NCBI RefSeq assembly: GCF_004323635.1
Contig: NZ_CP036515.1
Location: 310,001-374,000 of the forward strand
Source: Lichenihabitans psoromatis
Lineage (GTDB): Bacteria; Pseudomonadota; Alphaproteobacteria; Rhizobiales; Beijerinckiaceae
DNA length: 64,000 bases
Direction: 5' to 3'
Part shown: piece by piece, positions 1 to 64,000 of the stretch
Position numbering within the stretch: the first letter of the stretch is position 1
How the letters are laid out: every line of letters starts with the position of its first letter
Notes under the pieces: model-generated
Told to the model about the DNA's origin: nothing
The model's database searches: none
What the model saw: the letters and a program-made list of their open reading frames with translations, nothing else
Made by a program: the position numbers and the translations under genes

Positions 1-663
1 ATGCCCGACGTCATCGCCTCTGATGTTGAAGGTCCAGGCCATTGCATGCGGATCGCTGACCAAGAGCGCAGCGGCGTCTTTCATCGCGCCACGAATGTCG
101 GCGAACTTGCCCGAGACGTCCCGTCCGGCCAACGCATCGCGATACAGCGCGATCTGACCGAAACGCGGCGCGGGGCGATCCGCCCAGACGGCATCGATCG
201 GATTACGGTCCAACGCCACGAGGGTCGCACCGGCTCCCGTCACCGCCTTGTCGAGCCGCTCGACCTGAGCCGGCGTGTGGAGCCATGGATCGTAGCCGAG
301 CCGGTCCCCTTTTTTGAGATGGGTCGACAGCCATGTCTCCGGCGGGTTGTCGATCAGCGACTGCGGCGCCAACACCGTTCCATCGACCTGATCGACGACC
401 TGGATCGTGTAGCGTCCGTCGACGAAGATCGCGGCACTATCGCGCAACACGATCGCGGTCCCGGCCGAGCCGGTAAACCCGGTGAGCCACGCCAGACGCT
501 CGGCGCAAGCGGGTACATATTCGTTCTGATGTTCGTCGGCGCGCGGCACGATAAAGCCGTCGACGCCATGGCGCGCCAAGGCGGCGCGGAGCAAGGCAAC
601 GCGCGGGCCGCCTTGTGTCGGATCGGCGGTTTCGTCAAAGGATTGGAACTGAGCTTTGGACAT
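1..663 (-). CDS. Aminopeptidase P family protein (Xaa-Pro aminopeptidase), N-terminal part
   Basis: The complement encodes 221 codons running off the left edge, beginning MSKAQFQSFDETADPTQGG. The stretch VDGFIVPRADEHQNEYVP, then ERLAWLTGFTGSAGTAIVL and FVDGRYTIQV, is the typical N-terminal creatinase-like domain of M24B Xaa-Pro aminopeptidases. It continues with WLSTHLKKGDRLGYDPWLHT and AMAWTFNIRG, where the second domain starts. The metal-binding catalytic domain lies outside the window. The enzyme would remove N-terminal residues preceding proline in the cytoplasm. The start ATG at 663 is divergent from the VOC gene, 60 bp away. The frame is open to the edge with no stop. The family call is firm from the creatinase-type N-terminus. 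Confidence 0.85.
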   Translation of the reverse strand, partial: MSKAQFQSFDETADPTQGGPRVALLRAALARHGVDGFIVPRADEHQNEYVPACAERLAWLTGFTGSAGTAIVLRDSAAIFVDGRYTIQVVDQVDGTVLAPQSLIDNPPETWLSTHLKKGDRLGYDPWLHTPAQVERLDKAVTGAGATLVALDRNPIDAVWADRPAPRFGQIALYRDALAGRDVSGKFADIRGAMKDAAALLVSDPHAMAWTFNIRGDDVGH

Positions 664-723
664 GCGGTCAGATTAGTGCAGGTCCAGCCCAAGCGAAACG
701 CCAATCGGCGGAAGGCCGTCACG

Positions 724-1104
724 ATGCTCAACGCAATCCACCACGTTGCCCTGATCGCCTCCGACTATGAACGATCCAAGCGATTTTACAGCGAGACCCT
801 GGGACTGCCGATCATCCGCGAGGTGTGGCGGGAGGCGCGCCGCTCGTGGAAATGCGATCTCCAGGTCGGCTCGTCACAGATCGAGTTATTCTCGTTTCCA
901 GAAGCCCCGCCCCGGCCCTCATGGCCGGAAGCCTGCGGGCTGCGGCACCTCGCTTTTGAGGTTGACCGGCTCGACCCGATCATTCAGCGGCTCGACGATG
1001 CCGGCGTCACCGTCGAACCGGTTCGGATCGACGAGCACACGGGTCGGCGTTTCACCTTCTTCGCCGACCCGGATGGGCTGCCGCTCGAACTCTACGAACG
1101 GTGA
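724..1104 (+). CDS. VOC (glyoxalase/bleomycin-resistance fold) family protein
   Basis: A 126-residue protein with a single vicinal-oxygen-chelate fold: it opens with AIHHVALIASDYERSKRFY, has the mid-domain strand SSQIELFSF, and ends in the typical FTFFADPDGLPLELYE. The histidine near residue 5 and the glutamate of the last strand are in the usual metal-ligand positions. It most resembles the SMU508/YaeR-type glyoxalase-like group. True substrates of that group are mostly unknown, so lactoylglutathione lyase activity should not be assumed. The start ATG follows a GGAAGG ribosome site. It is divergent from the aminopeptidase P gene and convergent with the monooxygenase gene downstream. Confidence 0.85.
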   Translation: MLNAIHHVALIASDYERSKRFYSETLGLPIIREVWREARRSWKCDLQVGSSQIELFSFPEAPPRPSWPEACGLRHLAFEVDRLDPIIQRLDDAGVTVEPVRIDEHTGRRFTFFADPDGLPLELYER

Positions 1105-1135
1105 GCCTTGGGCCCGGTCCCCGGTCGTTTCAGGA

Positions 1136-1444
1136 TCAGCCCGGAAGCTTGTCGGCGAGGATTTCCATCTTGTGGATCTGCGGCGGTTCGGCGAAGAGAT
1201 CACCGGCCGCAGCCTTTTCCATCAAAGCGGCAGCGACTTTGCCATTGAGATGAGCGTCGCGACCGGCTTCATCGTCGAACGTGTCGAAGATCGCGAAGGA
1301 GGACGGACCCTCCTTAATGGCGAACCAGGATCGGGTGCCGGGCTCCGCATTGACCAAAGGAAGAGCGGAGCGGAGAAATTCCGCGACTTCGTCTTCCTTC
1401 CCGGGCTTGGCTTTCAGCGGAACATAAAGTGCAAATTTGGTCAT
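1136..1444 (-). CDS. Antibiotic biosynthesis monooxygenase (ABM) domain protein
   Basis: A 102-residue single-domain protein starting MTKFALYVPLKAKPGKEDEV. The dimeric alpha/beta-barrel ABM family (YgiN/quinol monooxygenase-like) usually has this length and the pattern of an opening beta strand, a KPGKE..V.EFL helix and a central G..SWFAIK.....SFAIFDTF segment. Members are cofactor-free oxygenases or quinol-handling proteins, and the substrate here cannot be read from sequence. I chose ATG 1444 because GGAGG lies just upstream. An in-frame TTG at 1459 would put the start inside that ribosome site. The gene is convergent with the VOC gene. Confidence 0.8.
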   Translation of the reverse strand: MTKFALYVPLKAKPGKEDEVAEFLRSALPLVNAEPGTRSWFAIKEGPSSFAIFDTFDDEAGRDAHLNGKVAAALMEKAAAGDLFAEPPQIHKMEILADKLPG

Positions 1445-1521
1445 GGCGTTGTCCTCCAAGAGACACGATGAGCATAGGGCGGTGACACGCGATTGAAAGG
1501 CGCCCCGGTCCGAGCAGCGTC

Positions 1522-1550
1522 TTGACGCTTGCGCCGCAACCCCGTATAGA
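1522..1550 (+). promoter_or_regulatory. Sigma70-type promoter for rpmB
   Basis: TTGACG (1522-1527) and TATAGA (1545-1550) are separated by exactly 17 bp, close to the vegetative consensus. The promoter points at rpmB, whose start codon lies about 135 bp downstream, leaving a sizeable 5' leader. No other gene in this orientation lies between. Inferred from sequence alone. Confidence 0.6.
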
Positions 1551-1686
1551 CCCGCCTTCTGGGACGTGGCGGGCTCGTGCTCGCGACATCCCTATTCACT
1601 CGATTTTCGTGGCTGATAGGTCCCGGGTCACCGGTCCTTCGCATTTTTTTGCCGGCCGCAAACAACTGTCCCGAAGGATGAAGTCC

Positions 1687-2004
1687 ATGGCCCGCCGTTG
1701 TGAACTGACCGGCAAAGCCGTCCAAAGCGGCAATCTCGTCAGCCACTCCAATCACAAGACGCGCACCCGGTTCCTCCCGAACCTGTGCAATGTCACGCTC
1801 ATCTCGGAAGCTCTCGAGCGTTCGGTTCGCCTCCGTGTCGCGGCAGCTTCGCTGCGGAGCGTCGAGCATCGGGGCGGCCTCGATGCCTTTCTGATCAAGG
1901 CGGATGACAGCGATCTGTCGCAAAACGCCCGTGTGTTGAAGCGCGAAATCAAGAAGCGGACCGCCGCTTCCGCAGCGACCGCGTCGGCATCCGAAGCCGC
2001 TTGA
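1687..2004 (+). CDS. rpmB: 50S ribosomal protein L28
   Basis: A 105-residue basic protein beginning [20 protein letters not shown], the signature start of bacterial L28, followed by [13 protein letters not shown] and [24 protein letters not shown]. It has the C-terminal extension common in alphaproteobacteria and ends in an alanine-rich tail. It is part of the large ribosomal subunit. The start ATG follows GAAGGATG and matches the conserved N-terminus, although the frame is open further upstream. It has its own promoter about 135 bp upstream and a strong terminator 18 bp after its stop. Confidence 0.97.
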
Positions 2005-2021
2005 TCTAAAGCGTCTCAAAT

Positions 2022-2051
2022 AAAACGGCCGGACTTGCGTCCGGCCGTTTT
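2022..2051. terminator. Bidirectional intrinsic terminator between rpmB and a small exported protein gene
   Basis: A perfect 13-bp inverted repeat, AAAACGGCCGGAC and GTCCGGCCGTTTT, surrounds a TTGC loop. The A-tract on one flank and T-tract on the other give a U-tailed hairpin in both directions. It sits 18 bp after the rpmB stop and 18 bp after the stop of the opposing gene at 2069, so it probably ends both transcripts. Confidence 0.85.
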
Positions 2052-2068
2052 GCGTTGTTTCCGGTGCC

Positions 2069-2308
2069 TTACATGCTCTGGCTATTCGGCGCTTGTTGCT
2101 GCTGACGCTGCTGATCCTGCATCCGCTGCTGGTTGGCACGATGGCGACCATAGGCGCAACCCGCCGCTGCACCGAGAAAGCCGTGATGGCCGGCGTAATG
2201 CCCCGCGATGCCGCCGACAATCGCGCCTTTAATGCATCCCTTGGCCTGAGCCTCGGTCGCCACGAAGGCCGAGCCCATCATGGCCACGACCGCAATCCAT
2301 TTCATCAT
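2069..2308 (-). CDS. Small exported cysteine/glycine-zipper protein, copy 1
   Basis: A 79-residue protein with signal peptide MMKWIAVVAMMGSAFVATEAQA and a core KGCIKGAIVGGIAGHYAGHHG then GAAAGCAYGRHRAN. The spaced glycines resemble a glycine-zipper membrane segment, flanked by two cysteines. The tail is a low-complexity glutamine-rich stretch (QRQQQQ). A clear paralogue with the same core lies at 40997-41203. Function is unknown; a small envelope-associated protein is the best inference. The start has ATGATG after AGGGGGAA. The terminator at 2022-2051 follows it. The FGGY kinase gene lies 75 bp upstream on the same strand. Confidence 0.75.
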   Translation of the reverse strand: MMKWIAVVAMMGSAFVATEAQAKGCIKGAIVGGIAGHYAGHHGFLGAAAGCAYGRHRANQQRMQDQQRQQQQAPNSQSM

Positions 2309-2383
2309 GACATTCCCCCTGGTTATGTCTGGCTGGACAACGCGCGAGCGGCTCGAAATATCCGGCCAAGGCGCAGCTTGGAT

Positions 2384-3892
2384 TTAAGCGTCCCGCATGT
2401 CGGATAAGGCGGCCATGAGGTCCTTCGTCTGCTGGTAGAGGGCCTTGTAGATCGGGAAGCGCCGATCATAGATCCTCTGCGTGCTTTCATCCGGCTGTTC
2501 GACCCGCACAGTTGCGTTCCATCGTTCGATGTCGCCCAGCACCGCATAGCCCGTGGCGACAGCGGCCAGGAACGCATCCCCGAGGCTCGCGCCCGTCGTC
2601 ACCTCACGAAGAATTTGGGCATGGCCGCTCGCATCGGACACCGCCTTCAACCACACCGCATTGTTGGTGCCGCCCCCGACCGCGATGACGCGCTCCGGCG
2701 GCTGGCCGACGTCGGCATAGGTCTCGGTGATGTGACGGACCGCAAATCCGATTCCCTCGATCATGGCGCGATAGACATCCGCTCGCGTATGGGTGAGATC
2801 GAGGCCGAAAATGCAGCCCTTTGCCTTGGTGTCGTGGATGGGCGTTCGCTCACCGGAGAAATATGGCAGGACGACCAGCCCCTTCGCCCCGGGCGGGGAC
2901 GTCGCGCCCTCCCGCGCCATAGTTTGCATCACCTCGGCGGGATCGATCTCACGGGCGAACTGGTCGGCAAACCACCGGGTCAGGGTGCCGCTCGTTGCCA
3001 ACCCGGCCTGGCTCGCCTCGAGCCCTTCAAACAACCAGGGCGCGTACCACAGACGCGAGTCGCGCACCGGCTTGGCCGTCACCAAAATAACAAAGATGGT
3101 CGAGCCATACATCAGCATCATGTCGCCGGGGCCGGTGACCCCGACGCTCACGGCTTCGGCTGCCGCATCGATGGTGCCACACAGAACCGGCGTCCCCACC
3201 GCGAGGCCGGTTTCGCGTGCGGCCTGCTCGGTGACCGTACCGGCGATGTCGCTGCTCCAGATCAGGCGTGGCAGGTAAGCGAGGTCGACGATGCCGTCGG
3301 CGAAGTCCGAGCTCCAGGCATTTGCGGCGGCATCATAGAGCGGCGTGAACCCCGCCGCCGTAAAATGGTCCATCACATAGTCGCCGGTCAGGCGATACGT
3401 GATGTAGGGCGTCGCGCTGAGAAACATCCGGGCCCTGGCGTAAAGATCCGGCCGCTTGTTCTTCAGCCACAGGATCTTCGGGCCGACAGACTGGCTCGTC
3501 AGCGCGTTGCCGCAGCGAGCCAGCAGGGTGTCGCGTCCGATCGCCGTGGTGAGCTGTTCGATCTCGTCGGCCGCGCGAGTATCGACGCCGTAGAGCACGC
3601 CGTTGCACAAGGGCTGTCCCGCCTCGTCGAGCGGCAGCATGCACGGCCCGATGGCGCTTGCGGCCACCGCCTTGACGTCCGAAGGATCGACGCCGCTCTC
3701 GGCCAGCAGCTTGCGCGCGATGACGGTGAAATCCCCCCACCAATCCTCTTCGGCCCGATGTTCGGCCCAGCCCGGCTGCGGCACGATCATCTTGTGTGGC
3801 TGCATGGCGCGCGCGACGATGCGGCCATCCGCCGTGGTGAGGACGCCTTTCGACTCGAACGTGCCGATGTCGACACCCATGAAATAAACCAT
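2384..3892 (-). CDS. FGGY-family carbohydrate kinase
   Basis: A 502-residue protein of normal FGGY length. The N-terminal ASKHA phosphate-binding motif reads MGVDIGTFESKGVL. It is followed by the substrate-region segment GWAEHRAEEDWW and by GVDTRAADEIEQL. The C-terminal half carries the ATP-binding AVGGGTNNAVWLK and the ASLGDAFLAAVATG helix. The family phosphorylates sugars such as xylulose, ribulose or glycerol with ATP in the cytoplasm. The substrate cannot be set, and no sugar transporter or isomerase is nearby to hint at one. I use ATG 3892 (ribosome site GGAGG, starting MVYFMGVD) rather than an in-frame start at 3979, because FGGY proteins begin right before this motif. Confidence 0.88.
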   Translation of the reverse strand: MVYFMGVDIGTFESKGVLTTADGRIVARAMQPHKMIVPQPGWAEHRAEEDWWGDFTVIARKLLAESGVDPSDVKAVAASAIGPCMLPLDEAGQPLCNGVLYGVDTRAADEIEQLTTAIGRDTLLARCGNALTSQSVGPKILWLKNKRPDLYARARMFLSATPYITYRLTGDYVMDHFTAAGFTPLYDAAANAWSSDFADGIVDLAYLPRLIWSSDIAGTVTEQAARETGLAVGTPVLCGTIDAAAEAVSVGVTGPGDMMLMYGSTIFVILVTAKPVRDSRLWYAPWLFEGLEASQAGLATSGTLTRWFADQFAREIDPAEVMQTMAREGATSPPGAKGLVVLPYFSGERTPIHDTKAKGCIFGLDLTHTRADVYRAMIEGIGFAVRHITETYADVGQPPERVIAVGGGTNNAVWLKAVSDASGHAQILREVTTGASLGDAFLAAVATGYAVLGDIERWNATVRVEQPDESTQRIYDRRFPIYKALYQQTKDLMAALSDMRDA

Positions 3893-4085
3893 TCCGCCCT
3901 CCGTCAGCACCGGCAGCTTTACGGCGTTCGGGTCGGCGATCCAAGCCACACGACCCCATAAGGGCCGGCAAGCCCGCATGGTAACGACATGTTGACGGTG
4001 ATCCGAAGTCGCGCGTCGCCGGTAACCAGCCGATCAGCATCGCGCCCGCATGACTAGCGGGCGATAGGCGATCCGGTGGGACCTG

Positions 4086-5000
4086 ATGACGTCGATGAGG
4101 ATCGAGACAGACATGTTGGACGGCTCGTTCGGGAGCCTCGGACGACCTGTGCGTCGGCGATCGCGCCTGCCTCTGGCGTGGCTGCTTGTCTTCTTCGCAA
4201 CATTGCTCGGGCTTGTGAGTCTGGCGGCGCTTCCGTCGTTGAACGCCAGCGCCCGCGGCGTCGAGCCGGAACCCGCGCAAGCGGCCGCGATCCCGGCGTC
4301 GAACCCCGATGTCACGGCCGCGATCCCCAACGCGAGTCGAAGCTGGGTCGAGGTCAACCGGCCGATCCCGCTGTTCGAACTGGCCGGATCCGACTTTGCG
4401 AAGCTACCGGTGGTTTATGCGGCGCGGCGCAAGCCGGCCGGCACGGGGCGGCAGGATATGCTTCGCTTCGGCAGCTTCGGCGGCGAGGGGCCCTATCTCG
4501 ATCTCTCGATCACGCGATTGGACGGCACGGCCGATGCGGCTCCGGGCTTGTTCGTCGACATGGCGCGGCTGGCGGCCAGCAGCAATCTCGCGGTCGTCCG
4601 AAGCGGCCTTGCGACCACGATGCCGACACGGTTCGGCGATGTCTCGGCCGCCGACCTCAGCGTGGCGCGCGGCACGACGATCGCTCCCTGTCTTGGTTTC
4701 CGGCTCGTGCAGGGAGCGGCCGACACCGGTCCGGTCGCGATCCTGGGTTTTGCCTGCGGAACCGACGCCAAACCGATGGACCGACACACGCTCGCTTGCG
4801 TCATCGACCGCATCGATCTCATCTCGGCGGGGGATGACGTCGCGCTCCGTGATTTCTTCGTTGCGGCGGAGCAGCGGCGCGGTCAGGAATGCGTGAGCCC
4901 TCACCTTCTTGCGGCCGGCTCGATCACGACATGGCTGGACGACAATGCTCCGACACCGCCGCTCAAGCGTCTTTCAGGCGGCGCGAAACGGCGCCGCTGA
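4086..5000 (+). CDS. Membrane-anchored protein of unknown function
   Basis: A 304-residue protein that I do not recognise. A basic N-terminus is followed by one hydrophobic segment, LPLAWLLVFFATLLGLVSLAAL (residues about 28-49), a proline/alanine-rich linker and a folded region from about residue 85. Cysteines occur in APCLGF, GFACGT, LACVID and QECVS and could form disulfides if the domain is periplasmic. The tail is basic (GGAKRRR). The single transmembrane segment and following linker suggest an inner-membrane anchor with a periplasmic domain. GGTGGG precedes the ATG; an ATG nine bases later is also possible. The next gene, also exported, follows after 76 bp. Confidence 0.6.
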   Translation: MTSMRIETDMLDGSFGSLGRPVRRRSRLPLAWLLVFFATLLGLVSLAALPSLNASARGVEPEPAQAAAIPASNPDVTAAIPNASRSWVEVNRPIPLFELAGSDFAKLPVVYAARRKPAGTGRQDMLRFGSFGGEGPYLDLSITRLDGTADAAPGLFVDMARLAASSNLAVVRSGLATTMPTRFGDVSAADLSVARGTTIAPCLGFRLVQGAADTGPVAILGFACGTDAKPMDRHTLACVIDRIDLISAGDDVALRDFFVAAEQRRGQECVSPHLLAAGSITTWLDDNAPTPPLKRLSGGAKRRR

Positions 5001-5076
5001 TGGTGCGACGCAACGGAACCAATCAGGCAGTGGCCTGTTGACTTCACGAAAAAGACTTGGATTGGGGAATCTGACG

Positions 5077-5382
5077 ATGCGACTCACATTGAAATTGACT
5101 GTAGCCAGCGCAGCTTTGGCGCTCACTTTGGTGTCCGGTGCCGCGATCGCGCAGAGCCGCACGCAGCTTCCCGGCCAGTATTATGATCCGATGAACCAGG
5201 CTCCCCCGCTGACGGTTCGCAAGCGCGCGTTCACCGATAGCGGCACGCAGGTGCCGGTTGGGTATGAGAACGATTATATGGTCGAGCAGACGACCCTGAA
5301 TGAGCCGACCTATTCGTCGTTCCGTCCTGATCAATTCGGGCAGGATGTCCTGCCCGGACGCTTCGGTGGCATCGGCAACTGA
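5077..5382 (+). CDS. Small exported protein of unknown function
   Basis: A 101-residue protein with a clear signal peptide, MRLTLKLTVASAALALTLVSG, and a likely cleavage after AIAQ. The mature part is about 75 residues, rich in proline, tyrosine, glutamine and asparagine, with no cysteine and no domain I recognise (it includes PGQYYDPMNQAPPLTV and ends LPGRFGGIGN). The start ATG is preceded by TTGGGGAA and is the only one that gives the signal peptide. It may be co-transcribed with the membrane protein upstream. It is convergent with leuB, which ends 37 bp beyond. Confidence 0.65.
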   Translation: MRLTLKLTVASAALALTLVSGAAIAQSRTQLPGQYYDPMNQAPPLTVRKRAFTDSGTQVPVGYENDYMVEQTTLNEPTYSSFRPDQFGQDVLPGRFGGIGN

Positions 5383-5418
5383 TCTTTTTCGATCTGTCGT
5401 CGGCTTTCTATCAAAAGC

Positions 5419-6534
5419 TCATCGAGCCGAAAGCTCGTTGAGCTTTCTGACGATTGCGTCCCCCATTTCGGTGGTCGACACCGTCGCCTGTGCCTTGCCC
5501 TTGATATCGGCGGTGCGGATTCCGTCGTCGAGAACGGCCGCAATGGCGCGATCGACCAAATCGGCTTCTGTGATGAGGCCGAACGAGTAGCGGAGTGCCA
5601 TCCCGAACGACGCGATCATCGCGATTGGGTTTGCGATCCCTTTGCCGGCGATGTCGGGAGCCGAGCCATGCACCGGTTCGTAGAGCGCATGGCGCTTGCC
5701 GGTCTTCGGGTCGAGGTCTCCCAACGAAGCCGACGGCAACATGCCAAGCGAGCCGGTCAGCATCGAAGCGACATCCGACAACATGTCCCCGAAGAGATTG
5801 TCGGTCACGATCACGTCGAACTGCTTCGGCCATCGTACCAACTGCATGCCGAGCGCATCGGCCAGCATGTGGTCGAGCGTCAAGTCGGAAAATTCGCGAG
5901 CGTGCAGCGCCTTCATCGTGTCGTGCCAGAGCACGCCCGACTTCATCACATTGCGCTTGTCCGATGAGGTGACACGACCGCCACGCTTGCGGGCCAGGTC
6001 GAAGGCGACCCGACCGATCCGCTCGATCTCGTAGGTGTCATAGACCTGCGTATCGATGCCGCGCTTTTGCCCGTTTCCGAGGTCGATGATCTGTTTGGGT
6101 TCGCCGAAATAGACGCCGCCCGTCAGTTCCCGCACGATCATGATGTCGAGGCCCTCGACGATCTCGTGTTTAAGCGACGACGCGTCGGCCAGGGCCGGAT
6201 AGCAAATTGCCGGCCGCAGATTGGCGAAGAGTTGCAGATCTTTGCGAAGCCGCAGCAAGCCGGCCTCGGGGCGAACCTCATAGGGGACGCCATCCCACGC
6301 GGGACCGCCCACGGCAGCCAGCAACACCGCATCGGCAGCTTTGGCTAAAGCCATGTCGCTGTCGCTGATGGCCTGACCATGCTGATCGTAGGCACATCCG
6401 CCGACCAGACCCTTCTCGATCTCGAAATGCGCAATCCCAACTTGCCCGAACCAAGCCGCGACCTTTTCGACCTCGGCCATCACCTCGGGGCCAATGCCAT
6501 CGCCGGGAAGCAGCAGGAGACTATGGGTTGCCAT
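5419..6534 (-). CDS. leuB: 3-isopropylmalate dehydrogenase
   Basis: A 371-residue enzyme of leucine biosynthesis that oxidises and decarboxylates 3-isopropylmalate with NAD, giving 2-oxoisocaproate. The N-terminus [17 protein letters not shown] is the family start. It also has [13 protein letters not shown], the substrate loop [32 protein letters not shown], the metal-binding [27 protein letters not shown] and the nucleotide-site [22 protein letters not shown]. Length is typical. No other leucine genes are in the window, so it stands alone. It is divergent from the quinone oxidoreductase gene. Confidence 0.97.
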
Positions 6535-6711
6535 CGTGGTCCTCGGAGGGGTTCGGCGACGCCGTCGAAAACGCCAGTGTCGCTCTTTGAAAGGAGCATG
6601 GGACAGCCGTGGTCGCCGACCCTGTGATCGACCTCGGTCTAATGACGTCTATAAAGGTTGGCAACATCCCGGCCGCCAACGCGGAAAACGATCGTTCGAT
6701 GGAGAAACAGC

Positions 6712-7722
6712 ATGCGGCTTCCCACCACCATGACGGCGATCGCGATCAGCGAACCCGGTGGTCCCGAGGCTCTCAAGCCGCAGACCCGCCCGCTGCCGCA
6801 GCCGGCGCCCGGCGATCTCGTCATCAAGGTCTTGGCCGCCGGGGTGAACCGCCCCGATCTCATGCAGCGGAGCGGGCAGTATCCGCCACCGCCCGGCGCA
6901 TCGGATCTTCCGGGCCTCGAGGTGGCCGGCGAGGTCGTCGCGCTCGGCGAGCGCTCGACACGCTTCCGCATCGGGGATCGCGTCTGCGCCCTGACACCCG
7001 GCGGCGGCTATGCGGCCTATGCGGCCACCCATGAGGCGACGACGCTGCCGATTCCTGCCGGATTGTCTGTCGAGCAAGCCGCCGCCCTGCCGGAGACGTT
7101 TTTCACGGTCTGGGTCAACGTCTTCATGCGATCGCGCTTGAAGCAGGGTGAGACATTGCTGGTTCACGGTGGCACGTCCGGCATCGGCACGACGGCCATC
7201 ATGCTTGGAAAGGCCTTCGGCGCCACGGTCCTCACGACGGTCGGATCGCGCGAGAAGGCGGATTTCTGTCTACGCCTCGGGGCCGATGTCGCGATCGACT
7301 ACACGCAACAGGATTTCGTCGAGGAGGTCGGGCGCGCCACCAACCACAAGGGCGCCGACGTGATCCTCGACATGGTGGGCGGAGACTATATCGACAGGAA
7401 CTATCGCGCGGCGGCCGAGAGTGGCCGCATTGCTCAAATCGCGTTCCAGAAAGGCCCGAAGGCCGAGGTCGATTTCACGCGGCTCCTGATGAAGCGTCTG
7501 GTCCATAGCGGCTCGACGCTCCGGCCTCGAACCGTCGCCGAAAAAGGCGAGATCGCGCGGGAACTCGAACAGAAGGTCTGGCCTCTGCTCGCGGCCGGAA
7601 CTGTCAGCCCTGTGATCGACCGGGTCTTCGCCCTCGCCGACGCGGCAGCGGCGCACCGCTACCTCGATGGCGGGACGCATATGGGAAAGGTCGTGCTCGA
7701 CGCCAAGTCCCTTCATGATTAA
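6712..7722 (+). CDS. NAD(P)H quinone oxidoreductase, PIG3-type medium-chain dehydrogenase
   Basis: A 336-residue zinc-free medium-chain reductase. The substrate-domain motif VLAAGVNRPDLMQRSGQYPPP and the PGLEVAGEVVALG segment are typical of the TP53I3/PIG3 quinone oxidoreductase group. The Rossmann motif is LLVHGGTSGIGTTAIMLGKAFGA, with the NADP-binding region after it, and the C-terminus has HMGKVVLDA. Such enzymes reduce quinones with NADPH, usually in one-electron steps. I chose ATG 6712, which has GGAG eight bases upstream. The stop codon overlaps a TTAA-N7-TTAAC box. Confidence 0.9.
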   Translation: MRLPTTMTAIAISEPGGPEALKPQTRPLPQPAPGDLVIKVLAAGVNRPDLMQRSGQYPPPPGASDLPGLEVAGEVVALGERSTRFRIGDRVCALTPGGGYAAYAATHEATTLPIPAGLSVEQAAALPETFFTVWVNVFMRSRLKQGETLLVHGGTSGIGTTAIMLGKAFGATVLTTVGSREKADFCLRLGADVAIDYTQQDFVEEVGRATNHKGADVILDMVGGDYIDRNYRAAAESGRIAQIAFQKGPKAEVDFTRLLMKRLVHSGSTLRPRTVAEKGEIARELEQKVWPLLAAGTVSPVIDRVFALADAAAAHRYLDGGTHMGKVVLDAKSLHD

Positions 7723-7734
7723 CGCTGCATTAAC
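7719..7734 (+). promoter_or_regulatory. CtrA-type binding site (TTAA-N7-TTAAC)
   Basis: TTAA (7719-7722), seven bases, then TTAAC (7730-7734) match the consensus for the cell-cycle regulator CtrA. This is a rare arrangement in such GC-rich DNA. It overlaps the stop codon of the quinone oxidoreductase gene and points toward the possible small RNA and the RcdA gene. A GANTC (CcrM methylation) site follows at 7761-7765. Binding is inferred only. Confidence 0.45.
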
Positions 7735-7757
7735 CGTCCGGCGTTAATCTCACCTTG

Positions 7758-7856
7758 TTCGAATCGATGGGCTGAGAAGCGTGCGCTTTGATCCCTCCCC
7801 TGTTCGACGCCTTCCTGTTCAACCTTGAAAGACCGCCTTTGGGCGGTCTCTTTTTT
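7758..7856 (+). ncRNA. Possible small RNA ending in an intrinsic terminator
   Basis: About 100 nt lie between the CtrA-type box and a strong Rho-independent terminator, with no open frame on this strand. The region contains the pyrimidine-rich motif ATCCCTCCCC near 7790, resembling the anti-Shine-Dalgarno loops of several alphaproteobacterial small RNAs. The 5' end is a guess from the box position. The alternative is simply the 3' untranslated end of the quinone oxidoreductase mRNA. Confidence 0.3.
7830..7856 (+). terminator. Intrinsic terminator upstream of the RcdA gene
   Basis: AGACCGCC (7830-7837) and GGCGGTCT (7842-7849) form an 8-bp perfect stem with a TTTG loop, followed by C and six T residues. 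It ends transcription coming from the quinone oxidoreductase gene or from the CtrA-type box, so the RcdA gene downstream should have its own promoter after this point. Confidence 0.8.
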
Positions 7857-7863
7857 GAGCGTC

Positions 7864-7900
7864 ACCGGTTAAGGTTAACAAGACATAAAGGTTAACCGGT
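7864..7900. promoter_or_regulatory. TTAACC-rich inverted repeat ahead of the RcdA gene
   Basis: ACCGGTTAA (7864-7872) and TTAACCGGT (7892-7900) are perfect inverted arms 19 bp apart, with an additional GGTTAAC between them. The element lies after the terminator and about 100 bp before the RcdA start, so it is well placed as an operator or activator site. The TTAACC half sites resemble CtrA half sites, but the spacing does not match the consensus. Confidence 0.4.
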
Positions 7901-8002
7901 AACGGTTTGGCGTTAGATTTGCGGCATGATTCTGGTTCGGGGCCATCGGTCCCGAACTGGCACATGAGCCGATCGACGGGGGTCGCGGCAAGGAGCGCTT
8001 GG

Positions 8003-8539
8003 ATGTCATTGTCGGTCAATCGGGTCGCGGAAGCCGACAACACGATCTCATTCGTCCACATCCTGGCCGGATCCGCTCGCTTTACCGAACTGTTCAGCGA
8101 GGGCATGCGCCTCGTCGAAGAGGCGGCCGCCTATCTCGACGGACCGGGTCGGGAGGAGGCGGACCTTCTGTCCAAGCCGCTCTCCAAAGCCTATTCGGCT
8201 GAGAGCATGCGCCTGACTACACGGTTGATGCAGGTCGCGTCCTGGCTGCTGATTCGCCGCGCCGTCAGCGCGGGCGAGATGTCACCGATCGTCGCCTCGA
8301 CCGAGCGGATTAAGGTCCGGGTCTCCGCCCAGGCGATGGTGTCATCGCCCGCCATCTTCGCGCAGCTACCCGGCAACCTCCAGGCGCTGACGACGCGATC
8401 GCTCCGCCTCCAAACCCGTATTCTCCATCTCGACCGGATGGTCAACGGCACAGCCGACGACGCCGATCCGCAGATTGCCCGACGGGGGTTGGACCAGCAG
8501 TTCGACAAGCTGCGCCTCGTCTACCGCTCGCCGGCCTGA
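8003..8539 (+). CDS. rcdA: DUF1465 / RcdA-like cell-cycle adaptor
   Basis: A 178-residue, mainly helical protein of the DUF1465 family, to which Caulobacter RcdA belongs. RcdA is a ClpXP adaptor that helps degrade the master regulator CtrA at the G1-S transition. The recognisable part is FTELFSEGMRLVEEAAAYLDGPGR, followed by the helix SMRLTTRLMQVASWLLIRRAVSAGEM and LRLQTRILHLDRMV. I set the start at ATG 8003, where GGAG lies eight bases upstream; the frame is open further upstream. Family membership is confident; the CtrA-degradation role in this organism is inferred from orthology and from the nearby CtrA-type box. It is convergent with rpmE and shares a terminator with it. Confidence 0.8.
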   Translation: MSLSVNRVAEADNTISFVHILAGSARFTELFSEGMRLVEEAAAYLDGPGREEADLLSKPLSKAYSAESMRLTTRLMQVASWLLIRRAVSAGEMSPIVASTERIKVRVSAQAMVSSPAIFAQLPGNLQALTTRSLRLQTRILHLDRMVNGTADDADPQIARRGLDQQFDKLRLVYRSPA

Positions 8540-8552
8540 CGATCTCGCGACA

Positions 8553-8591
8553 AAAAAAGCCCCGCACCGGATCCCGGTGCGGGGCTTTTTT
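8553..8591. terminator. Bidirectional intrinsic terminator between the RcdA gene and rpmE
   Basis: A perfect 18-bp inverted repeat (8553-8570 and 8574-8591) around the loop ATC. The stem core is GCCCCGCACCGG, with A6 on the left and T6 on the right, so a U-tract follows the hairpin in both directions. It lies 13 bp after the RcdA stop and 22 bp after the rpmE stop. Confidence 0.9.
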
Positions 8592-8613
8592 CATGGGTCG
8601 TTTGTGTCGACCG

Positions 8614-8844
8614 TTATTTCTTGCCGAACGAAATGCCAGCGAAGCGCGAGTTGAACCGCGAGAGACGGCCGCCGCGGTCCATAAGCTGCTGCGTGCCGCC
8701 GGTCCAAGCCGGATGGGTGTTGGGGTCGATGTCGAGGTTCAGCGTGTCGCCATCTGCGCCCATCGTCGAGCGAGTGGAGAATTCGGTTCCATCGGTCATG
8801 ACGACTTTGATGAAATGGTAGTTCGGGTGGGTATCGGCCTTCAT
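8614..8844 (-). CDS. rpmE: 50S ribosomal protein L31 (cysteine-less type)
   Basis: A 76-residue L31 starting [22 protein letters not shown] and continuing with [24 protein letters not shown]. The four zinc-ligand cysteines of C-plus L31 are absent, as is usual in alphaproteobacteria, so it does not depend on zinc. It is a large-subunit protein near the central protuberance. An AAGGA ribosome site lies just upstream of the ATG. The gene is monocistronic and convergent with the RcdA gene. Confidence 0.95.
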
Positions 8845-9113
8845 GGTCGGTCCTTACAAAATCGCGAGCGATGGTGGAGGCCGGAAGGCACTCTCTGCTG
8901 ACTGAGCTTGCGCGTGAAGCGGGCCTATTACCGCACCCTGCTTGAACCTACAAGGCCATACGGTGATTTAAGCGACATGAGCGTGTCGGAGCGCTTGGAT
9001 CCCCAGCGTTTCCATCGCTCTCGATATTGCTCTAAGGGAAGGCTAGTCCGGCCCATCATCCGTACGCTTCTCGCCTCGATCGGGTCGGTTCGGTTGCTCA
9101 GGATAAGGCACAG

Positions 9114-10922
9114 ATGTCCAAAACTGAAAAGCGGTCACGCGCGTCCGCCGCCTCGCTCCGTTCGCTCGTTCCTCTCCTGCCTTATGCCAAGCGATATAAA
9201 GGCCGCGCGGCTTTGGCGGTGCTGGCCCTGGCGGCTGCATCGGCCGCCACCCTGACGGTGCCAGAAGCGGTCCGTCGCATGATCGACTTCGGATTTTCTT
9301 CCGATAAAGCCGGGCTCATCAACGCCTATTTTCTGGCCCTGCTGGCCGTTGTCGGCGTGCTGGCCCTGGCGTCGGGCAGTCGCTACTACCTCGTCATGAC
9401 GCTCGGCGAGCGCATCGTCGCCGATCTTCGTACCGCGCTGTTCGGCCATCTCAGCGGTCTCGACGCGCATTTCTACGATACCGCCCAGACCGGTGAGCTC
9501 GTCTCGCGCCTCACGGCCGATACGACGCAGCTGAAGGCGACCTTCGGGTCGTCGGCGTCGGTGGCGCTCCGAAACGTGTTCCTCTTCGTCGGCGCCATCA
9601 TCATGATGGTGATCTCGAGCCCGAAGCTATCGGCGCTCGTGTTGGTGGCGATCCCCCTCATCGTTCTGCCGCTTGTGTTTTCAGGCCGGACGGTCAGCCG
9701 CCGCTCGCGTGCCGCGCAGGATCGTCTGGCCGAAGCCACTGCCTTCGCGTCGGAAAATCTCGGTGCGGTTCGGACCATGCAGGCCTTCGGCCAAGAGGCG
9801 GCGACCCGCTCGCGCTTCGCTGGCGCCGTGGAAAACAGCTATGACGCGGCCCGCGACGCGACCTTGGCGCGCGGACTGCTGACGACGGTCGCGATCTTTC
9901 TGTCGTTCGCCAGCGTCGTGGGTGTGCTGTGGCTTGGCGCGCATGACGTGATGAGCGGCGCCATGACGGCCGGCCTCCTGTCGCAATTCGTGCTCTATGC
10001 GGTGTTTGGAGCCGGCGCGCTCGGTGAACTCAGCCAGGTGTGGAGCGAAATCTCGGCAGCCGCCGGTGCGGCCGGCCGGATCGGCGAGTTGCTGGCCATC
10101 GCGCCCACCATCAAGGCCCCAGCCGCGCCTTCAGTGCTGCCGCAGCCCGTGCATGGGACTGTGCGGTTCGAAAGGGTCGCGTTCGCCTATCCGACCCGAG
10201 CCGCCGACGCGGTCGTGCGCGATGTCGATTTCAGCGTTGCACCCGGCGAGACTGTCGCGATCGTCGGCCCCTCGGGCGCCGGCAAGTCGACGATCTTTCA
10301 GCTGTTGATGCGGTTCTACGATCCCACGTCCGGGCGGATCCTGCTTGACGGCGTGCCGATCGACAGCCTCGACCCCAAGGCGCTGCGCGCGCAATTGTCC
10401 CTCGTGCCGCAGGATCCGGCGATCTTTTCGGGCACCGTCATGGATAATATCCGCTACGGCCGCGCCGAAGCGACCGACGCCGAGGTGCGCGCCGCCGCCG
10501 AACGGGCCGCCGCACATGGCTTCATCACGGCGATGCCGCAAGGCTACGAGACTCTGGTCGGCGAGCGCGGCGTCACCCTCTCGGGCGGCCAACGGCAGCG
10601 TCTCGCGATCGCACGCGCCATCCTCAAGGATGCACCCGTACTGCTCTTGGACGAGGCGACATCGGCGCTCGATGCCGAGAACGAGACGTTAGTGCAAGGC
10701 GCGCTCGATGATCTGATGGGAACCCGCACCACGATCGTGATCGCGCATCGGCTCGCGACGGTTCGCAAAGCCGATCGCATTCTGGTGATGGATGCGGGCC
10801 GCATCGTCGAACATGGAAATCACGCGACGCTGGCGGCACAAAATGGGCTTTATGCCCGGCTCGCGCGGCTGCAATTTGACGTTCAGGACGAACCGCATTC
10901 GGCGGCAGCAGCGGCGGAATGA
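9114..10922 (+). CDS. ABC exporter, fused membrane and ATPase domains
   Basis: A 602-residue half-transporter of the ABCB/MsbA type. Residues about 30-320 form the six-helix exporter domain. The nucleotide-binding domain has Walker A GPSGAGKST (about residue 385), signature LSGGQRQRLAIARAIL (about 489), Walker B LLLDEATSALD and the switch histidine in IVIAHRLATV. It would act as a homodimer exporting lipids or drugs from the inner membrane. The substrate is unknown, and no partner membrane-fusion protein is adjacent. The start ATG lies about 10 bases after a GGATAAGG stretch. The ThiE-like gene follows after about 95 bp. Confidence 0.93.
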   Translation: MSKTEKRSRASAASLRSLVPLLPYAKRYKGRAALAVLALAAASAATLTVPEAVRRMIDFGFSSDKAGLINAYFLALLAVVGVLALASGSRYYLVMTLGERIVADLRTALFGHLSGLDAHFYDTAQTGELVSRLTADTTQLKATFGSSASVALRNVFLFVGAIIMMVISSPKLSALVLVAIPLIVLPLVFSGRTVSRRSRAAQDRLAEATAFASENLGAVRTMQAFGQEAATRSRFAGAVENSYDAARDATLARGLLTTVAIFLSFASVVGVLWLGAHDVMSGAMTAGLLSQFVLYAVFGAGALGELSQVWSEISAAAGAAGRIGELLAIAPTIKAPAAPSVLPQPVHGTVRFERVAFAYPTRAADAVVRDVDFSVAPGETVAIVGPSGAGKSTIFQLLMRFYDPTSGRILLDGVPIDSLDPKALRAQLSLVPQDPAIFSGTVMDNIRYGRAEATDAEVRAAAERAAAHGFITAMPQGYETLVGERGVTLSGGQRQRLAIARAILKDAPVLLLDEATSALDAENETLVQGALDDLMGTRTTIVIAHRLATVRKADRILVMDAGRIVEHGNHATLAAQNGLYARLARLQFDVQDEPHSAAAAAE

Positions 10923-11018
10923 GCCGTCGCGGCAAGGACGGTCGCGGATTCGCCGGAATTGACGGCGAAGACCTTCCGGTTCACAGGTCGGACCCTCACC
11001 GCTCGCATTGCCGGACCC

Positions 11019-11690
11019 ATGCCTGAATTTATCGCCCGCCTTTTCCTGATCACGCCCGTGCTGACCGAGGCGCCCAGCTTCGTCGAGCAGTTTGCAGCCG
11101 CCCTGTCGTCTGCCGACGTTGCCTGTGTGCTCGTGCGGCACGGCACTCGCGATGATCGCGCCGCCAAAGCGCTGCTGCGGGAACTCGCCTCCGTGGCGCA
11201 GCTGCATGGCGCGGCGCTATTGGTCGATAGCGACCCGCGATTGGCCGCGCATGTGGATGCCGATGGCGTCCATATGGACGGTATTGGCGATGACCTCGCC
11301 GAAGCGATCGAACGCATGAAGCCGGACCGCATCGTCGGCTGCGGCAGTCTGCAATTGCGGGACGAGGCCATGACGGCCGGCGAGGGCGACATCGACTATG
11401 TGATGTTCGGGGAGCCGGACCGCGACGGCGCGCTGCCCACCCAAGCCGAGACGCTGGAACGCGTGCAATGGTGGGCCGAAATCTTCAACGTTCCCTGTGT
11501 CGGCTTCGCTCAGACGCTTGCCGATGTCACGCCGCTCGCTGAGGCGGGTGCCGAATTCATCGCGCTCGGTGATGCCGCATGGGGTGACCCGCGCGGAGCG
11601 CCGGTGGCGCTGAGCGAAGCGGTCGATGCGATGCGGGCGGTCGCCATGGCGGCCCGCGCGGCCGCCGCTAGCGAGGGCGCCGGCGCTTGA
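11019..11690 (+). CDS. Thiamine phosphate synthase family protein
   Basis: A 223-residue TIM-barrel protein. ARLFLITPV is the first strand of ThiE proteins, and LVDSDPRLAAHVDADGVHMDG and GDIDYVMFGEP follow the family order, ending with AEFIALGDAAW. Canonical ThiE joins HMP pyrophosphate and the thiazole phosphate. However, the HLGQ-type segment is here HMDG and the motifs are loose, so this may be a divergent paralogue rather than the sole ThiE. ATG 11019 fits the conserved start, although the ribosome site is poor. It overlaps the Sel1 gene by 4 bp (TTGA), so the two are translationally coupled. Confidence 0.7.
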   Translation: MPEFIARLFLITPVLTEAPSFVEQFAAALSSADVACVLVRHGTRDDRAAKALLRELASVAQLHGAALLVDSDPRLAAHVDADGVHMDGIGDDLAEAIERMKPDRIVGCGSLQLRDEAMTAGEGDIDYVMFGEPDRDGALPTQAETLERVQWWAEIFNVPCVGFAQTLADVTPLAEAGAEFIALGDAAWGDPRGAPVALSEAVDAMRAVAMAARAAAASEGAGA

Positions 11691-12793
11691 AGGCGATCCT
11701 GTCGTCACGGTTCAGCGGTGAGGCCCGGGCCGCCGCTTTGGTGCTCGCCCTGAGCAGCGCCCTCATCGACACGGCTGACGCACAGATCCCGACCCTGGCG
11801 CAGGCGCAGCAGATCCCCACTCTGGCGTCACCCACCCCGACCCTTGCGCCACCGATCGGCAACGTTCCGTTGGCGACCGCGCCCCTCCCCTCGGGTATCC
11901 CGACCCTGCCGTCGACCGTGTCGCCTGGCGCCGACAGCAATTCGCGCCCCGTGCCTCCAGATGCGGATCTCGCTTTCGGGGCGTTTCAGCGCGGATATTT
12001 CGCGACGGCGCTGAGCGAGGCCATGAAGCGACTGAAGCGAAACCCGAAAGATGCGCCCGCGATGGCGTTGATCGGAGAGATTTACGCGCAGGGTCTCGCG
12101 GTTAAGCCCGACCTGACCGAAGCCGCCAAATGGGACAAGCTGGCCAGCCAGCTCGGCAATCGTGAAGCGACGTTCTCCTACGGTCTGGCATTGCTGCAGG
12201 GCAAAGGCGTGCCGAAGGATAGAGCCGCCGCCAAGGCGATGTTCGAGAAGGCCGCCGCGCAGGGGCACCCCGGCGCACTTTACAATCTTGGCGTCATGGC
12301 GGTCGAGGGTGACGGCAAAGTCCGCGACTTCGGGCTCGCGGCGGCCTTTTTCCAGCGGGCCGCCGATGCCGGCGACATCGATGCGTTGGATGCGCTGGCG
12401 GCCTTCTTCAAGGCTGGGCGCGGGGTGGCGCAGGATACGTCCAAGGCAGCGGCCTTGCTCAAACAAGCAGCGGACCGGAAACATGCCGGCGCGCAGGTCG
12501 AATATGGCATCATGCTGTTCAATGGCGACGGCGTCGAGAAGAACGAGGCGGAAGCCGCGCGATACTTCCTGATGGCCGCCTACCAAGGCAATCCGGTGGC
12601 CGAGAACCGCTTGGCACGTCTCTACGCGGCGGGTCGGGGGATCGGCCGCGACCCCATCGAGGCGGGGCGCTGGCACATTCTGGCGCGGGCGGCCGGCATC
12701 GGCGACGCTTGGCTCGATAGTCAGTTGACAGCGCTCTCCCCTGGCGACAAAGCCAAGGTCGAGGACTTGGTCCGCAAGCAGCTCGGCCAATAG
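11687..12793 (+). CDS. Exported Sel1-like repeat protein
   Basis: A 368-residue protein with a signal peptide from the TTG start (MKAILSSRFSGEARAAALVL, cleavage near TADAQ). A low-complexity linker follows with repeated PTLA/IPTL units. From about residue 90 there are at least six Sel1/TPR helices: AMALIGEIYAQGLAVKPD, ATFSYGLALLQGKGVPKD, GALYNLGVMAVEGDGKV, ALDALAAFFKAGRGV, GAQVEYGIMLFNGDGV and ENRLARLYAAGRGI. Sel1 solenoids scaffold protein complexes, here probably in the periplasm. The TTG overlaps the stop of the ThiE-like gene by 4 bp and has GAGGG upstream. No alternative start would keep the signal peptide. Confidence 0.82.
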   Translation: MKAILSSRFSGEARAAALVLALSSALIDTADAQIPTLAQAQQIPTLASPTPTLAPPIGNVPLATAPLPSGIPTLPSTVSPGADSNSRPVPPDADLAFGAFQRGYFATALSEAMKRLKRNPKDAPAMALIGEIYAQGLAVKPDLTEAAKWDKLASQLGNREATFSYGLALLQGKGVPKDRAAAKAMFEKAAAQGHPGALYNLGVMAVEGDGKVRDFGLAAAFFQRAADAGDIDALDALAAFFKAGRGVAQDTSKAAALLKQAADRKHAGAQVEYGIMLFNGDGVEKNEAEAARYFLMAAYQGNPVAENRLARLYAAGRGIGRDPIEAGRWHILARAAGIGDAWLDSQLTALSPGDKAKVEDLVRKQLGQ

Positions 12794-12854
12794 TCGCGAT
12801 CCTCGCGCTTCGAAACTTTGCTCACGCGTCCGAGCACGACTCTGGAATGACCCG

Positions 12855-13649
12855 ATGATCCGCTCCGCCCTCATGAACGTGATGACTGCCGCAGCCATCA
12901 AGGCGGGGCGCGGCCTCAAACGCGACTTCGGCGAGGTCGAAAACCTGCAGGTTTCTGTGAAGGGACCGGGCGACTTTGTGTCGGCCGCCGACAAGAAGTC
13001 GGAACAGACGCTGTTCGAGGAATTATCGAAGGCGCGGCCGGGCTACAGCTTCATCATGGAGGAAGGCGGCATCGTCGAGGGGACCGACAAGAGCCACACG
13101 TGGCACATCGATCCGCTGGACGGCACCACGAATTTTCTCCACGGCGTGCCGCTTTTCGCCATTTCGATCGGGCTCGAACGCGAAGGCGTGATCGTGGCCG
13201 GGGTGATCTACAATCCGGCCACCGATGACATGTTCATCGCCGAACGTGGCCAGGGCGCCTATCACAACAATCGCCGGATCCGCGTCGCGGCGCGGCGCGA
13301 CCTCGACGACAGCCTGATCGCCTGCGGCATTCCCCCGCTCGGAGCCGCCGCTGGCCATCCGTTGTTCAAGGTCGAACTCGCGGCAGCGTTGGCGCGGGTC
13401 GGCAATCTCCGTCGCCTCGGGGCGGCAGCCCTCGACCTCGCCTATGTGGGGGCGGGCCGGTTCGACGCTTATTGGGAGCGCGGCATCAAGAGCTGGGACA
13501 TCGCGGCCGGCATCGTGCTGATCCGCGAAGCGGGTGGGTTCGTCAGCGACGCTGACGGCACCGATAAGATGCTGACGAGCCGCAGCATTTGCGCCGGCAA
13601 TGAAAACATCCACCGCCACCTCCTGACGCTGCTGCGCGACGCGTCCTGA
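12855..13649 (+). CDS. Inositol monophosphatase family protein
   Basis: A 264-residue metal-dependent phosphatase. It has the three family motifs: EEGG (metal ligand), WHIDPLDGTTNFLHG (motif A), and YWERGIKSWDIAAGIVLIREAGG (motif B), the last containing the catalytic WD. Substrates may be inositol-1-phosphate or related sugar phosphates; the SuhB role in ribosomal RNA antitermination is known in enterobacteria but is not shown here. Length is normal. It starts ATG (MIRSALMNVMTAAAI) about 60 bp after the Sel1 gene on the same strand. Confidence 0.93.
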   Translation: MIRSALMNVMTAAAIKAGRGLKRDFGEVENLQVSVKGPGDFVSAADKKSEQTLFEELSKARPGYSFIMEEGGIVEGTDKSHTWHIDPLDGTTNFLHGVPLFAISIGLEREGVIVAGVIYNPATDDMFIAERGQGAYHNNRRIRVAARRDLDDSLIACGIPPLGAAAGHPLFKVELAAALARVGNLRRLGAAALDLAYVGAGRFDAYWERGIKSWDIAAGIVLIREAGGFVSDADGTDKMLTSRSICAGNENIHRHLLTLLRDAS

Positions 13650-13738
13650 GGGCGTGGTTTTTGCTGATTGATCGGCGAAAATCTGCTACGCACGGAAAAG
13701 TGTAGCCCGATGGGGCCGCGGGTCACGGGTAAGCCGGA

Positions 13739-14707
13739 ATGGCGCAAGCAAACCGATCGTTGAGATTGTCGTCCCCGCACGTATTCCTGCTGCGTATGGT
13801 GGTGTTTCTGATCCTGGCCGGCTTCGTGGCCTTGATCCTCTATCGCCAGATCGCCACCGCGTTCATGGCCAACCCCGGCCTTAACGGTCTCATTCTCGGC
13901 GTCTTGCTGATCGGTATCATTCTTGGGTTGCGTCAAGTCATCCGCTTGATGCCAGAAATCCGTTGGGCCAACGGTCTCGTCGGCGTCGGCAAGCCGGGTT
14001 CGAGACCCCCGGTTCTGCTGGCCCCGATGGCGAGCACGTTCGGCGAAGGCGACGGTTTCCGCTCGATCTCGACCCTGACGCTTCGGGCGCTTCTCGATTC
14101 AGTCGGCACCCGTCTCGACGAATCGCGGGAGATCGCCCGCTATCTCACCGGCCTGCTCATCTTTCTCGGCCTGCTCGGCACGTTCTGGGGTCTTCTCGAA
14201 ACGGTCGGGTCGATCTCCGGTGTCATCAAGTCGATGGGCGGCAGCGGCGACGCCGCCGTCATGTTCGACGACCTGAAAAACGGGTTGGCGGCCCCCATCG
14301 CCGGCATGAGCGTCTCATTCACCTCCTCCTTGTTTGGCCTGGCGGGATCGCTGATCCTCGGCTTTCTCGATCTCCAAGCCGGGCAAGCGCAAAACAGGTT
14401 CTATAACGAACTCGAGGATCTGCTGTCGGCCTCGACCGACAACACCTTCAATTCAGAGACGATCTCGACCGCCATCCCGCCCGACCTTCGGGCCGCGCTC
14501 GACAAGATCGCGGCCAGCACCGACCAATCCAATTCCCGGGCCGCCACAGTCGCGATGGCCAATCTCGCCGAGGGCATTCAGGGCCTCGTTCTCCACATGC
14601 GCTCCGAGCAGCAGTTGATCCGCGACTGGGTCGAGGCGCAAGCCAGCCGTGATGGCGAGATCCGCAACCTGCTCGAACGCCTGACGACAGAGCGCGAGTT
14701 GCGCTGA
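13739..14707 (+). CDS. MotA/TolQ/ExbB-type proton channel protein
   Basis: A 322-residue membrane protein with two N-terminal hydrophobic segments (about 18-38 and 48-66) and, after a soluble part, the channel helices ARYLTGLLIFLGLLGTFWGLL and GLAAPIAGMSVSFTSSLFGLAG. These are the conserved TolQ/MotA pore helices with the typical GLLGTFWGL turn. The C-terminal 100 residues are soluble. It overlaps the OmpA/MotB-like partner by one base (TGATG), a strong sign of a complex. It likely uses the proton gradient to drive a cell-wall-linked process. No flagellar genes are nearby, so I do not call it a flagellar stator. Confidence 0.85.
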   Translation: MAQANRSLRLSSPHVFLLRMVVFLILAGFVALILYRQIATAFMANPGLNGLILGVLLIGIILGLRQVIRLMPEIRWANGLVGVGKPGSRPPVLLAPMASTFGEGDGFRSISTLTLRALLDSVGTRLDESREIARYLTGLLIFLGLLGTFWGLLETVGSISGVIKSMGGSGDAAVMFDDLKNGLAAPIAGMSVSFTSSLFGLAGSLILGFLDLQAGQAQNRFYNELEDLLSASTDNTFNSETISTAIPPDLRAALDKIAASTDQSNSRAATVAMANLAEGIQGLVLHMRSEQQLIRDWVEAQASRDGEIRNLLERLTTERELR

Positions 14708-15735
14708 TGGCGCTGGGCCGCGCGCGCCGCGTTCAACGCAGCATTGATTACTGGCCGGGCTTCGTCGATGCGTTGACCACGATGTTGCTGGTCATCATCT
14801 TCCTGCTCTCCGTCTTCATGTTGTCGCAATATTTTATGTCACGCGAAGTGACAGGTAAGGATACGGCGCTCACCAAACTGAACCGTCAGATCGAGGAACT
14901 GACATCGCTGTTGGCGCTCGAACGGGCCGGCAAGTCGGAGGCGCAGGCGAGCCTCGCCTCTTTGAATGCGACGCTGGAGAGCAGCGACAAGGAGAAAGCT
15001 CGCTTGCAGGGCCTGCTCGCCACTACAACGGGGAGCAATGCTGCGGCCGATGGCCGGGTGGCCGCCATTGGACGCGAACTCGATGTTCAAAAGGACGTCG
15101 CGTCCCGCGCCCTCGCCCAGATCGATATCCTCAACCAGCAGATTTCGGCGTTGCGTCGCCAGCTCGGCGCGATCGAGGATGCGTTGAACGCCTCGGAAAG
15201 CCGCGACAAGGAATCCCAGGCCCGTATCGCCGACCTCGGCTCACGGCTCAATCTGGCGCTCGCCCAAAAGGTGCAGGAGCTCGCACGCTACCGCTCGGAT
15301 TTCTTTGGCCGCTTGCGCGAGATCCTCGGCGCCCGTCCCGGCATCAAGGTCGTCGGGGATCGATTCGTCTTCGAGTCCGAGGTGCTGTTCGACGTCGGTC
15401 AGTCGACCATCAACCCAGACGGCCGCTCCGAACTCGACAAGCTCGCGAGTGCCGTGATCGAGTTGGAACGTGAGATTCCGCCTGAAATTCCGTGGATCAT
15501 GCGGGTCGATGGGCATACCGACAAACGACCCATCACCTCACCGCAATTCAAAACCAACTGGGACTTGTCGGCCTCTCGCGCCATTTCGGTGGTCGAATAT
15601 CTCGTCACCAAAGGCGTCGACCCGACGCGGCTGCTGGCTGCAGGCTTCGGCGAGTTCCAACCGATCGATACCGGCGACAGCGACGAAGCACTCCGCCGCA
15701 ACCGACGGATCGAGTTGAAGATCACAGAGCGGTGA
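14707..15735 (+). CDS. OmpA/MotB-like peptidoglycan-binding partner of the proton channel
   Basis: A 342-residue protein. The single N-terminal membrane helix contains the proton-path aspartate in PGFVDALTTMLLVIIFLLSVF. A long coiled coil (about residues 50-205) leads to a C-terminal OmpA-like domain with VLFDVGQSTINPDGRSEL, MRVDGHTDKRPI, SASRAISVVEYLV and RRNRRIELKI. The latter binds peptidoglycan. This is the MotB/TolR-like half of the stator pair encoded with the gene above. The coiled coil is longer than in flagellar MotB. The stop overlaps the following acetyltransferase start (GTGA). Confidence 0.87.
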   Translation: MALGRARRVQRSIDYWPGFVDALTTMLLVIIFLLSVFMLSQYFMSREVTGKDTALTKLNRQIEELTSLLALERAGKSEAQASLASLNATLESSDKEKARLQGLLATTTGSNAAADGRVAAIGRELDVQKDVASRALAQIDILNQQISALRRQLGAIEDALNASESRDKESQARIADLGSRLNLALAQKVQELARYRSDFFGRLREILGARPGIKVVGDRFVFESEVLFDVGQSTINPDGRSELDKLASAVIELEREIPPEIPWIMRVDGHTDKRPITSPQFKTNWDLSASRAISVVEYLVTKGVDPTRLLAAGFGEFQPIDTGDSDEALRRNRRIELKITER

Positions 15736-16214
15736 GTCGAGGGCTCGCGGGAGTTCAGATCGCCCCCGTGGCAGATCTGTCGCCCAAGGCGCGTGAAGCG
15801 GTGCTGGATCTCTGGGTCGCGGCCTGGACGGATGCCATGCCGTCCATCGATTTTGCGGGCCGCCGACCCTGGTTCGCCACACGGCTCGATGATCATCTGC
15901 GCGATGGTGATCTCATGATCACGGCGGACTCCGACCAGGACGGCCTTCTCGGTTTTGCCCTGGTCGCGATCCGGACCGGCTATCTCGATCAGCTTGCGGT
16001 GGCCCCCCTCGCTCAGCGGCAAGGGGTCGCGTCGGCGCTCGTCGTCGATGCTCAACGGCGCTGCTCCTGCGGCCTCGACCTCCACGTCAATCAGGATAAT
16101 GTCGGCGCGGTCGCGTTCTACCAGCGCCACGGCTTCGAGGTTGTCGGCACCGGCGCCAATCCGCGCTCCGGGCTTCCGATCTGGTCGATGGCGTGGCGCC
16201 CGCCGTCGACGTGA
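15732..16214 (+). CDS. GNAT family N-acetyltransferase
   Basis: A 160-residue acetyltransferase. The acetyl-CoA loop is LAVAPLAQRQGVASALV and the last strands are LDLHVNQDNVGAVAFYQRHGFEVVG, the standard GNAT end. The acceptor is unknown. The GTG start overlaps the OmpA-like gene stop by 4 bp, so it is co-translated with the stator pair, though a functional link is not obvious. The frame is open further upstream, inside the OmpA-like gene, and that region is not GNAT-like. Confidence 0.85.
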   Translation: MSRGLAGVQIAPVADLSPKAREAVLDLWVAAWTDAMPSIDFAGRRPWFATRLDDHLRDGDLMITADSDQDGLLGFALVAIRTGYLDQLAVAPLAQRQGVASALVVDAQRRCSCGLDLHVNQDNVGAVAFYQRHGFEVVGTGANPRSGLPIWSMAWRPPST

Positions 16215-16284
16215 CGAGCCGTCTTGTCGCACCGCTTTTGGCAGCGCTTGCGGCTATCGTTCAGCGAAGTTTGGAGACAACACC

Positions 16285-16563
16285 ATGAAAGCCGTTTGGA
16301 ACGACACGATCATCGCCGAATCCGACGACACCGTTGTGGTCGAAGGAAATCACTATTTCCCGATCGGTTCGGTCAAGCCCGGCCTCTTGAAGCCTAGCTC
16401 CCGCACCAGCGTCTGCCCCTGGAAGGGGACAGCCACCTATTTCACGATCCAGGCCGGCGGCGCCGAGAACCCCGATGCCGTGTGGCAATATGAGAGCCCG
16501 AAGGAGGCGGCCGCCAACATCAAGGGGCGCGTGGCGTTTTGGAAAGGCGTGACGGTAGCGTAA
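16285..16563 (+). CDS. DUF427 domain protein
   Basis: A 92-residue protein of the DUF427 family, a small beta-rich fold of unknown function. It includes MKAVWNDTIIAESDDTVVVEGNHYFP split over two strands, then SVCPWKGTATYFTIQAGG and WQYESPKEAAANIKGRVAFWKGV, the family-typical core. The conserved CPWKG contains the single cysteine. The ribosome site TTGGAGAC precedes the ATG. Its last 44 bp overlap the 3' end of the opposing gene. Confidence 0.88.
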   Translation: MKAVWNDTIIAESDDTVVVEGNHYFPIGSVKPGLLKPSSRTSVCPWKGTATYFTIQAGGAENPDAVWQYESPKEAAANIKGRVAFWKGVTVA

Positions 16564-17482
16564 CGACCGGCTTTTCGGACCGGCCGGCGGCAGGAACCGC
16601 CGGCGGCTTGTCGTCGAGCCGGCGGATCAGCCGAAAGCCGATGCTTTGATCGGCAGCGCCGGTCTCGTGAGCCGTGCAGGTGTTCAGGCTCACGACACCA
16701 TCCACCGTCTCGTTACAGACGAAATATCTTGGTTTGCCGTCTCCGATCGCCATCGAGCTCGAGGTCCACTCAGCCAAGGGGCCGGACGTGTCGATCAGCC
16801 CGAGCGCATTCGGGGTAGGCACCGGCAAGGCTCCATAGGTGCCGTCAGTCAGCGCCTTGTCGGCACCCCGGATCGCGATCTGCCATTCGGGGATCGTCGG
16901 CAAGCGATAGCCCGTCAGGGTCGGTTCGATCACGGCGCGATCGATCCCCTCAGGCGGGACCGACGATCGGATCGGCTGACCGTCCTGACTGCGATAGACC
17001 GCGTCGAGCCCCTGCATCTCGCTCAGCGCATTGGCCCAGACGGCTGCGTCGCGCCACGACACGTGGGAGACGGGCTTGGCCGGATCGCTCCGGTCGCAAG
17101 CGCCACACGGGGGCTCGAATTGATAGCCGTGCAGGATGGCCCAGACCGTCACCTCGTCGAATAGGCGTGCTCGCACCTCGCCGCGCATCACGCGGTATCC
17201 AGCCGTATCGGCGTTGAACAAGGCGCGATAATCGCGCATGCCGCTGGCTCGACCCACGTAGTAACGGCCCGCCGGCACCGTATCCTCAACCACGCGCGGC
17301 TCCGGCGTCTCGGGCTTCGCGAGGGCGGGCTTTGGCTTGGCAGCCTTGAGATGCGGCTTCTGCTTGACCGTGATCGGTGGCGGATTTTGCCCCACAGCCG
17401 CGGCCTCCTTGGCCCAGGCCACGGATCCGCCGGTCGCCACGTGGAGCAGCGCCACCAGAAGAACGGACGCGAATGGCCTCAT
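16520..17482 (-). CDS. Exported formylglycine-generating-enzyme (SUMF1) fold protein
   Basis: A 320-residue protein with signal peptide MRPFASVLLVALLHVATGG (cleavage near AWAKEA), a lysine/proline linker and an FGE-sulfatase domain: KPVSHVSWRDAAVWANALSEM, GYRLPTIPEWQIAIRGA, NALGLIDTSGPLAEWTSS and SIGFRLIRRL. True FGEs use a pair of active-site cysteines; the cysteines here (GACD, FVCNE, NTCTA) are few and oddly placed, so catalytic function is uncertain and a binding role is possible. The start overlaps the aminotransferase stop by 4 bp (ATGA). The C-terminal end overlaps the DUF427 gene on the other strand. Confidence 0.78.
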   Translation of the reverse strand: MRPFASVLLVALLHVATGGSVAWAKEAAAVGQNPPPITVKQKPHLKAAKPKPALAKPETPEPRVVEDTVPAGRYYVGRASGMRDYRALFNADTAGYRVMRGEVRARLFDEVTVWAILHGYQFEPPCGACDRSDPAKPVSHVSWRDAAVWANALSEMQGLDAVYRSQDGQPIRSSVPPEGIDRAVIEPTLTGYRLPTIPEWQIAIRGADKALTDGTYGALPVPTPNALGLIDTSGPLAEWTSSSMAIGDGKPRYFVCNETVDGVVSLNTCTAHETGAADQSIGFRLIRRLDDKPPAVPAAGRSEKPVVTLPSRLSKTPRAP

Positions 17483-18660
17483 GCGGGCCGATTGTCCCGC
17501 AGGAAGGTGGCGATCCGGTCGAGCGCGATCTCGATATTGGCCGTGGAATTGGCGTAGCTGAGCCGCAGATAGCCTTCGCCATAGACCCCGAAATCCGGTC
17601 CGCCGATGGTGGCGACACCGGCCTGCTCGAGCAGCGCCGAGGCGAGCGGCTTGGCGCGCCATCCGGTCTCGGTGATGTTCGGAAAGGCATAGAACGCGCC
17701 TTTCGGCACGATGGCGCTCACACCCGGAATGGCATTGAGCCCGGCGACCGTCACGGCACGCCGGCGATCAAACTCGGCCACCATGTCGTGCGCCGCATCC
17801 TGCGGGCCCTCCAGGGCCGCGATCCCGGCCCATTGGGCGGGCGCGTTGGTGCAGGAAAAGCTATTCACGACAAGCTTTCGAGCCTTGTCGTAAAGCACCT
17901 TCGGCCAAACGCTGTAGCCCATCCGCCACCCCGTCATCGCATAGGTCTTCGACCAGCCGTCGAGAAGGATCAGCCGATCGCGGATTGCGGGATAGGACAG
18001 CAGGCTGCGATGCTCCAAGCCATCGTAGATCATCTGGCCATAAATCTCGTCCGACATGATCGCCACATCGGGAAACCGCGCGAGTCCCTCGACAAGCGCG
18101 TCGATCTCGGCCTTCGGTGTAACGCCACCGGTCGGGTTGGCGGGCGAATTCAGAATAAGCAGTCGGGTCTGCGGCGTGATGAGGCTCAGGGTTTCCTCGG
18201 CCGAAAACGCGAAGCCATTCGCCTCCCGCATCGGCACGGGAATCGGGCGTGCGCCCGTAAATTCGATCATCGAGCGATAGATCGGAAAACCCGGATCCGG
18301 ATAGAGGATGTCGGCCCCCGGTTCGCCGAACATCAGGATCGCCATGAACATCGTGACTTTGCCGCCCGGCACGATCATGACGAGATCGGGCGACACCTCG
18401 ACGCCGAGGCGGCGATGCAGGTCGGCCGCAACGGCTTCGCGAAGCGGCAGGATGCCGGTCGCTGGCGTATAGCCGTGATGGCCGTCGCGCAACGCCTTGA
18501 TGGCGGCCTCGACGATATGCGGCGGTGTCGGAAAGTCGGGCTGGCCGATACCGAGATTGACGATGCTGCGGCCCTGACGCGCCAGCTCAGTCGCGCGAGC
18601 CAGCACCGCGAAGGCGTTTTCCTCGCCGATCCGATCGAAAGCCGCGACTGTTGACAGCAA
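17479..18660 (-). CDS. Class I/II pyridoxal-phosphate aminotransferase
   Basis: A 393-residue fold-type I aminotransferase. It shows IVNLGIGQPDFPTP (substrate loop), YTPATGILPLREAVA, NSPANPTGGV (the conserved Asn-Pro region), SDEIYGQMIYDG and the PLP lysine in DGWSKTYAMTGWRMGY, then EGYLRLSYANS with the substrate-binding arginine. This is the broad aspartate/alanine aminotransferase group; the substrate is not set by sequence. I favour TTG 18660 with GGGGAGG five bases upstream over an in-frame TTG at 18690. It is the first gene of a two-gene operon with the SUMF1-fold gene. Confidence 0.9.
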   Translation of the reverse strand: MLSTVAAFDRIGEENAFAVLARATELARQGRSIVNLGIGQPDFPTPPHIVEAAIKALRDGHHGYTPATGILPLREAVAADLHRRLGVEVSPDLVMIVPGGKVTMFMAILMFGEPGADILYPDPGFPIYRSMIEFTGARPIPVPMREANGFAFSAEETLSLITPQTRLLILNSPANPTGGVTPKAEIDALVEGLARFPDVAIMSDEIYGQMIYDGLEHRSLLSYPAIRDRLILLDGWSKTYAMTGWRMGYSVWPKVLYDKARKLVVNSFSCTNAPAQWAGIAALEGPQDAAHDMVAEFDRRRAVTVAGLNAIPGVSAIVPKGAFYAFPNITETGWRAKPLASALLEQAGVATIGGPDFGVYGEGYLRLSYANSTANIEIALDRIATFLRDNRPA

Positions 18661-18738
18661 TGACGCCTCCCCGTTGTTCGTGCCGCACAATCGCGATTGA
18701 TCAGGCGGAACGCAAGCCGGATGGCGACCCGTTGAGGG

Positions 18739-20469
18739 TTAGCCGGCTGGTTCAGCCGGCGCGGTGTACCGTTGCTCGATCGCGGTTCGGATCAGCTTGC
18801 GGGCCTCGGGGATCGCGATGCCCTCATGGGCTTCGATCCCGGCGACCTCGTCGGCGAGGTCGCCGTCCTTGATCGAGCTTCGCATCCAGGTCGAAAAATC
18901 CGCGTGCTGCAGGTGATGACGATAGGTCTCCTCGTCGACACCTTCGCCGATCTGCAGAAACAGCATCAAGTTCTGCGCCCTCAGATTGAGCGCCGCATGC
19001 TGGCCGCGGAAGAAAAAACTACGATCTTCGCCGAGCGTGCCTTCCGCGTATTTCCGCGTATGGCGCTTCATCGCGTTGCGGGGTTGGTCGACGCGGACCA
19101 GAAGTGGAGGGTTGTCGGTGCGGCATTCCCAGTAATAAGCCTCGCCCCTGTCGGGCGTGCGGTCGGGCATCGGCGGGCATGGCCGCCCGAGAACCTTACT
19201 GAGGCTGTCGATCAGCCCGGCGCTGTCCCGACCGATGCAGAGCACGATGCCGATGTTGCGCAGCACCTGCTTGGCCAATGTGTCTGGATGCACGGTGACG
19301 AAAATCGCGGGGATGTGCTCGCGCAGGTTCAGCCCGTCCCCCGCATCTTCGGTGCGGGGGAGCATGTGATGCGCCTCGTCGACCAGCACCCAATGCGGCC
19401 GGCCATATTTCGCATGGATGTCGAGGACCGGTGGAAACAGGCTGGCGAAGATCTGCGGACGATCCTCGACGCTGGATGCCAACAGATTGACGCAGACGTT
19501 GTTGCCGAGCTTCCGGACCGCATCGAGGACAGGCTCGGGCGTCACGACCGTCTTCGCGTCGCCGAAGGTGACGACGTCACCAAACTGGCCGTAATCGCCT
19601 TCCGGATCGAACAGGCAAAGCTGAAAGCCCGCATCCGACAGATGCTCGAGCAGAGCCGTCGCGAGGGTGGACTTGCCGCCGCCCGAGGTGCCGGTGATGA
19701 GGACGCTGCCTCGGTCGGGGCGCAGCAGGATATCCCGCTTATCGCCCGGTGTTTCGCCAATCCGAACCGAATGGCGCAGAATTGCCGCATCGATCAGGGC
19801 AGCCTCGTCGCTGAGCCAGGTGGCTATAACTTCGGCGACGCCGGCGCCCCGTGCCGCAGCCGTCACCACATCGGCCGCATCCTTCACGGCCGGAAGCGCA
19901 TTGCCGACCGCCACGGCGCAACCACAGGTCCGCATGAACGCCAGATCATTCTCGGCATCGCCGGTCGCCACGACGTTATGGGCCGACAGGCCGAGATCCT
20001 CGAGCGCAGCGCCAAGGCCGGACGCCTTGTTGATGCCGCTCGGCAGCACCATCACGGCGCCCTTGTTGAAGATGATCTGCAAATCGAGCCCGAGGTCGCG
20101 GATCGCTTCGAGCACCGCGCCCTCGTTGGGCTCCCAGGTCGCCACGATCACCTCGCCAACCGAGAGCGGCTGGATCGACAAGCTCCGCAGCCGCTCGACG
20201 AATTCAGGTGGGGGCGGCGGCCCGAGCGGCCGCTTGTCCTTGGTGGCCGGTGTGTACAGCAAGGCACCGTTCTCGGCGACGACCCGGTCGAAGAGATCGA
20301 GGCGTGGACAGACGCGTTCAAGGTCCGGCAACTCCCGCCCCGTCACCATGATGAGGCGCCGACCGGCCTGCTTCAGGGTTTCAAGCGCCGTAACGGTCGC
20401 GCCGTCGAGCACGCCGTCATGCGCGATGGTTCCGTCGTAGTCCGTCGCCAAAGCCAGAAAATACGCCAT
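18739..20469 (-). CDS. HAD phosphatase fused to a HerA/FtsK-like P-loop ATPase
   Basis: A 576-residue two-domain protein. Residues 1-220 form a HAD-IIB phosphatase: nucleophile motif TDYDGT (D10, D12), motif II VTGR, and motif IV GDAENDLAF (170-178) followed by the AVGNA segment. Residues 235-480 form an ATPase with Walker A GTSGGGKST (260-268), FDPEGDYG (287-294, the HerA/DUF87 acidic motif) and Walker B VLVDEAHH (361-368). The last 100 residues are helical. The HAD part resembles sugar-phosphate phosphatases. Function is unknown; the fusion joins phosphate hydrolysis to a motor-like domain. I chose ATG 20469 (starting MAYFLALATDYDG); an in-frame GTG at 20517 is possible. Confidence 0.85.
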   Translation of the reverse strand: MAYFLALATDYDGTIAHDGVLDGATVTALETLKQAGRRLIMVTGRELPDLERVCPRLDLFDRVVAENGALLYTPATKDKRPLGPPPPPEFVERLRSLSIQPLSVGEVIVATWEPNEGAVLEAIRDLGLDLQIIFNKGAVMVLPSGINKASGLGAALEDLGLSAHNVVATGDAENDLAFMRTCGCAVAVGNALPAVKDAADVVTAAARGAGVAEVIATWLSDEAALIDAAILRHSVRIGETPGDKRDILLRPDRGSVLITGTSGGGKSTLATALLEHLSDAGFQLCLFDPEGDYGQFGDVVTFGDAKTVVTPEPVLDAVRKLGNNVCVNLLASSVEDRPQIFASLFPPVLDIHAKYGRPHWVLVDEAHHMLPRTEDAGDGLNLREHIPAIFVTVHPDTLAKQVLRNIGIVLCIGRDSAGLIDSLSKVLGRPCPPMPDRTPDRGEAYYWECRTDNPPLLVRVDQPRNAMKRHTRKYAEGTLGEDRSFFFRGQHAALNLRAQNLMLFLQIGEGVDEETYRHHLQHADFSTWMRSSIKDGDLADEVAGIEAHEGIAIPEARKLIRTAIEQRYTAPAEPAG

Positions 20470-20669
20470 ACGGTCCGATTCCCAGCGCGACGACTTGCGC
20501 TCGTGCATCGTCGGCACGCCATCCGAACGGGGTGATGCTCAATCCGCTCGACAGGAACCAGGGCTCGACGCAAGACGCGATGCTGCCCAGTCTGCTGTTT
20601 CTTCATGACGCGCGAGCGACGTGCGGCGAACCGATGCGGACCCGTGCCGGAATGACGCGCGGAGCAGGT

Positions 20670-20873
20670 TCAATCCCAGGTGCCGGATCGAGCGCGCCGA
20701 TCCGCTAGGGTTTCGCCAACCATGTCGATCGTCACGGACAGCGCTCGCGCCGCCGCAGGGTCCAGGCTTTCGAGATCGGCGCGAAGATAAAAAAGCGTCG
20801 TCAGAACAGTCTCCAGACGATCATCGTCGCTCATCGGCTGCGATGATTCATGCTCGGCCTCATCATCGTTCAC
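20670..20873 (-). CDS. Small acidic protein of unknown function
   Basis: About 67 residues if it starts at GTG 20873 (GGGGGA upstream), or 54 from ATG 20834. The body, DDDRLETVLTTLFYLRADLESLD then AAARALSVTIDMVGETLADR, looks like two amphipathic helices with an acidic start. No domain recognised. It sits between the HAD-ATPase gene and the amidotransferase gene and could be a small regulatory or adaptor protein. Helical amphipathicity supports it being real, but there is no decisive evidence. Confidence 0.45.
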   Translation of the reverse strand: MNDDEAEHESSQPMSDDDRLETVLTTLFYLRADLESLDPAAARALSVTIDMVGETLADRRARSGTWD

Positions 20874-21117
20874 CGCGTCTGTCCCCCGCGACCGCAATGA
20901 CTAGGCCCAAACAACCCACTGACATCATGGCGGTCCCTGCCCTCATGTGGATGAATATGCCAGCGCGATGGGCAAACTGCTATCGGAGAGAGGAACAAAC
21001 TCGTTTATCATTCGCTTGCGTTTTATTCTCACCACGAAGCGTCCGTAGGAGTGGCGCATAAGGCGCGGCACGATCTTTGCTGCCGCGTCTCCTGCCGCAA
21101 GCCGGCCTGGAGTCGCC

Positions 21118-21933
21118 TTGAACCAGAGTTTCGACATATCTTCGTCAACGACGAGCGGCTTGAAGCCTGTGCTGATCATCCTGCATCAGCCAACATCCAC
21201 GCCTGGCCGGATCGGCCGCTTGTTGCGCGGGCTGGGCTATCGGTTGGACATCCGCCGACCTGTTCTCGGAGATCCGCTCCCCGACACGATGAAACACCAT
21301 GCTGGAGCGATTATCTTCGGCGGCCCGATGAGCGCCAATGATCCGGACCCCTTTATCCGAACCGAGATCGACTGGATCAAGGTTCCGCTGCGCGAGAATG
21401 CGCCCTTTCTCGGCGTATGCCTCGGCGCGCAGATGCTTGCGTCCCACCTCGGCCAACGGATTTATCCCCATCCGGAGGGGCGCGTCGAGATCGGATATTA
21501 CCCGATCACGCCGACACCGGCAGCCGAGGCGATGTTTGGCGGCGCCTTCCCGCGGCGTGTCTACCAATGGCACAACGAAGGCTTCGACAAACCAGCCGGG
21601 GCAACACTGCTGGCGACCGGGCTCGATTTCGAATGCCAAGCGTTCTGCCACGGCCCTGCCTTCGCGGTGCAGTTTCACCCGGAGGTCACCTACGCGATGA
21701 TGTGCAAGTGGACCGTGATGGCGGCGCATCGGCTGACCGATCTTGGGGCACGCCCGGCCCGCGTGCATCTCGAGGGCTGGTTCCAATATGATGCGGCGGT
21801 GGCCCGCTGGTCCGAAGCATTTCTGCGCTCCTGGGTGTCGGGTGGGCGCGTTCCCGCACTCCCCGACCGGGCGATGCATGCGGAACATGCTTTTGCGGCG
21901 GACCCGGACGACGGCTCCGTGCTGATTCCCTAG
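21118..21933 (+). CDS. Class I glutamine amidotransferase-like protein
   Basis: A 271-residue protein with a GATase1 fold: AIIFGGPMSAND, the nucleophile elbow GVCLGAQML (Cys101), and the catalytic histidine and glutamate in AVQFHPEVTY. YQWHNEGFD matches the GMP-synthase-like subgroup. The C-terminal 70 residues go beyond the domain and are specific to this group. The amide acceptor and partner synthetase are unknown; related proteins act alone, for example as gamma-glutamyl hydrolases. The TTG start has GGAG upstream. It is convergent with the MscS gene. Confidence 0.86.
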   Translation: MNQSFDISSSTTSGLKPVLIILHQPTSTPGRIGRLLRGLGYRLDIRRPVLGDPLPDTMKHHAGAIIFGGPMSANDPDPFIRTEIDWIKVPLRENAPFLGVCLGAQMLASHLGQRIYPHPEGRVEIGYYPITPTPAAEAMFGGAFPRRVYQWHNEGFDKPAGATLLATGLDFECQAFCHGPAFAVQFHPEVTYAMMCKWTVMAAHRLTDLGARPARVHLEGWFQYDAAVARWSEAFLRSWVSGGRVPALPDRAMHAEHAFAADPDDGSVLIP

Positions 21934-21938
21934 GCCAC

Positions 21939-21955
21939 GCGAGACAAGGTCTCGC
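21939..21955. terminator. Weak bidirectional hairpin between convergent genes
   Basis: GCGAGAC and GTCTCGC form a 7-bp stem around AAG, in the 24-bp gap between the stops of the amidotransferase and MscS genes. There is no U-tract in either direction, so its action as an intrinsic terminator is doubtful. Confidence 0.35.
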
Positions 21956-21957
21956 CG

Positions 21958-24399
21958 TCAGTCGTTGGCGGCGGCCCGTTGCTTCTGCGGCATCTCGCTG
22001 ACCTTGGCCGAGAGCCAAGCATCGAGCTTGTCGAGCGCCGGACTGGTGACCACCGGAGGCGGTGCGGGCACTCCGATGCCGATTGCCATAAAGCCTTTGT
22101 GGATCTCGAAAAGCAGATCGCTCGTGATCCGCTGCGACATCTCGACATCCTCGATGAAGCACATGAGCTCAAGCTTCATATTGGCTTCGCCGATCGACGC
22201 AAACACCACCTGCGGTGACGGAATGGACAAAATATGATCGTGGTCTTTCGCGGCTCCGATCAGGATGTCGCGGATCTGCTCGGGGTCGACCGCGATACCG
22301 ACTGTGAATGGAATTCTGATCCGGCCAACATGGTCGTTCCGCAACCAGTTCTTGACGACGCCGCTCACCAGATTGGCGTTTGGGACAATCACGGTCGCGC
22401 GATCGAAGGTCTCGATCTCGGTCGACCGCACGTTGATGCGCCGCACATAGCCTTGCTCGTCGCCCACCACCACCCAATCGCCAACGCGGATCGCCCGCTC
22501 CCACAGGAGGATCAGGCCGGACACGAAGTTGTTTACGATCGACTGCAAGCCGAAACCAATACCGACCGACAAGGCGCCGGCGACGATCGCGAGTCGCTCG
22601 ACACTCAAACCGAGTTGGCTGAGCCCGAGCGACACCGCCACCAGGAAGCCGAGATAGCCGAGACTCGTCTTGATCGAATTCTGCAGCCCGGTGTCGAGCC
22701 GCGTGTGCGGCAGGAACTTGACCTCGAGCCAGCGTTGAACGGCGCGGGTGACGCCGATGCCGCCGAGAAACAGCACGATCGCGATGGCGATCGAGGATGG
22801 CGAGATCGTCACGTCGCCGATCGAGAAGCCGAAGAAAGCAGCCTGGACGGTCGACAGCATGTCGCCCGATTCAATCCGCCATGGCGCGAGAGCCAGCAGG
22901 ATCGCGATCGTGATCAGCACGACCCGAATAGCGCCGCTCAACAAAATGCCGATCAGATCGAGCGAATCGCGCCGTAAGCCGAGCGTCTGCGTCATGGCGC
23001 GCCCAAGCCGATGGTTGGGCAGGAACCCGGTCTCGATCCCCTCGTCGGTCAGCGTCAGCAACATGTAGAGCAGGATGCCGATCGCTGTGACGACCGCAAT
23101 CTGCAGGACCAGAAAGGCCGCAAAAGCGATGAACCCGGTCAGCAGCGCCGAGACCAGAATGGCAATTAACAGCCAGAACAGCAGGCGCAGCGGATTGGAC
23201 CAATCGCGTCCGGCCGTCTTCGCCCGCGGCGCCTTATCGGACGCATCGCTTGGCCCGAGCCCAAGCCGCTCCAAGGTCAGCAGGATCATGCCGGTCGCCG
23301 CGGCGGTCAGGAGCCCGCGCGACGCGATGGCGGTCGGGAGGCCGACCGAGATCGTGTCGTTGAGGGCTTCGACGAAACGCGTCAGAGCCACAATCGAACT
23401 GACGGCGATGACGAGATTGTAGAGGCGGATGGCGCCATTGTCGCTGATCGGCGGCAGGCGCCAGTTGCGACGGCGTGGCGACAGGAAACCTCTCGCGAGC
23501 CCCACATTGATGGCGACGATCAGCACGGCGCGGACGAAGGCCGATGCCATTCCTTGCAGCCGCGCGTTCAGAAGATCAAAGCCGATCAGCAAAGCCCCGA
23601 TCAACATCAGAGCCATGATCGGGACGACGGCGGTCACGAACGCCACCCAGAGCGCCGCCGAAACCTTCCGCAGGCGTGAGGGGCCGACCGTATCGGTGTG
23701 ACGCGCCGACACGCGTCGTCCGATCCGCTGGGCCGGTTCGTAAGCCGCCGCGATCAAGACCAAAAGGGCAATCACCACGGCGAGTTGCCAAGGCTCGATC
23801 TTTGCGGCGACGCCGGCATACCAATCCTGCGCCAGAAATCCGATCGCGCGGGCATCGGACGGCAATTCCGAGACGACCGGAATCCACAATCGTGGATCGA
23901 GCAAGCTGTAGGATTGGGCCAGCACCGACCGCGTGAACAGGCCACGACGCAGCGAACTCACCGTCGTTTCGAGCTGCGTGCTCTGGACGATCAGAACTTT
24001 GGCGCGTTTCAGGGTCGCGTCGAGGTCGTTGTAGAGCTTTTCCTGCGCGACCCGGTCGGCCGTAATGTCCGGCGACTCGGGCGCCGCTTTGGCGTCGGGC
24101 TTGGGACCAAGCTGAGCCAAGCGCGCTTTGGCGGCTTCGGCGCGCGGGGTCAATTCCGTCACGACCGCCTGAAGATCCGTCGCGACAGGGTCGATATCGT
24201 TTCGCAGCTTCTGCAACGCGGCATCGGACACATTGCTGCGCGTCAGAGCCGCTTCGATCTGGTCGAGCGTATTCTTAGCCGTATCGAGACGCGCGATGGG
24301 TGTTGCGGCCGGCGCCGACCCTTCCTGAGCCGACGCGACGAACCCCGAAACGAGGCACGCCAGGAGCGACAGGATGAGCAGAAGGGAGGAACGTTGCAA
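21958..24399 (-). CDS. Large MscS-type mechanosensitive channel with DUF3772 domain
   Basis: An 813-residue inner-membrane channel. A signal peptide (MQRSSLLLILSLLACLVSGF from the TTG start) leads into a periplasmic helical DUF3772-like domain (about 30-185), then about eleven hydrophobic helices and the MscS core: the pore helix SVERLAIVAGALSVGIGFGL with QSIVNNFVSGLILL, the beta domain RVGDWVVVGDEQGYVRRI and the C-terminal domain. It opens under membrane tension in osmotic downshock. The length fits MscK/YbiO-like extended members. The start is uncertain: TTG 24399 gives a good signal peptide, while GTG 24435 extends it by 12 residues without a ribosome site. Confidence 0.9.
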   Translation of the reverse strand: MQRSSLLLILSLLACLVSGFVASAQEGSAPAATPIARLDTAKNTLDQIEAALTRSNVSDAALQKLRNDIDPVATDLQAVVTELTPRAEAAKARLAQLGPKPDAKAAPESPDITADRVAQEKLYNDLDATLKRAKVLIVQSTQLETTVSSLRRGLFTRSVLAQSYSLLDPRLWIPVVSELPSDARAIGFLAQDWYAGVAAKIEPWQLAVVIALLVLIAAAYEPAQRIGRRVSARHTDTVGPSRLRKVSAALWVAFVTAVVPIMALMLIGALLIGFDLLNARLQGMASAFVRAVLIVAINVGLARGFLSPRRRNWRLPPISDNGAIRLYNLVIAVSSIVALTRFVEALNDTISVGLPTAIASRGLLTAAATGMILLTLERLGLGPSDASDKAPRAKTAGRDWSNPLRLLFWLLIAILVSALLTGFIAFAAFLVLQIAVVTAIGILLYMLLTLTDEGIETGFLPNHRLGRAMTQTLGLRRDSLDLIGILLSGAIRVVLITIAILLALAPWRIESGDMLSTVQAAFFGFSIGDVTISPSSIAIAIVLFLGGIGVTRAVQRWLEVKFLPHTRLDTGLQNSIKTSLGYLGFLVAVSLGLSQLGLSVERLAIVAGALSVGIGFGLQSIVNNFVSGLILLWERAIRVGDWVVVGDEQGYVRRINVRSTEIETFDRATVIVPNANLVSGVVKNWLRNDHVGRIRIPFTVGIAVDPEQIRDILIGAAKDHDHILSIPSPQVVFASIGEANMKLELMCFIEDVEMSQRITSDLLFEIHKGFMAIGIGVPAPPPVVTSPALDKLDAWLSAKVSEMPQKQRAAAND

Positions 24400-24501
24400 G
24401 GCACATCCATGACTGAGACGCGCGGCTTGCGCCACGATGACGCGACACGCGGGAGAGACCCTCCGCTTAAAACCTGCTCAATCGGGCGATCTTGCGACCG
24501 T

Positions 24502-25158
24502 TCACCCTTTTGGCGCAACCGAAACGACCAGCGCTTCGACGCTGGGCAGAATGTTTTGCACCAGCACGGCGACGCCCGCCTCGTTGGGATGGAGACCATC
24601 GGCGAGCTTGAGCTGCGGGTTTTGCGCGACGCCGTTGAGGAAAAACGGATAGAGCGGAACCCCGTGTTGTTGCGCCAAGGCCGGATAGATGGCTTGAAAC
24701 TCATCGCCATATTGCTTCCCGAGGCTTGGGAGAGCCATCATTCCGGTGAGCAACACTTTTATTCCCCGCGCTTGGAGGCGGGTGATGATCGTGTCGAGCG
24801 TCTGCTTGGTCGTGGCCGCGCTGAGGCCGCGCAGCATGTTGTTGGCCCCGAGTTCCAGGATCACGGCATCGGTGCCATCCGGCACCGACCAGTCGAGCCG
24901 CTGCAGGCCGCCCTCCGCCGTATCGCCCGACACCCCGGCATTGGCGACCGTCACGTCGAGGCCGCGCGCCTGCAGCGCTTTTTGCAGGACGGCTGGAAAA
25001 GCCGCATCGGCCGGCAACATGTATCCAGCCGAGAGGCTATCGCCGAGCGCCACCACCTGCACGGGCCGTCCTGCCGCCTCCGCGGTCGAGGGATGCGCGG
25101 AAGCCGCACCAGAAACGAGGAGCACGACAAACGCGCGCAGCGCCTGACATATCGCCAA
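24502..25158 (-). CDS. Exported arylesterase / TesA-like SGNH hydrolase
   Basis: A 218-residue SGNH (GDSL) hydrolase. Block I is VVALGDSLSAGY with the catalytic serine, block II includes NAGVSGDTAEGG, block III ILELGANNMLRG, and block V LADGLHPNEAGVAVL with the catalytic Asp-His pair. TesA-like enzymes cleave acyl-CoA and aryl esters in the periplasm. A signal peptide covers the region from LRAFVVLLVSGAASA. I place the start at TTG 25158 because the longer frame (ATG 25251) overlaps the divergent ABC gene start. It is divergent from the FtsX-type ABC transporter, a pairing common in proteobacteria. Confidence 0.88.
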   Translation of the reverse strand: MAICQALRAFVVLLVSGAASAHPSTAEAAGRPVQVVALGDSLSAGYMLPADAAFPAVLQKALQARGLDVTVANAGVSGDTAEGGLQRLDWSVPDGTDAVILELGANNMLRGLSAATTKQTLDTIITRLQARGIKVLLTGMMALPSLGKQYGDEFQAIYPALAQQHGVPLYPFFLNGVAQNPQLKLADGLHPNEAGVAVLVQNILPSVEALVVSVAPKG

Positions 25159-25249
25159 GGCTCCCCCATATGGGACACGAGCCGATCGGACGGCCGCGCT
25201 CCCGCACGGGATCGAAGCGGGGCGAGAGGATGCGGCAGGACAGGATGGC

Positions 25250-25969
25250 ATGATGGCGGACCCGGTCGTTGAACTCGATGACGTCCATGTAAGTCTCGGA
25301 CGCGGAGCCGCCAGGGTTCATATCCTCAGGGGCGTGAGCCTGAGCATCCCGCGCGGCCAAGCCGTGGGCCTCACCGGCCCGTCCGGTTCGGGCAAATCCA
25401 CGCTGCTGATGGTGCTGGCGGGGCTTGAGCGCGCCCAATCCGGAACCGTGACGATCGACGGCACCGTTCTCAACCGCATGGACGAGGATGCACTAGCCCG
25501 GTTTCGTGGCGCGCGGATCGGCATCGTGTTCCAATCGTTCCACCTGATCCCGACCATGACGGCGCTCGAAAACGTCGCCGTGCCGCTCGAACTCGCCGGC
25601 GATCCCAAAGCTTTCGACAAGGCGCGCGCCGAACTCGCGTCGGTGGGGCTCGGCGAGAGGTTCTCGCATTATCCGGCGCAACTCTCCGGCGGCGAGCAGC
25701 AGCGTGTCGCGTTGGCTCGCGCCCTCGCGCCGAACCCCTCCATCATCGTGGCGGACGAGCCGACCGGCAATCTCGACGATGCGACGGGACAGTCGATCAT
25801 CGATCTGATGTTCGCGACCCGCCGCGATCGCAATGCCACGCTGATCCTCGTGACCCACGACACCGACCTCGCGGCGCGCTGCGATCGCTCGATCCGCCTG
25901 CGTTCGGGCCTGATCGAGCCTCAGGCGACCCAGTCGGCAGATGCGGCGACACGCGTTGCGGCCCAATGA
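25250..25969 (+). CDS. ABC transporter ATP-binding protein (YbbA/LolD-like)
   Basis: A 239-residue ATPase with Walker A GPSGSGKST, signature LSGGEQQRVALARAL and Walker B IIVADEPTGNLD followed by LILVTHD. This LolD/MacB-type subfamily works with FtsX-like permeases; the next gene is exactly such a permease and overlaps by 4 bp (ATGA). The YbbA/YbbP/TesA neighbourhood suggests handling of lipids or hydrophobic compounds at the inner membrane. The start shows ATGATG; the first ATG is used. It is divergent from the arylesterase gene. Confidence 0.93.
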   Translation: MMADPVVELDDVHVSLGRGAARVHILRGVSLSIPRGQAVGLTGPSGSGKSTLLMVLAGLERAQSGTVTIDGTVLNRMDEDALARFRGARIGIVFQSFHLIPTMTALENVAVPLELAGDPKAFDKARAELASVGLGERFSHYPAQLSGGEQQRVALARALAPNPSIIVADEPTGNLDDATGQSIIDLMFATRRDRNATLILVTHDTDLAARCDRSIRLRSGLIEPQATQSADAATRVAAQ

Positions 25970-28563
25970 CGGCCGCCTCGCTGCCCCGCGCAACGCCTGG
26001 TCGAACAGGGTCGTCGCTCGCGACGGTTCTCCGGCTTGCTGTCCGTGACCTGCGCGGCGGGCTGAGCGGGTTCTGGATTTTTCTCGCCTGTATCGCGCTA
26101 GGCGTGACCGCCATCACGGGCGTCGGCTCGGTCGCGGACGGCTTGGCGGAGGGGCTTGCTGTTCAGGGTCGCACGATCCTCGGCGGGGACGCCTCCTTCT
26201 CCCGGGTCGGAGCATTGTTGAGCCCGGAGGAGACCGCGCTCATCTCCGCTCGTGGTCGAACCTCGACGATTGGCGAAGTCCGCGCCATGGCGCGGCGGGC
26301 CGATGGCAATGCCACGCTCATCGACATCAAGGCGGCAGACGCGAGCTACCCGCTCGTCGGATCCGTGACGCTCGACCCACCTCAACCCCTTGCGGCCGCG
26401 CTCGACAAAGGCCCGGATGGCCTCTTCGGTATCGCGGCGGACGCCACGATTGCGGTGCGGCTCGAGAGCAAGATCGGCGACATTCTCGATATCGGCACCG
26501 GCCGTTTCGTGCTGCGCGCCACCTTGCGCCAGGAGCCGGACAAGCTTGCGGGCGGCATCGCACTTGGCCCGCGCGTGCTCATGTCGGCCGATGGCCTGCG
26601 GGCCGCCGGCCTTGCGGGTCCCGGCTCCCTCGTGCGCTGGACCACGCGCGTGGAACTCGCCAAGGCCGATGCGGCCCCGGTTGGTGACGCCGATCTCACG
26701 CGGTTCGTCGACACCGCCAAGGCGGCTTTTCCTCAAGCCGGATGGGACATTCGCACCCGCCGCAACGTCTCGCCGGAATTCGACCGCAACCTTGGACGGT
26801 TCACCCAGTTCCTGACCCTCGTCGGTCTCACCTCTCTGGTGATCGGCGGAGTCGGCGTTGCCAATGCGGTGCGAGCCACGGTCGAGCGGAAGCGCGCCAG
26901 TCTCGCGATTCTGAAATCGCTCGGCGCGCCCGGCGGGCTCGTCTTCGCCATCAGTTTGACGCAGGTGCTTGCAGTCGCGGCTGTCGGCATCCTGGCCGGT
27001 CTTGCGGCGGGCGCGGCGCTGCCTTTCGTGATCCTGGCTCTGTTTGGGCAATATATTCCGTTCCCGCTCGACCCGTCCGTCTATCCTCGCGAGTTGCTGC
27101 AGGGCGCGCTCTATGGCTTCCTGACCACCCTGGCATTTTCGCTCGGCGCCCTCGGCCGAGCGCATGACATTCCGGTTTCGGCTCTGTTTCGCGATCAGAT
27201 CGACCCTGACCAGACGCGCCTTCGACGCCGGTATCAGATCTACGTCGGCCTCGCTGTCGCGGCATTGATCGGAACGGTGTTTCTTTTCACGCCCGACTGG
27301 CGGCTGTCGGCCATCTACATGGGGGCCACGCTGGTGGCGTTCGGCTTGCTCCGGCTCGTCGCTTTAGCCTTGATGCGGCTCGCGCGCGCCCTGCCCCATC
27401 CGCGCCGGATGGAAACCCGGCTGGCGCTCGGCAACATTCATCGGCCCGGCGCGCTCACGCCCTCCGTCGTGCTATCGCTTGGCCTCGGGCTCGCGCTTCT
27501 TGTCACGCTGACGCTGATCGACGTGAATATTCGCCGACAGATCGCCGATGCGGGTACCGGTGACGTGCCGAGCTTCTTCTTCGCCGACATCCCGAGCGAC
27601 CAGCAGGACGCGTTCAAGCAATTCGTGACGACCCACGCGCCGGGCGTCAGCGTCGCAGCCGTCCCGATGATGCGCGGCCGGATCGTGGCGCTGCGGGGCG
27701 TGCCGGTGGCGCAGATCAAGCCGAAGCCGGGATCCGCCTTCGCGCTCGAAGGCGATCGCGGCATCACCACCTCGGATGTCGTGCCGGATGGCTCGACCCT
27801 GACGTCCGGCGCATGGTGGCCGGTCGGCTATAGCGGGCCGCCGCTCGTGTCCTTCGACAAAGGTCTGGCGGAGGGCCTCGGGATCGGGCTCGGCGACACG
27901 ATCAGCGTCAATGTGCTCGGGCGCACCGTCACGGCCAAGATCGCCAGTCTCCGCCAAATCGAATGGGAAAAGCTCGGCATCAACTTCTTTATGGTGTTCT
28001 CGCCCAATACATTCGCGGGGGCGCCGCATTCGGATCTCGCGACCGCAACCTTCGCCAAGGGCGGCGGCGACGCGCCGGAAGTCGCCTTGCTGAAAGCCGT
28101 GGCTGGGGCTTATCCGACCGTGACGGCGATCCGCGTGAAAGACGTGCTGCAGACGCTCGATCATCTGGTCGGCCAACTCGCCTTGGCGATCCGGGGTGCG
28201 TCCGGTGTCGCGATCGTGGCCTCGATCCTGGTGCTGGCGGGCGCCCTGGCGGCCGGCCGCCGCGCACGCGTCTATGACGCCGTGGTGCTGAAGGTTCTCG
28301 GCGCGACGCGGCGCCGGCTTTTGGCGTCGTTGCTGATCGAATATGCGATCCTCGGCGGCGCGACGGCGCTGTTCGGCATCTTGGCCGGCGGCGGGGCGGC
28401 TTACTTCATCGTGACGCGCGTCATGGATTTCGGCTTCACCTTGGCGTGGGGTCCAGCCATCGGCGCGGCGCTTTCGGCCCTGGTGCTCACGGTGGTGCTG
28501 GGTCTTGCCGGCACATGGCGCATTCTTGGCGAGAAGCCGGCTTCGTTCCTCCGCGCAAGCTGA
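25966..28563 (+). CDS. FtsX-like ABC transporter permease (YbbP family)
   Basis: An 865-residue permease with duplicated FtsX domains: an N-terminal helix (GFWIFLACIALGVTAITG) and large periplasmic region, a first three-helix core near residues 280-400, then a second periplasmic region and C-terminal core with ILVLAGALAAGRRARVYDAV, a typical FtsX cytoplasmic turn. The length matches YbbP. With the overlapping ATPase gene it forms the YbbAP transporter, which probably extracts hydrophobic molecules from the membrane rather than importing nutrients. The start overlaps the ATPase stop. Confidence 0.9.
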   Translation: MTAASLPRATPGRTGSSLATVLRLAVRDLRGGLSGFWIFLACIALGVTAITGVGSVADGLAEGLAVQGRTILGGDASFSRVGALLSPEETALISARGRTSTIGEVRAMARRADGNATLIDIKAADASYPLVGSVTLDPPQPLAAALDKGPDGLFGIAADATIAVRLESKIGDILDIGTGRFVLRATLRQEPDKLAGGIALGPRVLMSADGLRAAGLAGPGSLVRWTTRVELAKADAAPVGDADLTRFVDTAKAAFPQAGWDIRTRRNVSPEFDRNLGRFTQFLTLVGLTSLVIGGVGVANAVRATVERKRASLAILKSLGAPGGLVFAISLTQVLAVAAVGILAGLAAGAALPFVILALFGQYIPFPLDPSVYPRELLQGALYGFLTTLAFSLGALGRAHDIPVSALFRDQIDPDQTRLRRRYQIYVGLAVAALIGTVFLFTPDWRLSAIYMGATLVAFGLLRLVALALMRLARALPHPRRMETRLALGNIHRPGALTPSVVLSLGLGLALLVTLTLIDVNIRRQIADAGTGDVPSFFFADIPSDQQDAFKQFVTTHAPGVSVAAVPMMRGRIVALRGVPVAQIKPKPGSAFALEGDRGITTSDVVPDGSTLTSGAWWPVGYSGPPLVSFDKGLAEGLGIGLGDTISVNVLGRTVTAKIASLRQIEWEKLGINFFMVFSPNTFAGAPHSDLATATFAKGGGDAPEVALLKAVAGAYPTVTAIRVKDVLQTLDHLVGQLALAIRGASGVAIVASILVLAGALAAGRRARVYDAVVLKVLGATRRRLLASLLIEYAILGGATALFGILAGGGAAYFIVTRVMDFGFTLAWGPAIGAALSALVLTVVLGLAGTWRILGEKPASFLRAS

Positions 28564-28636
28564 CGACGCGGGCTCCTTCCAAACGCAGCCTGACGTGTTA
28601 TGCGATGGGCCGCACCGCATCATCGAGGAGCCTAGC

Positions 28637-30163
28637 ATGACGACCCCGCCCCGCCCCGTGATGCTGGTGATCCTCGATGGGCTCGGTCTGCGGAGCGATC
28701 GGGACGACAATGCGGTGTTACAGGCCCGCACGCCGACGCTCGATCGGCTTCGCGCCGGCGGACCGTCGGCCACATTGCGGACCGATGGTTTGAACGTCGG
28801 CCTGCCTGAGGGGCAGATGGGCAATTCCGAGGTCGGGCATCTTAACATCGGAGCCGGCCGCGTCGTGATGCAGGAGCTGCCGCGCATCACCCTGGCGGCG
28901 CAGGACGGGTCTTTGGCCCGGATTCCGACCCTCCGAGAGTTCATCACACGTCTGCAGCAGACCCGCGGTCGCTGCCATCTCGTCGGTCTCGTGTCGGACG
29001 GCGGCGTTCACTCGCACCAAACCCACGCCGTGGCATTGGCCGAGATCCTCACCCAAGCCGGGATCGGCGTCTATGTCCACGCCTTCACGGACGGACGCGA
29101 CACCCCGCCCCGGTCCGGCGCGCACTATCTCGCGGCGCTCGAAGCCGCTCTGCCAAGCGGCGCTCGGATCGCGACGGTCTGCGGACGTTTCTATGCGATG
29201 GATCGCGATAATAGGTGGGAGCGGGTCGTCCAGGCCTATGATCTTTTGGTCGACGCCAAGGGTGCTCATGCAGCCGAAGCCGGCTCCGCGATCGTGGCAA
29301 GCTATGCGGCTGGATCAGGCGACGAATTCGTCCCCGCGACCGTGATCGGCGATTATGCGGGCATGCGCGATGGCGACGGTCTGCTGTCGTTCAACTTTCG
29401 CGCCGACCGCGTCCGCGAGTTGCTGGCCGCGCTTCTCGATCCGGCTTTCATCGGCTTCCCGCGCCAGAGGCAGGTGCGCCTCGCGGCGGCGGTCGGTGTC
29501 ACGTCCTACGGCACCGAACTCGACAAGCATGTGGAAACGCTGTTTCCGCCACAGAACCTCGACAACGTTCTTGGCGCCGCGGTCGCCAAACTCGGCAAGA
29601 CGCAGCTTCGCATGGCCGAGAGCGAAAAATATCCGCATGTGACCTATTTCTTGAACGGCGGCGAGGAGACGCCTTATCCGGGCGAGGAACGCATTCTGGT
29701 GCCGTCTCCCAAAGTGGCGACCTACGATCTTCAGCCCGAGATGTCAGCACCCGAACTGACCCAGAAAGCGGTCGACGCGATCGACGGCGGGCGTTTCGAT
29801 CTGATCGTCCTGAATTTTGCCAATCCCGACATGGTCGGCCATACGGGCGATCTCGCCGCAACCGTCAAAGCGATCGAAACCGTCGACACGGGCCTCGGCC
29901 GGATTGCCGATGCCATCGCGCGGGCCGGCGGCGCCTTGCTGGTTATCGCCGATCATGGCAATTGCGAAGTGATGCGCGATCCGGTGACGGGGCAGCCGCA
30001 TACAGCGCATACGACAAATCCAGTGCCGGTGATCCTCTCGGCCGGCAACGGGCTCTCCATCACCGACGGCAAACTGGCCGATGTGGCCCCGACCTTGCTT
30101 GACCTGATGGGCGTCGTTCAACCGGCCGAAATGACCGGTCGATCGCTCATCACGCGCGTTTAG
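28637..30163 (+). CDS. gpmI: 2,3-bisphosphoglycerate-independent phosphoglycerate mutase
   Basis: A 508-residue glycolytic enzyme interconverting 3- and 2-phosphoglycerate with two Mn ions. Key motifs are the first metal site VMLVILDGLGLRSD, the catalytic serine in MGNSEVGHLNIGAGR (Ser64), SDGGVHSH, the phosphate-binding FTDGRDTPP, FNFRADRVREL, the NPDMVGHTGD metal ligands and IADHGNCEVM. Full-length and intact. ATG 28637 follows GAGGAG. It begins 73 bp after the permease gene on the same strand. Confidence 0.97.
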   Translation: MTTPPRPVMLVILDGLGLRSDRDDNAVLQARTPTLDRLRAGGPSATLRTDGLNVGLPEGQMGNSEVGHLNIGAGRVVMQELPRITLAAQDGSLARIPTLREFITRLQQTRGRCHLVGLVSDGGVHSHQTHAVALAEILTQAGIGVYVHAFTDGRDTPPRSGAHYLAALEAALPSGARIATVCGRFYAMDRDNRWERVVQAYDLLVDAKGAHAAEAGSAIVASYAAGSGDEFVPATVIGDYAGMRDGDGLLSFNFRADRVRELLAALLDPAFIGFPRQRQVRLAAAVGVTSYGTELDKHVETLFPPQNLDNVLGAAVAKLGKTQLRMAESEKYPHVTYFLNGGEETPYPGEERILVPSPKVATYDLQPEMSAPELTQKAVDAIDGGRFDLIVLNFANPDMVGHTGDLAATVKAIETVDTGLGRIADAIARAGGALLVIADHGNCEVMRDPVTGQPHTAHTTNPVPVILSAGNGLSITDGKLADVAPTLLDLMGVVQPAEMTGRSLITRV

Positions 30164-30313
30164 GCCGTTTTCGGCGGTCAAATCCCGGCAAACCGACTGT
30201 GATGTCTTCCAAAGCGCACCATATTGGAGTAGCAGGCAATCGCGGCGTCGAGTCTGCGGCGAACGATCGCCGCCCGCTTTCCCATCGACCAGCACGCTAA
30301 TCCAGGGACAATC

Positions 30314-30748
30314 TTGGCCAAGTTCAAAGACACCAATTTCACCGATCGCCAGCAGACGGCAGCTCAAGCCAAGCAGGCGCTGCTCGAAAAATTCCGTACG
30401 AAGCCGGCTGACGACGATCCAGAAGTCATCGCGCAGCGGGAAGCGCGCCGCGCGGTTGTCGAAGCGCGCGAGGCGCGTCAGGCCGCCAAGGAAGCCGAGC
30501 GCGTCGAGCGCGAACGGATTGCCGCCGAGGAACGAGCCGCAATGGAGGCTCTCGAAGCCGAGGAACGCGCCGCCCGCGCGTTGGCCGAAGAAGCCGAGCG
30601 TCTTGCCGAAGAGCAGGCGCGCGAAGCCACCAAGGCAGCCGAGGAAACGGCTCGTCTCGAACGCGCCGCCCGGATTATCGCCGACGAGGTATCCCGCAAG
30701 GCCCAGCGCGATGCGAAATATGCCGCCCGCAAAGCACGCGTGAAGTAA
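30314..30748 (+). CDS. DUF6481 family protein, highly charged coiled coil
   Basis: A 144-residue, almost wholly helical protein made of alanine, glutamate, arginine and lysine, with runs such as EAREARQAAKEAERVERERI and AEEERAARALAEEAERLAEE-type heptads. The N-terminus MAKFKDTNFTDRQQTAAQAK matches the DUF6481 family found in Hyphomicrobiales. It probably forms a long coiled coil; its role is unknown. The TTG start follows AGGGAC and I see no better start. It is convergent with the PLP lyase gene. Confidence 0.7.
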   Translation: MAKFKDTNFTDRQQTAAQAKQALLEKFRTKPADDDPEVIAQREARRAVVEAREARQAAKEAERVERERIAAEERAAMEALEAEERAARALAEEAERLAEEQAREATKAAEETARLERAARIIADEVSRKAQRDAKYAARKARVK

Positions 30749-30809
30749 GGTTGGCTGACACTGGCGAGTTCGTCGAGAACGAACCCGCGGTCCTCGGTTG
30801 CGGCGGGCG

Positions 30810-31745
30810 TTAAGCGAAGATCTGCGGGTCGACGTTTCCGCCACAGAGCAAGACACCCACGCGCTCGTCTTGGTCCGGCTGATACACGCCGGCCTGCAAG
30901 GCCGCCCAAGCGGCGGCCCCGCCGGCCTCGGTGGCGATCCGCCATTCGTCCCAAAGAGACTGACGTGCCGCGATGATCTGCTCGTCGGACACGAGCGCGA
31001 TGTGGTCGACATAGAGCTTGGCGATCGCAAGATTGAGATCGCCGGTGCGCTTGGCCCCAAGCGAATCCGCCGCGACCGATTGCACGGTCACATCAACAGG
31101 ATGCCCTGCCTGCATCGCGGCATGCAGCGCGCATGACCCGGCGGGCTCGACGCCGACGACTTTGACGCGCCCCGCGAACCAGGCCGCGATCCCGGCGATC
31201 AATCCGCCACCGCCCACCGCGATCAACACCGTATCGAGCGGTCGGAGCCGCAGGCGATCGAGATCCTCCTCCCATTCCGGCGCAATCGTTCCCTGCCCGG
31301 CCACTGTCTCGGCGGCATCGAAAGCATGGATCTGCTTCGCGCCGGACGAGGCCGCATGCGCTTCGCAGAGCGCCAGAGCGTCGGCATAGCGGTCACCCTC
31401 GACGAGCACTTCGGCGCCATAGTGCCTGATCCGCGAAATCTTCACCGGCGACGCCATCGTGGGCACGAAAATCCGCGCCGGCACTCCGAGGCTCTGGGCC
31501 GCGCAGGCCACGGCAGCGCCGTGATTGCCGCCCGAGGCCGCGATCACCCCGGCCTTCGGCACCGTCCCCGAGAGGATCGCGTTGAAGGCGCCGCGCGCCT
31601 TGAAACTGCCGGTGCGCTGGAGCGATTCGAGCTTGATTGAGATCGGCGGCCTTCCGTCCTGGGCCGCAATCTCGAACAGTGGCGTTCGTCGGAGGTGAGG
31701 CGCGATCCGTGCCCGAGCGGCCCGAATATCGTCGTGGTTCAGCAT
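30810..31745 (-). CDS. Serine/threonine dehydratase-like PLP enzyme
   Basis: A 311-residue fold-type II PLP enzyme. The Schiff-base lysine is in RTGSFKARGAFN (Lys49), with ASGGNHGAA (substrate loop), the tetraglycine phosphate loop AVGGGGLIAG and the C-terminal LLCGGNVD. It lacks the regulatory ACT domain of biosynthetic IlvA, so it looks like a catabolic threonine ammonia-lyase or a serine racemase-type enzyme. I use ATG 31745 (MLNHDDIRAARARI), the typical start of this group. It is divergent from the CitE-like gene, 84 bp away. Confidence 0.88.
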   Translation of the reverse strand: MLNHDDIRAARARIAPHLRRTPLFEIAAQDGRPPISIKLESLQRTGSFKARGAFNAILSGTVPKAGVIAASGGNHGAAVACAAQSLGVPARIFVPTMASPVKISRIRHYGAEVLVEGDRYADALALCEAHAASSGAKQIHAFDAAETVAGQGTIAPEWEEDLDRLRLRPLDTVLIAVGGGGLIAGIAAWFAGRVKVVGVEPAGSCALHAAMQAGHPVDVTVQSVAADSLGAKRTGDLNLAIAKLYVDHIALVSDEQIIAARQSLWDEWRIATEAGGAAAWAALQAGVYQPDQDERVGVLLCGGNVDPQIFA

Positions 31746-31829
31746 CACATATTCCGCGTTAGACGTTGACGTTGGTGTTCCATCGGCGCTTTGGCACGTC
31801 ATGGCAACTTCACCTGAAAGCCGACACCC

Positions 31830-32741
31830 ATGACGATCCGTCTGCGTCGCAGTGCGCTCTATGTTCCCGGATCGAACCCGCGTGCCATCGCGAAAGCCGC
31901 CACGCTCGACGCCGATGTGATCATTCTCGATCTCGAGGATGCCGTCTTACCCGACGAGAAGGTGCGGGCTCGCCAAGCGGTCGAGACCGCCGTGCGGGCG
32001 CGGGCCTTCGGGTCGCGCGAGGTCGTGGTTCGCCTCAACCACGCCACCACCCGGTGGGGCGCGGACGATCTCACGATCATCGCAGCAGCGGCCCCATCCG
32101 CAATTCTTCTGTCGAAAGTCGAAACCAGCCTCGATATCCTGAACATCGCCCGAAGCCTCGGCGACATGGGTGCGGCCAAGGATGTCCGGCTCTGGGCGAT
32201 GGTCGAAACACCAGCCGCCGTCGCGGAGATCGGGGCCTTGGCGGGCGCAGCGGCCGATCCGGCATCGCGGCTCGATGTCTTGGTGATGGGCCTGAACGAC
32301 CTCGCGCGCGCGACCCGCGTCCGGTTTGTGCCGGGCCGGGCGCCGATGCATGCGTGGCTTTCCGCTTGCGTCCTCGCGGCACGGCGCCACGGCCTCGCGA
32401 TCATCGACGGCGTGTGCAACGACCTCGACGATCCCAGCGGTCTGCGCGCCGAATGCGTCCAGGCGAGAGACTTCGGGTTCGACGGCAAGAGCTTGCTCCA
32501 CCCCGGGCAAATCGGCATCTGCAACGCTGCTTTTTCACCGACCGACGCCGATCTTTCGGAGGCTGCGGCGATCGTCCGCGCCTTTGACGAGCCGGCCAAC
32601 GCGGGCCGCGGGACGTTGCGGGTCGGCGGCCGAATGGTGGAGGTGCTGCATGCCGAGATGGCACGGGCGACCCTCGCGACGGCGGCCGCGATCACGGCCC
32701 GGAACCAAATCGAGACGCCCAACGTCAGGAGCGGGCTTTGA
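31830..32741 (+). CDS. HpcH/HpaI aldolase / CitE-like CoA ester lyase
   Basis: A 303-residue TIM-barrel lyase. RRSALYVPGSNPRAIAKAATL (two strands), DVIILDLEDAVLPDEKVRARQ and VVRLNHATTRWGADDL match the CitE/malyl-CoA lyase family. The metal-binding glutamate and aspartate appear in AMVETPAAVAEI and in the DLEDAV motif. GKSLLHPGQI is the CoA-binding signature. Likely reactions are cleavage of citramalyl-, malyl- or similar CoA thioesters in the cytoplasm. The product is not settled by sequence. The start is the ATG at 31830. Confidence 0.9.
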   Translation: MTIRLRRSALYVPGSNPRAIAKAATLDADVIILDLEDAVLPDEKVRARQAVETAVRARAFGSREVVVRLNHATTRWGADDLTIIAAAAPSAILLSKVETSLDILNIARSLGDMGAAKDVRLWAMVETPAAVAEIGALAGAAADPASRLDVLVMGLNDLARATRVRFVPGRAPMHAWLSACVLAARRHGLAIIDGVCNDLDDPSGLRAECVQARDFGFDGKSLLHPGQIGICNAAFSPTDADLSEAAAIVRAFDEPANAGRGTLRVGGRMVEVLHAEMARATLATAAAITARNQIETPNVRSGL

Positions 32742-32805
32742 CCCCGTGTCGCTTATCGCGGTAGAGAACACGGGAGAATGAATGCGATTTGGGGAGGATG
32801 AGCGC

Positions 32806-34311
32806 ATGGCGGATGAAGAGGTTCGGGTCCCCCCGGAACCGCGCCCGTTCGGCCAGGCGATGCCCAACCGCGGGAAGCCGCGTGATGCGGCCGTGATCGA
32901 GGGAACGGCCGAAGAACTCTTGCCGGCCGACGTGCGGGCCACCGACATCGCGGCGAACGATATCAAGGCCGAGCAGGATGAGACGCTCCATCGCGTCGAA
33001 TCCGCCGCCCCGACTGACGACATGCTGCGCGATGCCGGCGAACCCCCGACAGAACCCGCTCGCTCCGGCGCGTTCGGCTCGGTTCCGCCGACCGGCACAG
33101 CTTCCGGCACCGAGCGGGTGTCGACGTCACCCATGGTAGAGCCCGCGACACCGCGCCGCTCCCGCATGCCGCTCTTGCTATCGCTCCTCGGCCTTATGTT
33201 GATTCTGATGCTCGGGGCGTTGCTGTACCGTCTCTACGATCCAGCGCCCGACGACAGCGTCGCAGCTTTGACGACAGAAATGAGTGGTTTGAAGCAGCGT
33301 ATCGCGGCGCTCGAGGCCCGTCCGACTGCCGTGTCGGCCGCGCCGAACTTGGCGCCGCTGCAGGACCGCCTCAGCGCGATCGAGGGGACGGTCGCGCAGC
33401 TGAAGACCGATCTGGCCGACACGCAATCCGCACGCGACGCGTCGAAGACTGCCGCGCCGGCCGAAACAGCCGCCAATGCGGCCCCCTCAGTCGATCTCGG
33501 CCCAATTCAATCAAAGCTGGCCGACCTTGGCCAGTCCATCACGGCCCTCCAAGGCACCGTTGCGGCGCTGCCCAAGGTCGATCTCGGGCCGATCGACGCG
33601 AAAGTGGCCGATCTTGGCCAGACCGTGGCGTCGCTGCAAGGCGCAGTCGCGGCCCTGCCGCATGTCGATCTCGCGCCGCTAAGCCGCGACATCGCGGCCC
33701 TCAATCAACGCGTGACGCCGCTCGAAACGGCGCTGTCGGCGCCGAAGTCGGACGCGCGAGCGACCGAAGCGCGGCAGGAGGGGAGCGCGGCCGAAACGCG
33801 CGCAGCTCCCATCGCGGTGACGGCCCAGGTGATTGAAGGCGCGTTGCATGACGGCCGGTCGTTCATGCCGGAAGTGACGGCTTTGAAAGCGCTTGGGGTT
33901 TCCGAGAGCAATCTCGCGCCTTTGACGGCCGTGGCCGATAAGGGTGCCGCGACCGACGCGATGCTGATCACCCTGTTCGGGCAGGTTCGCGACAAGATGC
34001 TGGGCGCGGGCGCACCGAAGCCGACCGGCAATGTGCTCGACCGGATGTTGGCCAGCGCGCAAGGCTTGGTCAAGGTTCGCCCAGCCGGAGAGACGGCCGG
34101 GAACGATCCCGATGCGGTCGTGTCCCGCATCGACGCCGATCTCAACCGGGCCGACCTGAACGGGGCACTGGGCGAATGGCAGAAACTGCCGGACGATGGC
34201 AAGGCTGCATCGCAGTCCTGGGCGGATCGATTGAAGGCTCGGGTCGACGCGCAGGACGCCGCCCGCGCGATCGTGGCGGGTGCGGTCACGGCGTTCGGAT
34301 CGACGAAATGA
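32806..34311 (+). CDS. Mic60/mitofilin-like inner-membrane protein
   Basis: A 501-residue protein. A cytoplasmic, disordered N-terminal 125 residues leads to one membrane helix (MPLLLSLLGLMLILMLGALL), then a periplasmic coiled coil and a helical C-terminus. The last 90 residues, with DADLNRADLNGALGEWQKL and WADRLKARVDA, look like the C-terminal signature of alphaproteobacterial Mic60 homologues, which sit next to hemY and help shape membranes. A near-perfect 29-residue repeat (VDLGPI..ADLGQ..) occurs 2.6 times in the coiled coil. ATG 32806 has GGGGAGG eight bases upstream; ATG 32782 (GGGAGA upstream) is possible. Confidence 0.75.
   Translation: MADEEVRVPPEPRPFGQAMPNRGKPRDAAVIEGTAEELLPADVRATDIAANDIKAEQDETLHRVESAAPTDDMLRDAGEPPTEPARSGAFGSVPPTGTASGTERVSTSPMVEPATPRRSRMPLLLSLLGLMLILMLGALLYRLYDPAPDDSVAALTTEMSGLKQRIAALEARPTAVSAAPNLAPLQDRLSAIEGTVAQLKTDLADTQSARDASKTAAPAETAANAAPSVDLGPIQSKLADLGQSITALQGTVAALPKVDLGPIDAKVADLGQTVASLQGAVAALPHVDLAPLSRDIAALNQRVTPLETALSAPKSDARATEARQEGSAAETRAAPIAVTAQVIEGALHDGRSFMPEVTALKALGVSESNLAPLTAVADKGAATDAMLITLFGQVRDKMLGAGAPKPTGNVLDRMLASAQGLVKVRPAGETAGNDPDAVVSRIDADLNRADLNGALGEWQKLPDDGKAASQSWADRLKARVDAQDAARAIVAGAVTAFGSTK
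33490..33714 (+). repeat. 87-bp tandem repeat inside the Mic60-like gene
   Basis: Units begin at 33490, 33577 and 33664, each encoding VDLGPI- or VDLAPL-type starts. The first two encode 29 residues each and the third about 17. The codons differ in many synonymous and some replacement positions, so the expansion is old. It lengthens the periplasmic coiled coil in heptad-compatible steps (28 to 29 residues). Confidence 0.8.
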
Positions 34312-34369
34312 GCCGATTGCCGGCGCGCTCCCTTAAGACGAGACCGCACACCAGCAAGGTTGGACCCCG

Positions 34370-36004
34370 ATGATCCGTGCGCTTGTCTTCTTCGTCGTCG
34401 TGGCCGTGCTGGCCCTCGGTGCGACATGGCTCGCCGACCATCCCGGCACCGTGCTGGTGACCTGGGGCGGCCAGGATTACCAGTTTTCAACTCTCGTCGG
34501 CCTGCTGGCGGTGCTGGTGCTCGCTGTCGTTCTGATGATCGCGTGGGCGATCATTCGATTCGTCTTCAATGTGCCTGCTGTCTTGTCGGTCGCCAGCCGC
34601 ACCCGCCGTCGCAATCGCGGCCTCAAGGCCCTCTCGCGCGGCATGGTCGCGGTGGGCTCGGGTGACGCCGCTGCGGCCAAGCGTCATGCCGCCGAGGCCG
34701 GGCGGTTCATGCAAGGCGATCCCATGACGTTGTTGCTGAAGGCGCAAGCCGCGCAGCTTGCGGGGGATCGCGATGCGGCGCAGGCGATCTTCACGCAGAT
34801 GCTCGACACGAGCGAGACCCGCGCGCTCGGCTTGCGCGGTCTGCATATGGAGGCGCATCGCAAAGGCGACCACCATGCGGCCTATATGTTCGCGTCCGAG
34901 GCCCAAAAAGTGGCGTCGCTCCCCTGGGCCGGGCAGGCCGTGCTGCAACATCGCGCCGCTCAACGCGATTGGGCAGGCGCGCTCGCAGCCGTGGAGCGCA
35001 ACGCGGGAGGCGGCCTGATCGACCGGCCGACCGCCAACCGCCAACGCGCCGTCCTGCAGACCGCCATCGCTCAGGACTGTGCCGAGAGGAGCCCAGACGA
35101 GGCCATCCGGCTTGCGCGCGAGGCTCTTCGCGTGGCCCCGACGTTGGTTCCGGCCGCCGCTTTGGCTGGACGTTTGCTGGCCAGCAAGGGCGACCTTCGG
35201 CGTGCCGCGAAAATTATCGAAACCGCCTATGCGGAAACGCCGCATCCGGACCTCGCCGCGGCCTACATCAATGCGCGCGTCGGCGATTCGGCTCTGGATC
35301 GACTGGGTCGTGCCGAGACGCTGGCCAAACGCGCCGCGGGTCAGCCGGAGAGCCGTTTGATCGTCGCGCGGGCGGCGTTGGAGGCGCGCGAGTTCGACAA
35401 GGCGCGACAGATTATGGCGCCGCTCATCAACGGCGAGGAGGGCAGTCGTCCGACGGCCCGGACCTGTCTGATGATGGCCGATATCGAGGAAGCGGAACAT
35501 GGCGAAACCGGCGCCTTGTTCGAGTGGCTGCAGCGTGCCGCCCGCGCCCCACATGATCCGGCCTGGATCGCCGATGGCATCATTTCGGACACGTGGGCGC
35601 CCGTCTCGCCCGCGTCGGGCAGGATCGATGCCTTTGTGTGGGAAATACCGAACGAACAGTTGAGCGCGCCCGAGCAACGCCGCATGGCGCTCCCGCATGA
35701 TCGACAGAGTGGCCCCGGCACGCCACCCGAAGCGGATGGTCCTACGCGCTCGATCGAGCAGTCCAGTTCTGCCGCACCGAGTAACGACAGCACCACGCCG
35801 ATCCCAGAACGTCCGATCGCTGGTGAATTGCCCCCACCGGTGCTCCCCACCGGCCCCGTCGAAGCCGCTTATTTGCCGCCCCCCATCAAGCGCCAAGGCT
35901 ATCGCTCTGTCGTGTTTCCGCTCGCTGGTGCTCCCGACGATCCCGGACCCACGCGGAGCCGATATGGGGCCAGCGGCCCGCGTGACGGTCTCGATTTCAA
36001 TTGA
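34370..36004 (+). CDS. hemY: HemY-domain TPR protein
   Basis: A 544-residue protein with two N-terminal membrane helices (about 1-22 and 39-67), the HemY_N domain with AVGSGDAAAAKRHAAEAGR and a chain of TPR helices to about residue 430, then a proline-rich disordered tail. Despite its name, proteobacterial HemY of this type is not protoporphyrinogen oxidase; it is a scaffold-like membrane protein encoded with heme genes. It follows the Mic60-like gene after 58 bp, the usual order, but hemC and hemD are not present upstream here. Confidence 0.88.
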   Translation: MIRALVFFVVVAVLALGATWLADHPGTVLVTWGGQDYQFSTLVGLLAVLVLAVVLMIAWAIIRFVFNVPAVLSVASRTRRRNRGLKALSRGMVAVGSGDAAAAKRHAAEAGRFMQGDPMTLLLKAQAAQLAGDRDAAQAIFTQMLDTSETRALGLRGLHMEAHRKGDHHAAYMFASEAQKVASLPWAGQAVLQHRAAQRDWAGALAAVERNAGGGLIDRPTANRQRAVLQTAIAQDCAERSPDEAIRLAREALRVAPTLVPAAALAGRLLASKGDLRRAAKIIETAYAETPHPDLAAAYINARVGDSALDRLGRAETLAKRAAGQPESRLIVARAALEAREFDKARQIMAPLINGEEGSRPTARTCLMMADIEEAEHGETGALFEWLQRAARAPHDPAWIADGIISDTWAPVSPASGRIDAFVWEIPNEQLSAPEQRRMALPHDRQSGPGTPPEADGPTRSIEQSSSAAPSNDSTTPIPERPIAGELPPPVLPTGPVEAAYLPPPIKRQGYRSVVFPLAGAPDDPGPTRSRYGASGPRDGLDFN

Positions 36005-36006
36005 GC

Positions 36007-36035
36007 CAAAATCACTCCATCAGGGTTTGATTTTG
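36007..36035 (+). terminator. AT-rich hairpin after hemY
   Basis: CAAAATCA (36007-36014) and TGATTTTG (36028-36035) are perfect 8-bp arms separated by 13 bases, directly after the hemY stop. The right arm contains T4, but the loop is large and there is no following U-tract, so termination is only a possibility. Confidence 0.3.
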
Positions 36036-36118
36036 TCGTGATGGTCGGTTAGACGAAGGAATGGTTGTTCGAGCCGACCGTCGCTGAAGCGGCAGTCGTC
36101 GGACGACCGAGGACGTGA

Positions 36119-36203
36119 GCGGGCGTGGTGGAACTGGTAGACGCGCCGGACTCAAAATCCGGTTCCGAAAGGATTGTCGGTTCGATTCCGACCGCCCGCA
36201 CCA
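36119..36203 (+). tRNA. tRNA-Leu (anticodon CAA)
   Basis: An 85-nt class II tRNA. The acceptor stem GCGGGCG pairs with CGCCCGC, followed by A and an encoded CCA. The D arm contains TGGTGGAACTGGTAGAC, the anticodon stem is CCGGA/TCCGG with the loop CTCAAAA (CAA anticodon, reads UUG), the variable arm is long as expected for leucine, and the T arm has GGTTCGATTCC. No integrase or attachment-site duplication is adjacent. Confidence 0.96.
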
Positions 36204-36312
36204 CGTTTCTCGTCTGATCGTCCCGTTCTCCCGCCCTCCTCTTCCGAAGCCTGTGATTGTCGAAGGTTTGCGGACCGTCAACGCGTCGGGTTCAACACGT
36301 CGGGATGAAGCC

Positions 36313-36747
36313 ATGAGCACGATCGAATCCGCCATCGACATCAACGCCGATGCTTCTGCGGTCTGGTCCGTGCTGACGGACTTTCTGCGCTATAAGGACT
36401 GGAATCCGTTCCTGACCGCGGTGGACGGCGTCGCGACAGTCGGCGACATCGTGACGGTTCACATCAAGATCCTCGGCGCTCCGTCGGTACCGGTCCGGGC
36501 CGAGATCGTCACGGTGAGGCCCGAGGCTGAGCTGATGTGGCGGAGCCATTTTATCGCGACGGGCCTCTTCGATCGCGATCACGTGATGCGGATTGCGCGG
36601 ACCGAGGGTGGCTGCACGGTCACGCAGGTCCAGACGTTTGGTGGTCCGTTTGCCGCCTTTGCGAGTCTTGTGACCGAGCAGGCCGTGAAAAGCGGCTTGA
36701 GCGACATGAATAAGGCGCTGAAGGCCCGCGCCGAAGCGGGCGCTTGA
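36313..36747 (+). CDS. SRPBCC (START/Bet v1 fold) domain protein
   Basis: A 144-residue single-domain protein of the polyketide-cyclase/SRPBCC superfamily. It opens with IESAIDINADASAVWSVLTDF and continues LRYKDWNPFLTAVDG, the standard beta1-helix start of these lipid-binding folds. The C-terminal helix is MNKALKARAEAGA. It may bind a hydrophobic ligand, which is unknown. It starts about 110 bp after the tRNA and is convergent with the SIMPL gene (3-bp gap). Confidence 0.85.
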   Translation: MSTIESAIDINADASAVWSVLTDFLRYKDWNPFLTAVDGVATVGDIVTVHIKILGAPSVPVRAEIVTVRPEAELMWRSHFIATGLFDRDHVMRIARTEGGCTVTQVQTFGGPFAAFASLVTEQAVKSGLSDMNKALKARAEAGA

Positions 36748-36750
36748 TCG

Positions 36751-37488
36751 CTACTGAAGGATTTCCCACCGCACGCTGACGGTCGCCCGCAGTGTGAGAG
36801 CGCCGGGCTCGACTGGAATTGGGGGCGCAGGAGCCGCCATGATGGTCGAGCGCGCCATTTTCGAGGCCATCATCGGCGTGTCGGCCGAGGTGTTGCCCGG
36901 TACGATCTCGAGAACTCGCCCCAATCGCAGCCCGAGCGCCCCGACGTAGATTTGCGCTTGCCGCATCGCGTCCCGCGTCGCATCGGCCTTCAAATCGTCG
37001 AGCTGCTTGGCCTGCTGGCTCGACGTATAGGCGATCCCCTCGATCGAATTAGCGCCTTTGTCGACCAGATGCGACACGATCGCGCCGGCTCGCGTCGCTG
37101 GTTTAACCGTGATGCTGAGATCGGTCGAGGCGCGAAACGAGCGCGGTGCGCGTGAGGTCGATCTCGCCAGCGCGACGTCGTCAGGGTAAATTGGGGTCAA
37201 CGCGATCGAGGTCGTGGTCACGTCTTTCGCATCGATCCCATCGGCCGTGATCTGGTCGACGATGGCTTGCGCTGCCTTGGCGACATCGCTTGTCGCGGCT
37301 GTCGCGGTCGGCCGATCACTGACGACACCGAGTGAAACGGTTGCCGTATCCGGCGTGATCTCGGCGGTGGCCTGCCCCTCTGTCGTGATGAATGGCGCGG
37401 GTGTGGGTCCGACCTGCTGCGCCTCGACCGGTGCGGCAGACAAGACCACCGCCACCGCACAGCCGCTCAACAGAATTCGTCCGATCAT
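36751..37488 (-). CDS. Exported SIMPL-domain (DUF541) protein
   Basis: A 245-residue protein with signal peptide MIGRILLSGCAVAVVLSAA (cleavage near VEAQ) and one SIMPL/DUF541 domain: ITTEGQATAEITPDTATVSLGV, AIVDQITADGIDAKDVTTTS, then VSHLVDKGANSIEGIAYTSS and RDAMRQAQIYVGALGLRLG, the family order. Periplasmic and oligomeric in known examples (including a Brucella immunogen), with unclear function. ATG 37488 is preceded by GGGGG. It is downstream of asd on the same strand, separated by a hairpin. Confidence 0.88.
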   Translation of the reverse strand: MIGRILLSGCAVAVVLSAAPVEAQQVGPTPAPFITTEGQATAEITPDTATVSLGVVSDRPTATAATSDVAKAAQAIVDQITADGIDAKDVTTTSIALTPIYPDDVALARSTSRAPRSFRASTDLSITVKPATRAGAIVSHLVDKGANSIEGIAYTSSQQAKQLDDLKADATRDAMRQAQIYVGALGLRLGRVLEIVPGNTSADTPMMASKMARSTIMAAPAPPIPVEPGALTLRATVSVRWEILQ

Positions 37489-37559
37489 CGAGACCCCCGC
37501 GACTATGAAGCGATTGTCGCCGTTCGGACCAGACCGACCGGCAAACTGTCCTGTCCGCA

Positions 37560-37579
37560 AGGGCGGCCGGGGCCGCCCT
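37560..37579 (-). terminator. GC-rich hairpin between asd and the SIMPL gene
   Basis: AGGGCGGCC and GGCCGCCCT are perfect 9-bp arms with only GG between, seven bases after the asd stop on the minus strand. There is no U-run beyond TTG, so it may be an attenuating or mRNA-stabilising hairpin rather than a full terminator. Confidence 0.4.
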
Positions 37580-37585
37580 CAACGA

Positions 37586-38623
37586 TCAAGCCGCGCTGGC
37601 TTGCTTCGGGGTGATGAGCTTGCGGTTCACCAGCACCTCGGCGATCTGCACGGCATTCAGAGCCGCGCCTTTCCGCAAGTTGTCGGAGACGCACCAGAGC
37701 GAAAGGCCGTTCTCGACCGTCGGGTCTTCGCGGATGCGCGAGATATATGTCGCATCCTCGCCGGCCGCCTCGTGCGGGGTCATGTAGCCGCCGGGCTCGT
37801 GCTTGTCGATCACGAGGCATCCCGGTGCTTCGCGCAGAATGTCCCGCGCCTCTTCGGCCGAGATCGGGTTCTCGAACTCAATGTTGATGGCCTCCGAATG
37901 GCCGATGAACACCGGCACGCGGACACAGGTGGCGCTCAACTTGATCTTGGGATCGAGGATCTTCTTGGTCTCGACCATCATCTTCCACTCTTCCTTGGTC
38001 GAGCCGTCTTCCATGAAGACGTCGATTTGCGGAATGACGTTGAAGGCGATGCGCTTCGGGAACTTCCTGGTTTCGAGAGCATCCGACACGAAGACGGCGC
38101 GGGTCTGCGCGAAGAGTTCGTCCATCGCTTCCTTGCCGGCGCCAGAAACGGACTGGTAGGTGGCGACGACGACGCGCTTGATCTTGGCCTTGTCGTGCAG
38201 CGGCTTGAGCGCGACGACGAGTTGCGCGGTCGAGCAATTCGGGTTGGCGATGATGTTGAGCTTGCTGAACCCCTTGATGGCGTCGGCATTCACCTCCGGC
38301 ACGATCAATGGGACATCGGCATGCATCCGCCACGCGGAGGAATTGTCGATGACGACACACCCTTGCTGGCCGATTTTCTGCGACCAGGCCTTGGAGATTT
38401 CACCACCGGCGGACATCAGGCAAATGTCGGTCTTGGAGAAATCGAAATTGTCCAGCACCTTGCATTTCAGGGTCTTGTCGCCGAACGACACCTCTGTTCC
38501 GAGCGAACGGCTGGACGCGAGCGCCACGACCTCGCTGATCGGAAAGGCCCGCTCGGCCAGGATGTCGAGAATTTCGCGTCCGACATTGCCGGTGGCGCCG
38601 ACGACGGCGACCCTAAAACTCAT
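37586..38623 (-). CDS. asd: Aspartate-semialdehyde dehydrogenase
   Basis: A 345-residue NADPH-dependent enzyme that converts aspartyl phosphate to aspartate semialdehyde, for lysine, diaminopimelate, methionine and threonine. It has the Rossmann start VAVVGATGNVGREIL, SAGGEISKAW, the catalytic cysteine in NIIANPNCSTAQL (Cys130), TYQSVSGAGKEAMDEL and the substrate region FIGHSEAINIEFE. Length is typical. ATG 38623 follows AAGGA. It stands alone from other lysine genes. Confidence 0.97.
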   Translation of the reverse strand: MSFRVAVVGATGNVGREILDILAERAFPISEVVALASSRSLGTEVSFGDKTLKCKVLDNFDFSKTDICLMSAGGEISKAWSQKIGQQGCVVIDNSSAWRMHADVPLIVPEVNADAIKGFSKLNIIANPNCSTAQLVVALKPLHDKAKIKRVVVATYQSVSGAGKEAMDELFAQTRAVFVSDALETRKFPKRIAFNVIPQIDVFMEDGSTKEEWKMMVETKKILDPKIKLSATCVRVPVFIGHSEAINIEFENPISAEEARDILREAPGCLVIDKHEPGGYMTPHEAAGEDATYISRIREDPTVENGLSLWCVSDNLRKGAALNAVQIAEVLVNRKLITPKQASAA

Positions 38624-38789
38624 TGATTCGATCCTTAAAGGCTGTTGCGCCACGATGACGCCGGCTGATCCATAGGCGAGAGCACAGGCGCAAGCAACGA
38701 TGGCGCCCGTGAGGCGCACCTCGTCGGAAGAGATATCGTGACGGCGCAGCATGGATTAAAGAAGGGTCGGCGACACTCAGGGACGACCG

Positions 38790-39155
38790 ATGACACTCCT
38801 GTTCCGCATGATCTTAGCCGGGCCTCTGCTTCTGCTCTGCCCCATCACGGCCGGAGCGGCGGAGCGCAGCCCGCTCAAGGCCTCGGCGATCCTGCCGCTT
38901 GAGGATTGTGCCGGATTTGGCATCGCGATCCCTGGGAGTTCGACCTGCCTGCGTTTTTCAGGCGACGTTCGAGCCGAGACGATCGTGCGCCCTCGCACCG
39001 CGCCATCGAAACTCACAGGACGGGATCTTACCCATAGCCGCGTTGAGGGACGGATCAATCTCGACGCCCGCGCGCCGACGGAGTTCGGTCCGATCCGGGC
39101 CTATGCGTCGGTCCGGGTCCCGCATTCGAGCGCGCCCGATCTCGTGGCGCGCTGA
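38790..39155 (+). CDS. Short porin-like exported protein
   Basis: A 121-residue protein with signal peptide MTLLFRMILAGPLLLLCPIT (cleavage near AGAAE). The mature part resembles the N-terminus of Hyphomicrobiales porins (Porin_2): a cysteine, then IPGSSTCLRFSGDVRAE, and GRINLDARAPTEFGPIRAYAS, matching the pattern where full-length porins (about 400-500 residues) have their first beta strands. It stops after these strands. It could be a stand-alone short relative or a truncated porin remnant. No porin-like sequence continues downstream; the NmrA gene faces it 82 bp on. Confidence 0.65.
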   Translation: MTLLFRMILAGPLLLLCPITAGAAERSPLKASAILPLEDCAGFGIAIPGSSTCLRFSGDVRAETIVRPRTAPSKLTGRDLTHSRVEGRINLDARAPTEFGPIRAYASVRVPHSSAPDLVAR

Positions 39156-39237
39156 GGCGACAGGTGGCGCCGTCGATCCTGTGCGCCGTCCCTAGCGCAG
39201 CGAACGGAGTTTCGCGCGTGGGGCCTTGGCTCCGCCG

Positions 39238-40164
39238 TCATCGACGAGGCTCCGGGTTTGATGCGGCGAAGGGGGCAAGCACGTCTTCGGCACGCGTCCA
39301 GGCCCTCGTGCCGTAACGATCATTGTCGAGGGACGCGAGTTTGCCGCGACCGCTCGACATGTCGCGCATATATTGCATTCCCTGCCACACTGGGAATGGC
39401 GTGTCGGTTTTCGGGGTGAGCGTCCGGGCTATCGTAATGACCGCGCTCAGCAGCCCGATGCCGCCGGCACGAAACAGCTTGTAGGGATCACCGGTCAGCC
39501 GCTGCATTGTGATCGCAAGATCGCGCGCGCTCACGACATCTCCGGCTATGCGGAGAAAGCGGGGCGCCGCGGCATCCAATGCTGCATCCGCCGTGTAAGC
39601 GGCGACATCGTCCTTCGCCGTAAAGTCGAGAGCTTGATCTGCATCGCCCCAGTAGAGGATGCGACGGATTTTGGGCAGAACGATCGGAGCCTCACCCGTC
39701 AGCAAATCCGCGAAGGCGCCGTTCAATATCGAGGTCGCGTGGATCGGCGACGCATCGATACGCGCCATGAAGGCGCGTCGCAGGTCCATGTTGCGATTGT
39801 CACCGGGACGCGTCCGGGTGAAGTCGAGCGAGAAATCGGACGGGATGAAGCGCGGCACGCCCGCCGCGACGGCTGCATCGAGCAAACGGCCCTGCAGGCC
39901 AAGGATGGTCGGCTCGAGCCCATTCAGGGACGAGACGACGCAAGCCGCACCCGTGAGTGCGGTTTTCAGCGCCGCGGCATTTCCGAAATCGACCTCGACA
40001 GGCGTCGCGCCCGTGGCGCGGAGTCGGGCTTGTTTCTCGCCCGAGGTGCCGACCCGGATCAGCGCCTGGACCACCACGCCCTTCCGACTTAAAGCGGCTG
40101 CGATCCGATGACCCAAGTCGCCTGTCGCGCCGACAAGAGCGACGGTCTGAACAGTGTCGCTCAT
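39238..40164 (-). CDS. NmrA-like NAD(P)-binding protein
   Basis: A 308-residue short-chain-like Rossmann protein. The dinucleotide motif is VALVGATGDLGHRIAAALS, and the NmrA-like pattern continues with ACVVSSLNGLEP, GVPRFIPSDFSLDF and ALDFTAKDDVAAYTADAAL. Members sense the redox state or act as isoflavone-reductase-like enzymes. ATG 40164 is preceded by GAGGG at a longer distance. It is divergent from a TetR gene with a strong palindromic operator between them, so it is likely the regulated target. Confidence 0.88.
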   Translation of the reverse strand: MSDTVQTVALVGATGDLGHRIAAALSRKGVVVQALIRVGTSGEKQARLRATGATPVEVDFGNAAALKTALTGAACVVSSLNGLEPTILGLQGRLLDAAVAAGVPRFIPSDFSLDFTRTRPGDNRNMDLRRAFMARIDASPIHATSILNGAFADLLTGEAPIVLPKIRRILYWGDADQALDFTAKDDVAAYTADAALDAAAPRFLRIAGDVVSARDLAITMQRLTGDPYKLFRAGGIGLLSAVITIARTLTPKTDTPFPVWQGMQYMRDMSSGRGKLASLDNDRYGTRAWTRAEDVLAPFAASNPEPRR

Positions 40165-40187
40165 GATGCCGATTTCCCTCTCAAGCC

Positions 40188-40213
40188 AAAACTGAACGAC
40201 ATCGTTCAGTTTT
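40188..40213. promoter_or_regulatory. TetR-type operator between divergent NmrA and TetR genes
   Basis: A perfect palindrome: AAAACTGAACG, a four-base centre ACAT, then CGTTCAGTTTT. It lies 23 bp before the NmrA start codon and 33 bp before the TetR start codon, where it would overlap both promoters. This arrangement is the usual autoregulated TetR layout. Its half site resembles those at 57028 and 57087. Confidence 0.7.
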
Positions 40214-40246
40214 ATTCTGGCGCTTGATGGCGTATGTGATCCGGCG

Positions 40247-40933
40247 ATGCAAGCGGAAAATACCTCCTCAGAAGAAACCAAGACCACCAAGCGGCGCCGA
40301 GGTGGCCGACCCTCCGTCGAGCAGGTTGGCGAGGTGGATCGACGGATCTTGGACGCCGCCCATCGTCTTTTTCTGCGTCTCGGGTTCGAGGCGGCAAGTT
40401 GCGAGCAGATCGCGGTCGAGGCCGGCGCCGGCAAAGCCAGCATCTACGCGCGCTATGCCAACAAGGAAGAGCTGTTCGCCGCTGTCGTGCGTCGCAATGT
40501 CGAGGGCTCACTGACGCCGTCGGGCGAGGTTCCGCTCGATCTCCCTCTGCACGCACGCTTACGTGCGGTGGGACATAGCATCCTGACCCATGCGCTTCGC
40601 CCCGAAATCGTGGCCTTCATGCGGGTCGTCATGACGACAGCCTATCGTCTTCCCGATCTCACGGTCTTGACGGACCGGATCGGACGGGATCGAGGCGTTC
40701 GTCGGATCGCCGAAGCGATCGTCGGTGATGCGTCGCACGAGGCCGACGCCATCGAAGCCGCGATGCCGGTCGCGGCGAAATTCATCGAGATCACCTTCGT
40801 GCCGCACCAGATGCGTGCGCTCGTCGGCGATGATCCGGGGACGTTGGAGGCGGACGCGCTCCGCCGGGTCGATGAGGCGATTCATCTTCTGTCGAAGGGC
40901 GGCTGGCTCGATCGGTGGGAATCGCCTGCGTGA
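40247..40933 (+). CDS. TetR/AcrR family transcriptional regulator
   Basis: A 228-residue repressor. A basic tail (KRRRGGRPSVEQVGEVDRR) leads into the N-terminal helix-turn-helix at residues about 27-73: ILDAAHRLFLRLGFEAASCEQIAVEAGAG then KASIYARYANKEELFAAVV. The C-terminal ligand domain is unlike any I can place. It probably represses itself and the divergent NmrA-like gene through the palindrome at 40188. The ligand is unknown. Confidence 0.92.
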   Translation: MQAENTSSEETKTTKRRRGGRPSVEQVGEVDRRILDAAHRLFLRLGFEAASCEQIAVEAGAGKASIYARYANKEELFAAVVRRNVEGSLTPSGEVPLDLPLHARLRAVGHSILTHALRPEIVAFMRVVMTTAYRLPDLTVLTDRIGRDRGVRRIAEAIVGDASHEADAIEAAMPVAAKFIEITFVPHQMRALVGDDPGTLEADALRRVDEAIHLLSKGGWLDRWESPA

Positions 40934-40945
40934 TCGAGCGATAAC

Positions 40946-40973
40946 AAAAAAGCCGCCCCAGATGGGACGGCTT
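40946..40973 (-). terminator. Intrinsic terminator for the small cysteine/glycine-zipper gene
   Basis: On the minus strand GAAGCCGTCCC, loop, GGGGCGGCTTTTTT forms a stem with one internal mismatch followed by a T6 run. It lies 24 bp after the stop of the gene at 40997-41203 and just beyond the end of the opposing TetR gene. Confidence 0.75.
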
Positions 40974-40996
40974 CAATCGGCAGGTCGAACAGACGT

Positions 40997-41203
40997 TTAC
41001 TTCGGCTGCGCGTTTTGCTGCTGCTTCTTCTTGTTGGCGTTGTGGTGGCCAACCGCGCAACCGGCCGCCGCGCCAACTCCGCCATGGCCGACCATGTGAC
41101 CGGCTACGCCGCCAACGATGGCACCGGTGATGCAGCCGGCCTGAGCCGTCGCAGCCGAACCGAGGAGACAAAGGGCCGCCGCCGACATGATGATGAACCG
41201 CAT
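40997..41203 (-). CDS. Small exported cysteine/glycine-zipper protein, copy 2
   Basis: A 68-residue protein with signal peptide MRFIIMSAAALCLLGSAATA and the core AGCITGAIVGGVAGHMVGHG, then GAAAGCAVGHHNANKKKQQQ. It shares with the protein at 2069-2308 the pattern C-I-x-GAIVGG-x-AGH-x2-GH, then GAAAGCA-x-G-x-H-x-AN and a glutamine-rich tail. AAAGGAAG precedes the ATG. It has its own terminator and lies downstream of pyk on the same strand. Function unknown. Confidence 0.75.
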   Translation of the reverse strand: MRFIIMSAAALCLLGSAATAQAGCITGAIVGGVAGHMVGHGGVGAAAGCAVGHHNANKKKQQQNAQPK

Positions 41204-41308
41204 GATGCTTCCTTTCAGTGCGGGCGGCAGAGGATCATCTGCCGGCCGTTCTGATCATCAACGCGGCGCAACCAAAACCGTTCAACTCCGGCTGGCGCGT
41301 CGCAACGG

Positions 41309-42721
41309 TTAGACGAAAGCCAGACGCATCATGTTGGTGGCACCCGGCGAACCGAATGGAACGCCCGCCACGATGACGATGCGCTCGCCCTTCGAGGCAA
41401 AGCCCTCGTCGACCGACGCCGTGCAGGCCCGCAAGGCCATGTCGTCGACGTCCCGCGCATCGTCGGTCACCAGCGCGTGCACGCCCCAGACGATCGACAG
41501 GCCGCGAGCGGCGTCGATGTTCGGGGTGAGCGCGAGGATCGGGATGCTGGGTCGTTCGCGCGCGATGCGAAGCCCGGTCACGCCCGATGACGTCCAGGCC
41601 ACGATCGCCTTGAGGTCGAGGGTTTCGGCAGCCGTCCGCGTCGAGTAGGCGATCGCATCGGCTCCGGTCGCCTCAGGCGGGGTACGCTGCGCCGAGATGA
41701 TGGTCTGATAGAGGGGATCGCATTCGACCTCCTCGGCAATCCGGTTCATCGTCGCGACCGCTTCGATCGGGAATTGCCCCGAGGCGCTTTCGGCCGACAG
41801 CATGATCGCATCGGCGCCCTCGAATACGGCCTGCGCCACGTCCGACACTTCGGCGCGGGTCGGCACCGGGGACGAGATCATCGATTCCAGCATCTGGGTC
41901 GCGACCACCACGGGTTTGCCGAGGCGGCGCGCCATGCGGGTGATGCGCTTTTGAAGACCAGGCACCTTTTCGAGCGGCATTTCGACGCCGAGATCACCGC
42001 GCGCCACCATGAGAGCATCCGACGCCTCGATGATTTCGTCGAGGCGAGCGATCGCCTGCGGCTTCTCGATCTTGGCCAACACCAGGGCGCGGCCGCGCGC
42101 GATCTTCTTGACCTCCGCCACATCGTCGGCCCGCTGCACGAACGACACGGCGATCCAATCGACCCCCTCGTTCAGAGCCGCGTCAAGGTCGGAGCGGTCT
42201 TTCGGGGTCATGGCGGAGACCGGGATTTCCGTATCGGGCAGGCTGACCCCTTTCCGGTTCGAGATCCGACCCGCCACATCGACTACCGCGACCGAGCGCT
42301 CGGGCGTGGACTCGGTGATGTGCAGCTTGATCTTGCCGTCATCGATCAACATGACATGGCCGGGCCGTAGCGCCCGCAGGATCTCGGGATGCGGCAGGTG
42401 AACGCGATCAATGTCGCCGGGCGTGGGATCACTGTCGAGCACAAAGGTCGCGCCCTTCACAAGCTCGACCCCGCCGTCCTTGAACTGGCCGACGCGAAGC
42501 TTGGGGCCTTGCAGATCGACAAGAATCCCGATCGGGCGGCCGAAATCGGCTTCCAGCGAGCGAATCATTCGAATGCGATCGCGCATCGCATCATGCGTCG
42601 AATGGCTCATGTTGATGCGGAAGATGTCGGCGCCGGCTTCGAACAGTTTGGCCAACATGGCCCGATCGGACGATGCAGGACCCAATGTCGCCAGGATCTT
42701 CACACGGCGGTGGCGTCTCAT
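41309..42721 (-). CDS. pyk: Pyruvate kinase
   Basis: A 470-residue glycolytic enzyme making ATP and pyruvate from phosphoenolpyruvate. The N-terminus RRVKILATLGPASSD, then FRINMSHSTHDAM, ILVDLQGPKLRVGQF, the active-site signature ALVLAKIEKPQAIARLDEI, MVARGDLGVEMPLEKVP and ATQMLESMISSPVPTRAEVSDVA are all present. The allosteric C-domain is complete. ATG 42721 follows AGAGG. In Hyphomicrobiales this gene is commonly beside DUF1036, as it is here. Confidence 0.97.
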   Translation of the reverse strand: MRRHRRVKILATLGPASSDRAMLAKLFEAGADIFRINMSHSTHDAMRDRIRMIRSLEADFGRPIGILVDLQGPKLRVGQFKDGGVELVKGATFVLDSDPTPGDIDRVHLPHPEILRALRPGHVMLIDDGKIKLHITESTPERSVAVVDVAGRISNRKGVSLPDTEIPVSAMTPKDRSDLDAALNEGVDWIAVSFVQRADDVAEVKKIARGRALVLAKIEKPQAIARLDEIIEASDALMVARGDLGVEMPLEKVPGLQKRITRMARRLGKPVVVATQMLESMISSPVPTRAEVSDVAQAVFEGADAIMLSAESASGQFPIEAVATMNRIAEEVECDPLYQTIISAQRTPPEATGADAIAYSTRTAAETLDLKAIVAWTSSGVTGLRIARERPSIPILALTPNIDAARGLSIVWGVHALVTDDARDVDDMALRACTASVDEGFASKGERIVIVAGVPFGSPGATNMMRLAFV

Positions 42722-42818
42722 ACTCGGCCTCTTGATTGGAGCAGGATCGACCCGGCCCATGGTGCCCGGTCTTGCGATGATCCGCTCGGTTGTCGGCGCG
42801 TCCTGTTGGCCGCGCTTG

Positions 42819-43250
42819 TTAGGGTTTAGGCGCCCCGGGATTGACCGGGTCGGTTAGTTGCACGGTCCAGTTCTTGGAATCCTTGCCGGTATCGACCTCG
42901 AAGAAGCCAGTCCGATCGAAACCGCGCACGAAGCAATCCTGGCGGCCTTCGATCCGGAACTCGTGGTCGCGCGTGCACATGAAGGCTTTACCCTTCCACT
43001 CGCCGCCACCCTCGTCCATGCCATACACGTAGTAATATTCAGCCGCCAGGGGACCTCGCAAAAGCGTCTCGCAGACGTTGGCTTTCAGGTTCCACCAACC
43101 CTCGGTCAGCCACGCTTGCCCATCCGTATAGGCGAGCGCGATCGAGACCCGGCTCGATGTGTTGTTGCAGAGGCGAAAGTCCGCATGAGCGGCGACAGGG
43201 CATCCGAACGCAAGCGCGCCCGCGAGAGCCAGAAGGTGAAAGCGATTCAT
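42819..43250 (-). CDS. Exported DUF1036 protein
   Basis: A 143-residue protein with signal peptide MNRFHLLALAGALAFGCPVA (cleavage near AHAD) and a DUF1036 domain: FRLCNNTSSRVSIALAYTDG, WLTEGWWNLKANVCETLL, YYYVYGMDEGGGEWKGKAFMC and FEIEGRQDC-like FRIEGRQDCFVRGF. Four conserved cysteines probably form disulfides in the periplasm. Function unknown, although its position next to pyk is widely conserved. It starts 10 bp after the DMT transporter stop and 97 bp before pyk. Confidence 0.9.
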   Translation of the reverse strand: MNRFHLLALAGALAFGCPVAAHADFRLCNNTSSRVSIALAYTDGQAWLTEGWWNLKANVCETLLRGPLAAEYYYVYGMDEGGGEWKGKAFMCTRDHEFRIEGRQDCFVRGFDRTGFFEVDTGKDSKNWTVQLTDPVNPGAPKP

Positions 43251-43260
43251 GGGGCTCGTC

Positions 43261-44232
43261 TTATTTGATTTCTGCGTCTTTGAACACGCGATCCTGGTCG
43301 ACAACATGGCGAAGCGACGAACCGCCTGAGGTTTCGGTTACGGCGGGGGTGCGTGGACGCGCGATCCAGATCCCGAGAACGATGAAGGCGCCCCCAATCG
43401 CCTGCACGCTGGTCACCGCTTCACCGAGCACCGCCCAGGCGAACAGGGCCGCCACAATGGCTTCGAGAAAAATCACCAACGACGAAAAAACCGGAGGCAA
43501 TTGCCCGAGCGCGATCGACAGCAAGCCTTGACCACCCGCATGGCTGATCCAGGCGATCGCCAACAGGGCCGCCCAGCCGCTTGCGTGTTTGGGGAGGAAA
43601 TCATGGTCGAGAACCAGCGCCGCGACGAACAGGATCGCGACCGCGATGAGACTGAGTTCAAACGTGACGCGTGCGGCGCTCGACGTGCGGCGGGCCGCAC
43701 CGACCGCAAGAAAGTATAGGCCGAACAGCACGCCGGTAATGACGCCATAGGCATCACCCTGCAGACGCGACAGATCGACCTGCATGCTCTGGATCACGAG
43801 CGCGGCGCCCCCGACGAGGCAGAGACCCAGCCCAATCATGACCGCCGAGGTCACGCGTTGACGGAACAACAGCCAACCGAAGACGACGACCCAGACCGGG
43901 GCCGCCGTCGCGAAGAATGTCGCATTGGCGATCGTCGTATGGGCGATGGAGAGGTGCCAAAAGAAGAGATCGGCGCCGAAGATGACGCCGGCCAGGACCG
44001 TGGCGCGCGGAAAGGACACGGGTTTGGATGTCCCGACCGGTCGGTTGCGCTCGGACAGCGTCATCCAGGTCCAGAGCAGCGGCATCGCGAGGCCGATGCG
44101 CCAGAACGCGCTGGTGAATGGCCCGACCTCCGCCAGCCTCACGAAGATCGGCGAAATGCCCATCGCAAGCGCTCCAAGCAGCAAGGCCGCGACGGGCGCG
44201 GCACGACCGGAACGCATCGATACGGAACGCAT
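43261..44232 (-). CDS. DMT-family (EamA) transporter
   Basis: A 323-residue inner-membrane protein with ten hydrophobic helices in two EamA repeats, starting ALLLGALAMGISPIFVRLAEVGPF and with the second repeat from GVITGVLFGLYFLAVGAARR. The drug/metabolite superfamily exports amino acids, nucleotides or drugs; the substrate is not known. I chose ATG 44232 (AAGG upstream). Its upstream boundary meets the 179-bp duplication at 44256, so the promoter of this gene lies beside or within the duplicated region. Confidence 0.88.
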   Translation of the reverse strand: MRSVSMRSGRAAPVAALLLGALAMGISPIFVRLAEVGPFTSAFWRIGLAMPLLWTWMTLSERNRPVGTSKPVSFPRATVLAGVIFGADLFFWHLSIAHTTIANATFFATAAPVWVVVFGWLLFRQRVTSAVMIGLGLCLVGGAALVIQSMQVDLSRLQGDAYGVITGVLFGLYFLAVGAARRTSSAARVTFELSLIAVAILFVAALVLDHDFLPKHASGWAALLAIAWISHAGGQGLLSIALGQLPPVFSSLVIFLEAIVAALFAWAVLGEAVTSVQAIGGAFIVLGIWIARPRTPAVTETSGGSSLRHVVDQDRVFKDAEIK

Positions 44233-44255
44233 GAACGGCCTTGCGGGCAAAGGGA

Positions 44256-44434
44256 CGATGGCGGGAGAACGACGCGGCGGCGAGAGGTCTCTATGGCAGA
44301 TTGGCGAGGGCGTGACTATTGTGAGCTGGTCCCATTCCGCCGTGGCAGAGATCAGACGTCGGTCACAACAAGGTGTTTCGATTGATGCGTCATGCCTACC
44401 CCGACGTTCCGGTCGTTGCGATCGACGGCCGTCT
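44256..44434. repeat. 179-bp direct tandem duplication, first copy
   Basis: Identical base for base to 44435-44613. It starts with CGATGGCGG, and the same nonamer follows the second copy at 44614-44622, so a 9-bp microhomology flanks the duplicated block. It contains part of the DMT/amidohydrolase intergenic region plus the ribosome site and first codons of the amidohydrolase gene. Confidence 0.92.
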
Positions 44435-44564
44435 CGATGGCGGGAGAACGACGCGGCGGCGAGAGGTCTCTATGGCAGATTGGCGAGGGCGTGACTATTG
44501 TGAGCTGGTCCCATTCCGCCGTGGCAGAGATCAGACGTCGGTCACAACAAGGTGTTTCGATTGA
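44373..44564 (+). pseudogene. Duplicated 5' fragment of the amidohydrolase gene
   Basis: Within the first repeat copy, GTG 44373 or ATG 44385 opens the same frame as the true gene (MFRLMRHAYPDVPVVAIDGR) for about 21 codons. It then runs out of homology into repeated intergenic sequence, and its frame ends at a TGA at 44562-44564, overlapping the start codons of the intact gene. It may still be translated as a small leader peptide, since its ribosome site is intact. Confidence 0.75.
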
Positions 44565-44613
44565 TGCGTCATGCCTACCCCGACGTTCCGGTCGTTGCGA
44601 TCGACGGCCGTCT
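44435..44613. repeat. 179-bp direct tandem duplication, second copy
   Basis: Identical to 44256-44434 with a period of exactly 179 bp. This copy joins without a break to the intact amidohydrolase gene. The absence of any difference between copies implies a very recent event or an assembly artefact. Confidence 0.92.
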
Positions 44614-45430
44614 CGATGGCGGTCTGCTGTTGCTCTGCGACCATGCGTCCAACGCGCTGCCGACCCGCTACGGCGATCTGGGATTGCCCGCCGGCGAGTT
44701 CGAGCGGCACATCGCCTATGATATCGGGGCCGCGGACGCGACGCGCCGCATGGCCGAGTTGCTCGACGCGCCGGCCCTGCTCGCCACCTATTCGCGGCTG
44801 CTGATCGACCCCAATCGCGGGGCCGAGGATCCCACGCTCGTCATGCGCTTGTCGGACGGTGCGATCGTGCCGGGCAATGCACGGATCGACGCGGCCGAAA
44901 TCGAGCATCGCCGCCGCACCTATTGGCAACCCTACCGCGACCAGATCGATCAGACGCTCGACCGCATGATGGCGACCGGCATCGTTCCGGCGATCGTATC
45001 GATGCACTCCTTCACCCCGAGCCTGAAGGGGCACGTCCGCCCCTGGCACATCGGGCTGCTGTGGGATGCCGATCCCCGCTTGACCAAGCCCCTGCTCGAC
45101 GCGCTGGCTCATGAGCCGGATCTGCAACCCGCGTCCGACCGGGTCGGCGACAACGAGCCTTACGACGGGGCCCTGCCCGGCGACACGATCGACACTCATG
45201 CGACCCGACGCGGTCTCGCCAATGTGTTGATCGAGGTGCGGCAGGATCTCATCGCGACGCCGCAGACCGCCGCCACCTGGGGCGAACGACTGGCGCGCCT
45301 TCTCGGCCCGATCCTGGCCAAGGCGCCTCTTCATGTCGTGTCCCACCATCCGAGCCGGGCCGGTCAACCGCCTCGGCCCGTCCCGCATGCCGATCTGCCC
45401 CGCCCGCGCCTAGAGGAGACCTTGCCATGA
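44564..45430 (+). CDS. N-formylglutamate amidohydrolase family protein
   Basis: A 288-residue zinc amidohydrolase of the HutG-like family. Signature blocks are LLLLCDHASNALPTRYGDLGLP, HIAYDIGAADATRRMAELL, ATYSRLLIDPNR, VSMHSFTPSL and ANVLIEVRQDLI, with the zinc ligands expected among the H and D residues of CDHAS and SMHSF. It releases formate from N-formylglutamate, or acts on a related N-acyl substrate. No other histidine-degradation genes are here, so that role is uncertain. Start candidates are GTG 44552, TTG 44561 (AAGG eight bases upstream) and ATG 44564. The stop overlaps the DUF1244 start (ATGA). Confidence 0.9.
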   Translation: MRHAYPDVPVVAIDGRLDGGLLLLCDHASNALPTRYGDLGLPAGEFERHIAYDIGAADATRRMAELLDAPALLATYSRLLIDPNRGAEDPTLVMRLSDGAIVPGNARIDAAEIEHRRRTYWQPYRDQIDQTLDRMMATGIVPAIVSMHSFTPSLKGHVRPWHIGLLWDADPRLTKPLLDALAHEPDLQPASDRVGDNEPYDGALPGDTIDTHATRRGLANVLIEVRQDLIATPQTAATWGERLARLLGPILAKAPLHVVSHHPSRAGQPPRPVPHADLPRPRLEETLP

Positions 45431-45786
45431 CGATGGATGATACGACCCGCACCGAACTCGAAGCCGCCGCTTTCCGCCGCCTTACCGCCCTGCTGCGCCG
45501 GAGCGACGTTCAGAACATCGACCTCATGACCCTCGCAGGGTTCTGTCGCAACTGCCTGTCGAATTGGATCGAGGATGCGGCACGTGAGCGGGGACTGTCG
45601 GTCAGCAAGGCCGAGGCGCGGGAACATGTCTACGGCATGCCCTACGAGCAATGGAAGACGTTGCATCAGACGGACGCGACGCCCGAGCAAGCGACACGCT
45701 TCGCACAGGCGGCCCATACGCCCGACATCCCACGGCCGCATAGCCCCGACGCGGTCGATCCCGCGTCCCGGAAAGCGGATTGCTGA
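45427..45786 (+). CDS. DUF1244 domain protein
   Basis: A 119-residue helical protein with the DUF1244 core AFRRLTALLRRSDVQNIDLMTL then AGFCRNCLSNWIEDAARERG and VYGMPYEQWKTLHQ. The CxxC pair (FCRNCL) is invariant in the family and could bind metal. Function unknown. The 4-bp overlap with the amidohydrolase gene, conserved in many relatives, points to a shared pathway. The proline-rich tail of about 35 residues is specific to this protein. It is convergent with the NAD synthetase gene. Confidence 0.92.
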   Translation: MTMDDTTRTELEAAAFRRLTALLRRSDVQNIDLMTLAGFCRNCLSNWIEDAARERGLSVSKAEAREHVYGMPYEQWKTLHQTDATPEQATRFAQAAHTPDIPRPHSPDAVDPASRKADC

Positions 45787-45810
45787 ACGGTCGTCTGCGG
45801 TCGAGCGACT

Positions 45811-47856
45811 TTACGCTTCCGGCACATGACGCTCGATGTCGTCGAGCCAGACTCGCGCATTGCCGTCCGATGGTGCGCGCCAGTCGCCCCGCGGCGACAG
45901 TGAGCCGCCCGCCACGACCTTTGGGCCGTTCGGCATCGCCGAGCGCTTGAACTGGCTAAAGCCGAAAAAGCGCTGCACGAACACCTTCAGCCACGCGCGA
46001 ATCTCGGGCAGGTCATAGGCGCGGCGCAGATCCTCCGGGAATCCCGGCGGCCACCCTCCATTTTCCACCCGCTCCCAGGCCCGCAAGGCCAGAAACGCAA
46101 TCTTCGATGGTCGGAAGCCGTAGCGCAGTGTGTAGAACAGGTTGAAATCCTGCAACGCGTATGGACCGATCTTGGCCTCCGTGCTTTGGATCGCTCCGCC
46201 CGCTTCGACCGGGATCAGTTCGGGCGAAATCTCGGTCCCGAGGATCTCGTCCAGCATCTGCTTGACCTCGTCGTTGAATTGCCCCGACGCACCGACCCAG
46301 CGAATGAGATGCTGGATCAGGGTCTTCGGCACGCCGGCATTGACGTTATAGTGGGACATCTGGTCCCCCACGCCATAGGTGCACCAGCCGAGCGCCAGTT
46401 CGGACATGTCACCCGTGCCCATCACGATGCCATCGTGGAAGTTCGCCAGGCGAAACAGATAGTCGGTTCGCAGTCCCGCCTGCACATTCTCGAATGTGAC
46501 ATCGTAGACCGGCTCTCCGCGGGAAAACGGATGGCCGAGATCGGCCAGCATCTGGTTCGAGGCGGGTTTGATGTCGAGCTCGTGCGCCGTGACGCCGAGC
46601 GCTGCCATGAGACGGTGGGCGTTGGTTTTGGTCGCGTCGCCCGTGCCGAAGCCCGGCATCGTATAGGCCAGGATATCGGTGCGCGGAAAACCGAGAAGGT
46701 CGAAGGCCCGCGCCGCCACGATCAGCGCCTGGGTCGAGTCGAGGCCCCCCGAGACGCCGATGACGATCCGCTTGACCCCGATGGCGCGGAGGCGCTGGCG
46801 CAGGCCCGACACTTGAATGTTATAGGCTTCGTAGCAGTCCAGGGCGAGCCGCGCCCCATCGGACGGCACGAACGGAAACCGCTCGATCGGCCGCTTGAAG
46901 CCGATGTCGCCTTTGGGCGGTTCGAGCCGGAACGTGACGCGCCGAAAGCTGTCGGGCCACACGGCCTCGCCCCGCGCATTGTCGTCGAACGTGCCCTGGC
47001 GGGCGCGCTCCTGTCGCAAGAGATCGAGATCGACGTCGGCGGCGGCGAATTGGGCGCCGGCCGGGAAGCGATCCGTCTCGGCCAGAACGGCTCCGTTTTC
47101 ATAAATCGAGGTCTGCCCGTCCCAGGCGAGATCGGTGGTCGACTCGCCTGATCCGCCCGCCGCATAGACGTAGGCCGCGAGGCAGCTGGCCGATTGCGCC
47201 TTGCACAGGAGATGGCGGGTTTCCGCCTTCCCGATCGTGATGTTGCTGGCCGACAGGTTGAACAGCACGGTCGCGCCCGCAAGCGCGCCGGAGGAGCTCG
47301 GCGGCGTCGGCACCCAGAGATCCTCGCAGATCTCGACGTGGATCGACAGGCCCGGCACGTCCTCGGCCACGAACAGAAGATCGGGACCGAACAGCGCCTC
47401 ATGCGGGCCGATGCGGATCAGACCGCCTTCCAGGCCTCGGCCAGAGGCGAAATGACGGTGCTCGTAGAATTCGCGGTAATTCGGCAGATGGACTTTCGGC
47501 ACCACGCCCAGAATGCGCCCGCGGTGGATGGCGATCGCGCAGTTGTATAAGCGGTTTACGTGCCGCAAGGGGGCGCCGACCAAAAGAACCGGCAGCATCG
47601 CCCGCGATGCATCGATGAGCCGGGATAGCGCCGCCTCGACGCCATCCAGCAGCGCATCCTGCAGCAGCAGGTCGTCGATTGCATAGCCCGAGAGGCTCAA
47701 TTCGGGGAACAAGGCCACCGCGACGCCACGATCGTGACACTGACGTGCGACGTCGAGAATGGATGTGGCATTGCGATCGGGATCGGCGAGGGCGGTGTCG
47801 ATCGTGCAGGCCGCGACCCGCACGAAACCGTGAGCGTAAATGGAGCGAAAGGTCAT
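45811..47856 (-). CDS. nadE: Glutamine-dependent NAD+ synthetase
   Basis: A 681-residue two-domain enzyme, the long glutamine-using type. The N-terminal nitrilase-like glutaminase has the Glu-Lys-Cys triad in ALFPELSLSGYAID, VVPKVHLPNYREFYE and HVEICEDLW. The C-terminal synthetase has the pyrophosphate loop VIGVSGGLDSTQALIVAARAF, the substrate segment MGTGDMSELALGWCTYG and the helical end. It makes NAD from nicotinic acid adenine dinucleotide, ATP and glutamine. Length and motifs are complete. ATG 47856 fits the standard N-terminus. Confidence 0.96.
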   Translation of the reverse strand: MTFRSIYAHGFVRVAACTIDTALADPDRNATSILDVARQCHDRGVAVALFPELSLSGYAIDDLLLQDALLDGVEAALSRLIDASRAMLPVLLVGAPLRHVNRLYNCAIAIHRGRILGVVPKVHLPNYREFYEHRHFASGRGLEGGLIRIGPHEALFGPDLLFVAEDVPGLSIHVEICEDLWVPTPPSSSGALAGATVLFNLSASNITIGKAETRHLLCKAQSASCLAAYVYAAGGSGESTTDLAWDGQTSIYENGAVLAETDRFPAGAQFAAADVDLDLLRQERARQGTFDDNARGEAVWPDSFRRVTFRLEPPKGDIGFKRPIERFPFVPSDGARLALDCYEAYNIQVSGLRQRLRAIGVKRIVIGVSGGLDSTQALIVAARAFDLLGFPRTDILAYTMPGFGTGDATKTNAHRLMAALGVTAHELDIKPASNQMLADLGHPFSRGEPVYDVTFENVQAGLRTDYLFRLANFHDGIVMGTGDMSELALGWCTYGVGDQMSHYNVNAGVPKTLIQHLIRWVGASGQFNDEVKQMLDEILGTEISPELIPVEAGGAIQSTEAKIGPYALQDFNLFYTLRYGFRPSKIAFLALRAWERVENGGWPPGFPEDLRRAYDLPEIRAWLKVFVQRFFGFSQFKRSAMPNGPKVVAGGSLSPRGDWRAPSDGNARVWLDDIERHVPEA

Positions 47857-47904
47857 GCCCCGCTTTTAGCGGAAAAGCGGGGCATGGGCCAGTCGAGCGA
47901 AGGT

Positions 47905-48957
47905 TTACGACTTGAGATGCGGTCCGATCAGCGACAGATCGGCGGGGCCGAGTCGGTCGTTGGCGGTCTGCGCCTGATGCCAATAGGGATAGGCGAGCGG
48001 CATCTGGCTGACGGTGTCGAGACGACCGCGCTCCTCCTCCGACAGCTTGAGGTCGGCGGCACGCAGATTGCTCTTCAGCTGGTCGTCGGTTCGTGCCCCG
48101 ACGATGACGGTGCTGACGCCGGGGCGGCCGAGGAGCCACGCGAGCGCAACTTCAGCGCCGGACACGCTTCGCTTCTCCGCGATGTCGACCACAACATCCA
48201 CGATGTCGTAGAGCTTGCCTTCGTCATGGACCGGCGGTTCGCTCCACTCGTTCAGCTTGCGGCCTTCGGGCTGCGGCTGACCACGCCGATATTTGCCCGA
48301 CAGCAGACCGCCCGCAAGCGGGCTCCAGACCATGATACCAAGGCCCTGATCGAGCGTGATGGGAATCAGCTCCTGTTCGGCCTCGCGTGCCTGGAGCGTG
48401 TAATGGATCTGCTGGCTGATGAAGCGCGGAAGCTTGTCGCGCGCCGCGATCGCGAGCCCCTTCATCAGATGCCAGCCCGAGTAGTTCGACGCGCCGACGT
48501 AACGAACCTTGCCCGAGCGGACCAGCATGTCGAGCGCCTCGAGCGTCTCTTCAAGCGGTGTCAGCCCGTCCCACTCGTGGAGTTGGTAGAGGTCGATCCG
48601 GTCGGTGCGAAGCCGCTTCAGGCTGGCCTCGCAGGCATTGACGAGATGGTATCGAGACAGACCACGCTGGTTCACGCCATCGCCCATCGGAAACCGCGCC
48701 TTGGTGGCGATCAGCAGATCATCGCGCTTGCCGGCCACGACCTCGCCGACGATGTCCTCGGAGGCCCCACGCGAATAGACATCCGCCGTATCGATCAGAT
48801 TGATGCCGGCCTCGACGCACATGTCGATCTGCCGCTTCGCCCCGGCTGTATCGGTCGACCCGACCTTGCCGAATTCGCCCTGACCGCCGAACGTCATGGT
48901 GCCCATGGTCAGCACCGAGACCTTCAGGCCCGAATGCCCAAGTTGCCTATAGTCCAT
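47905..48957 (-). CDS. Aldo/keto reductase
   Basis: A 350-residue TIM-barrel NADPH oxidoreductase. MDYRQLGHSGLKVSVLTMGTM is the family start, followed by GINLIDTADVYSRGASE with the catalytic Asp and Tyr, LIATKARF with the lysine, and DLYQLHEWDGLTP with the histidine. The nucleotide-binding region near IVGARTDDQLKSNL is intact. The substrate is unknown. Spacing of 48 bp to nadE and 54 bp to the upstream reductase suggests one transcript. Confidence 0.93.
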   Translation of the reverse strand: MDYRQLGHSGLKVSVLTMGTMTFGGQGEFGKVGSTDTAGAKRQIDMCVEAGINLIDTADVYSRGASEDIVGEVVAGKRDDLLIATKARFPMGDGVNQRGLSRYHLVNACEASLKRLRTDRIDLYQLHEWDGLTPLEETLEALDMLVRSGKVRYVGASNYSGWHLMKGLAIAARDKLPRFISQQIHYTLQAREAEQELIPITLDQGLGIMVWSPLAGGLLSGKYRRGQPQPEGRKLNEWSEPPVHDEGKLYDIVDVVVDIAEKRSVSGAEVALAWLLGRPGVSTVIVGARTDDQLKSNLRAADLKLSEEERGRLDTVSQMPLAYPYWHQAQTANDRLGPADLSLIGPHLKS

Positions 48958-49011
48958 TCTTCACGCCCTCGTTTGCTCCCCACCGGATCGCGGCATCGCT
49001 CGTTGGCTCGG

Positions 49012-50025
49012 CTAGAAGCCAGCCAGAACGATCTTGCCTTTCGTGCGTCCGGTCTCGATCAACGCATGAGCCTTGCGAAGGTTGACGGCGGTGATTGGAC
49101 CGAGCGTCTGGTTCAGCGTGGTGCGGATCTTGCCCGCATCCACGAGGCGCGACACCTCTGACAGCAACTCGTGCTGGGCGATCATATCGGGCGTGTGGAA
49201 CAGCGAGCGGGTGAACATCAGCTCCCAATGCAACGCCACGCATTTGCGCTTGAACGCCATTACGTCGAGCGTCTTGGCATCGTCGATCACGCAAAGGTGG
49301 CCTTGGGGTGCGATGAGCTCGACAATGTCGGCGAGATGCTCCTCGGTTCCGGTCGTGGAAAACACGAAGATGGGGGCACCGATCCCGAGCTTTGCCACCT
49401 CGGCCGCAAGCGGCACATTGTGGTTTACGACGTGATGGGCGCCGAGGTCCCGGCACCACTCCTGGGTTTCCGGCCGCGATGCGGTCGCGATGATGGTCAA
49501 GTCGGTGAGCAACCGCGCCAGTTGGATCGCGATCGAACCCACGCCACCAGCGCCACCGATAATGAGGATCGCGTCCCCTTTGCGTTTTTGCCGATCGTTG
49601 ACGCGGAGGCGGTCGAACAAGACCTCCCAGGCCGTGATCGCGGTAAGCGGCAGCGCGGCGGCCTCTGCAAAATCGAGAGAGGTGGGCTTCGGCCCGACGA
49701 TCCGCTCGTCGACAAGATGGTATTCAGCATTCGTGCCGGGTCGATCGATGGCTCCGGCGTAGAACACATCGTCGCCCACCTTGAACAGCGACACCTCGGG
49801 TCCGGTCGCCACCACGATGCCGGCAGCGTCCCACCCCAGGATCTTGGGTGTCCCCGGTTCGGGTTTCACGCCCCGCCGGACCTTCGTATCGACGGGATTG
49901 ACCGACACCGCCTTGATCTCGACCAACAGGTCGCGCCCGATCGGCGTCGGCTTCGGCATGTCGACGTCGATCAACGCCGTTTCATGATCGATCGACAACG
50001 GTTCGGTATAGGCGACTGCACGCAT
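49012..50025 (-). CDS. Zinc-free quinone-oxidoreductase-like alcohol dehydrogenase
   Basis: A 337-residue medium-chain reductase of the ZADH/YhdH-like group. It has VEIKAVSVNPVDTKVRRGVKP, ILGWDAAGIVVATGPEV, the dinucleotide fold ILIIGGAGGVGSIAIQLARLL and a C-terminal helix after ALIETGRTKGKIVLAGF. Zinc-ligand cysteines are missing, as in quinone oxidoreductases. ATG 50025 follows GAGGAG. It is divergent from an HxlR regulator gene 95 bp away, and HxlR genes very often control such reductases. Confidence 0.92.
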   Translation of the reverse strand: MRAVAYTEPLSIDHETALIDVDMPKPTPIGRDLLVEIKAVSVNPVDTKVRRGVKPEPGTPKILGWDAAGIVVATGPEVSLFKVGDDVFYAGAIDRPGTNAEYHLVDERIVGPKPTSLDFAEAAALPLTAITAWEVLFDRLRVNDRQKRKGDAILIIGGAGGVGSIAIQLARLLTDLTIIATASRPETQEWCRDLGAHHVVNHNVPLAAEVAKLGIGAPIFVFSTTGTEEHLADIVELIAPQGHLCVIDDAKTLDVMAFKRKCVALHWELMFTRSLFHTPDMIAQHELLSEVSRLVDAGKIRTTLNQTLGPITAVNLRKAHALIETGRTKGKIVLAGF

Positions 50026-50120
50026 GGGAGGCTCCTCAACTTGCGATAGTGTCCATGTCGCGCTTCGGATAAGACGGGCAAGTACGCACATAAACCGCCC
50101 ATAGGATCACAAAGGATACT

Positions 50121-50519
50121 ATGCCCCGCCCGCGCCATGCTCGTTTCGATTGCTCGCCGGGATGCCCCGTCGAGGGAGCACTCGCCTTTATCGACGGCAA
50201 GTGGAAGGGCGTGATCCTGTTTCACTTGCAGGCGGAGACGCTTCGCTTCAACCAGCTTCGCCGCAAGCTTCCCCACGCGACGCAGCGGATGTTGACCAAT
50301 CAATTGCGCGAGTTGGAGCGCGACGGCCTCGTGATTCGCACCGTCTATGCCGAAGTGCCGCCAAAGGTCGAATACCGGCTGTCGCCACTTGGTCAAAGCC
50401 TCGAGCCGGTCATCAACGCGCTCAAGTCCTGGGGCGACGAACATCTCGAGATCGTTCCCGCCGAGCCAGCCGAGCCAGAGGCGGCCTTGGTGATGTCGAC
50501 CCAAGACTCGCAGGCCTAG
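50121..50519 (+). CDS. HxlR family transcriptional regulator
   Basis: A 132-residue winged-helix regulator: CPVEGALAFIDGKWKGVILFHL, then LRFNQLRRKLPHATQRMLTNQL and the recognition wing RDGLVIRTVYAEVPPKVEYRLSPLG, all standard for HxlR. Cysteines near residues 11 and 15 (FDCSPGCPV) could be thiol sensors, as in several electrophile-responsive family members. A tail of about 20 residues is rich in Pro, Glu and Ala. It is divergent from the reductase gene, which is its probable target. The next gene starts 4 bp after the stop. Confidence 0.93.
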   Translation: MPRPRHARFDCSPGCPVEGALAFIDGKWKGVILFHLQAETLRFNQLRRKLPHATQRMLTNQLRELERDGLVIRTVYAEVPPKVEYRLSPLGQSLEPVINALKSWGDEHLEIVPAEPAEPEAALVMSTQDSQA

Positions 50520-50523
50520 TCAG

Positions 50524-51306
50524 GTGGATCTCATCCTTGGATTATTCGCCGTCGCGGTCGCGGCGGGGTTCATCGACTCGATCGCAGGAGGCGGCGGCCT
50601 CTTGACCGTGCCGGCGCTGGCGCTGGCAGGGTTCGATCCGCTGACGGCGGTCGCGACCAACAAGCTGCAAGGCAGTTTCGGGTCAGGGTCGGCGACCCTG
50701 GCGTTTGCGCGCGCGGGCCGGATCGATCTTAAAACAATGTGGCCCATCGCGGTGGCGGCCATGTCGGGCGCTCTCATCGGCGCGTTCACGCTGACCTACA
50801 TCCCACGCGACGCGGCCACGATCGCGCTCCCGTTCCTGCTCGCGGCCGTCGCGCTTTATTTTCTGCTGTCGCCACGGATCAGCGATCTCGACGTGCACCA
50901 GCGGATGCCACGCCCGTGGTTTATTGCGACGATCGTGCCGCTTGTCGGCTTCTACGACGGGGTATTCGGCCCGGGTGCCGGCTCGTTCTACACGATCGGC
51001 TTCGTCAGCCTGCTCGGTTTCGGGCTGCTCAAGGCCACAGCCCATACGAAGCTCGCGAATTTCGCCAGCAACATCGCGGGTCTTCTGGTGCTGGCGTTGT
51101 CGGGCCATATCGTCTGGGGGGTCGGGATCGCGATGGGGGTCGGACAATTCGTCGGCGCCCGGATTGGCGTGTGGATGACGATCCGGCACGGCACGCGCTT
51201 GGTCCGGCCTCTGCTCATCACGGTCTGTTGCGTCCTCGCCGTTCGGCTATCGATCGCGCCGACGCATCCGATCGGCGCCTGGCTCCTGGCGCATGGCGTG
51301 ATCTGA
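50524..51306 (+). CDS. TSUP-family transporter (TauE/SafE)
   Basis: A 260-residue membrane protein of eight hydrophobic helices in two TSUP halves. The start [28 protein letters not shown] and the [20 protein letters not shown] repeat in the second half are family motifs. TSUP proteins move sulfite, sulfoacetate or related anions out of the cell; the substrate here is unknown. The GTG start lies 4 bp after the HxlR stop, so they form one transcript; control of this exporter by HxlR is an inference. Confidence 0.9.
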
Positions 51307-51330
51307 TCTGCGGACGGCCTCCGTCGCCGA

Positions 51331-51360
51331 TTGACGGCACCGCGGATTTGCGTCTATATG
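51331..51360 (+). promoter_or_regulatory. Sigma70-type promoter for rpsT
   Basis: TTGACG (51331-51336) with a TATA-like hexamer CTATAT at 51354-51359 (17-bp spacing) or TATATG one base later. It sits in the 143-bp gap before rpsT, pointing at it, about 90 bp upstream of the start codon. Predicted only. Confidence 0.5.
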
Positions 51361-51449
51361 CGCCCCACTTCGGGCCGCAAGGCACCGTCTTCATTCGGCT
51401 ATCGTTCGCGGGTTTTTCGCTGACGAGCCCTCCGTCCAAGGCAAACTCA

Positions 51450-51728
51450 ATGGCGAATACCTCCTCGGCCAAAAAAGCCGTCCGTAAAATCGAGCGCCGC
51501 ACCCGCGTCAATCGCGCGCGACGGAGCCTGATGCGCACGCAGTTGCGTAAGGCGGAAGAGGCTCTGACGGCTGGCGACGCCAAGGTTGTTGGTCCGATCC
51601 TCATCAAGACCGAAGCGGTCGTGATGCGCGCTGCCCAGAAGGGCATTATCCATAAGAACACGGCTGCCCGTAAGGTGTCGCGCCTCGCCCGCAAGGCGAA
51701 GGCTCTGAACCAGGCTGCCGCATCCTAA
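51450..51728 (+). CDS. rpsT: 30S ribosomal protein S20
   Basis: A 92-residue basic helical protein: [29 protein letters not shown] (one long helix region), then [12 protein letters not shown] and [22 protein letters not shown], typical S20. It binds 16S rRNA in the small subunit. ATG 51450 with AAGG upstream matches the conserved start MANTSSAKK. In many relatives dnaA follows S20; here a patatin gene faces it. A terminator follows about 50 bp downstream. Confidence 0.97.
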
Positions 51729-51776
51729 GTCAACGCGCCTCGTGAGAGAGCCGTTGTTTGACCTGTGATTTGATTG

Positions 51777-51804
51777 AACCGCGTGGCTCAGGCCGCGCGG
51801 TTTT
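51777..51804 (+). terminator. Intrinsic terminator after rpsT
   Basis: AACCGCGTGGC (51777-51787) pairs with GCCGCGCGGTT (51792-51802) around TCAG, with a single G-T wobble in 11 pairs and a short T-run (TTTT). It is 48 bp after the S20 stop and ahead of the opposing patatin stop. Confidence 0.7.
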
Positions 51805-51850
51805 GTCGTTGGTGCTGTTGGAAGGCTCGTGATCCGAAAGCGGCCGCGGC

Positions 51851-52753
51851 TCAGCCGATCCCGAGACGAGCAGCCTCAGCTTGTCCCTGTTCAAAGCCAG
51901 CCAACGCGACCTCCGCACCGCGATTGCGGTCCATGAGATTCGGTCCGAAAACCTCAAGCGACTTTTGGTCCGGCACGATCAGGCGACACTTGCGCACTCC
52001 AAGTTGCTCAGCCTCGTGCCGCGCCGCATGGGCCATGTGATCGGCAAATGGCAGGACCGTGACGGCGAGCATCACCACCTCGTCGCACCCGGCCGCGAGA
52101 TCGGAATTGGTCGGAGAGCGCATCCCGCCGTCGAAATAGCGTGTGGCCCCGATCGTCACAGGTGGATAAAGGCCCGGCACGGCGCAACTCGACGCCACGG
52201 CCCGGTCGAGCGGGACGCGGGATGTTGCGTCCCAGACGCGGAATAGGCCGGTTTCGGCGTCGATGGCCGTGCAGGCAAAACGCGCCGGCCAAGTCTGGTT
52301 GGACAAGATCTGGTAGGACCCCGGCTTTTCGGGTTGGAGCAACCGCGCTATTCCGGCAACGAAACGCTGTTCGCCGACGGTCTTCGAGGCCAGCGCATAA
52401 GCGCCGATTTCGCTCAGCAAAGCCGTATCGGCGTAACCGCTAGGCGGCTTTCGCATGATGAATTGGATCAGCGGCGCGAGATCCTCGGCCACGAAAACGA
52501 TATCCGGGTCGGCGTGCTCTCCCCTGCGCGCCACCTCCACGAAGGTCGTGTAGAGCTCGCTCGGGGGGCGGCCAGAACACAACAACGCCCCGACCACCGA
52601 TCCGGCCGAGGTTCCGATCACCTTGTCGGCCTGAAGCAGATCGACGCCACTATCGGCCAGCCCGGCAATGACGCCAAGTTGCCAGGCGATGCCGATCGGG
52701 CCGCCACCGCCGAGAACGAGGGCGCGGGTCGGTGTCAGGGTCTGGTTTGTCAT
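51851..52753 (-). CDS. Patatin-like phospholipase
   Basis: A 300-residue patatin-domain protein. It has the oxyanion hole LVLGGGGPIGIAWQLG, the nucleophile elbow GTSAGSVVG (Ser49), and the catalytic Asp in FDGGMRSP. Bacterial patatins are acyl hydrolases acting on phospholipids. It is the third gene on the minus strand after ThiX and ThiY (70-bp gap), and the ATG lacks a good ribosome site, so it may be coupled to ThiY translation or have another start. No cyclic-nucleotide synthase is nearby, so an immunity role is not suggested. Confidence 0.9.
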   Translation of the reverse strand: MTNQTLTPTRALVLGGGGPIGIAWQLGVIAGLADSGVDLLQADKVIGTSAGSVVGALLCSGRPPSELYTTFVEVARRGEHADPDIVFVAEDLAPLIQFIMRKPPSGYADTALLSEIGAYALASKTVGEQRFVAGIARLLQPEKPGSYQILSNQTWPARFACTAIDAETGLFRVWDATSRVPLDRAVASSCAVPGLYPPVTIGATRYFDGGMRSPTNSDLAAGCDEVVMLAVTVLPFADHMAHAARHEAEQLGVRKCRLIVPDQKSLEVFGPNLMDRNRGAEVALAGFEQGQAEAARLGIG

Positions 52754-52823
52754 GGCGAGACAACGCCATTCACCCGACAACGATCCCGACGCGCCCTCTT
52801 CGATCGTCACGCGCGACGATGAT

Positions 52824-53768
52824 TCATCGCGCGCCGATGTAGCGCTCCACCGGCTCGACCTTGTCGATCAGCCCCTTGGCCTTCAAAAATTCGGCGAAGC
52901 GGATGTAGCGCTCCGGGTCAACGGCGGCGGGGCTGGCTGCAAGCCGCGGAACCGTGTCCTTCCAGGCCTGCCGGTTGAGGTCGTCATCAAGCTTCGGATA
53001 GGCCTTGATGAACATGGCCCAGGCGTCGTCGGGATGGTTGAGAATATACAGCGTTGCTTGCTCGGTGGCGTCCAGAAAGGCGCGGACGGCCGGGCTCTTC
53101 GCCTTCTCGGGCGTCGTCACGTAGATCAGTTCGTCATAGGGCGGGAAACCATAATCCTCGGGATCGAAGACACGGCCTGGATGACCCGCGAGCTTCATTT
53201 CGGTGAGCTCGAAATTGCGGTAACCCCCGATCACAGCATCGACCTGCCCGCTGACGAGCGCCTGGGTCAGCGCGAAATTGACGTCGACGAGCTTCACGTC
53301 CTTGAGGGTCAGCCCAGCCGTCTTTAGCAAAGTCTCGAGCAGGGCTTGCTCATAGCCGGCGATCGAATAGCCGATCGTCTTACCCTTGAGGTCGGCCAGG
53401 GTCTTGATCGGGCCGCTTTCCAGCGCGATCAGCGTGTTGAGCGGTGTCTCAATGGCGGCGCCGACGCGCTGCAGGTTCATGCCGTCCTTCACCTCGAGGT
53501 AGAAGGTCGGCTGATAGGTGACGGCGATGTCGCCCTGCCCGGCCGCAACAAGACGCGGGGGCGTTGCCGGGTCGGCGGGTTCGATCAGCGTCACGTCGAG
53601 CCCGGCCTTCTTGAAATAGCCCCCCTCTTTGGCGATCACGATCGCGGCGTGGTCGGGGTTGACGAACCAATCGAGGATCACGGTCAGTTTGTCGTCAGCC
53701 CGCGCGGAGCCGGTCGACCAACCGACGCCAATCAGCAGCGCCAGCGCAATGAGAAGATTTCGATACAC
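52824..53768 (-). CDS. thiY: ThiY-like thiamine-precursor-binding protein
   Basis: A 314-residue periplasmic solute-binding protein of the NMT1/THI5 superfamily: signal peptide MYRNLLIALALLIGVGWSTG (cleavage near ARAD), KLTVILDWFVNPDHAAIVIA, GYFKKAGLDVTLIEP, AVTYQPTFYL and LKGKTIGYSIAGYEQALL. In ThiY the ligand is formylaminopyrimidine, a thiamine salvage precursor. The GTG start has AAGGAG upstream. It is encoded immediately after ThiX and under the same TPP riboswitch, which supports a thiamine-related substrate rather than taurine or nitrate. Confidence 0.88.
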   Translation of the reverse strand: MYRNLLIALALLIGVGWSTGSARADDKLTVILDWFVNPDHAAIVIAKEGGYFKKAGLDVTLIEPADPATPPRLVAAGQGDIAVTYQPTFYLEVKDGMNLQRVGAAIETPLNTLIALESGPIKTLADLKGKTIGYSIAGYEQALLETLLKTAGLTLKDVKLVDVNFALTQALVSGQVDAVIGGYRNFELTEMKLAGHPGRVFDPEDYGFPPYDELIYVTTPEKAKSPAVRAFLDATEQATLYILNHPDDAWAMFIKAYPKLDDDLNRQAWKDTVPRLAASPAAVDPERYIRFAEFLKAKGLIDKVEPVERYIGAR

Positions 53769-53769
53769 A

Positions 53770-54630
53770 TTACTCTCCTTGAGGATTGAAGGGCGACAGG
53801 GTGTCGGGCGCCCAGAAGACCAGGCGCCGTGTCAGCAGGCCGACGGCGCCCCAAAGCGCGATCGAAAAAACGACGAGGATCGTCAGACCCGCGAAGACGA
53901 GGTCGGTCTGCATGCGTGCATTGGCATGCAGCATCAGCAGGCCGAGGCCGGAGGACGAGCCGACCCACTCGCCGACGATGGCGCCGATGGGTGCGGCCGC
54001 CGCTGCGACCCGAAGACCGGAGGCGAGCGCGGGAAGTGCGGAAGGCACGCGGATCAGCAGCAAGGTTTGCAGTCGGCCAGCGCGATTGAGCCGGCCGAGA
54101 TCGAGCAAGCCGGTATCGGTTCGGCGCAGCCCCTCGAAAAAGGTCGTGGTCACCGGGAAGAAGATGATGAGCGCCGCCATGGCCAGTTTCGAGGCGAGGC
54201 CGAAACCAAGCCAGACCACCAGCAGCGGCGCGATGGCAAACACCGGCAGGGCTTGCGAAACGACCAGCAGCGGCCCGACGGCGCGCTCGAGGCGTGGCGA
54301 TCCCGCCATCAGCAGCGCAGCCGCAATCCCGAAGACGGAGCCGATCAGCAAGCCGCCGATCATTTCGCCGAAGGTGACGAGAGCCTCGGGCAGGATGATG
54401 GACCAGCGGGTCGCCAGCGTCACGGCGATGCGGCTTGGCGCGGGCAGCAGAAAAGCCGGAACGGCGAAGAGCCAAACCGCGAGCTCCCAGGCCAACAGCA
54501 CGCCGCAACCCGTAACGATGCCAGCGATCGGCACAGCGCGGCGGGCGGTGCGCCCCGCAGCTATGGCCGGGACAAAACGAGGCAGCATTCGTGAACGAGT
54601 GACAAGATTCGAGAGGGGTGCCCTCGACAT
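53770..54630 (-). CDS. thiX: ThiX-like ABC permease, riboswitch-controlled
   Basis: A 286-residue importer permease with six hydrophobic helices and the EAA-type coupling loop in GRLNRAGRLQTLLLIRVPSALPALASG, then APIGAIVGEWVGSSSGLG as in the SsuC/TauC/ThiX family. Its ribosome site GGAGGGA is part of the riboswitch 3' end. I set the start at ATG 54630, six bases after that site; the frame is open further upstream, into the aptamer. It pairs with ThiY. The ATPase (ThiZ) is not in this window. Confidence 0.87.
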   Translation of the reverse strand: MSRAPLSNLVTRSRMLPRFVPAIAAGRTARRAVPIAGIVTGCGVLLAWELAVWLFAVPAFLLPAPSRIAVTLATRWSIILPEALVTFGEMIGGLLIGSVFGIAAALLMAGSPRLERAVGPLLVVSQALPVFAIAPLLVVWLGFGLASKLAMAALIIFFPVTTTFFEGLRRTDTGLLDLGRLNRAGRLQTLLLIRVPSALPALASGLRVAAAAAPIGAIVGEWVGSSSGLGLLMLHANARMQTDLVFAGLTILVVFSIALWGAVGLLTRRLVFWAPDTLSPFNPQGE

Positions 54631-54631
54631 T

Positions 54632-54731
54632 CGCGTTCCCTCCGCCGGCATGACCCGGTTCAGGTTCAACGGGTTTTTCTCGGCTTGCGAGAAGTCTCAG
54701 CCTGGCTCACGCCCAGGCACCCCGACGACTA
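54632..54731 (-). promoter_or_regulatory. TPP (thiamine pyrophosphate) riboswitch
   Basis: On the minus strand the aptamer shows GGGGTGCC near the 5' end, a hairpin, GGCTGAGA (CTGAGA at 54695-54700), then TGAACCTGAACCGGGT and the terminal GGCGGAGGGA. These are the THI-box invariant blocks in the right order. The GGAGGGA at 54637-54643 is also the ribosome site of ThiX. When TPP is bound the site should be sequestered, giving translational repression. Confidence 0.95.
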
Positions 54732-54875
54732 AGGTTTGAGCCATAGCCGAACCATTCCTTGGCCGCAACCGTGTTCGGCGGCACGCTGTGCGGAAACGTC
54801 TCGAGCGACCGAGGCGCAAAGTCAGCCGTGAGCCCTATCTAGGTAGAGGATCTAGTTTTCGACGGGGGCTCGGCC

Positions 54876-56300
54876 TTGACCTTTACGTCTGTGCAATCCG
54901 ACATCGCGCTGAAAACACGGCAGGGCCGTCCCGCCCCACGGGCGCCGGGCCCTGTGCCACTCGACCAGCCTCTCGGCCCTCTCGAGTTGCTTCGCGCCTT
55001 GCGCGACAATCCGATGACAACCTGGACCAAACGGCACTTCACCGAGAAAGTCGTGGGCGGAACCGGGCTCCTCGGCCGCGTGATGGTATTCAGCGATCCC
55101 GCCCTGATCCGGCATGTGCTGGTCGATAATGCGGCGAATTACTGGAAGGGCGACCTGCAGCAGCGCATGCTGTCCCAAGGGCTTGGCAAAGGCCTTCTGC
55201 TCGCCGAGGGCGAGCTTTGGCGGAGCCAAAGGCGCGCTATGGCGCCGTTATTTTCGCCGCGCAACGTCGCTGGATTTCAGGGCACGATGGCCGATGTCGC
55301 GCATAACCTCGTCGATCGGTGGCGACGGCAGCGTGATGGCCGCACTGTGGATGTGGCCAATGAGATGGCGCGCGGCACGCTTCGCATTCTGGCGCGGACC
55401 ATCTTTTCGGACGGCTTGACGCGGACCACCGACGAATTCGCGAGGGCGGTCACCAGCTACCTCGACGTGATCGGCAAGCTCGACCCGCTCGACGTGCTCG
55501 ATGCGCCCGAGTGGGTGCCCCGTGTCGGGAAATGGCAGTCCCGCCCGACCCTGACCTTCTTCGAGGATGCGATCGACGCGATGGTCGTGCGGCGGCAGGC
55601 GCAGATCAAGGCTGATCCCGCCTCCGCGCCACGGGACCTGTTGACCTTGTTGCTCGAAGCTGCCGACCCTGAGACCGGCGCCGGCCTCAGTGAACTCGAG
55701 GTGAGGGCCAACGTCATGACCTTCATCGCGGCAGGCCATGAAACAACATCCAACGCGTTGACCTGGGCCTTGTATCTGCTGTCCCAGGCGCCCGACGCGC
55801 GACGTCGTGTCGAGGAGGAGGTCGATGCCTTGTTGCCGGACGGCATCGTGGCGCCGGGCGTGCTCGATCAATTGGTCCAGACGCGAGCCGTGCTCGACGA
55901 AGCCCTCAGGCTTTACCCACCTGCGGCCACGATCAGCCGAGAGGCGCGAGACTTCGATCAGATCGGCGATATCCGCATCAAGGCGGGAACCGGGATCATC
56001 ATCTCACCCTGGGTGCTACACCGGCACAAACTGCTGTGGGAGCAGCCCGACAATTTTCGGCCGGAGCGTTTTTTGCCCGAGGCGCGAGGCACAATCGACC
56101 GGTTCGCCTACTTGCCGTTCGGGGCTGGGCCGCGCGTCTGTATCGGCGCCTCCTTCGCCTCACAAGAGGCCGTGACCATGCTGGCCACCATCATCCGATC
56201 GTTCCGGCTGGACCTCGCCAGAGGGCACGAGGTTATGCCGATCCAGCGCATCTCGCTGCGGCCGAAAGGCGGGATGCCGATGGTCTTGCGGCGGCGCTGA
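54876..56300 (+). CDS. Cytochrome P450
   Basis: A 474-residue P450. It has the I-helix AGHETTS (286-292), ExxR in EALRLYPPA (342-345), PERF, and the heme loop FGAGPRVCIGASFA with the axial thiolate at Cys422. The pattern resembles bacterial CYP4/CYP102-like heme domains. It has no fused reductase; the ferredoxin or flavodoxin partner must be elsewhere. The TTG start has GGGGG upstream. It faces the TetR gene and sits next to an EmrAB-like efflux operon, so a role in modifying or removing hydrophobic compounds is possible but unproven. Confidence 0.93.
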   Translation: MTFTSVQSDIALKTRQGRPAPRAPGPVPLDQPLGPLELLRALRDNPMTTWTKRHFTEKVVGGTGLLGRVMVFSDPALIRHVLVDNAANYWKGDLQQRMLSQGLGKGLLLAEGELWRSQRRAMAPLFSPRNVAGFQGTMADVAHNLVDRWRRQRDGRTVDVANEMARGTLRILARTIFSDGLTRTTDEFARAVTSYLDVIGKLDPLDVLDAPEWVPRVGKWQSRPTLTFFEDAIDAMVVRRQAQIKADPASAPRDLLTLLLEAADPETGAGLSELEVRANVMTFIAAGHETTSNALTWALYLLSQAPDARRRVEEEVDALLPDGIVAPGVLDQLVQTRAVLDEALRLYPPAATISREARDFDQIGDIRIKAGTGIIISPWVLHRHKLLWEQPDNFRPERFLPEARGTIDRFAYLPFGAGPRVCIGASFASQEAVTMLATIIRSFRLDLARGHEVMPIQRISLRPKGGMPMVLRRR

Positions 56301-56350
56301 CGGTCAGCGCTTTGCGTGGACCGAGCATACTTTTGCGATAGCGCCGACGC

Positions 56351-57010
56351 TCAGCGTTTCGCATCGGTGAGTGGGAAGGCCCGCATGAACACCGCCACCA
56401 CGGCCGTGACATGACGCGCGATGTCCTCGCTTGTCGGCGTCTGCTGAACGCAAAGCAGAACCGGCAGGAGCAAGTGTTTGCACATGTCGCAGAAAAAGCC
56501 GCCTGCGAGCACCGGATCGTCGATCGAGATCACGCCTTTATCGACCTGCGCCCGCAGATAGTCGCCGAGGCGTGTCTGGCCGATTTCTGGCCCGGCCTCG
56601 TAGAAGGCGCGTCCAATACTCGGAAATTTGGCCGCGACGCTAGCGACGATCCGAAGATGCGCCACCGAACTCGGACGCAACATGCGCTCCAGCAACCGTT
56701 CACCAAAAGCCTGCAACGTGGTCGCGACATCGGCATCGCGGTGATCGAAACGGCACATTTGCTCGGCCTGCTCGCGCTTGTCCTCGCGGATCAACGCCTC
56801 GAACAAGGCTTCCTTGCTGTCGAAATAGACGTAGAGCGTGCCCTTCGACACACCGGCCCGTCGCGCGATCTCGTTCATACTGGCCGCGTCGAAACCGTCC
56901 TGCAGGAAAACCTCGCGCGCGCCGTCGACGATCTGACGGCGTTTCGCGCCTTCGTCACGCCCCTTGGGCCCGTCGTCGGACGGTCGCTGCGGTGGTGATA
57001 CGAGGCTCAC
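56351..57010 (-). CDS. TetR/AcrR repressor of the divergent efflux operon
   Basis: A 219-residue regulator. The HTH is in REVFLQDGFDAASMNEIARR then AGVSKGTLYVYFDSKEALF (residues about 34-70), the AcrR-type arrangement. The C-terminal domain is the TetR_C type with CKHLLLPVLLC. The GTG start has GGAG upstream. It is divergent from the HlyD gene, and the intergenic region carries two copies of a 19-bp palindrome overlapping two predicted promoters, so it very likely represses itself and the efflux operon. Cysteines in FDHRD-adjacent and CDMCKH positions could sense ligands. Confidence 0.93.
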   Translation of the reverse strand: MSLVSPPQRPSDDGPKGRDEGAKRRQIVDGAREVFLQDGFDAASMNEIARRAGVSKGTLYVYFDSKEALFEALIREDKREQAEQMCRFDHRDADVATTLQAFGERLLERMLRPSSVAHLRIVASVAAKFPSIGRAFYEAGPEIGQTRLGDYLRAQVDKGVISIDDPVLAGGFFCDMCKHLLLPVLLCVQQTPTSEDIARHVTAVVAVFMRAFPLTDAKR

Positions 57011-57027
57011 GTCGGCTCCAAATTGTT

Positions 57028-57046
57028 TGACCGAACGGTTCAGTCA
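57028..57046. promoter_or_regulatory. TetR operator, site 1
   Basis: TGACCGAACGGTTCAGTCA, a 19-bp near-perfect palindrome (only two paired positions differ). It covers the expected start point of the TetR promoter. An identical sequence occurs 59 bp further right. Confidence 0.8.
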
Positions 57047-57049
57047 GTC

Positions 57050-57078
57050 TTGATCTACGAACGAAGACCCGCTAAGTC
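57050..57078 (+). promoter_or_regulatory. Predicted promoter for the HlyD/MFS operon
   Basis: TTGATC (57050-57055) and TAAGTC (57073-57078) with a 17-bp spacer. The predicted start near 57085 is at the left edge of operator site 2, so bound repressor would block it. Confidence 0.45.
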
Positions 57079-57080
57079 AA
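57052..57080 (-). promoter_or_regulatory. Predicted divergent promoter for the TetR gene
   Basis: On the minus strand TTGACT (57080-57075) and TAGATC (57057-57052), spacer 17 bp. It interleaves with the operon promoter on the other strand, and its start near 57045 falls in operator site 1, mirroring the other side. Confidence 0.45.
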
Positions 57081-57086
57081 TGCAAA

Positions 57087-57105
57087 TGACCGAACGGTTC
57101 AGTCA
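57087..57105. promoter_or_regulatory. TetR operator, site 2
   Basis: An exact second copy of the 19-bp palindrome TGACCGAACGGTTCAGTCA, centre-to-centre 59 bp from site 1. It begins about where transcription toward HlyD should start. Confidence 0.8.
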
Positions 57106-57141
57106 ATCCGTGCTGTTCGATCACATGTGTTGGAGCACGGC

Positions 57142-58398
57142 ATGCCGGAACATCCTACTACCGAAACGTCGGCTGAGGTCGGCGCTGCACAGACCGTGCC
57201 GATGGGCGGCGAAGTCGTGGTGCAAAACGCGACCCAGGCACCAAGCTCTGTCGCGATGACGGGTCAGGTCCTTCCACCCAAGAAGAAGCGACGCCGTGTC
57301 GTGCTGCCGCTTGTGCTGCTGGCGGCCGTCGCCGGTGGCGGCTACGAAGGCTACAAGTGGTTCGTCGAAGGCCGCTTCCTCGTGTCGACTGATGATGCCT
57401 ATGTCAAAGCCGACATGTCGATCATCGCCGCGAAGGTGGGCGGCTACGTGACCACGGTGCCGATCGTCGACAACGTTCACGTGACGAAGGGCCAGGTCCT
57501 CGCCACGATCGATGATGGGGACTACAAGATCGCGGTCGATAGCGCGCAAACCCGCATCGACACGCAGGATGCGACCATCGCTCGCATCGGCCAACAGGTC
57601 TCGGCTCAAAACGCCATGATCGATCAGGCCAAGGCGCAGCTTCTCTCGGCCAAAGCCGAAGCGCAGCGGACCGTGACCGAATATCAACGCGCCAGCAGCC
57701 TGATGCAGAGCAGCTACGGGACGCAGCAGCGGCTCGATCAAGCCTTGACCGACCGCGACCGCAGTGCGGCGGCGGTGGCGAGCGCCGTCGCAGCGCTCTC
57801 GTCGGCTGAGGCGAACGTCGGCGTGTTGCAGGCCCAGAAGCTCGAAGCCCAGAAAGTGCGGGCGGAGCTCGGCACCACGCTGGCCCGGGCGCAGCGCGAC
57901 CTCGACTTCACGATCATCAAGGCTCCGTTTGATGGCATGATCGGCAACAAGGCCGTTCAGCCTGGCCAATATGTGCAGACCGGCACGCGTTTGCTGGCCT
58001 TGGTGCCGCTCGACAGCGCCTATGTGGAAGCCAATTTCAAAGAGACTCAGCTTGATCGGCTGAAGCCCGGACAGAAGGTGACGATCAAGCCGGATGCGTT
58101 CTCGAGCCGCACCATCGAGGGTAAGGTCGAGAGCGTCGCACCGGCATCTGGGGCGGAATTTTCGATGCTCCCCCCTGAGAACGCGACCGGCAATTTCACC
58201 AAGATCGTGCAGCGCATTCCAGTGCGGATCAAGATCCCGACCGCCGTTGCCGAGGAGCGTCTGCTGCGGCCGGGGCTGTCGGTGGAGGTTGAAGTTCATA
58301 CCCGCGACGAAAATCAGCCGCAGCCCTCGCTGATGACCGCTCTCGGCCTCGACGCTGTCGCGTCGGCTGTGCGTCAGCACACCAGCAAGGCGGATTGA
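57142..58398 (+). CDS. HlyD/EmrA-type membrane fusion protein
   Basis: A 418-residue adaptor. A basic cytoplasmic segment (PPKKKRRR) precedes one membrane helix (VVLPLVLLAAVAGGGYEGYKW), then the lipoyl/barrel motif STDDAYVKADMSIIAAKVGG, typical of EmrA, a coiled-coil hairpin (about residues 130-260) and the second barrel half DFTIIKAPFDGMIGNKAVQPGQYV. It joins the inner-membrane pump to an outer-membrane channel. ATG 57142 has GGAG upstream. It is the first gene of a two-gene operon with the MFS pump (4-bp gap). Confidence 0.93.
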   Translation: MPEHPTTETSAEVGAAQTVPMGGEVVVQNATQAPSSVAMTGQVLPPKKKRRRVVLPLVLLAAVAGGGYEGYKWFVEGRFLVSTDDAYVKADMSIIAAKVGGYVTTVPIVDNVHVTKGQVLATIDDGDYKIAVDSAQTRIDTQDATIARIGQQVSAQNAMIDQAKAQLLSAKAEAQRTVTEYQRASSLMQSSYGTQQRLDQALTDRDRSAAAVASAVAALSSAEANVGVLQAQKLEAQKVRAELGTTLARAQRDLDFTIIKAPFDGMIGNKAVQPGQYVQTGTRLLALVPLDSAYVEANFKETQLDRLKPGQKVTIKPDAFSSRTIEGKVESVAPASGAEFSMLPPENATGNFTKIVQRIPVRIKIPTAVAEERLLRPGLSVEVEVHTRDENQPQPSLMTALGLDAVASAVRQHTSKAD

Positions 58399-58402
58399 TC
58401 CG

Positions 58403-60001
58403 ATGTCGACTGTCAGCATCGCGGCGCGCCCCGTTGCGGCGCTGACGCCCACGCCCGCCGCGGCGGCCCCGGGGCTCGACACACGCAAGCTGATCACCTT
58501 CATCTTCATGGTGTTCGGCATGTTCATGGCGATCTTGGACATTCAGATCGTCTCGGCTTCGCTCGCCGAAATCCAAGCCGGCCTTTCGGCCAGTTCGGAA
58601 GAGGTTGCCTGGGTCCAGACCAGCTATCTCATCGCCGAAGTCATCATGATCCCGCTGTCCGGGATTTTGTCGCGCGCCTTCTCGACCCGCTATCTGTTTG
58701 CCTTTTCGTGCGCCGGCTTCACGCTGATGAGCTTCATGTGCTCGACCGCGACGGACATCAATCAGATGATCGTGTGGCGCGCCCTGCAAGGCTTCATCGG
58801 CGGAGCCATGATCCCGACCGTCTTCGCGTCGTCCTACATGATCTTCCCGAAGGAAAAGCAGCCGATCATTGCGCCGCTGATCGGGCTGGTGGCAACGCTC
58901 GCGCCCACGATCGGGCCGACTGTCGGCGGTTACCTAACGGATCTCTTCTCCTGGCACTGGCTGTTCTTGGTCAATGTGGTGCCCGGCATCATCGTCACGA
59001 TCGCGACCTATTTCCTGATCGATTTCGACAAGCCCGATACGTCGCTTCTGCAGAAGTTCGATTGGACGGGTTTGTTCGGCATGGCGGTGTTCCTCGGCGC
59101 GATGGAATATGTGCTGGAAGAGGGACCGCAGAAAAACTGGTTCGACGAGAACGTCATCGTTTGGAGTGCCGCCGCGTCGGTTGTGGGCTGCATCGTTTTC
59201 TTCTGGCGGGCCTTCACGGCGCCTCAGCCCATCGTCGATCTCACCGTTTTTTCCAACCGAAACCTCGCGATGGGCTCGATCTTCTCGTTCGTGATGGGCA
59301 TCGGCCTCTATGGCCTCACCTACATCTACCCGGTCTACCTCGCCGACGTGCGCGGCTATTCCTCGCTGCAGATCGGCGAAACCATGTTCGTCTCCGGTCT
59401 ATGCATGTTTGTCGCGGCGCCGATCGTCGGCCGTCTCATGGGCAAGATCGACCCGCGCATCATGATCGGGGTCGGCTTTCTCGGCTTTGCGATCGGCACC
59501 TGGCAAGCCTCACTGATCACGAAAGATTGGGATTTCTGGGAATTGTTGGTGCCGCAGATGCTGCGCGGCTTTTCATTGATGACCGCCATGGTGCCGATCA
59601 ACAATGTGGCGCTCGGAACGGTGCCGCCCAATAAGCTCAAGAACGCATCCGGCCTGTTCAATCTCACGCGTAACCTTGGCGGCGCCGTTGGGCTCGCCAT
59701 GATCAACACGACGATCAACAACCGTTGGGATCTGCACTTGCAGCGGCTGCATGAAAGCGTCGCCTGGGGACATGTGCAGGCCGAGGAGATGATGACCAAT
59801 CTGACCGGCGCCTTTGCGTCGATGGGATCGGATGCGGCGATGTCGGCCACCAAGCAACTCGCCCGCATGGTGCGGCGGGAGGCGCTCGTCATGTCTCTGG
59901 CGGACGTCTTCCTCGCCCTGACGGTGCTTTTCGTGGCGTTGGTCTTCGTCACGCCGCTGATGCAGAGGCCGGCCCGCAAGGGCGGCGGCGACGCGCATTG
60001 A
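58403..60001 (+). CDS. EmrB/DHA2-type MFS multidrug efflux pump
   Basis: A 532-residue, 14-helix proton antiporter. Motif LDIQIVSASLAEIQAGL in helix 1 (motif D1), RALQGFIGGAMIPTVFA (motif B-like), GLVATLAPTIGPTVGGYL (motif C of antiporters) and WHWLFLVNVVPGI are all DHA2 hallmarks. With the HlyD protein it forms a tripartite pump expelling hydrophobic drugs or detergents; an outer-membrane TolC is not encoded here. It is controlled by the adjacent TetR repressor by inference from the operators. Confidence 0.94.
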   Translation: MSTVSIAARPVAALTPTPAAAAPGLDTRKLITFIFMVFGMFMAILDIQIVSASLAEIQAGLSASSEEVAWVQTSYLIAEVIMIPLSGILSRAFSTRYLFAFSCAGFTLMSFMCSTATDINQMIVWRALQGFIGGAMIPTVFASSYMIFPKEKQPIIAPLIGLVATLAPTIGPTVGGYLTDLFSWHWLFLVNVVPGIIVTIATYFLIDFDKPDTSLLQKFDWTGLFGMAVFLGAMEYVLEEGPQKNWFDENVIVWSAAASVVGCIVFFWRAFTAPQPIVDLTVFSNRNLAMGSIFSFVMGIGLYGLTYIYPVYLADVRGYSSLQIGETMFVSGLCMFVAAPIVGRLMGKIDPRIMIGVGFLGFAIGTWQASLITKDWDFWELLVPQMLRGFSLMTAMVPINNVALGTVPPNKLKNASGLFNLTRNLGGAVGLAMINTTINNRWDLHLQRLHESVAWGHVQAEEMMTNLTGAFASMGSDAAMSATKQLARMVRREALVMSLADVFLALTVLFVALVFVTPLMQRPARKGGGDAH

Positions 60002-60020
60002 GGCGACGACGACTGCCGTT

Positions 60021-60737
60021 TTAAAAAAGGCTCGCCGTTAGATTGATGGTCAGAGCCAGCACAACGGTGTTGAACGTAAAGGCGATCAAGCCGTGCACGG
60101 TACCGAGGCGCCGCAGCGGCTTCGACGTAAATTCGATGTCGGCGGTCTGGCAGGCCACGCCGATCACGACGGCAAAATGCAGGAAATCCCAATAATCTGG
60201 CTCCTGATCGCCAGGAAACTTCAGGCCGCCAATCACGTCGTCTTCTTGCGGTGTGCTTTCGTCCGGGGCGTAATATTCATGCGCGTAATGAAGCGCGAAG
60301 ACGACCTGGACCGTGAACCAGGACAGCGCCACCGTGGCGATCGCGGCCCCGATGCGAAGGCCCTTTTCTAAACCGGCCGCATTTTTGGCCAACGATAATT
60401 CGATGCCGACGGCCGCCAAGCTTGCAGCTGCTGCGATCAACACGACCCCGAGAATCAGGCCCTTTCCTTCGTCTTGTTCGGCCACATAGGCCTGAATGTC
60501 CTCGCCCTGTTGCTTGCGCCAGTTCAACATGATGAGGACGACGAACCAGACGCAGGTAACGTCCCAGGACACCACGGCGGCAGAACTCGCTTGAAGCCCC
60601 GGCGCGAGGAGCGTGAGCGCCAGAAACGTCGCCAAACCGGCCACGATTCCACTCGTCAGGCGCGGGCGCCATGCAAACGGGCCGAGCCATCGGCGAAGCA
60701 GGGGGCGCGGGCGGTAAAATTTGCGAGTTGTCTTCAT
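60021..60737 (-). CDS. DUF1345 membrane protein
   Basis: A 238-residue integral membrane protein with five or six helices: ATFLALTLLAPGLQASSAAVV, VTCVWFVVLIMLNWR, LILGVVLIAAAASLAAVGIEL and others, with the family segment FALHYAHEYYAPDE and DYWDFLHFAVVIGVACQTADIEF (the DUF1345 signature). Function unknown. ATG 60737 (MKTTRKFYRPRPL) has GAGGG upstream; an earlier in-frame start would extend it by 17 residues. It is convergent with the MFS pump gene. Confidence 0.9.
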   Translation of the reverse strand: MKTTRKFYRPRPLLRRWLGPFAWRPRLTSGIVAGLATFLALTLLAPGLQASSAAVVSWDVTCVWFVVLIMLNWRKQQGEDIQAYVAEQDEGKGLILGVVLIAAAASLAAVGIELSLAKNAAGLEKGLRIGAAIATVALSWFTVQVVFALHYAHEYYAPDESTPQEDDVIGGLKFPGDQEPDYWDFLHFAVVIGVACQTADIEFTSKPLRRLGTVHGLIAFTFNTVVLALTINLTASLF

Positions 60738-60841
60738 GCCCTCGTGTGTCGCATCACCGATGGCGACACCGCAAGCCGAACCTTTCACCCCTCACATCAG
60801 GCCGCTGCAGGAGCGGTCTGATGTCGGTCGACCTCAGCGCT

Positions 60842-61372
60842 TTATTGGGCGTCATGCGGATGCGGGGCCGTGCCGGTGGCCGGTTTGGCGACTTTGGTCG
60901 CGACCATCTTGGTGTTCATCGCAAAATCGGAAACGCGCGCCCAGGTTTGCGAACCGCACAGAAAGTGCAGCAAGCACCCTCTCACTTCGAGTTCGGCGGG
61001 TTTATCGATCGCCAACGTCACTTCATATTTTTTGCCATCGTCGGCATTGTAGATCTCACCCGCGAAATGCGTCTTGTCCTCGGGCTTAAGGTCCTGAATG
61101 ATCTGCAAGCCGAGACTCGGGCGGCTCCGTTTTGCTGGATCGGGGTTCTTGATATCGGTCCGAGGTTGGCCTTTGTCATTCAGCGGGTCCTTCATCCACG
61201 CCACGTAGCCGCAAAGCCCGGAATTATCCGCGCCGCACTTCTCCAGCCTGATCTTGGCGCGACCATCTTCGGTCAGCCACGTCCCGACGGGATCGAGCGA
61301 TGCGGGTTGCGCGAAAGCATGGGCGCTCATCAACACAAGTCCCAAAAAAGCAGAGCCGACTAGCAATCTCAC
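60842..61372 (-). CDS. Exported DUF2147 protein
   Basis: A 176-residue exported protein: signal peptide LLVGSAFLGLVLMSAHAFAQ, then the DUF2147 fold DPVGTWLTEDGRAKIRLEKCG, NSGLCGYVAWMKDPLNDKGQPRTD (two segments) and LEVRGCLLHFLCGSQTWAR. Members are small beta-barrel, lipocalin-like periplasmic proteins. Cysteines C-C in the core may form disulfides. The GTG start has GAGGAG upstream, and this choice places the signal peptide right at the N-terminus. Confidence 0.9.
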   Translation of the reverse strand: MRLLVGSAFLGLVLMSAHAFAQPASLDPVGTWLTEDGRAKIRLEKCGADNSGLCGYVAWMKDPLNDKGQPRTDIKNPDPAKRSRPSLGLQIIQDLKPEDKTHFAGEIYNADDGKKYEVTLAIDKPAELEVRGCLLHFLCGSQTWARVSDFAMNTKMVATKVAKPATGTAPHPHDAQ

Positions 61373-61786
61373 GGAACGCTCCTCACTGGCGCGGTGTCGG
61401 AAAGATGTGCTTTCCGTACCGCAGGGGATCACCGAATTCCAACCGATCCCCAATTTGCATTGACGATTGGCGGATGAGCAGGTTTGAAACCAGCGTCATC
61501 GTCGAGGCCTATCGCAGGGCATCGTGGCAGGATGTTGGCTGTCGTCTGTCCTGGCATCTGGAACCAGCAGGCCGGCGACGAACGCAAGCGTTCGTCGTCA
61601 TGATCGTCGCCTTCTGCCAAGCGGCGTCCTCTTTGGCGAAAGCAGGCATGTCTCAGCTTTTCGCAGGAACTCCCGCAACGAAGGCGGCTCCGTTGGATTG
61701 ATGGTTATCCTTGGTGCCGCGTTGCTGTACCAGGGGTCGTCCTATCCCACTGCAATCGTGAATGGGGTTCAGGAGCGGAGAAACCG
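61373..61786. other. 414-bp gap with one palindrome and no convincing gene
   Basis: The gap lies between divergent DUF2147 and PAS-sensor genes. The only clear structure is the 22-bp dyad at 61576-61597. Short open frames exist but lack ribosome sites, composition typical of genes or recognisable domains. Confidence 0.6.
61576..61597. promoter_or_regulatory. 22-bp perfect palindrome upstream of the PAS sensor gene
   Basis: CGACGAACGC, AA, GCGTTCGTCG. The arms are 10 bp with only two bases between, so a protein-binding dyad is more likely than a hairpin. It is about 190 bp before the PAS-sensor start and 200 bp before DUF2147. Regulator unknown. Confidence 0.45.
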
Positions 61787-64000
61787 TTGCAGCCGAGCGA
61801 TATCGAGGATCTTCTGCGCCGCGAGCGGGAGCTTCTTCAGGACATCAGAACCATTCGCGTCGCCCTCGCGGCGGCCGACAGCTCAGGCGTGACTCCGTCC
61901 GGCGAGACCGCGACGACATTCGACCAGACGCTGCTTTACCGGGCCATCCTCGAAAGCGCGACCGACTATGCCATCATCGCCGCAAGCCTCGAGGGGCGGA
62001 TCGTCGAATGGAACGTCGGGGCACGGCGGGTTCTCGGCTGGTCTCAGGAGGAGATCGTCGGCCAGGACATTCGGATCATCTTTACGCCGGAGGATCGCGA
62101 GGCCGGCGTCCCCGAACGCGAGATGAGCACCGCCATCGAGGCGGGCCATGCGATGGACCTGCGATGGCACCTGCGCTCCGACGGATCTCGATTTTGGGCC
62201 GATGGTCGGATGATGCCGCTGAAAACCATCAGCGGCGAGATCACCGGTTACCTCAAGATCCTGAAGGACGAAACCGGGCTGAAATCCTCCGAAATGCAGA
62301 TTTCGGCGCATGGCAATGTTCTCCGTACCATCACCGACACGATCGATACGGCGATCATTCAGGTCGACGCATCCCATCATATCGTCTTCGTCAATCCGGC
62401 TGCGGAACGGCTGCTCGGCTGGTCGGCAGCCGATCTCCACGGCCGGTCGTTCTACGACACGCTGTGCTTGTCGCCTGCCGCGGATGAGGCTGACACAAAG
62501 GCGCTCCGCGATGTCCTGCAGACCGGCAAGGTCGTTCGCGACATCGAGGCGACGTTCGCGAGGCGTGACGGCACCCCAGCCTATCTGAGTTGCTCGAATA
62601 CGCCGATCCTGGTCGACGGTCTCGTGGTCGGGGCCGTGATGGCGGCGCAGGATCGCTCGGCGCGCCACCATGCCGACGAGGCGAACCGAGCCGAGTTGCG
62701 GAGACACGAAGCGCTCGCCGAGGTTCTCCGCGCGATAGAAGCGGGTGCAGGCGACCTCGACGCGATCGTGGCGGCTGTCGCCCATGGTGCCTTAAAGGTC
62801 ATGCCGCAGGCGATGGGAGCCGCCGTCCAAATGGTCGAGGACGAGCATTGCGTCTATCGCGCTGTCGCCGATCCGGCTTTCGGCGCGGTCGGTCTGCGGC
62901 TTCCGCTCGATCGAAGCCTTTCGGGAGCAAGCCTTGCGCTCGGGCGGCCGCTCATCAGCGACGATACGGAATGCGACGATCGCGTCGACCATGATCTCTG
63001 TCATCGGTACGGCATCCGCTCGATCATCGCGGTGCCGATCTCGAGACATGGCGTGTTCATCGGTGTCTTTGAGGCGACGGCGACGACGCCCCAGGCTTTC
63101 GGGCCGCGCGACGTTTTGGTGGCACAAATCCTGGTCGGCCATCTCTCGACGGGGTTTGCCCAGGTCGACGAAGCGCGGGCCTTGCGAAACATGCGTCAAA
63201 GCGAAGAGCGGCTGCAGCTGGCGCTTCACGCTTCGGAGACGATTGGCATCTGGGATTGGGATGTGGCCAATGATCTCTGCTATGCCGATCCTCGCTTCGC
63301 CCGCCTATTTTCGGTTGATCCCGCCGCAGCGGCCGCCGGCCTTCCCATGGCCGATTACGCCCCCGGCATCTTTCCCGACGATCGCGTCTGGATCGGCATA
63401 GCGGTCCGCAAGGCGCTCGCCGAAGGCAGCGATTACGCGATCGAGCATCGCGTTCAACTATCGGACGGGTCCATTCGCTGGCTCGCGGCGCGCGGCCATT
63501 GTTACAACGGGCCGGACGGTCGTCCGAGCCGTTTTCCAGGCGCTGTCGTCGATATCACGGAGCGCAAGCGGATCGAGACCTCGCTCCGTACCGCCGAAAC
63601 CAACGCGAAACTCGCGGTCCGCGCGGCTGGCCTCGGCTTGTGGGATTACGAGCCCGCGATCGACGTCATCACCTGGGATGATCGGTGTCGCGCGATTTTC
63701 GGCCTCGGCGCCGATGTCACGATGAGCATCGAACGCTTGATGAGCCATTTGACGCCGGCCGGACGCACCAATCTCCGCATGATCGTTCAAAACGCGTTGG
63801 CGGATGGACGGCTTGCCGATCAAGCGCATGAGTTCGAGATCCAGCGACCCGACGGCAGCGACGATCGCTGGATCGAAGTGTCGGCTCAGGCCTTCTTCAC
63901 TGACGGGCGCTGCAGCCGCATCATCGGGACGATCGGCGACATCACCGACCGCAAGCGCCTGGAAGCGGCTTTACGGGAAGACGAGCAGCGGTTTCGCTCA
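61787..64000 (+). CDS. Multi-PAS/GAF sensor protein (likely histidine kinase), N-terminal part
   Basis: At least 738 residues, cut by the right edge. The N-terminal helix leads to PAS 1 (about 48-165, with GRIVEWNVGARRVLGWSQEEI), PAS 2 (about 178-290, HIVFVNPAAERLLGWS), a GAF domain (about 310-455, ending IAVPISRHGVFIGVFEAT), PAS 3 (about 472-600) and PAS 4 (about 605-735, ending GTIGDITDRKRLEAAL). There is no transmembrane segment or signal peptide, so it is a soluble cytoplasmic sensor. The catalytic domain (kinase or diguanylate cyclase) lies outside the window. The TTG start has GGAG six bases upstream. The frame is open to the window end. Confidence 0.9.
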   Translation, partial: MQPSDIEDLLRRERELLQDIRTIRVALAAADSSGVTPSGETATTFDQTLLYRAILESATDYAIIAASLEGRIVEWNVGARRVLGWSQEEIVGQDIRIIFTPEDREAGVPEREMSTAIEAGHAMDLRWHLRSDGSRFWADGRMMPLKTISGEITGYLKILKDETGLKSSEMQISAHGNVLRTITDTIDTAIIQVDASHHIVFVNPAAERLLGWSAADLHGRSFYDTLCLSPAADEADTKALRDVLQTGKVVRDIEATFARRDGTPAYLSCSNTPILVDGLVVGAVMAAQDRSARHHADEANRAELRRHEALAEVLRAIEAGAGDLDAIVAAVAHGALKVMPQAMGAAVQMVEDEHCVYRAVADPAFGAVGLRLPLDRSLSGASLALGRPLISDDTECDDRVDHDLCHRYGIRSIIAVPISRHGVFIGVFEATATTPQAFGPRDVLVAQILVGHLSTGFAQVDEARALRNMRQSEERLQLALHASETIGIWDWDVANDLCYADPRFARLFSVDPAAAAAGLPMADYAPGIFPDDRVWIGIAVRKALAEGSDYAIEHRVQLSDGSIRWLAARGHCYNGPDGRPSRFPGAVVDITERKRIETSLRTAETNAKLAVRAAGLGLWDYEPAIDVITWDDRCRAIFGLGADVTMSIERLMSHLTPAGRTNLRMIVQNALADGRLADQAHEFEIQRPDGSDDRWIEVSAQAFFTDGRCSRIIGTIGDITDRKRLEAALREDEQRFRS

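Follow-up and report, generated by a model that had tools for sequence, protein, structure and literature searches.

We identified a perfect tandem duplication of 179 bp in a stretch of 64,000 nucleotides from Lichenihabitans psoromatis (the window), consisting of two head-to-tail units on the + strand (copy 1, 44256-44434; copy 2, 44435-44613) that are 100% identical. We consider it very probable that the divergent control region between an EamA-family transporter gene and an amidohydrolase-DUF1244 gene pair was duplicated in tandem once, in this lineage only, via a 9-bp microhomology and with a probably neutral or modest effect. The exact match at offset 179 spans 188 nt because the nonamer CGATGGCGG is repeated after copy 2, precisely the arrangement described in an earlier sequence-only reading of this DNA, in which the nonamer opens each block and follows the second. 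Two identical head-to-tail units bounded by a short repeat, as in short-repeat tandem duplication, thus occupy 44256-44613, and Tandem Repeats Finder reports a period of 179, 2.1 copies and a match of 100%. The only other array found by this program in the window is an imperfect 87-bp tandem (33513-33678, 78% match), located inside a 509-aa frame (32782-34311).

The duplicated unit covers the divergent control region together with the upstream region and the 5' end of the gene for N-formylglutamate amidohydrolase (44564-45430, + strand; 288 aa, or 292 from GTG 44552; PF05013, E 1.5e-45), which copy 2 adjoins and enters and which is intact. The protein-database entry for this amidohydrolase (P0001) has 288 aa and starts at ATG 44564. 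The stop of the gene overlaps the start of a DUF1244 gene (45427-45786, + strand; PF06844, E 2.2e-35); both genes are whole, and their identities and overlap agree with the sequence-only reading. That the unit carries the 5' end of the amidohydrolase gene also stands, the share being 20 residues from ATG 44564 with the trailing nonamer counted rather than the 21 codons given before. The region upstream of the divergent EamA-family gene (43261-44250, - strand, from TTG 44250 with ATG 44232 also possible; PF00892, E 6.2e-26), which had not been considered, likewise lies within the unit. In the sequence, both divergent genes retain their adjacent upstream DNA and the amidohydrolase gene retains its native start.

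To judge the rarity of such a structure, exact self-matches of at least 18 nt at offsets of 4-3000 were collected from 864,000 bases, i.e. the window plus 800 kb and including 5,000 N, corresponding to about 18% of the assembly (4,836,481 bases), so that similar events are possible in the remainder. Seven matches were found in these 864 kb, the longest being the 188 nt of the duplication, followed by 40 nt (offset 51) and 22 nt (offset 21). Only three of the seven runs are at least as long as their period (179, 21 and 18), and apart from the 179-bp duplication no exact tandem in the sampled DNA has a period exceeding 21 bp. It is real in the given sequence and far beyond chance. A near-exact 51-bp tandem of two copies (96% match) lies at G000 C1 3557072-3557173.

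The nonamer CGATGGCGG is present on the + strand at the left end of the array (44256-44264), at the duplication joint (44435-44443) and at the right end (44614-44622), as well as at two more sites in the window. The right nonamer lies inside native LDGG codons, and CGACGGCGG is found at its position in two of the five genus relatives (L130 and L133). The left nonamer lies in DNA which an alignment with the five genus relatives shows to be variable and intergenic; its exact sequence is absent from the regions of eight relatives aligned or scanned, whose intergenic DNA has diverged. A short direct repeat bounds the ancestral interval at both ends. In a 300-kb sample, exact runs of at least 9 nt at offset 179 cover 3.3e-5 of positions (one run), so that chance would rarely place a 9-nt repeat at the junction if the repeat had played no part in the event.

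Slippage at an ordinary replication fork and exchange between sister chromosomes are both routes by which duplications form. The present sequence and the relatives support a model according to which the ancestral one-copy locus carried CGATGGCGG twice at a distance of 179 bp, once in intergenic and once in coding DNA, and slipped-strand mispairing at replication or sister-chromosome exchange at this 9-bp microhomology copied the interval once. Duplication between the left and the right nonamer would yield exactly the present structure. The discussion of PMC4432121 names two proposed RecA-independent routes, homology-free end joining and rolling-circle strand slippage, the latter requiring short stretches of identity, and gives 25-40 nt as the length needed for RecA-dependent recombination. 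The 9-nt junction fits the slippage route.

We compared the locus with 85 relative loci, comprising the best 80 of 523 loci confirmed in genome_contigs and one locus from each of five same-genus genomes, the genus search having returned six genomes including this one. L003 and L004 repeat L085 and L087, leaving 83 distinct loci, some of which are truncated by contig ends. The top named relatives are Lichenifustis flavocetrariae and Lichenibacterium minor, and the closest amidohydrolase homologue besides the window's own protein, among 120 listed, is 80% identical. A DUF1244 match on the same strand is present in 65 of these 85 loci, in 64 of them within 400 bp downstream, and 38 of the 85 have a divergent EamA match upstream. 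Since this arrangement recurs, the duplicated unit spans a divergent control region common to many relatives. A DNA search of the duplicated stretch against 40 relatives returned as sole match 33 bases at 88% in one of them; the region being too diverged for DNA matching, we used protein-anchored spacing instead.

Measured between EamA residue 30 and amidohydrolase residue 31, the spacing is 479 bp in the window and 300 bp after subtraction of one unit, compared to 267-357 bp in 34 of the 36 distinct relatives in which a divergent EamA gene is present (35 of 38 rows). The exceptions are L071 with 423 bp and L087 (= L004) with 478 bp, and spacing alone is accordingly not decisive. Exact direct repeats in the L087 region reach at most 10 nt and the extra DNA faces gaps in the genus alignment (as L132), so that its length has another cause. 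A scan for direct repeats from -500 to +300 at offsets of 10-499, in which two regions had less than 500 bp upstream, revealed that none of the 85 loci (83 distinct) has at its 5' end an exact tandem comparable to that of the window; the scan is restricted to exact repeats, and strongly diverged duplications would escape it. The longest exact direct repeat in these loci is a 33-nt run with period 20 in L016, all others having at most 14 nt. From the spacing in 34 of 36 distinct loci together with the repeat scan, both in relatives of other species, one copy looks ancestral.

The duplication creates a chimeric frame of 63 codons (44373-44564, + strand) running from GTG 44373 to a TGA at 44562-44564 that overlaps ATG 44564 of the intact amidohydrolase gene. 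The 63-residue chimera noted earlier is thus present from GTG 44373 but comprises 59 codons from ATG 44385 when the database start is applied. It has no Pfam family, and its protein search gave one candidate sharing words and none at E <= 0.001, which is weak evidence, short frames often being uncalled. The stop-start overlap had been regarded as a product of the duplication. However, each unit already holds a 30-codon upstream frame of doubtful coding status that starts at the ATG of a CTATGG and ends in TGATG (copy 1, 44293-44385; copy 2, 44472-44564, both + strand), the TGA of the latter overlapping ATG 44564, and the chimeric frame runs into the 30-codon frame of copy 2. The overlap is therefore native to the unit. 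The motif AGAGG precedes the 30-codon frame in both positions.

This 30-codon frame may be a leader frame or what is left of an N-terminal extension that has decayed. Read from the corresponding CTATGG ATG, the frames of L084 and L085 continue into the amidohydrolase with 305 and 304 codons, respectively, favouring a longer protein in these two; those of L086 and L087 are also long but belong to a different frame, and that of L088 has 17 codons compared to 30 in the window. We considered CTATGG as carrying a start codon, but the frames from its ATG are inconsistent across L084-L088 and the window, and we prefer to interpret it as a putative promoter element, an assignment that is unproven.

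The hexamer, a candidate -10 element kept in relatives, lies at 44291-44296 in copy 1 and at 44470-44475 in copy 2 (+ strand), the latter 82 nt before GTG 44552. CTATGG occurs no farther than 150 nt ahead of the gene in all five genus relatives, where shuffles predict 0.12, and in 14 of 78 other relatives (L003 and L004 dropped), where 1.38 are expected; in the genus relatives it is placed 48-62 nt before the aligned position, whereas the 82 nt in the window are farther. A sigma-70 scan of 43800-45000 gave no promoter site, and a terminator scan of the same interval gave a single terminator-like site (43990-43971, minus strand) compared to 0.8 in shuffles. The unit also holds AAGG as a possible ribosome site and the start, so that, with the candidate CTATGG promoter in each unit, two promoters in series are probable. 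The added copy would most likely supply another promoter farther upstream, as well as a short peptide that is out of frame and ends at the real start. The predicted mean unpaired fraction of the start region is 0.34-0.35 for short and 0.32-0.33 for long transcripts (three assumed starts each). As these values are nearly equal and the TGATG overlap is native, we expect an effect that is probably neutral or a modest expression change from the extra promoter. A leader change, as suggested in the sequence-only reading, is disfavoured for the same reason, the intact gene keeping its native start region with nearly the same predicted pairing.

The absence of differences between the units had also been read as pointing to a very recent event, to one reversible by recombination or to an assembly error. 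Recombination can keep repeat copies identical, and zero differences in 179 positions bound the divergence only to below about 1.7% (95%, our own arithmetic), so that identity alone does not prove a very recent event. The two-unit repeat should tend to collapse back to one copy. For gene duplications, the discussion of PMC4432121 cites a loss of typically 0.01-0.15 per cell and generation, those duplications being much larger; instability of the 179-bp repeat is plausible.

An assembly or consensus error, with one unit only in the cell, would account for the perfect identity and the presence of only two copies, and agrees with this being the only repeat of such length in 864 kb and not being common to relatives. 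We regard such an error as unlikely. The window lies inside a contig of 4,645,778 bp in a three-contig assembly, as would be expected of a closed long-read chromosome, which lowers the chance that short reads were wrongly collapsed or joined here, and the 367-bp structure is short relative to long reads. The position of the junction exactly at a 9-nt repeat with a native coding copy further speaks against an error, yet assemblers may join at short overlaps.

A selected, reversible copy-number switch, in which duplication of promoter or leader tunes the amidohydrolase/DUF1244 operon, could draw on the candidate promoter, ribosome site and start within the unit, on frames permitting stop-start coupling and on 188 bp of identity, which exceed the length required for RecA-dependent recombination according to the discussion of PMC4432121. 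We judge this very unlikely, since the recurrent repeat of a phase-variable switch is lacking here, none of the 85 relative loci having a comparable exact tandem, only two copies are present and the predicted start-site pairing is nearly unchanged. The fuller proposal of a reversible regulatory change, in which a second promoter and a coupled chimeric leader ending in TGATG would, through recombination between one and two units, raise or re-tune amidohydrolase/DUF1244 expression, appears highly improbable. Usual target-site duplications are far shorter than 179 bp, and a mobile-element remnant or target-site duplication, for which the direct repeats flanking the interval might be cited, is extremely improbable as the unit is native, containing both the 5' end that belongs to the gene itself and the upstream hexamer that relatives also have, and as it has no second place in its own genome in the DNA search, no match in the plasmid collection and no Rfam match in 43900-45000 at E <= 1.

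Phase-variable repeats are mostly multi-copy arrays of short units varying in populations. The tandem repeats at phase-variable promoters or leaders resemble the present duplication in being recombination-prone and placed by a start site, whereas the window has two long units. The closest likeness is to RecA-independent duplication between short direct repeats, with which it shares the exact head-to-tail copy, the short-repeat bounds and the occurrence in one lineage, no difference being found in the features tested. As covered in the discussion of PMC4432121, the patAB duplication of Streptococcus pneumoniae M184 is likewise a two-copy tandem altering a gene's upstream DNA; it spans 9.2 kb, has no end repeats, is proposed to stem from end joining and creates a new promoter strongly raising expression, in contrast to the 179 bp, the 9-nt repeat and the native upstream sequence kept in the window. 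The same discussion mentions an 18-bp duplication of the ermA ribosome site, likewise small and located where translation starts, which is reported to cause resistance, whereas the unit described here is ten times longer and known from sequence alone. A title-level literature search, which makes no claim of absence from print, found no paper title on this locus.

As a summary, the 179-bp duplication is an ordinary kind of mutation, and it would gain greater importance only if a change in expression or flipping within populations were shown. It is of value as a caution that a stop-start overlap seemingly made by a duplication can be native to the duplicated unit, and as one clear instance of a tandem duplication bounded by microhomology in which a control region is copied and neither divergent gene is broken.
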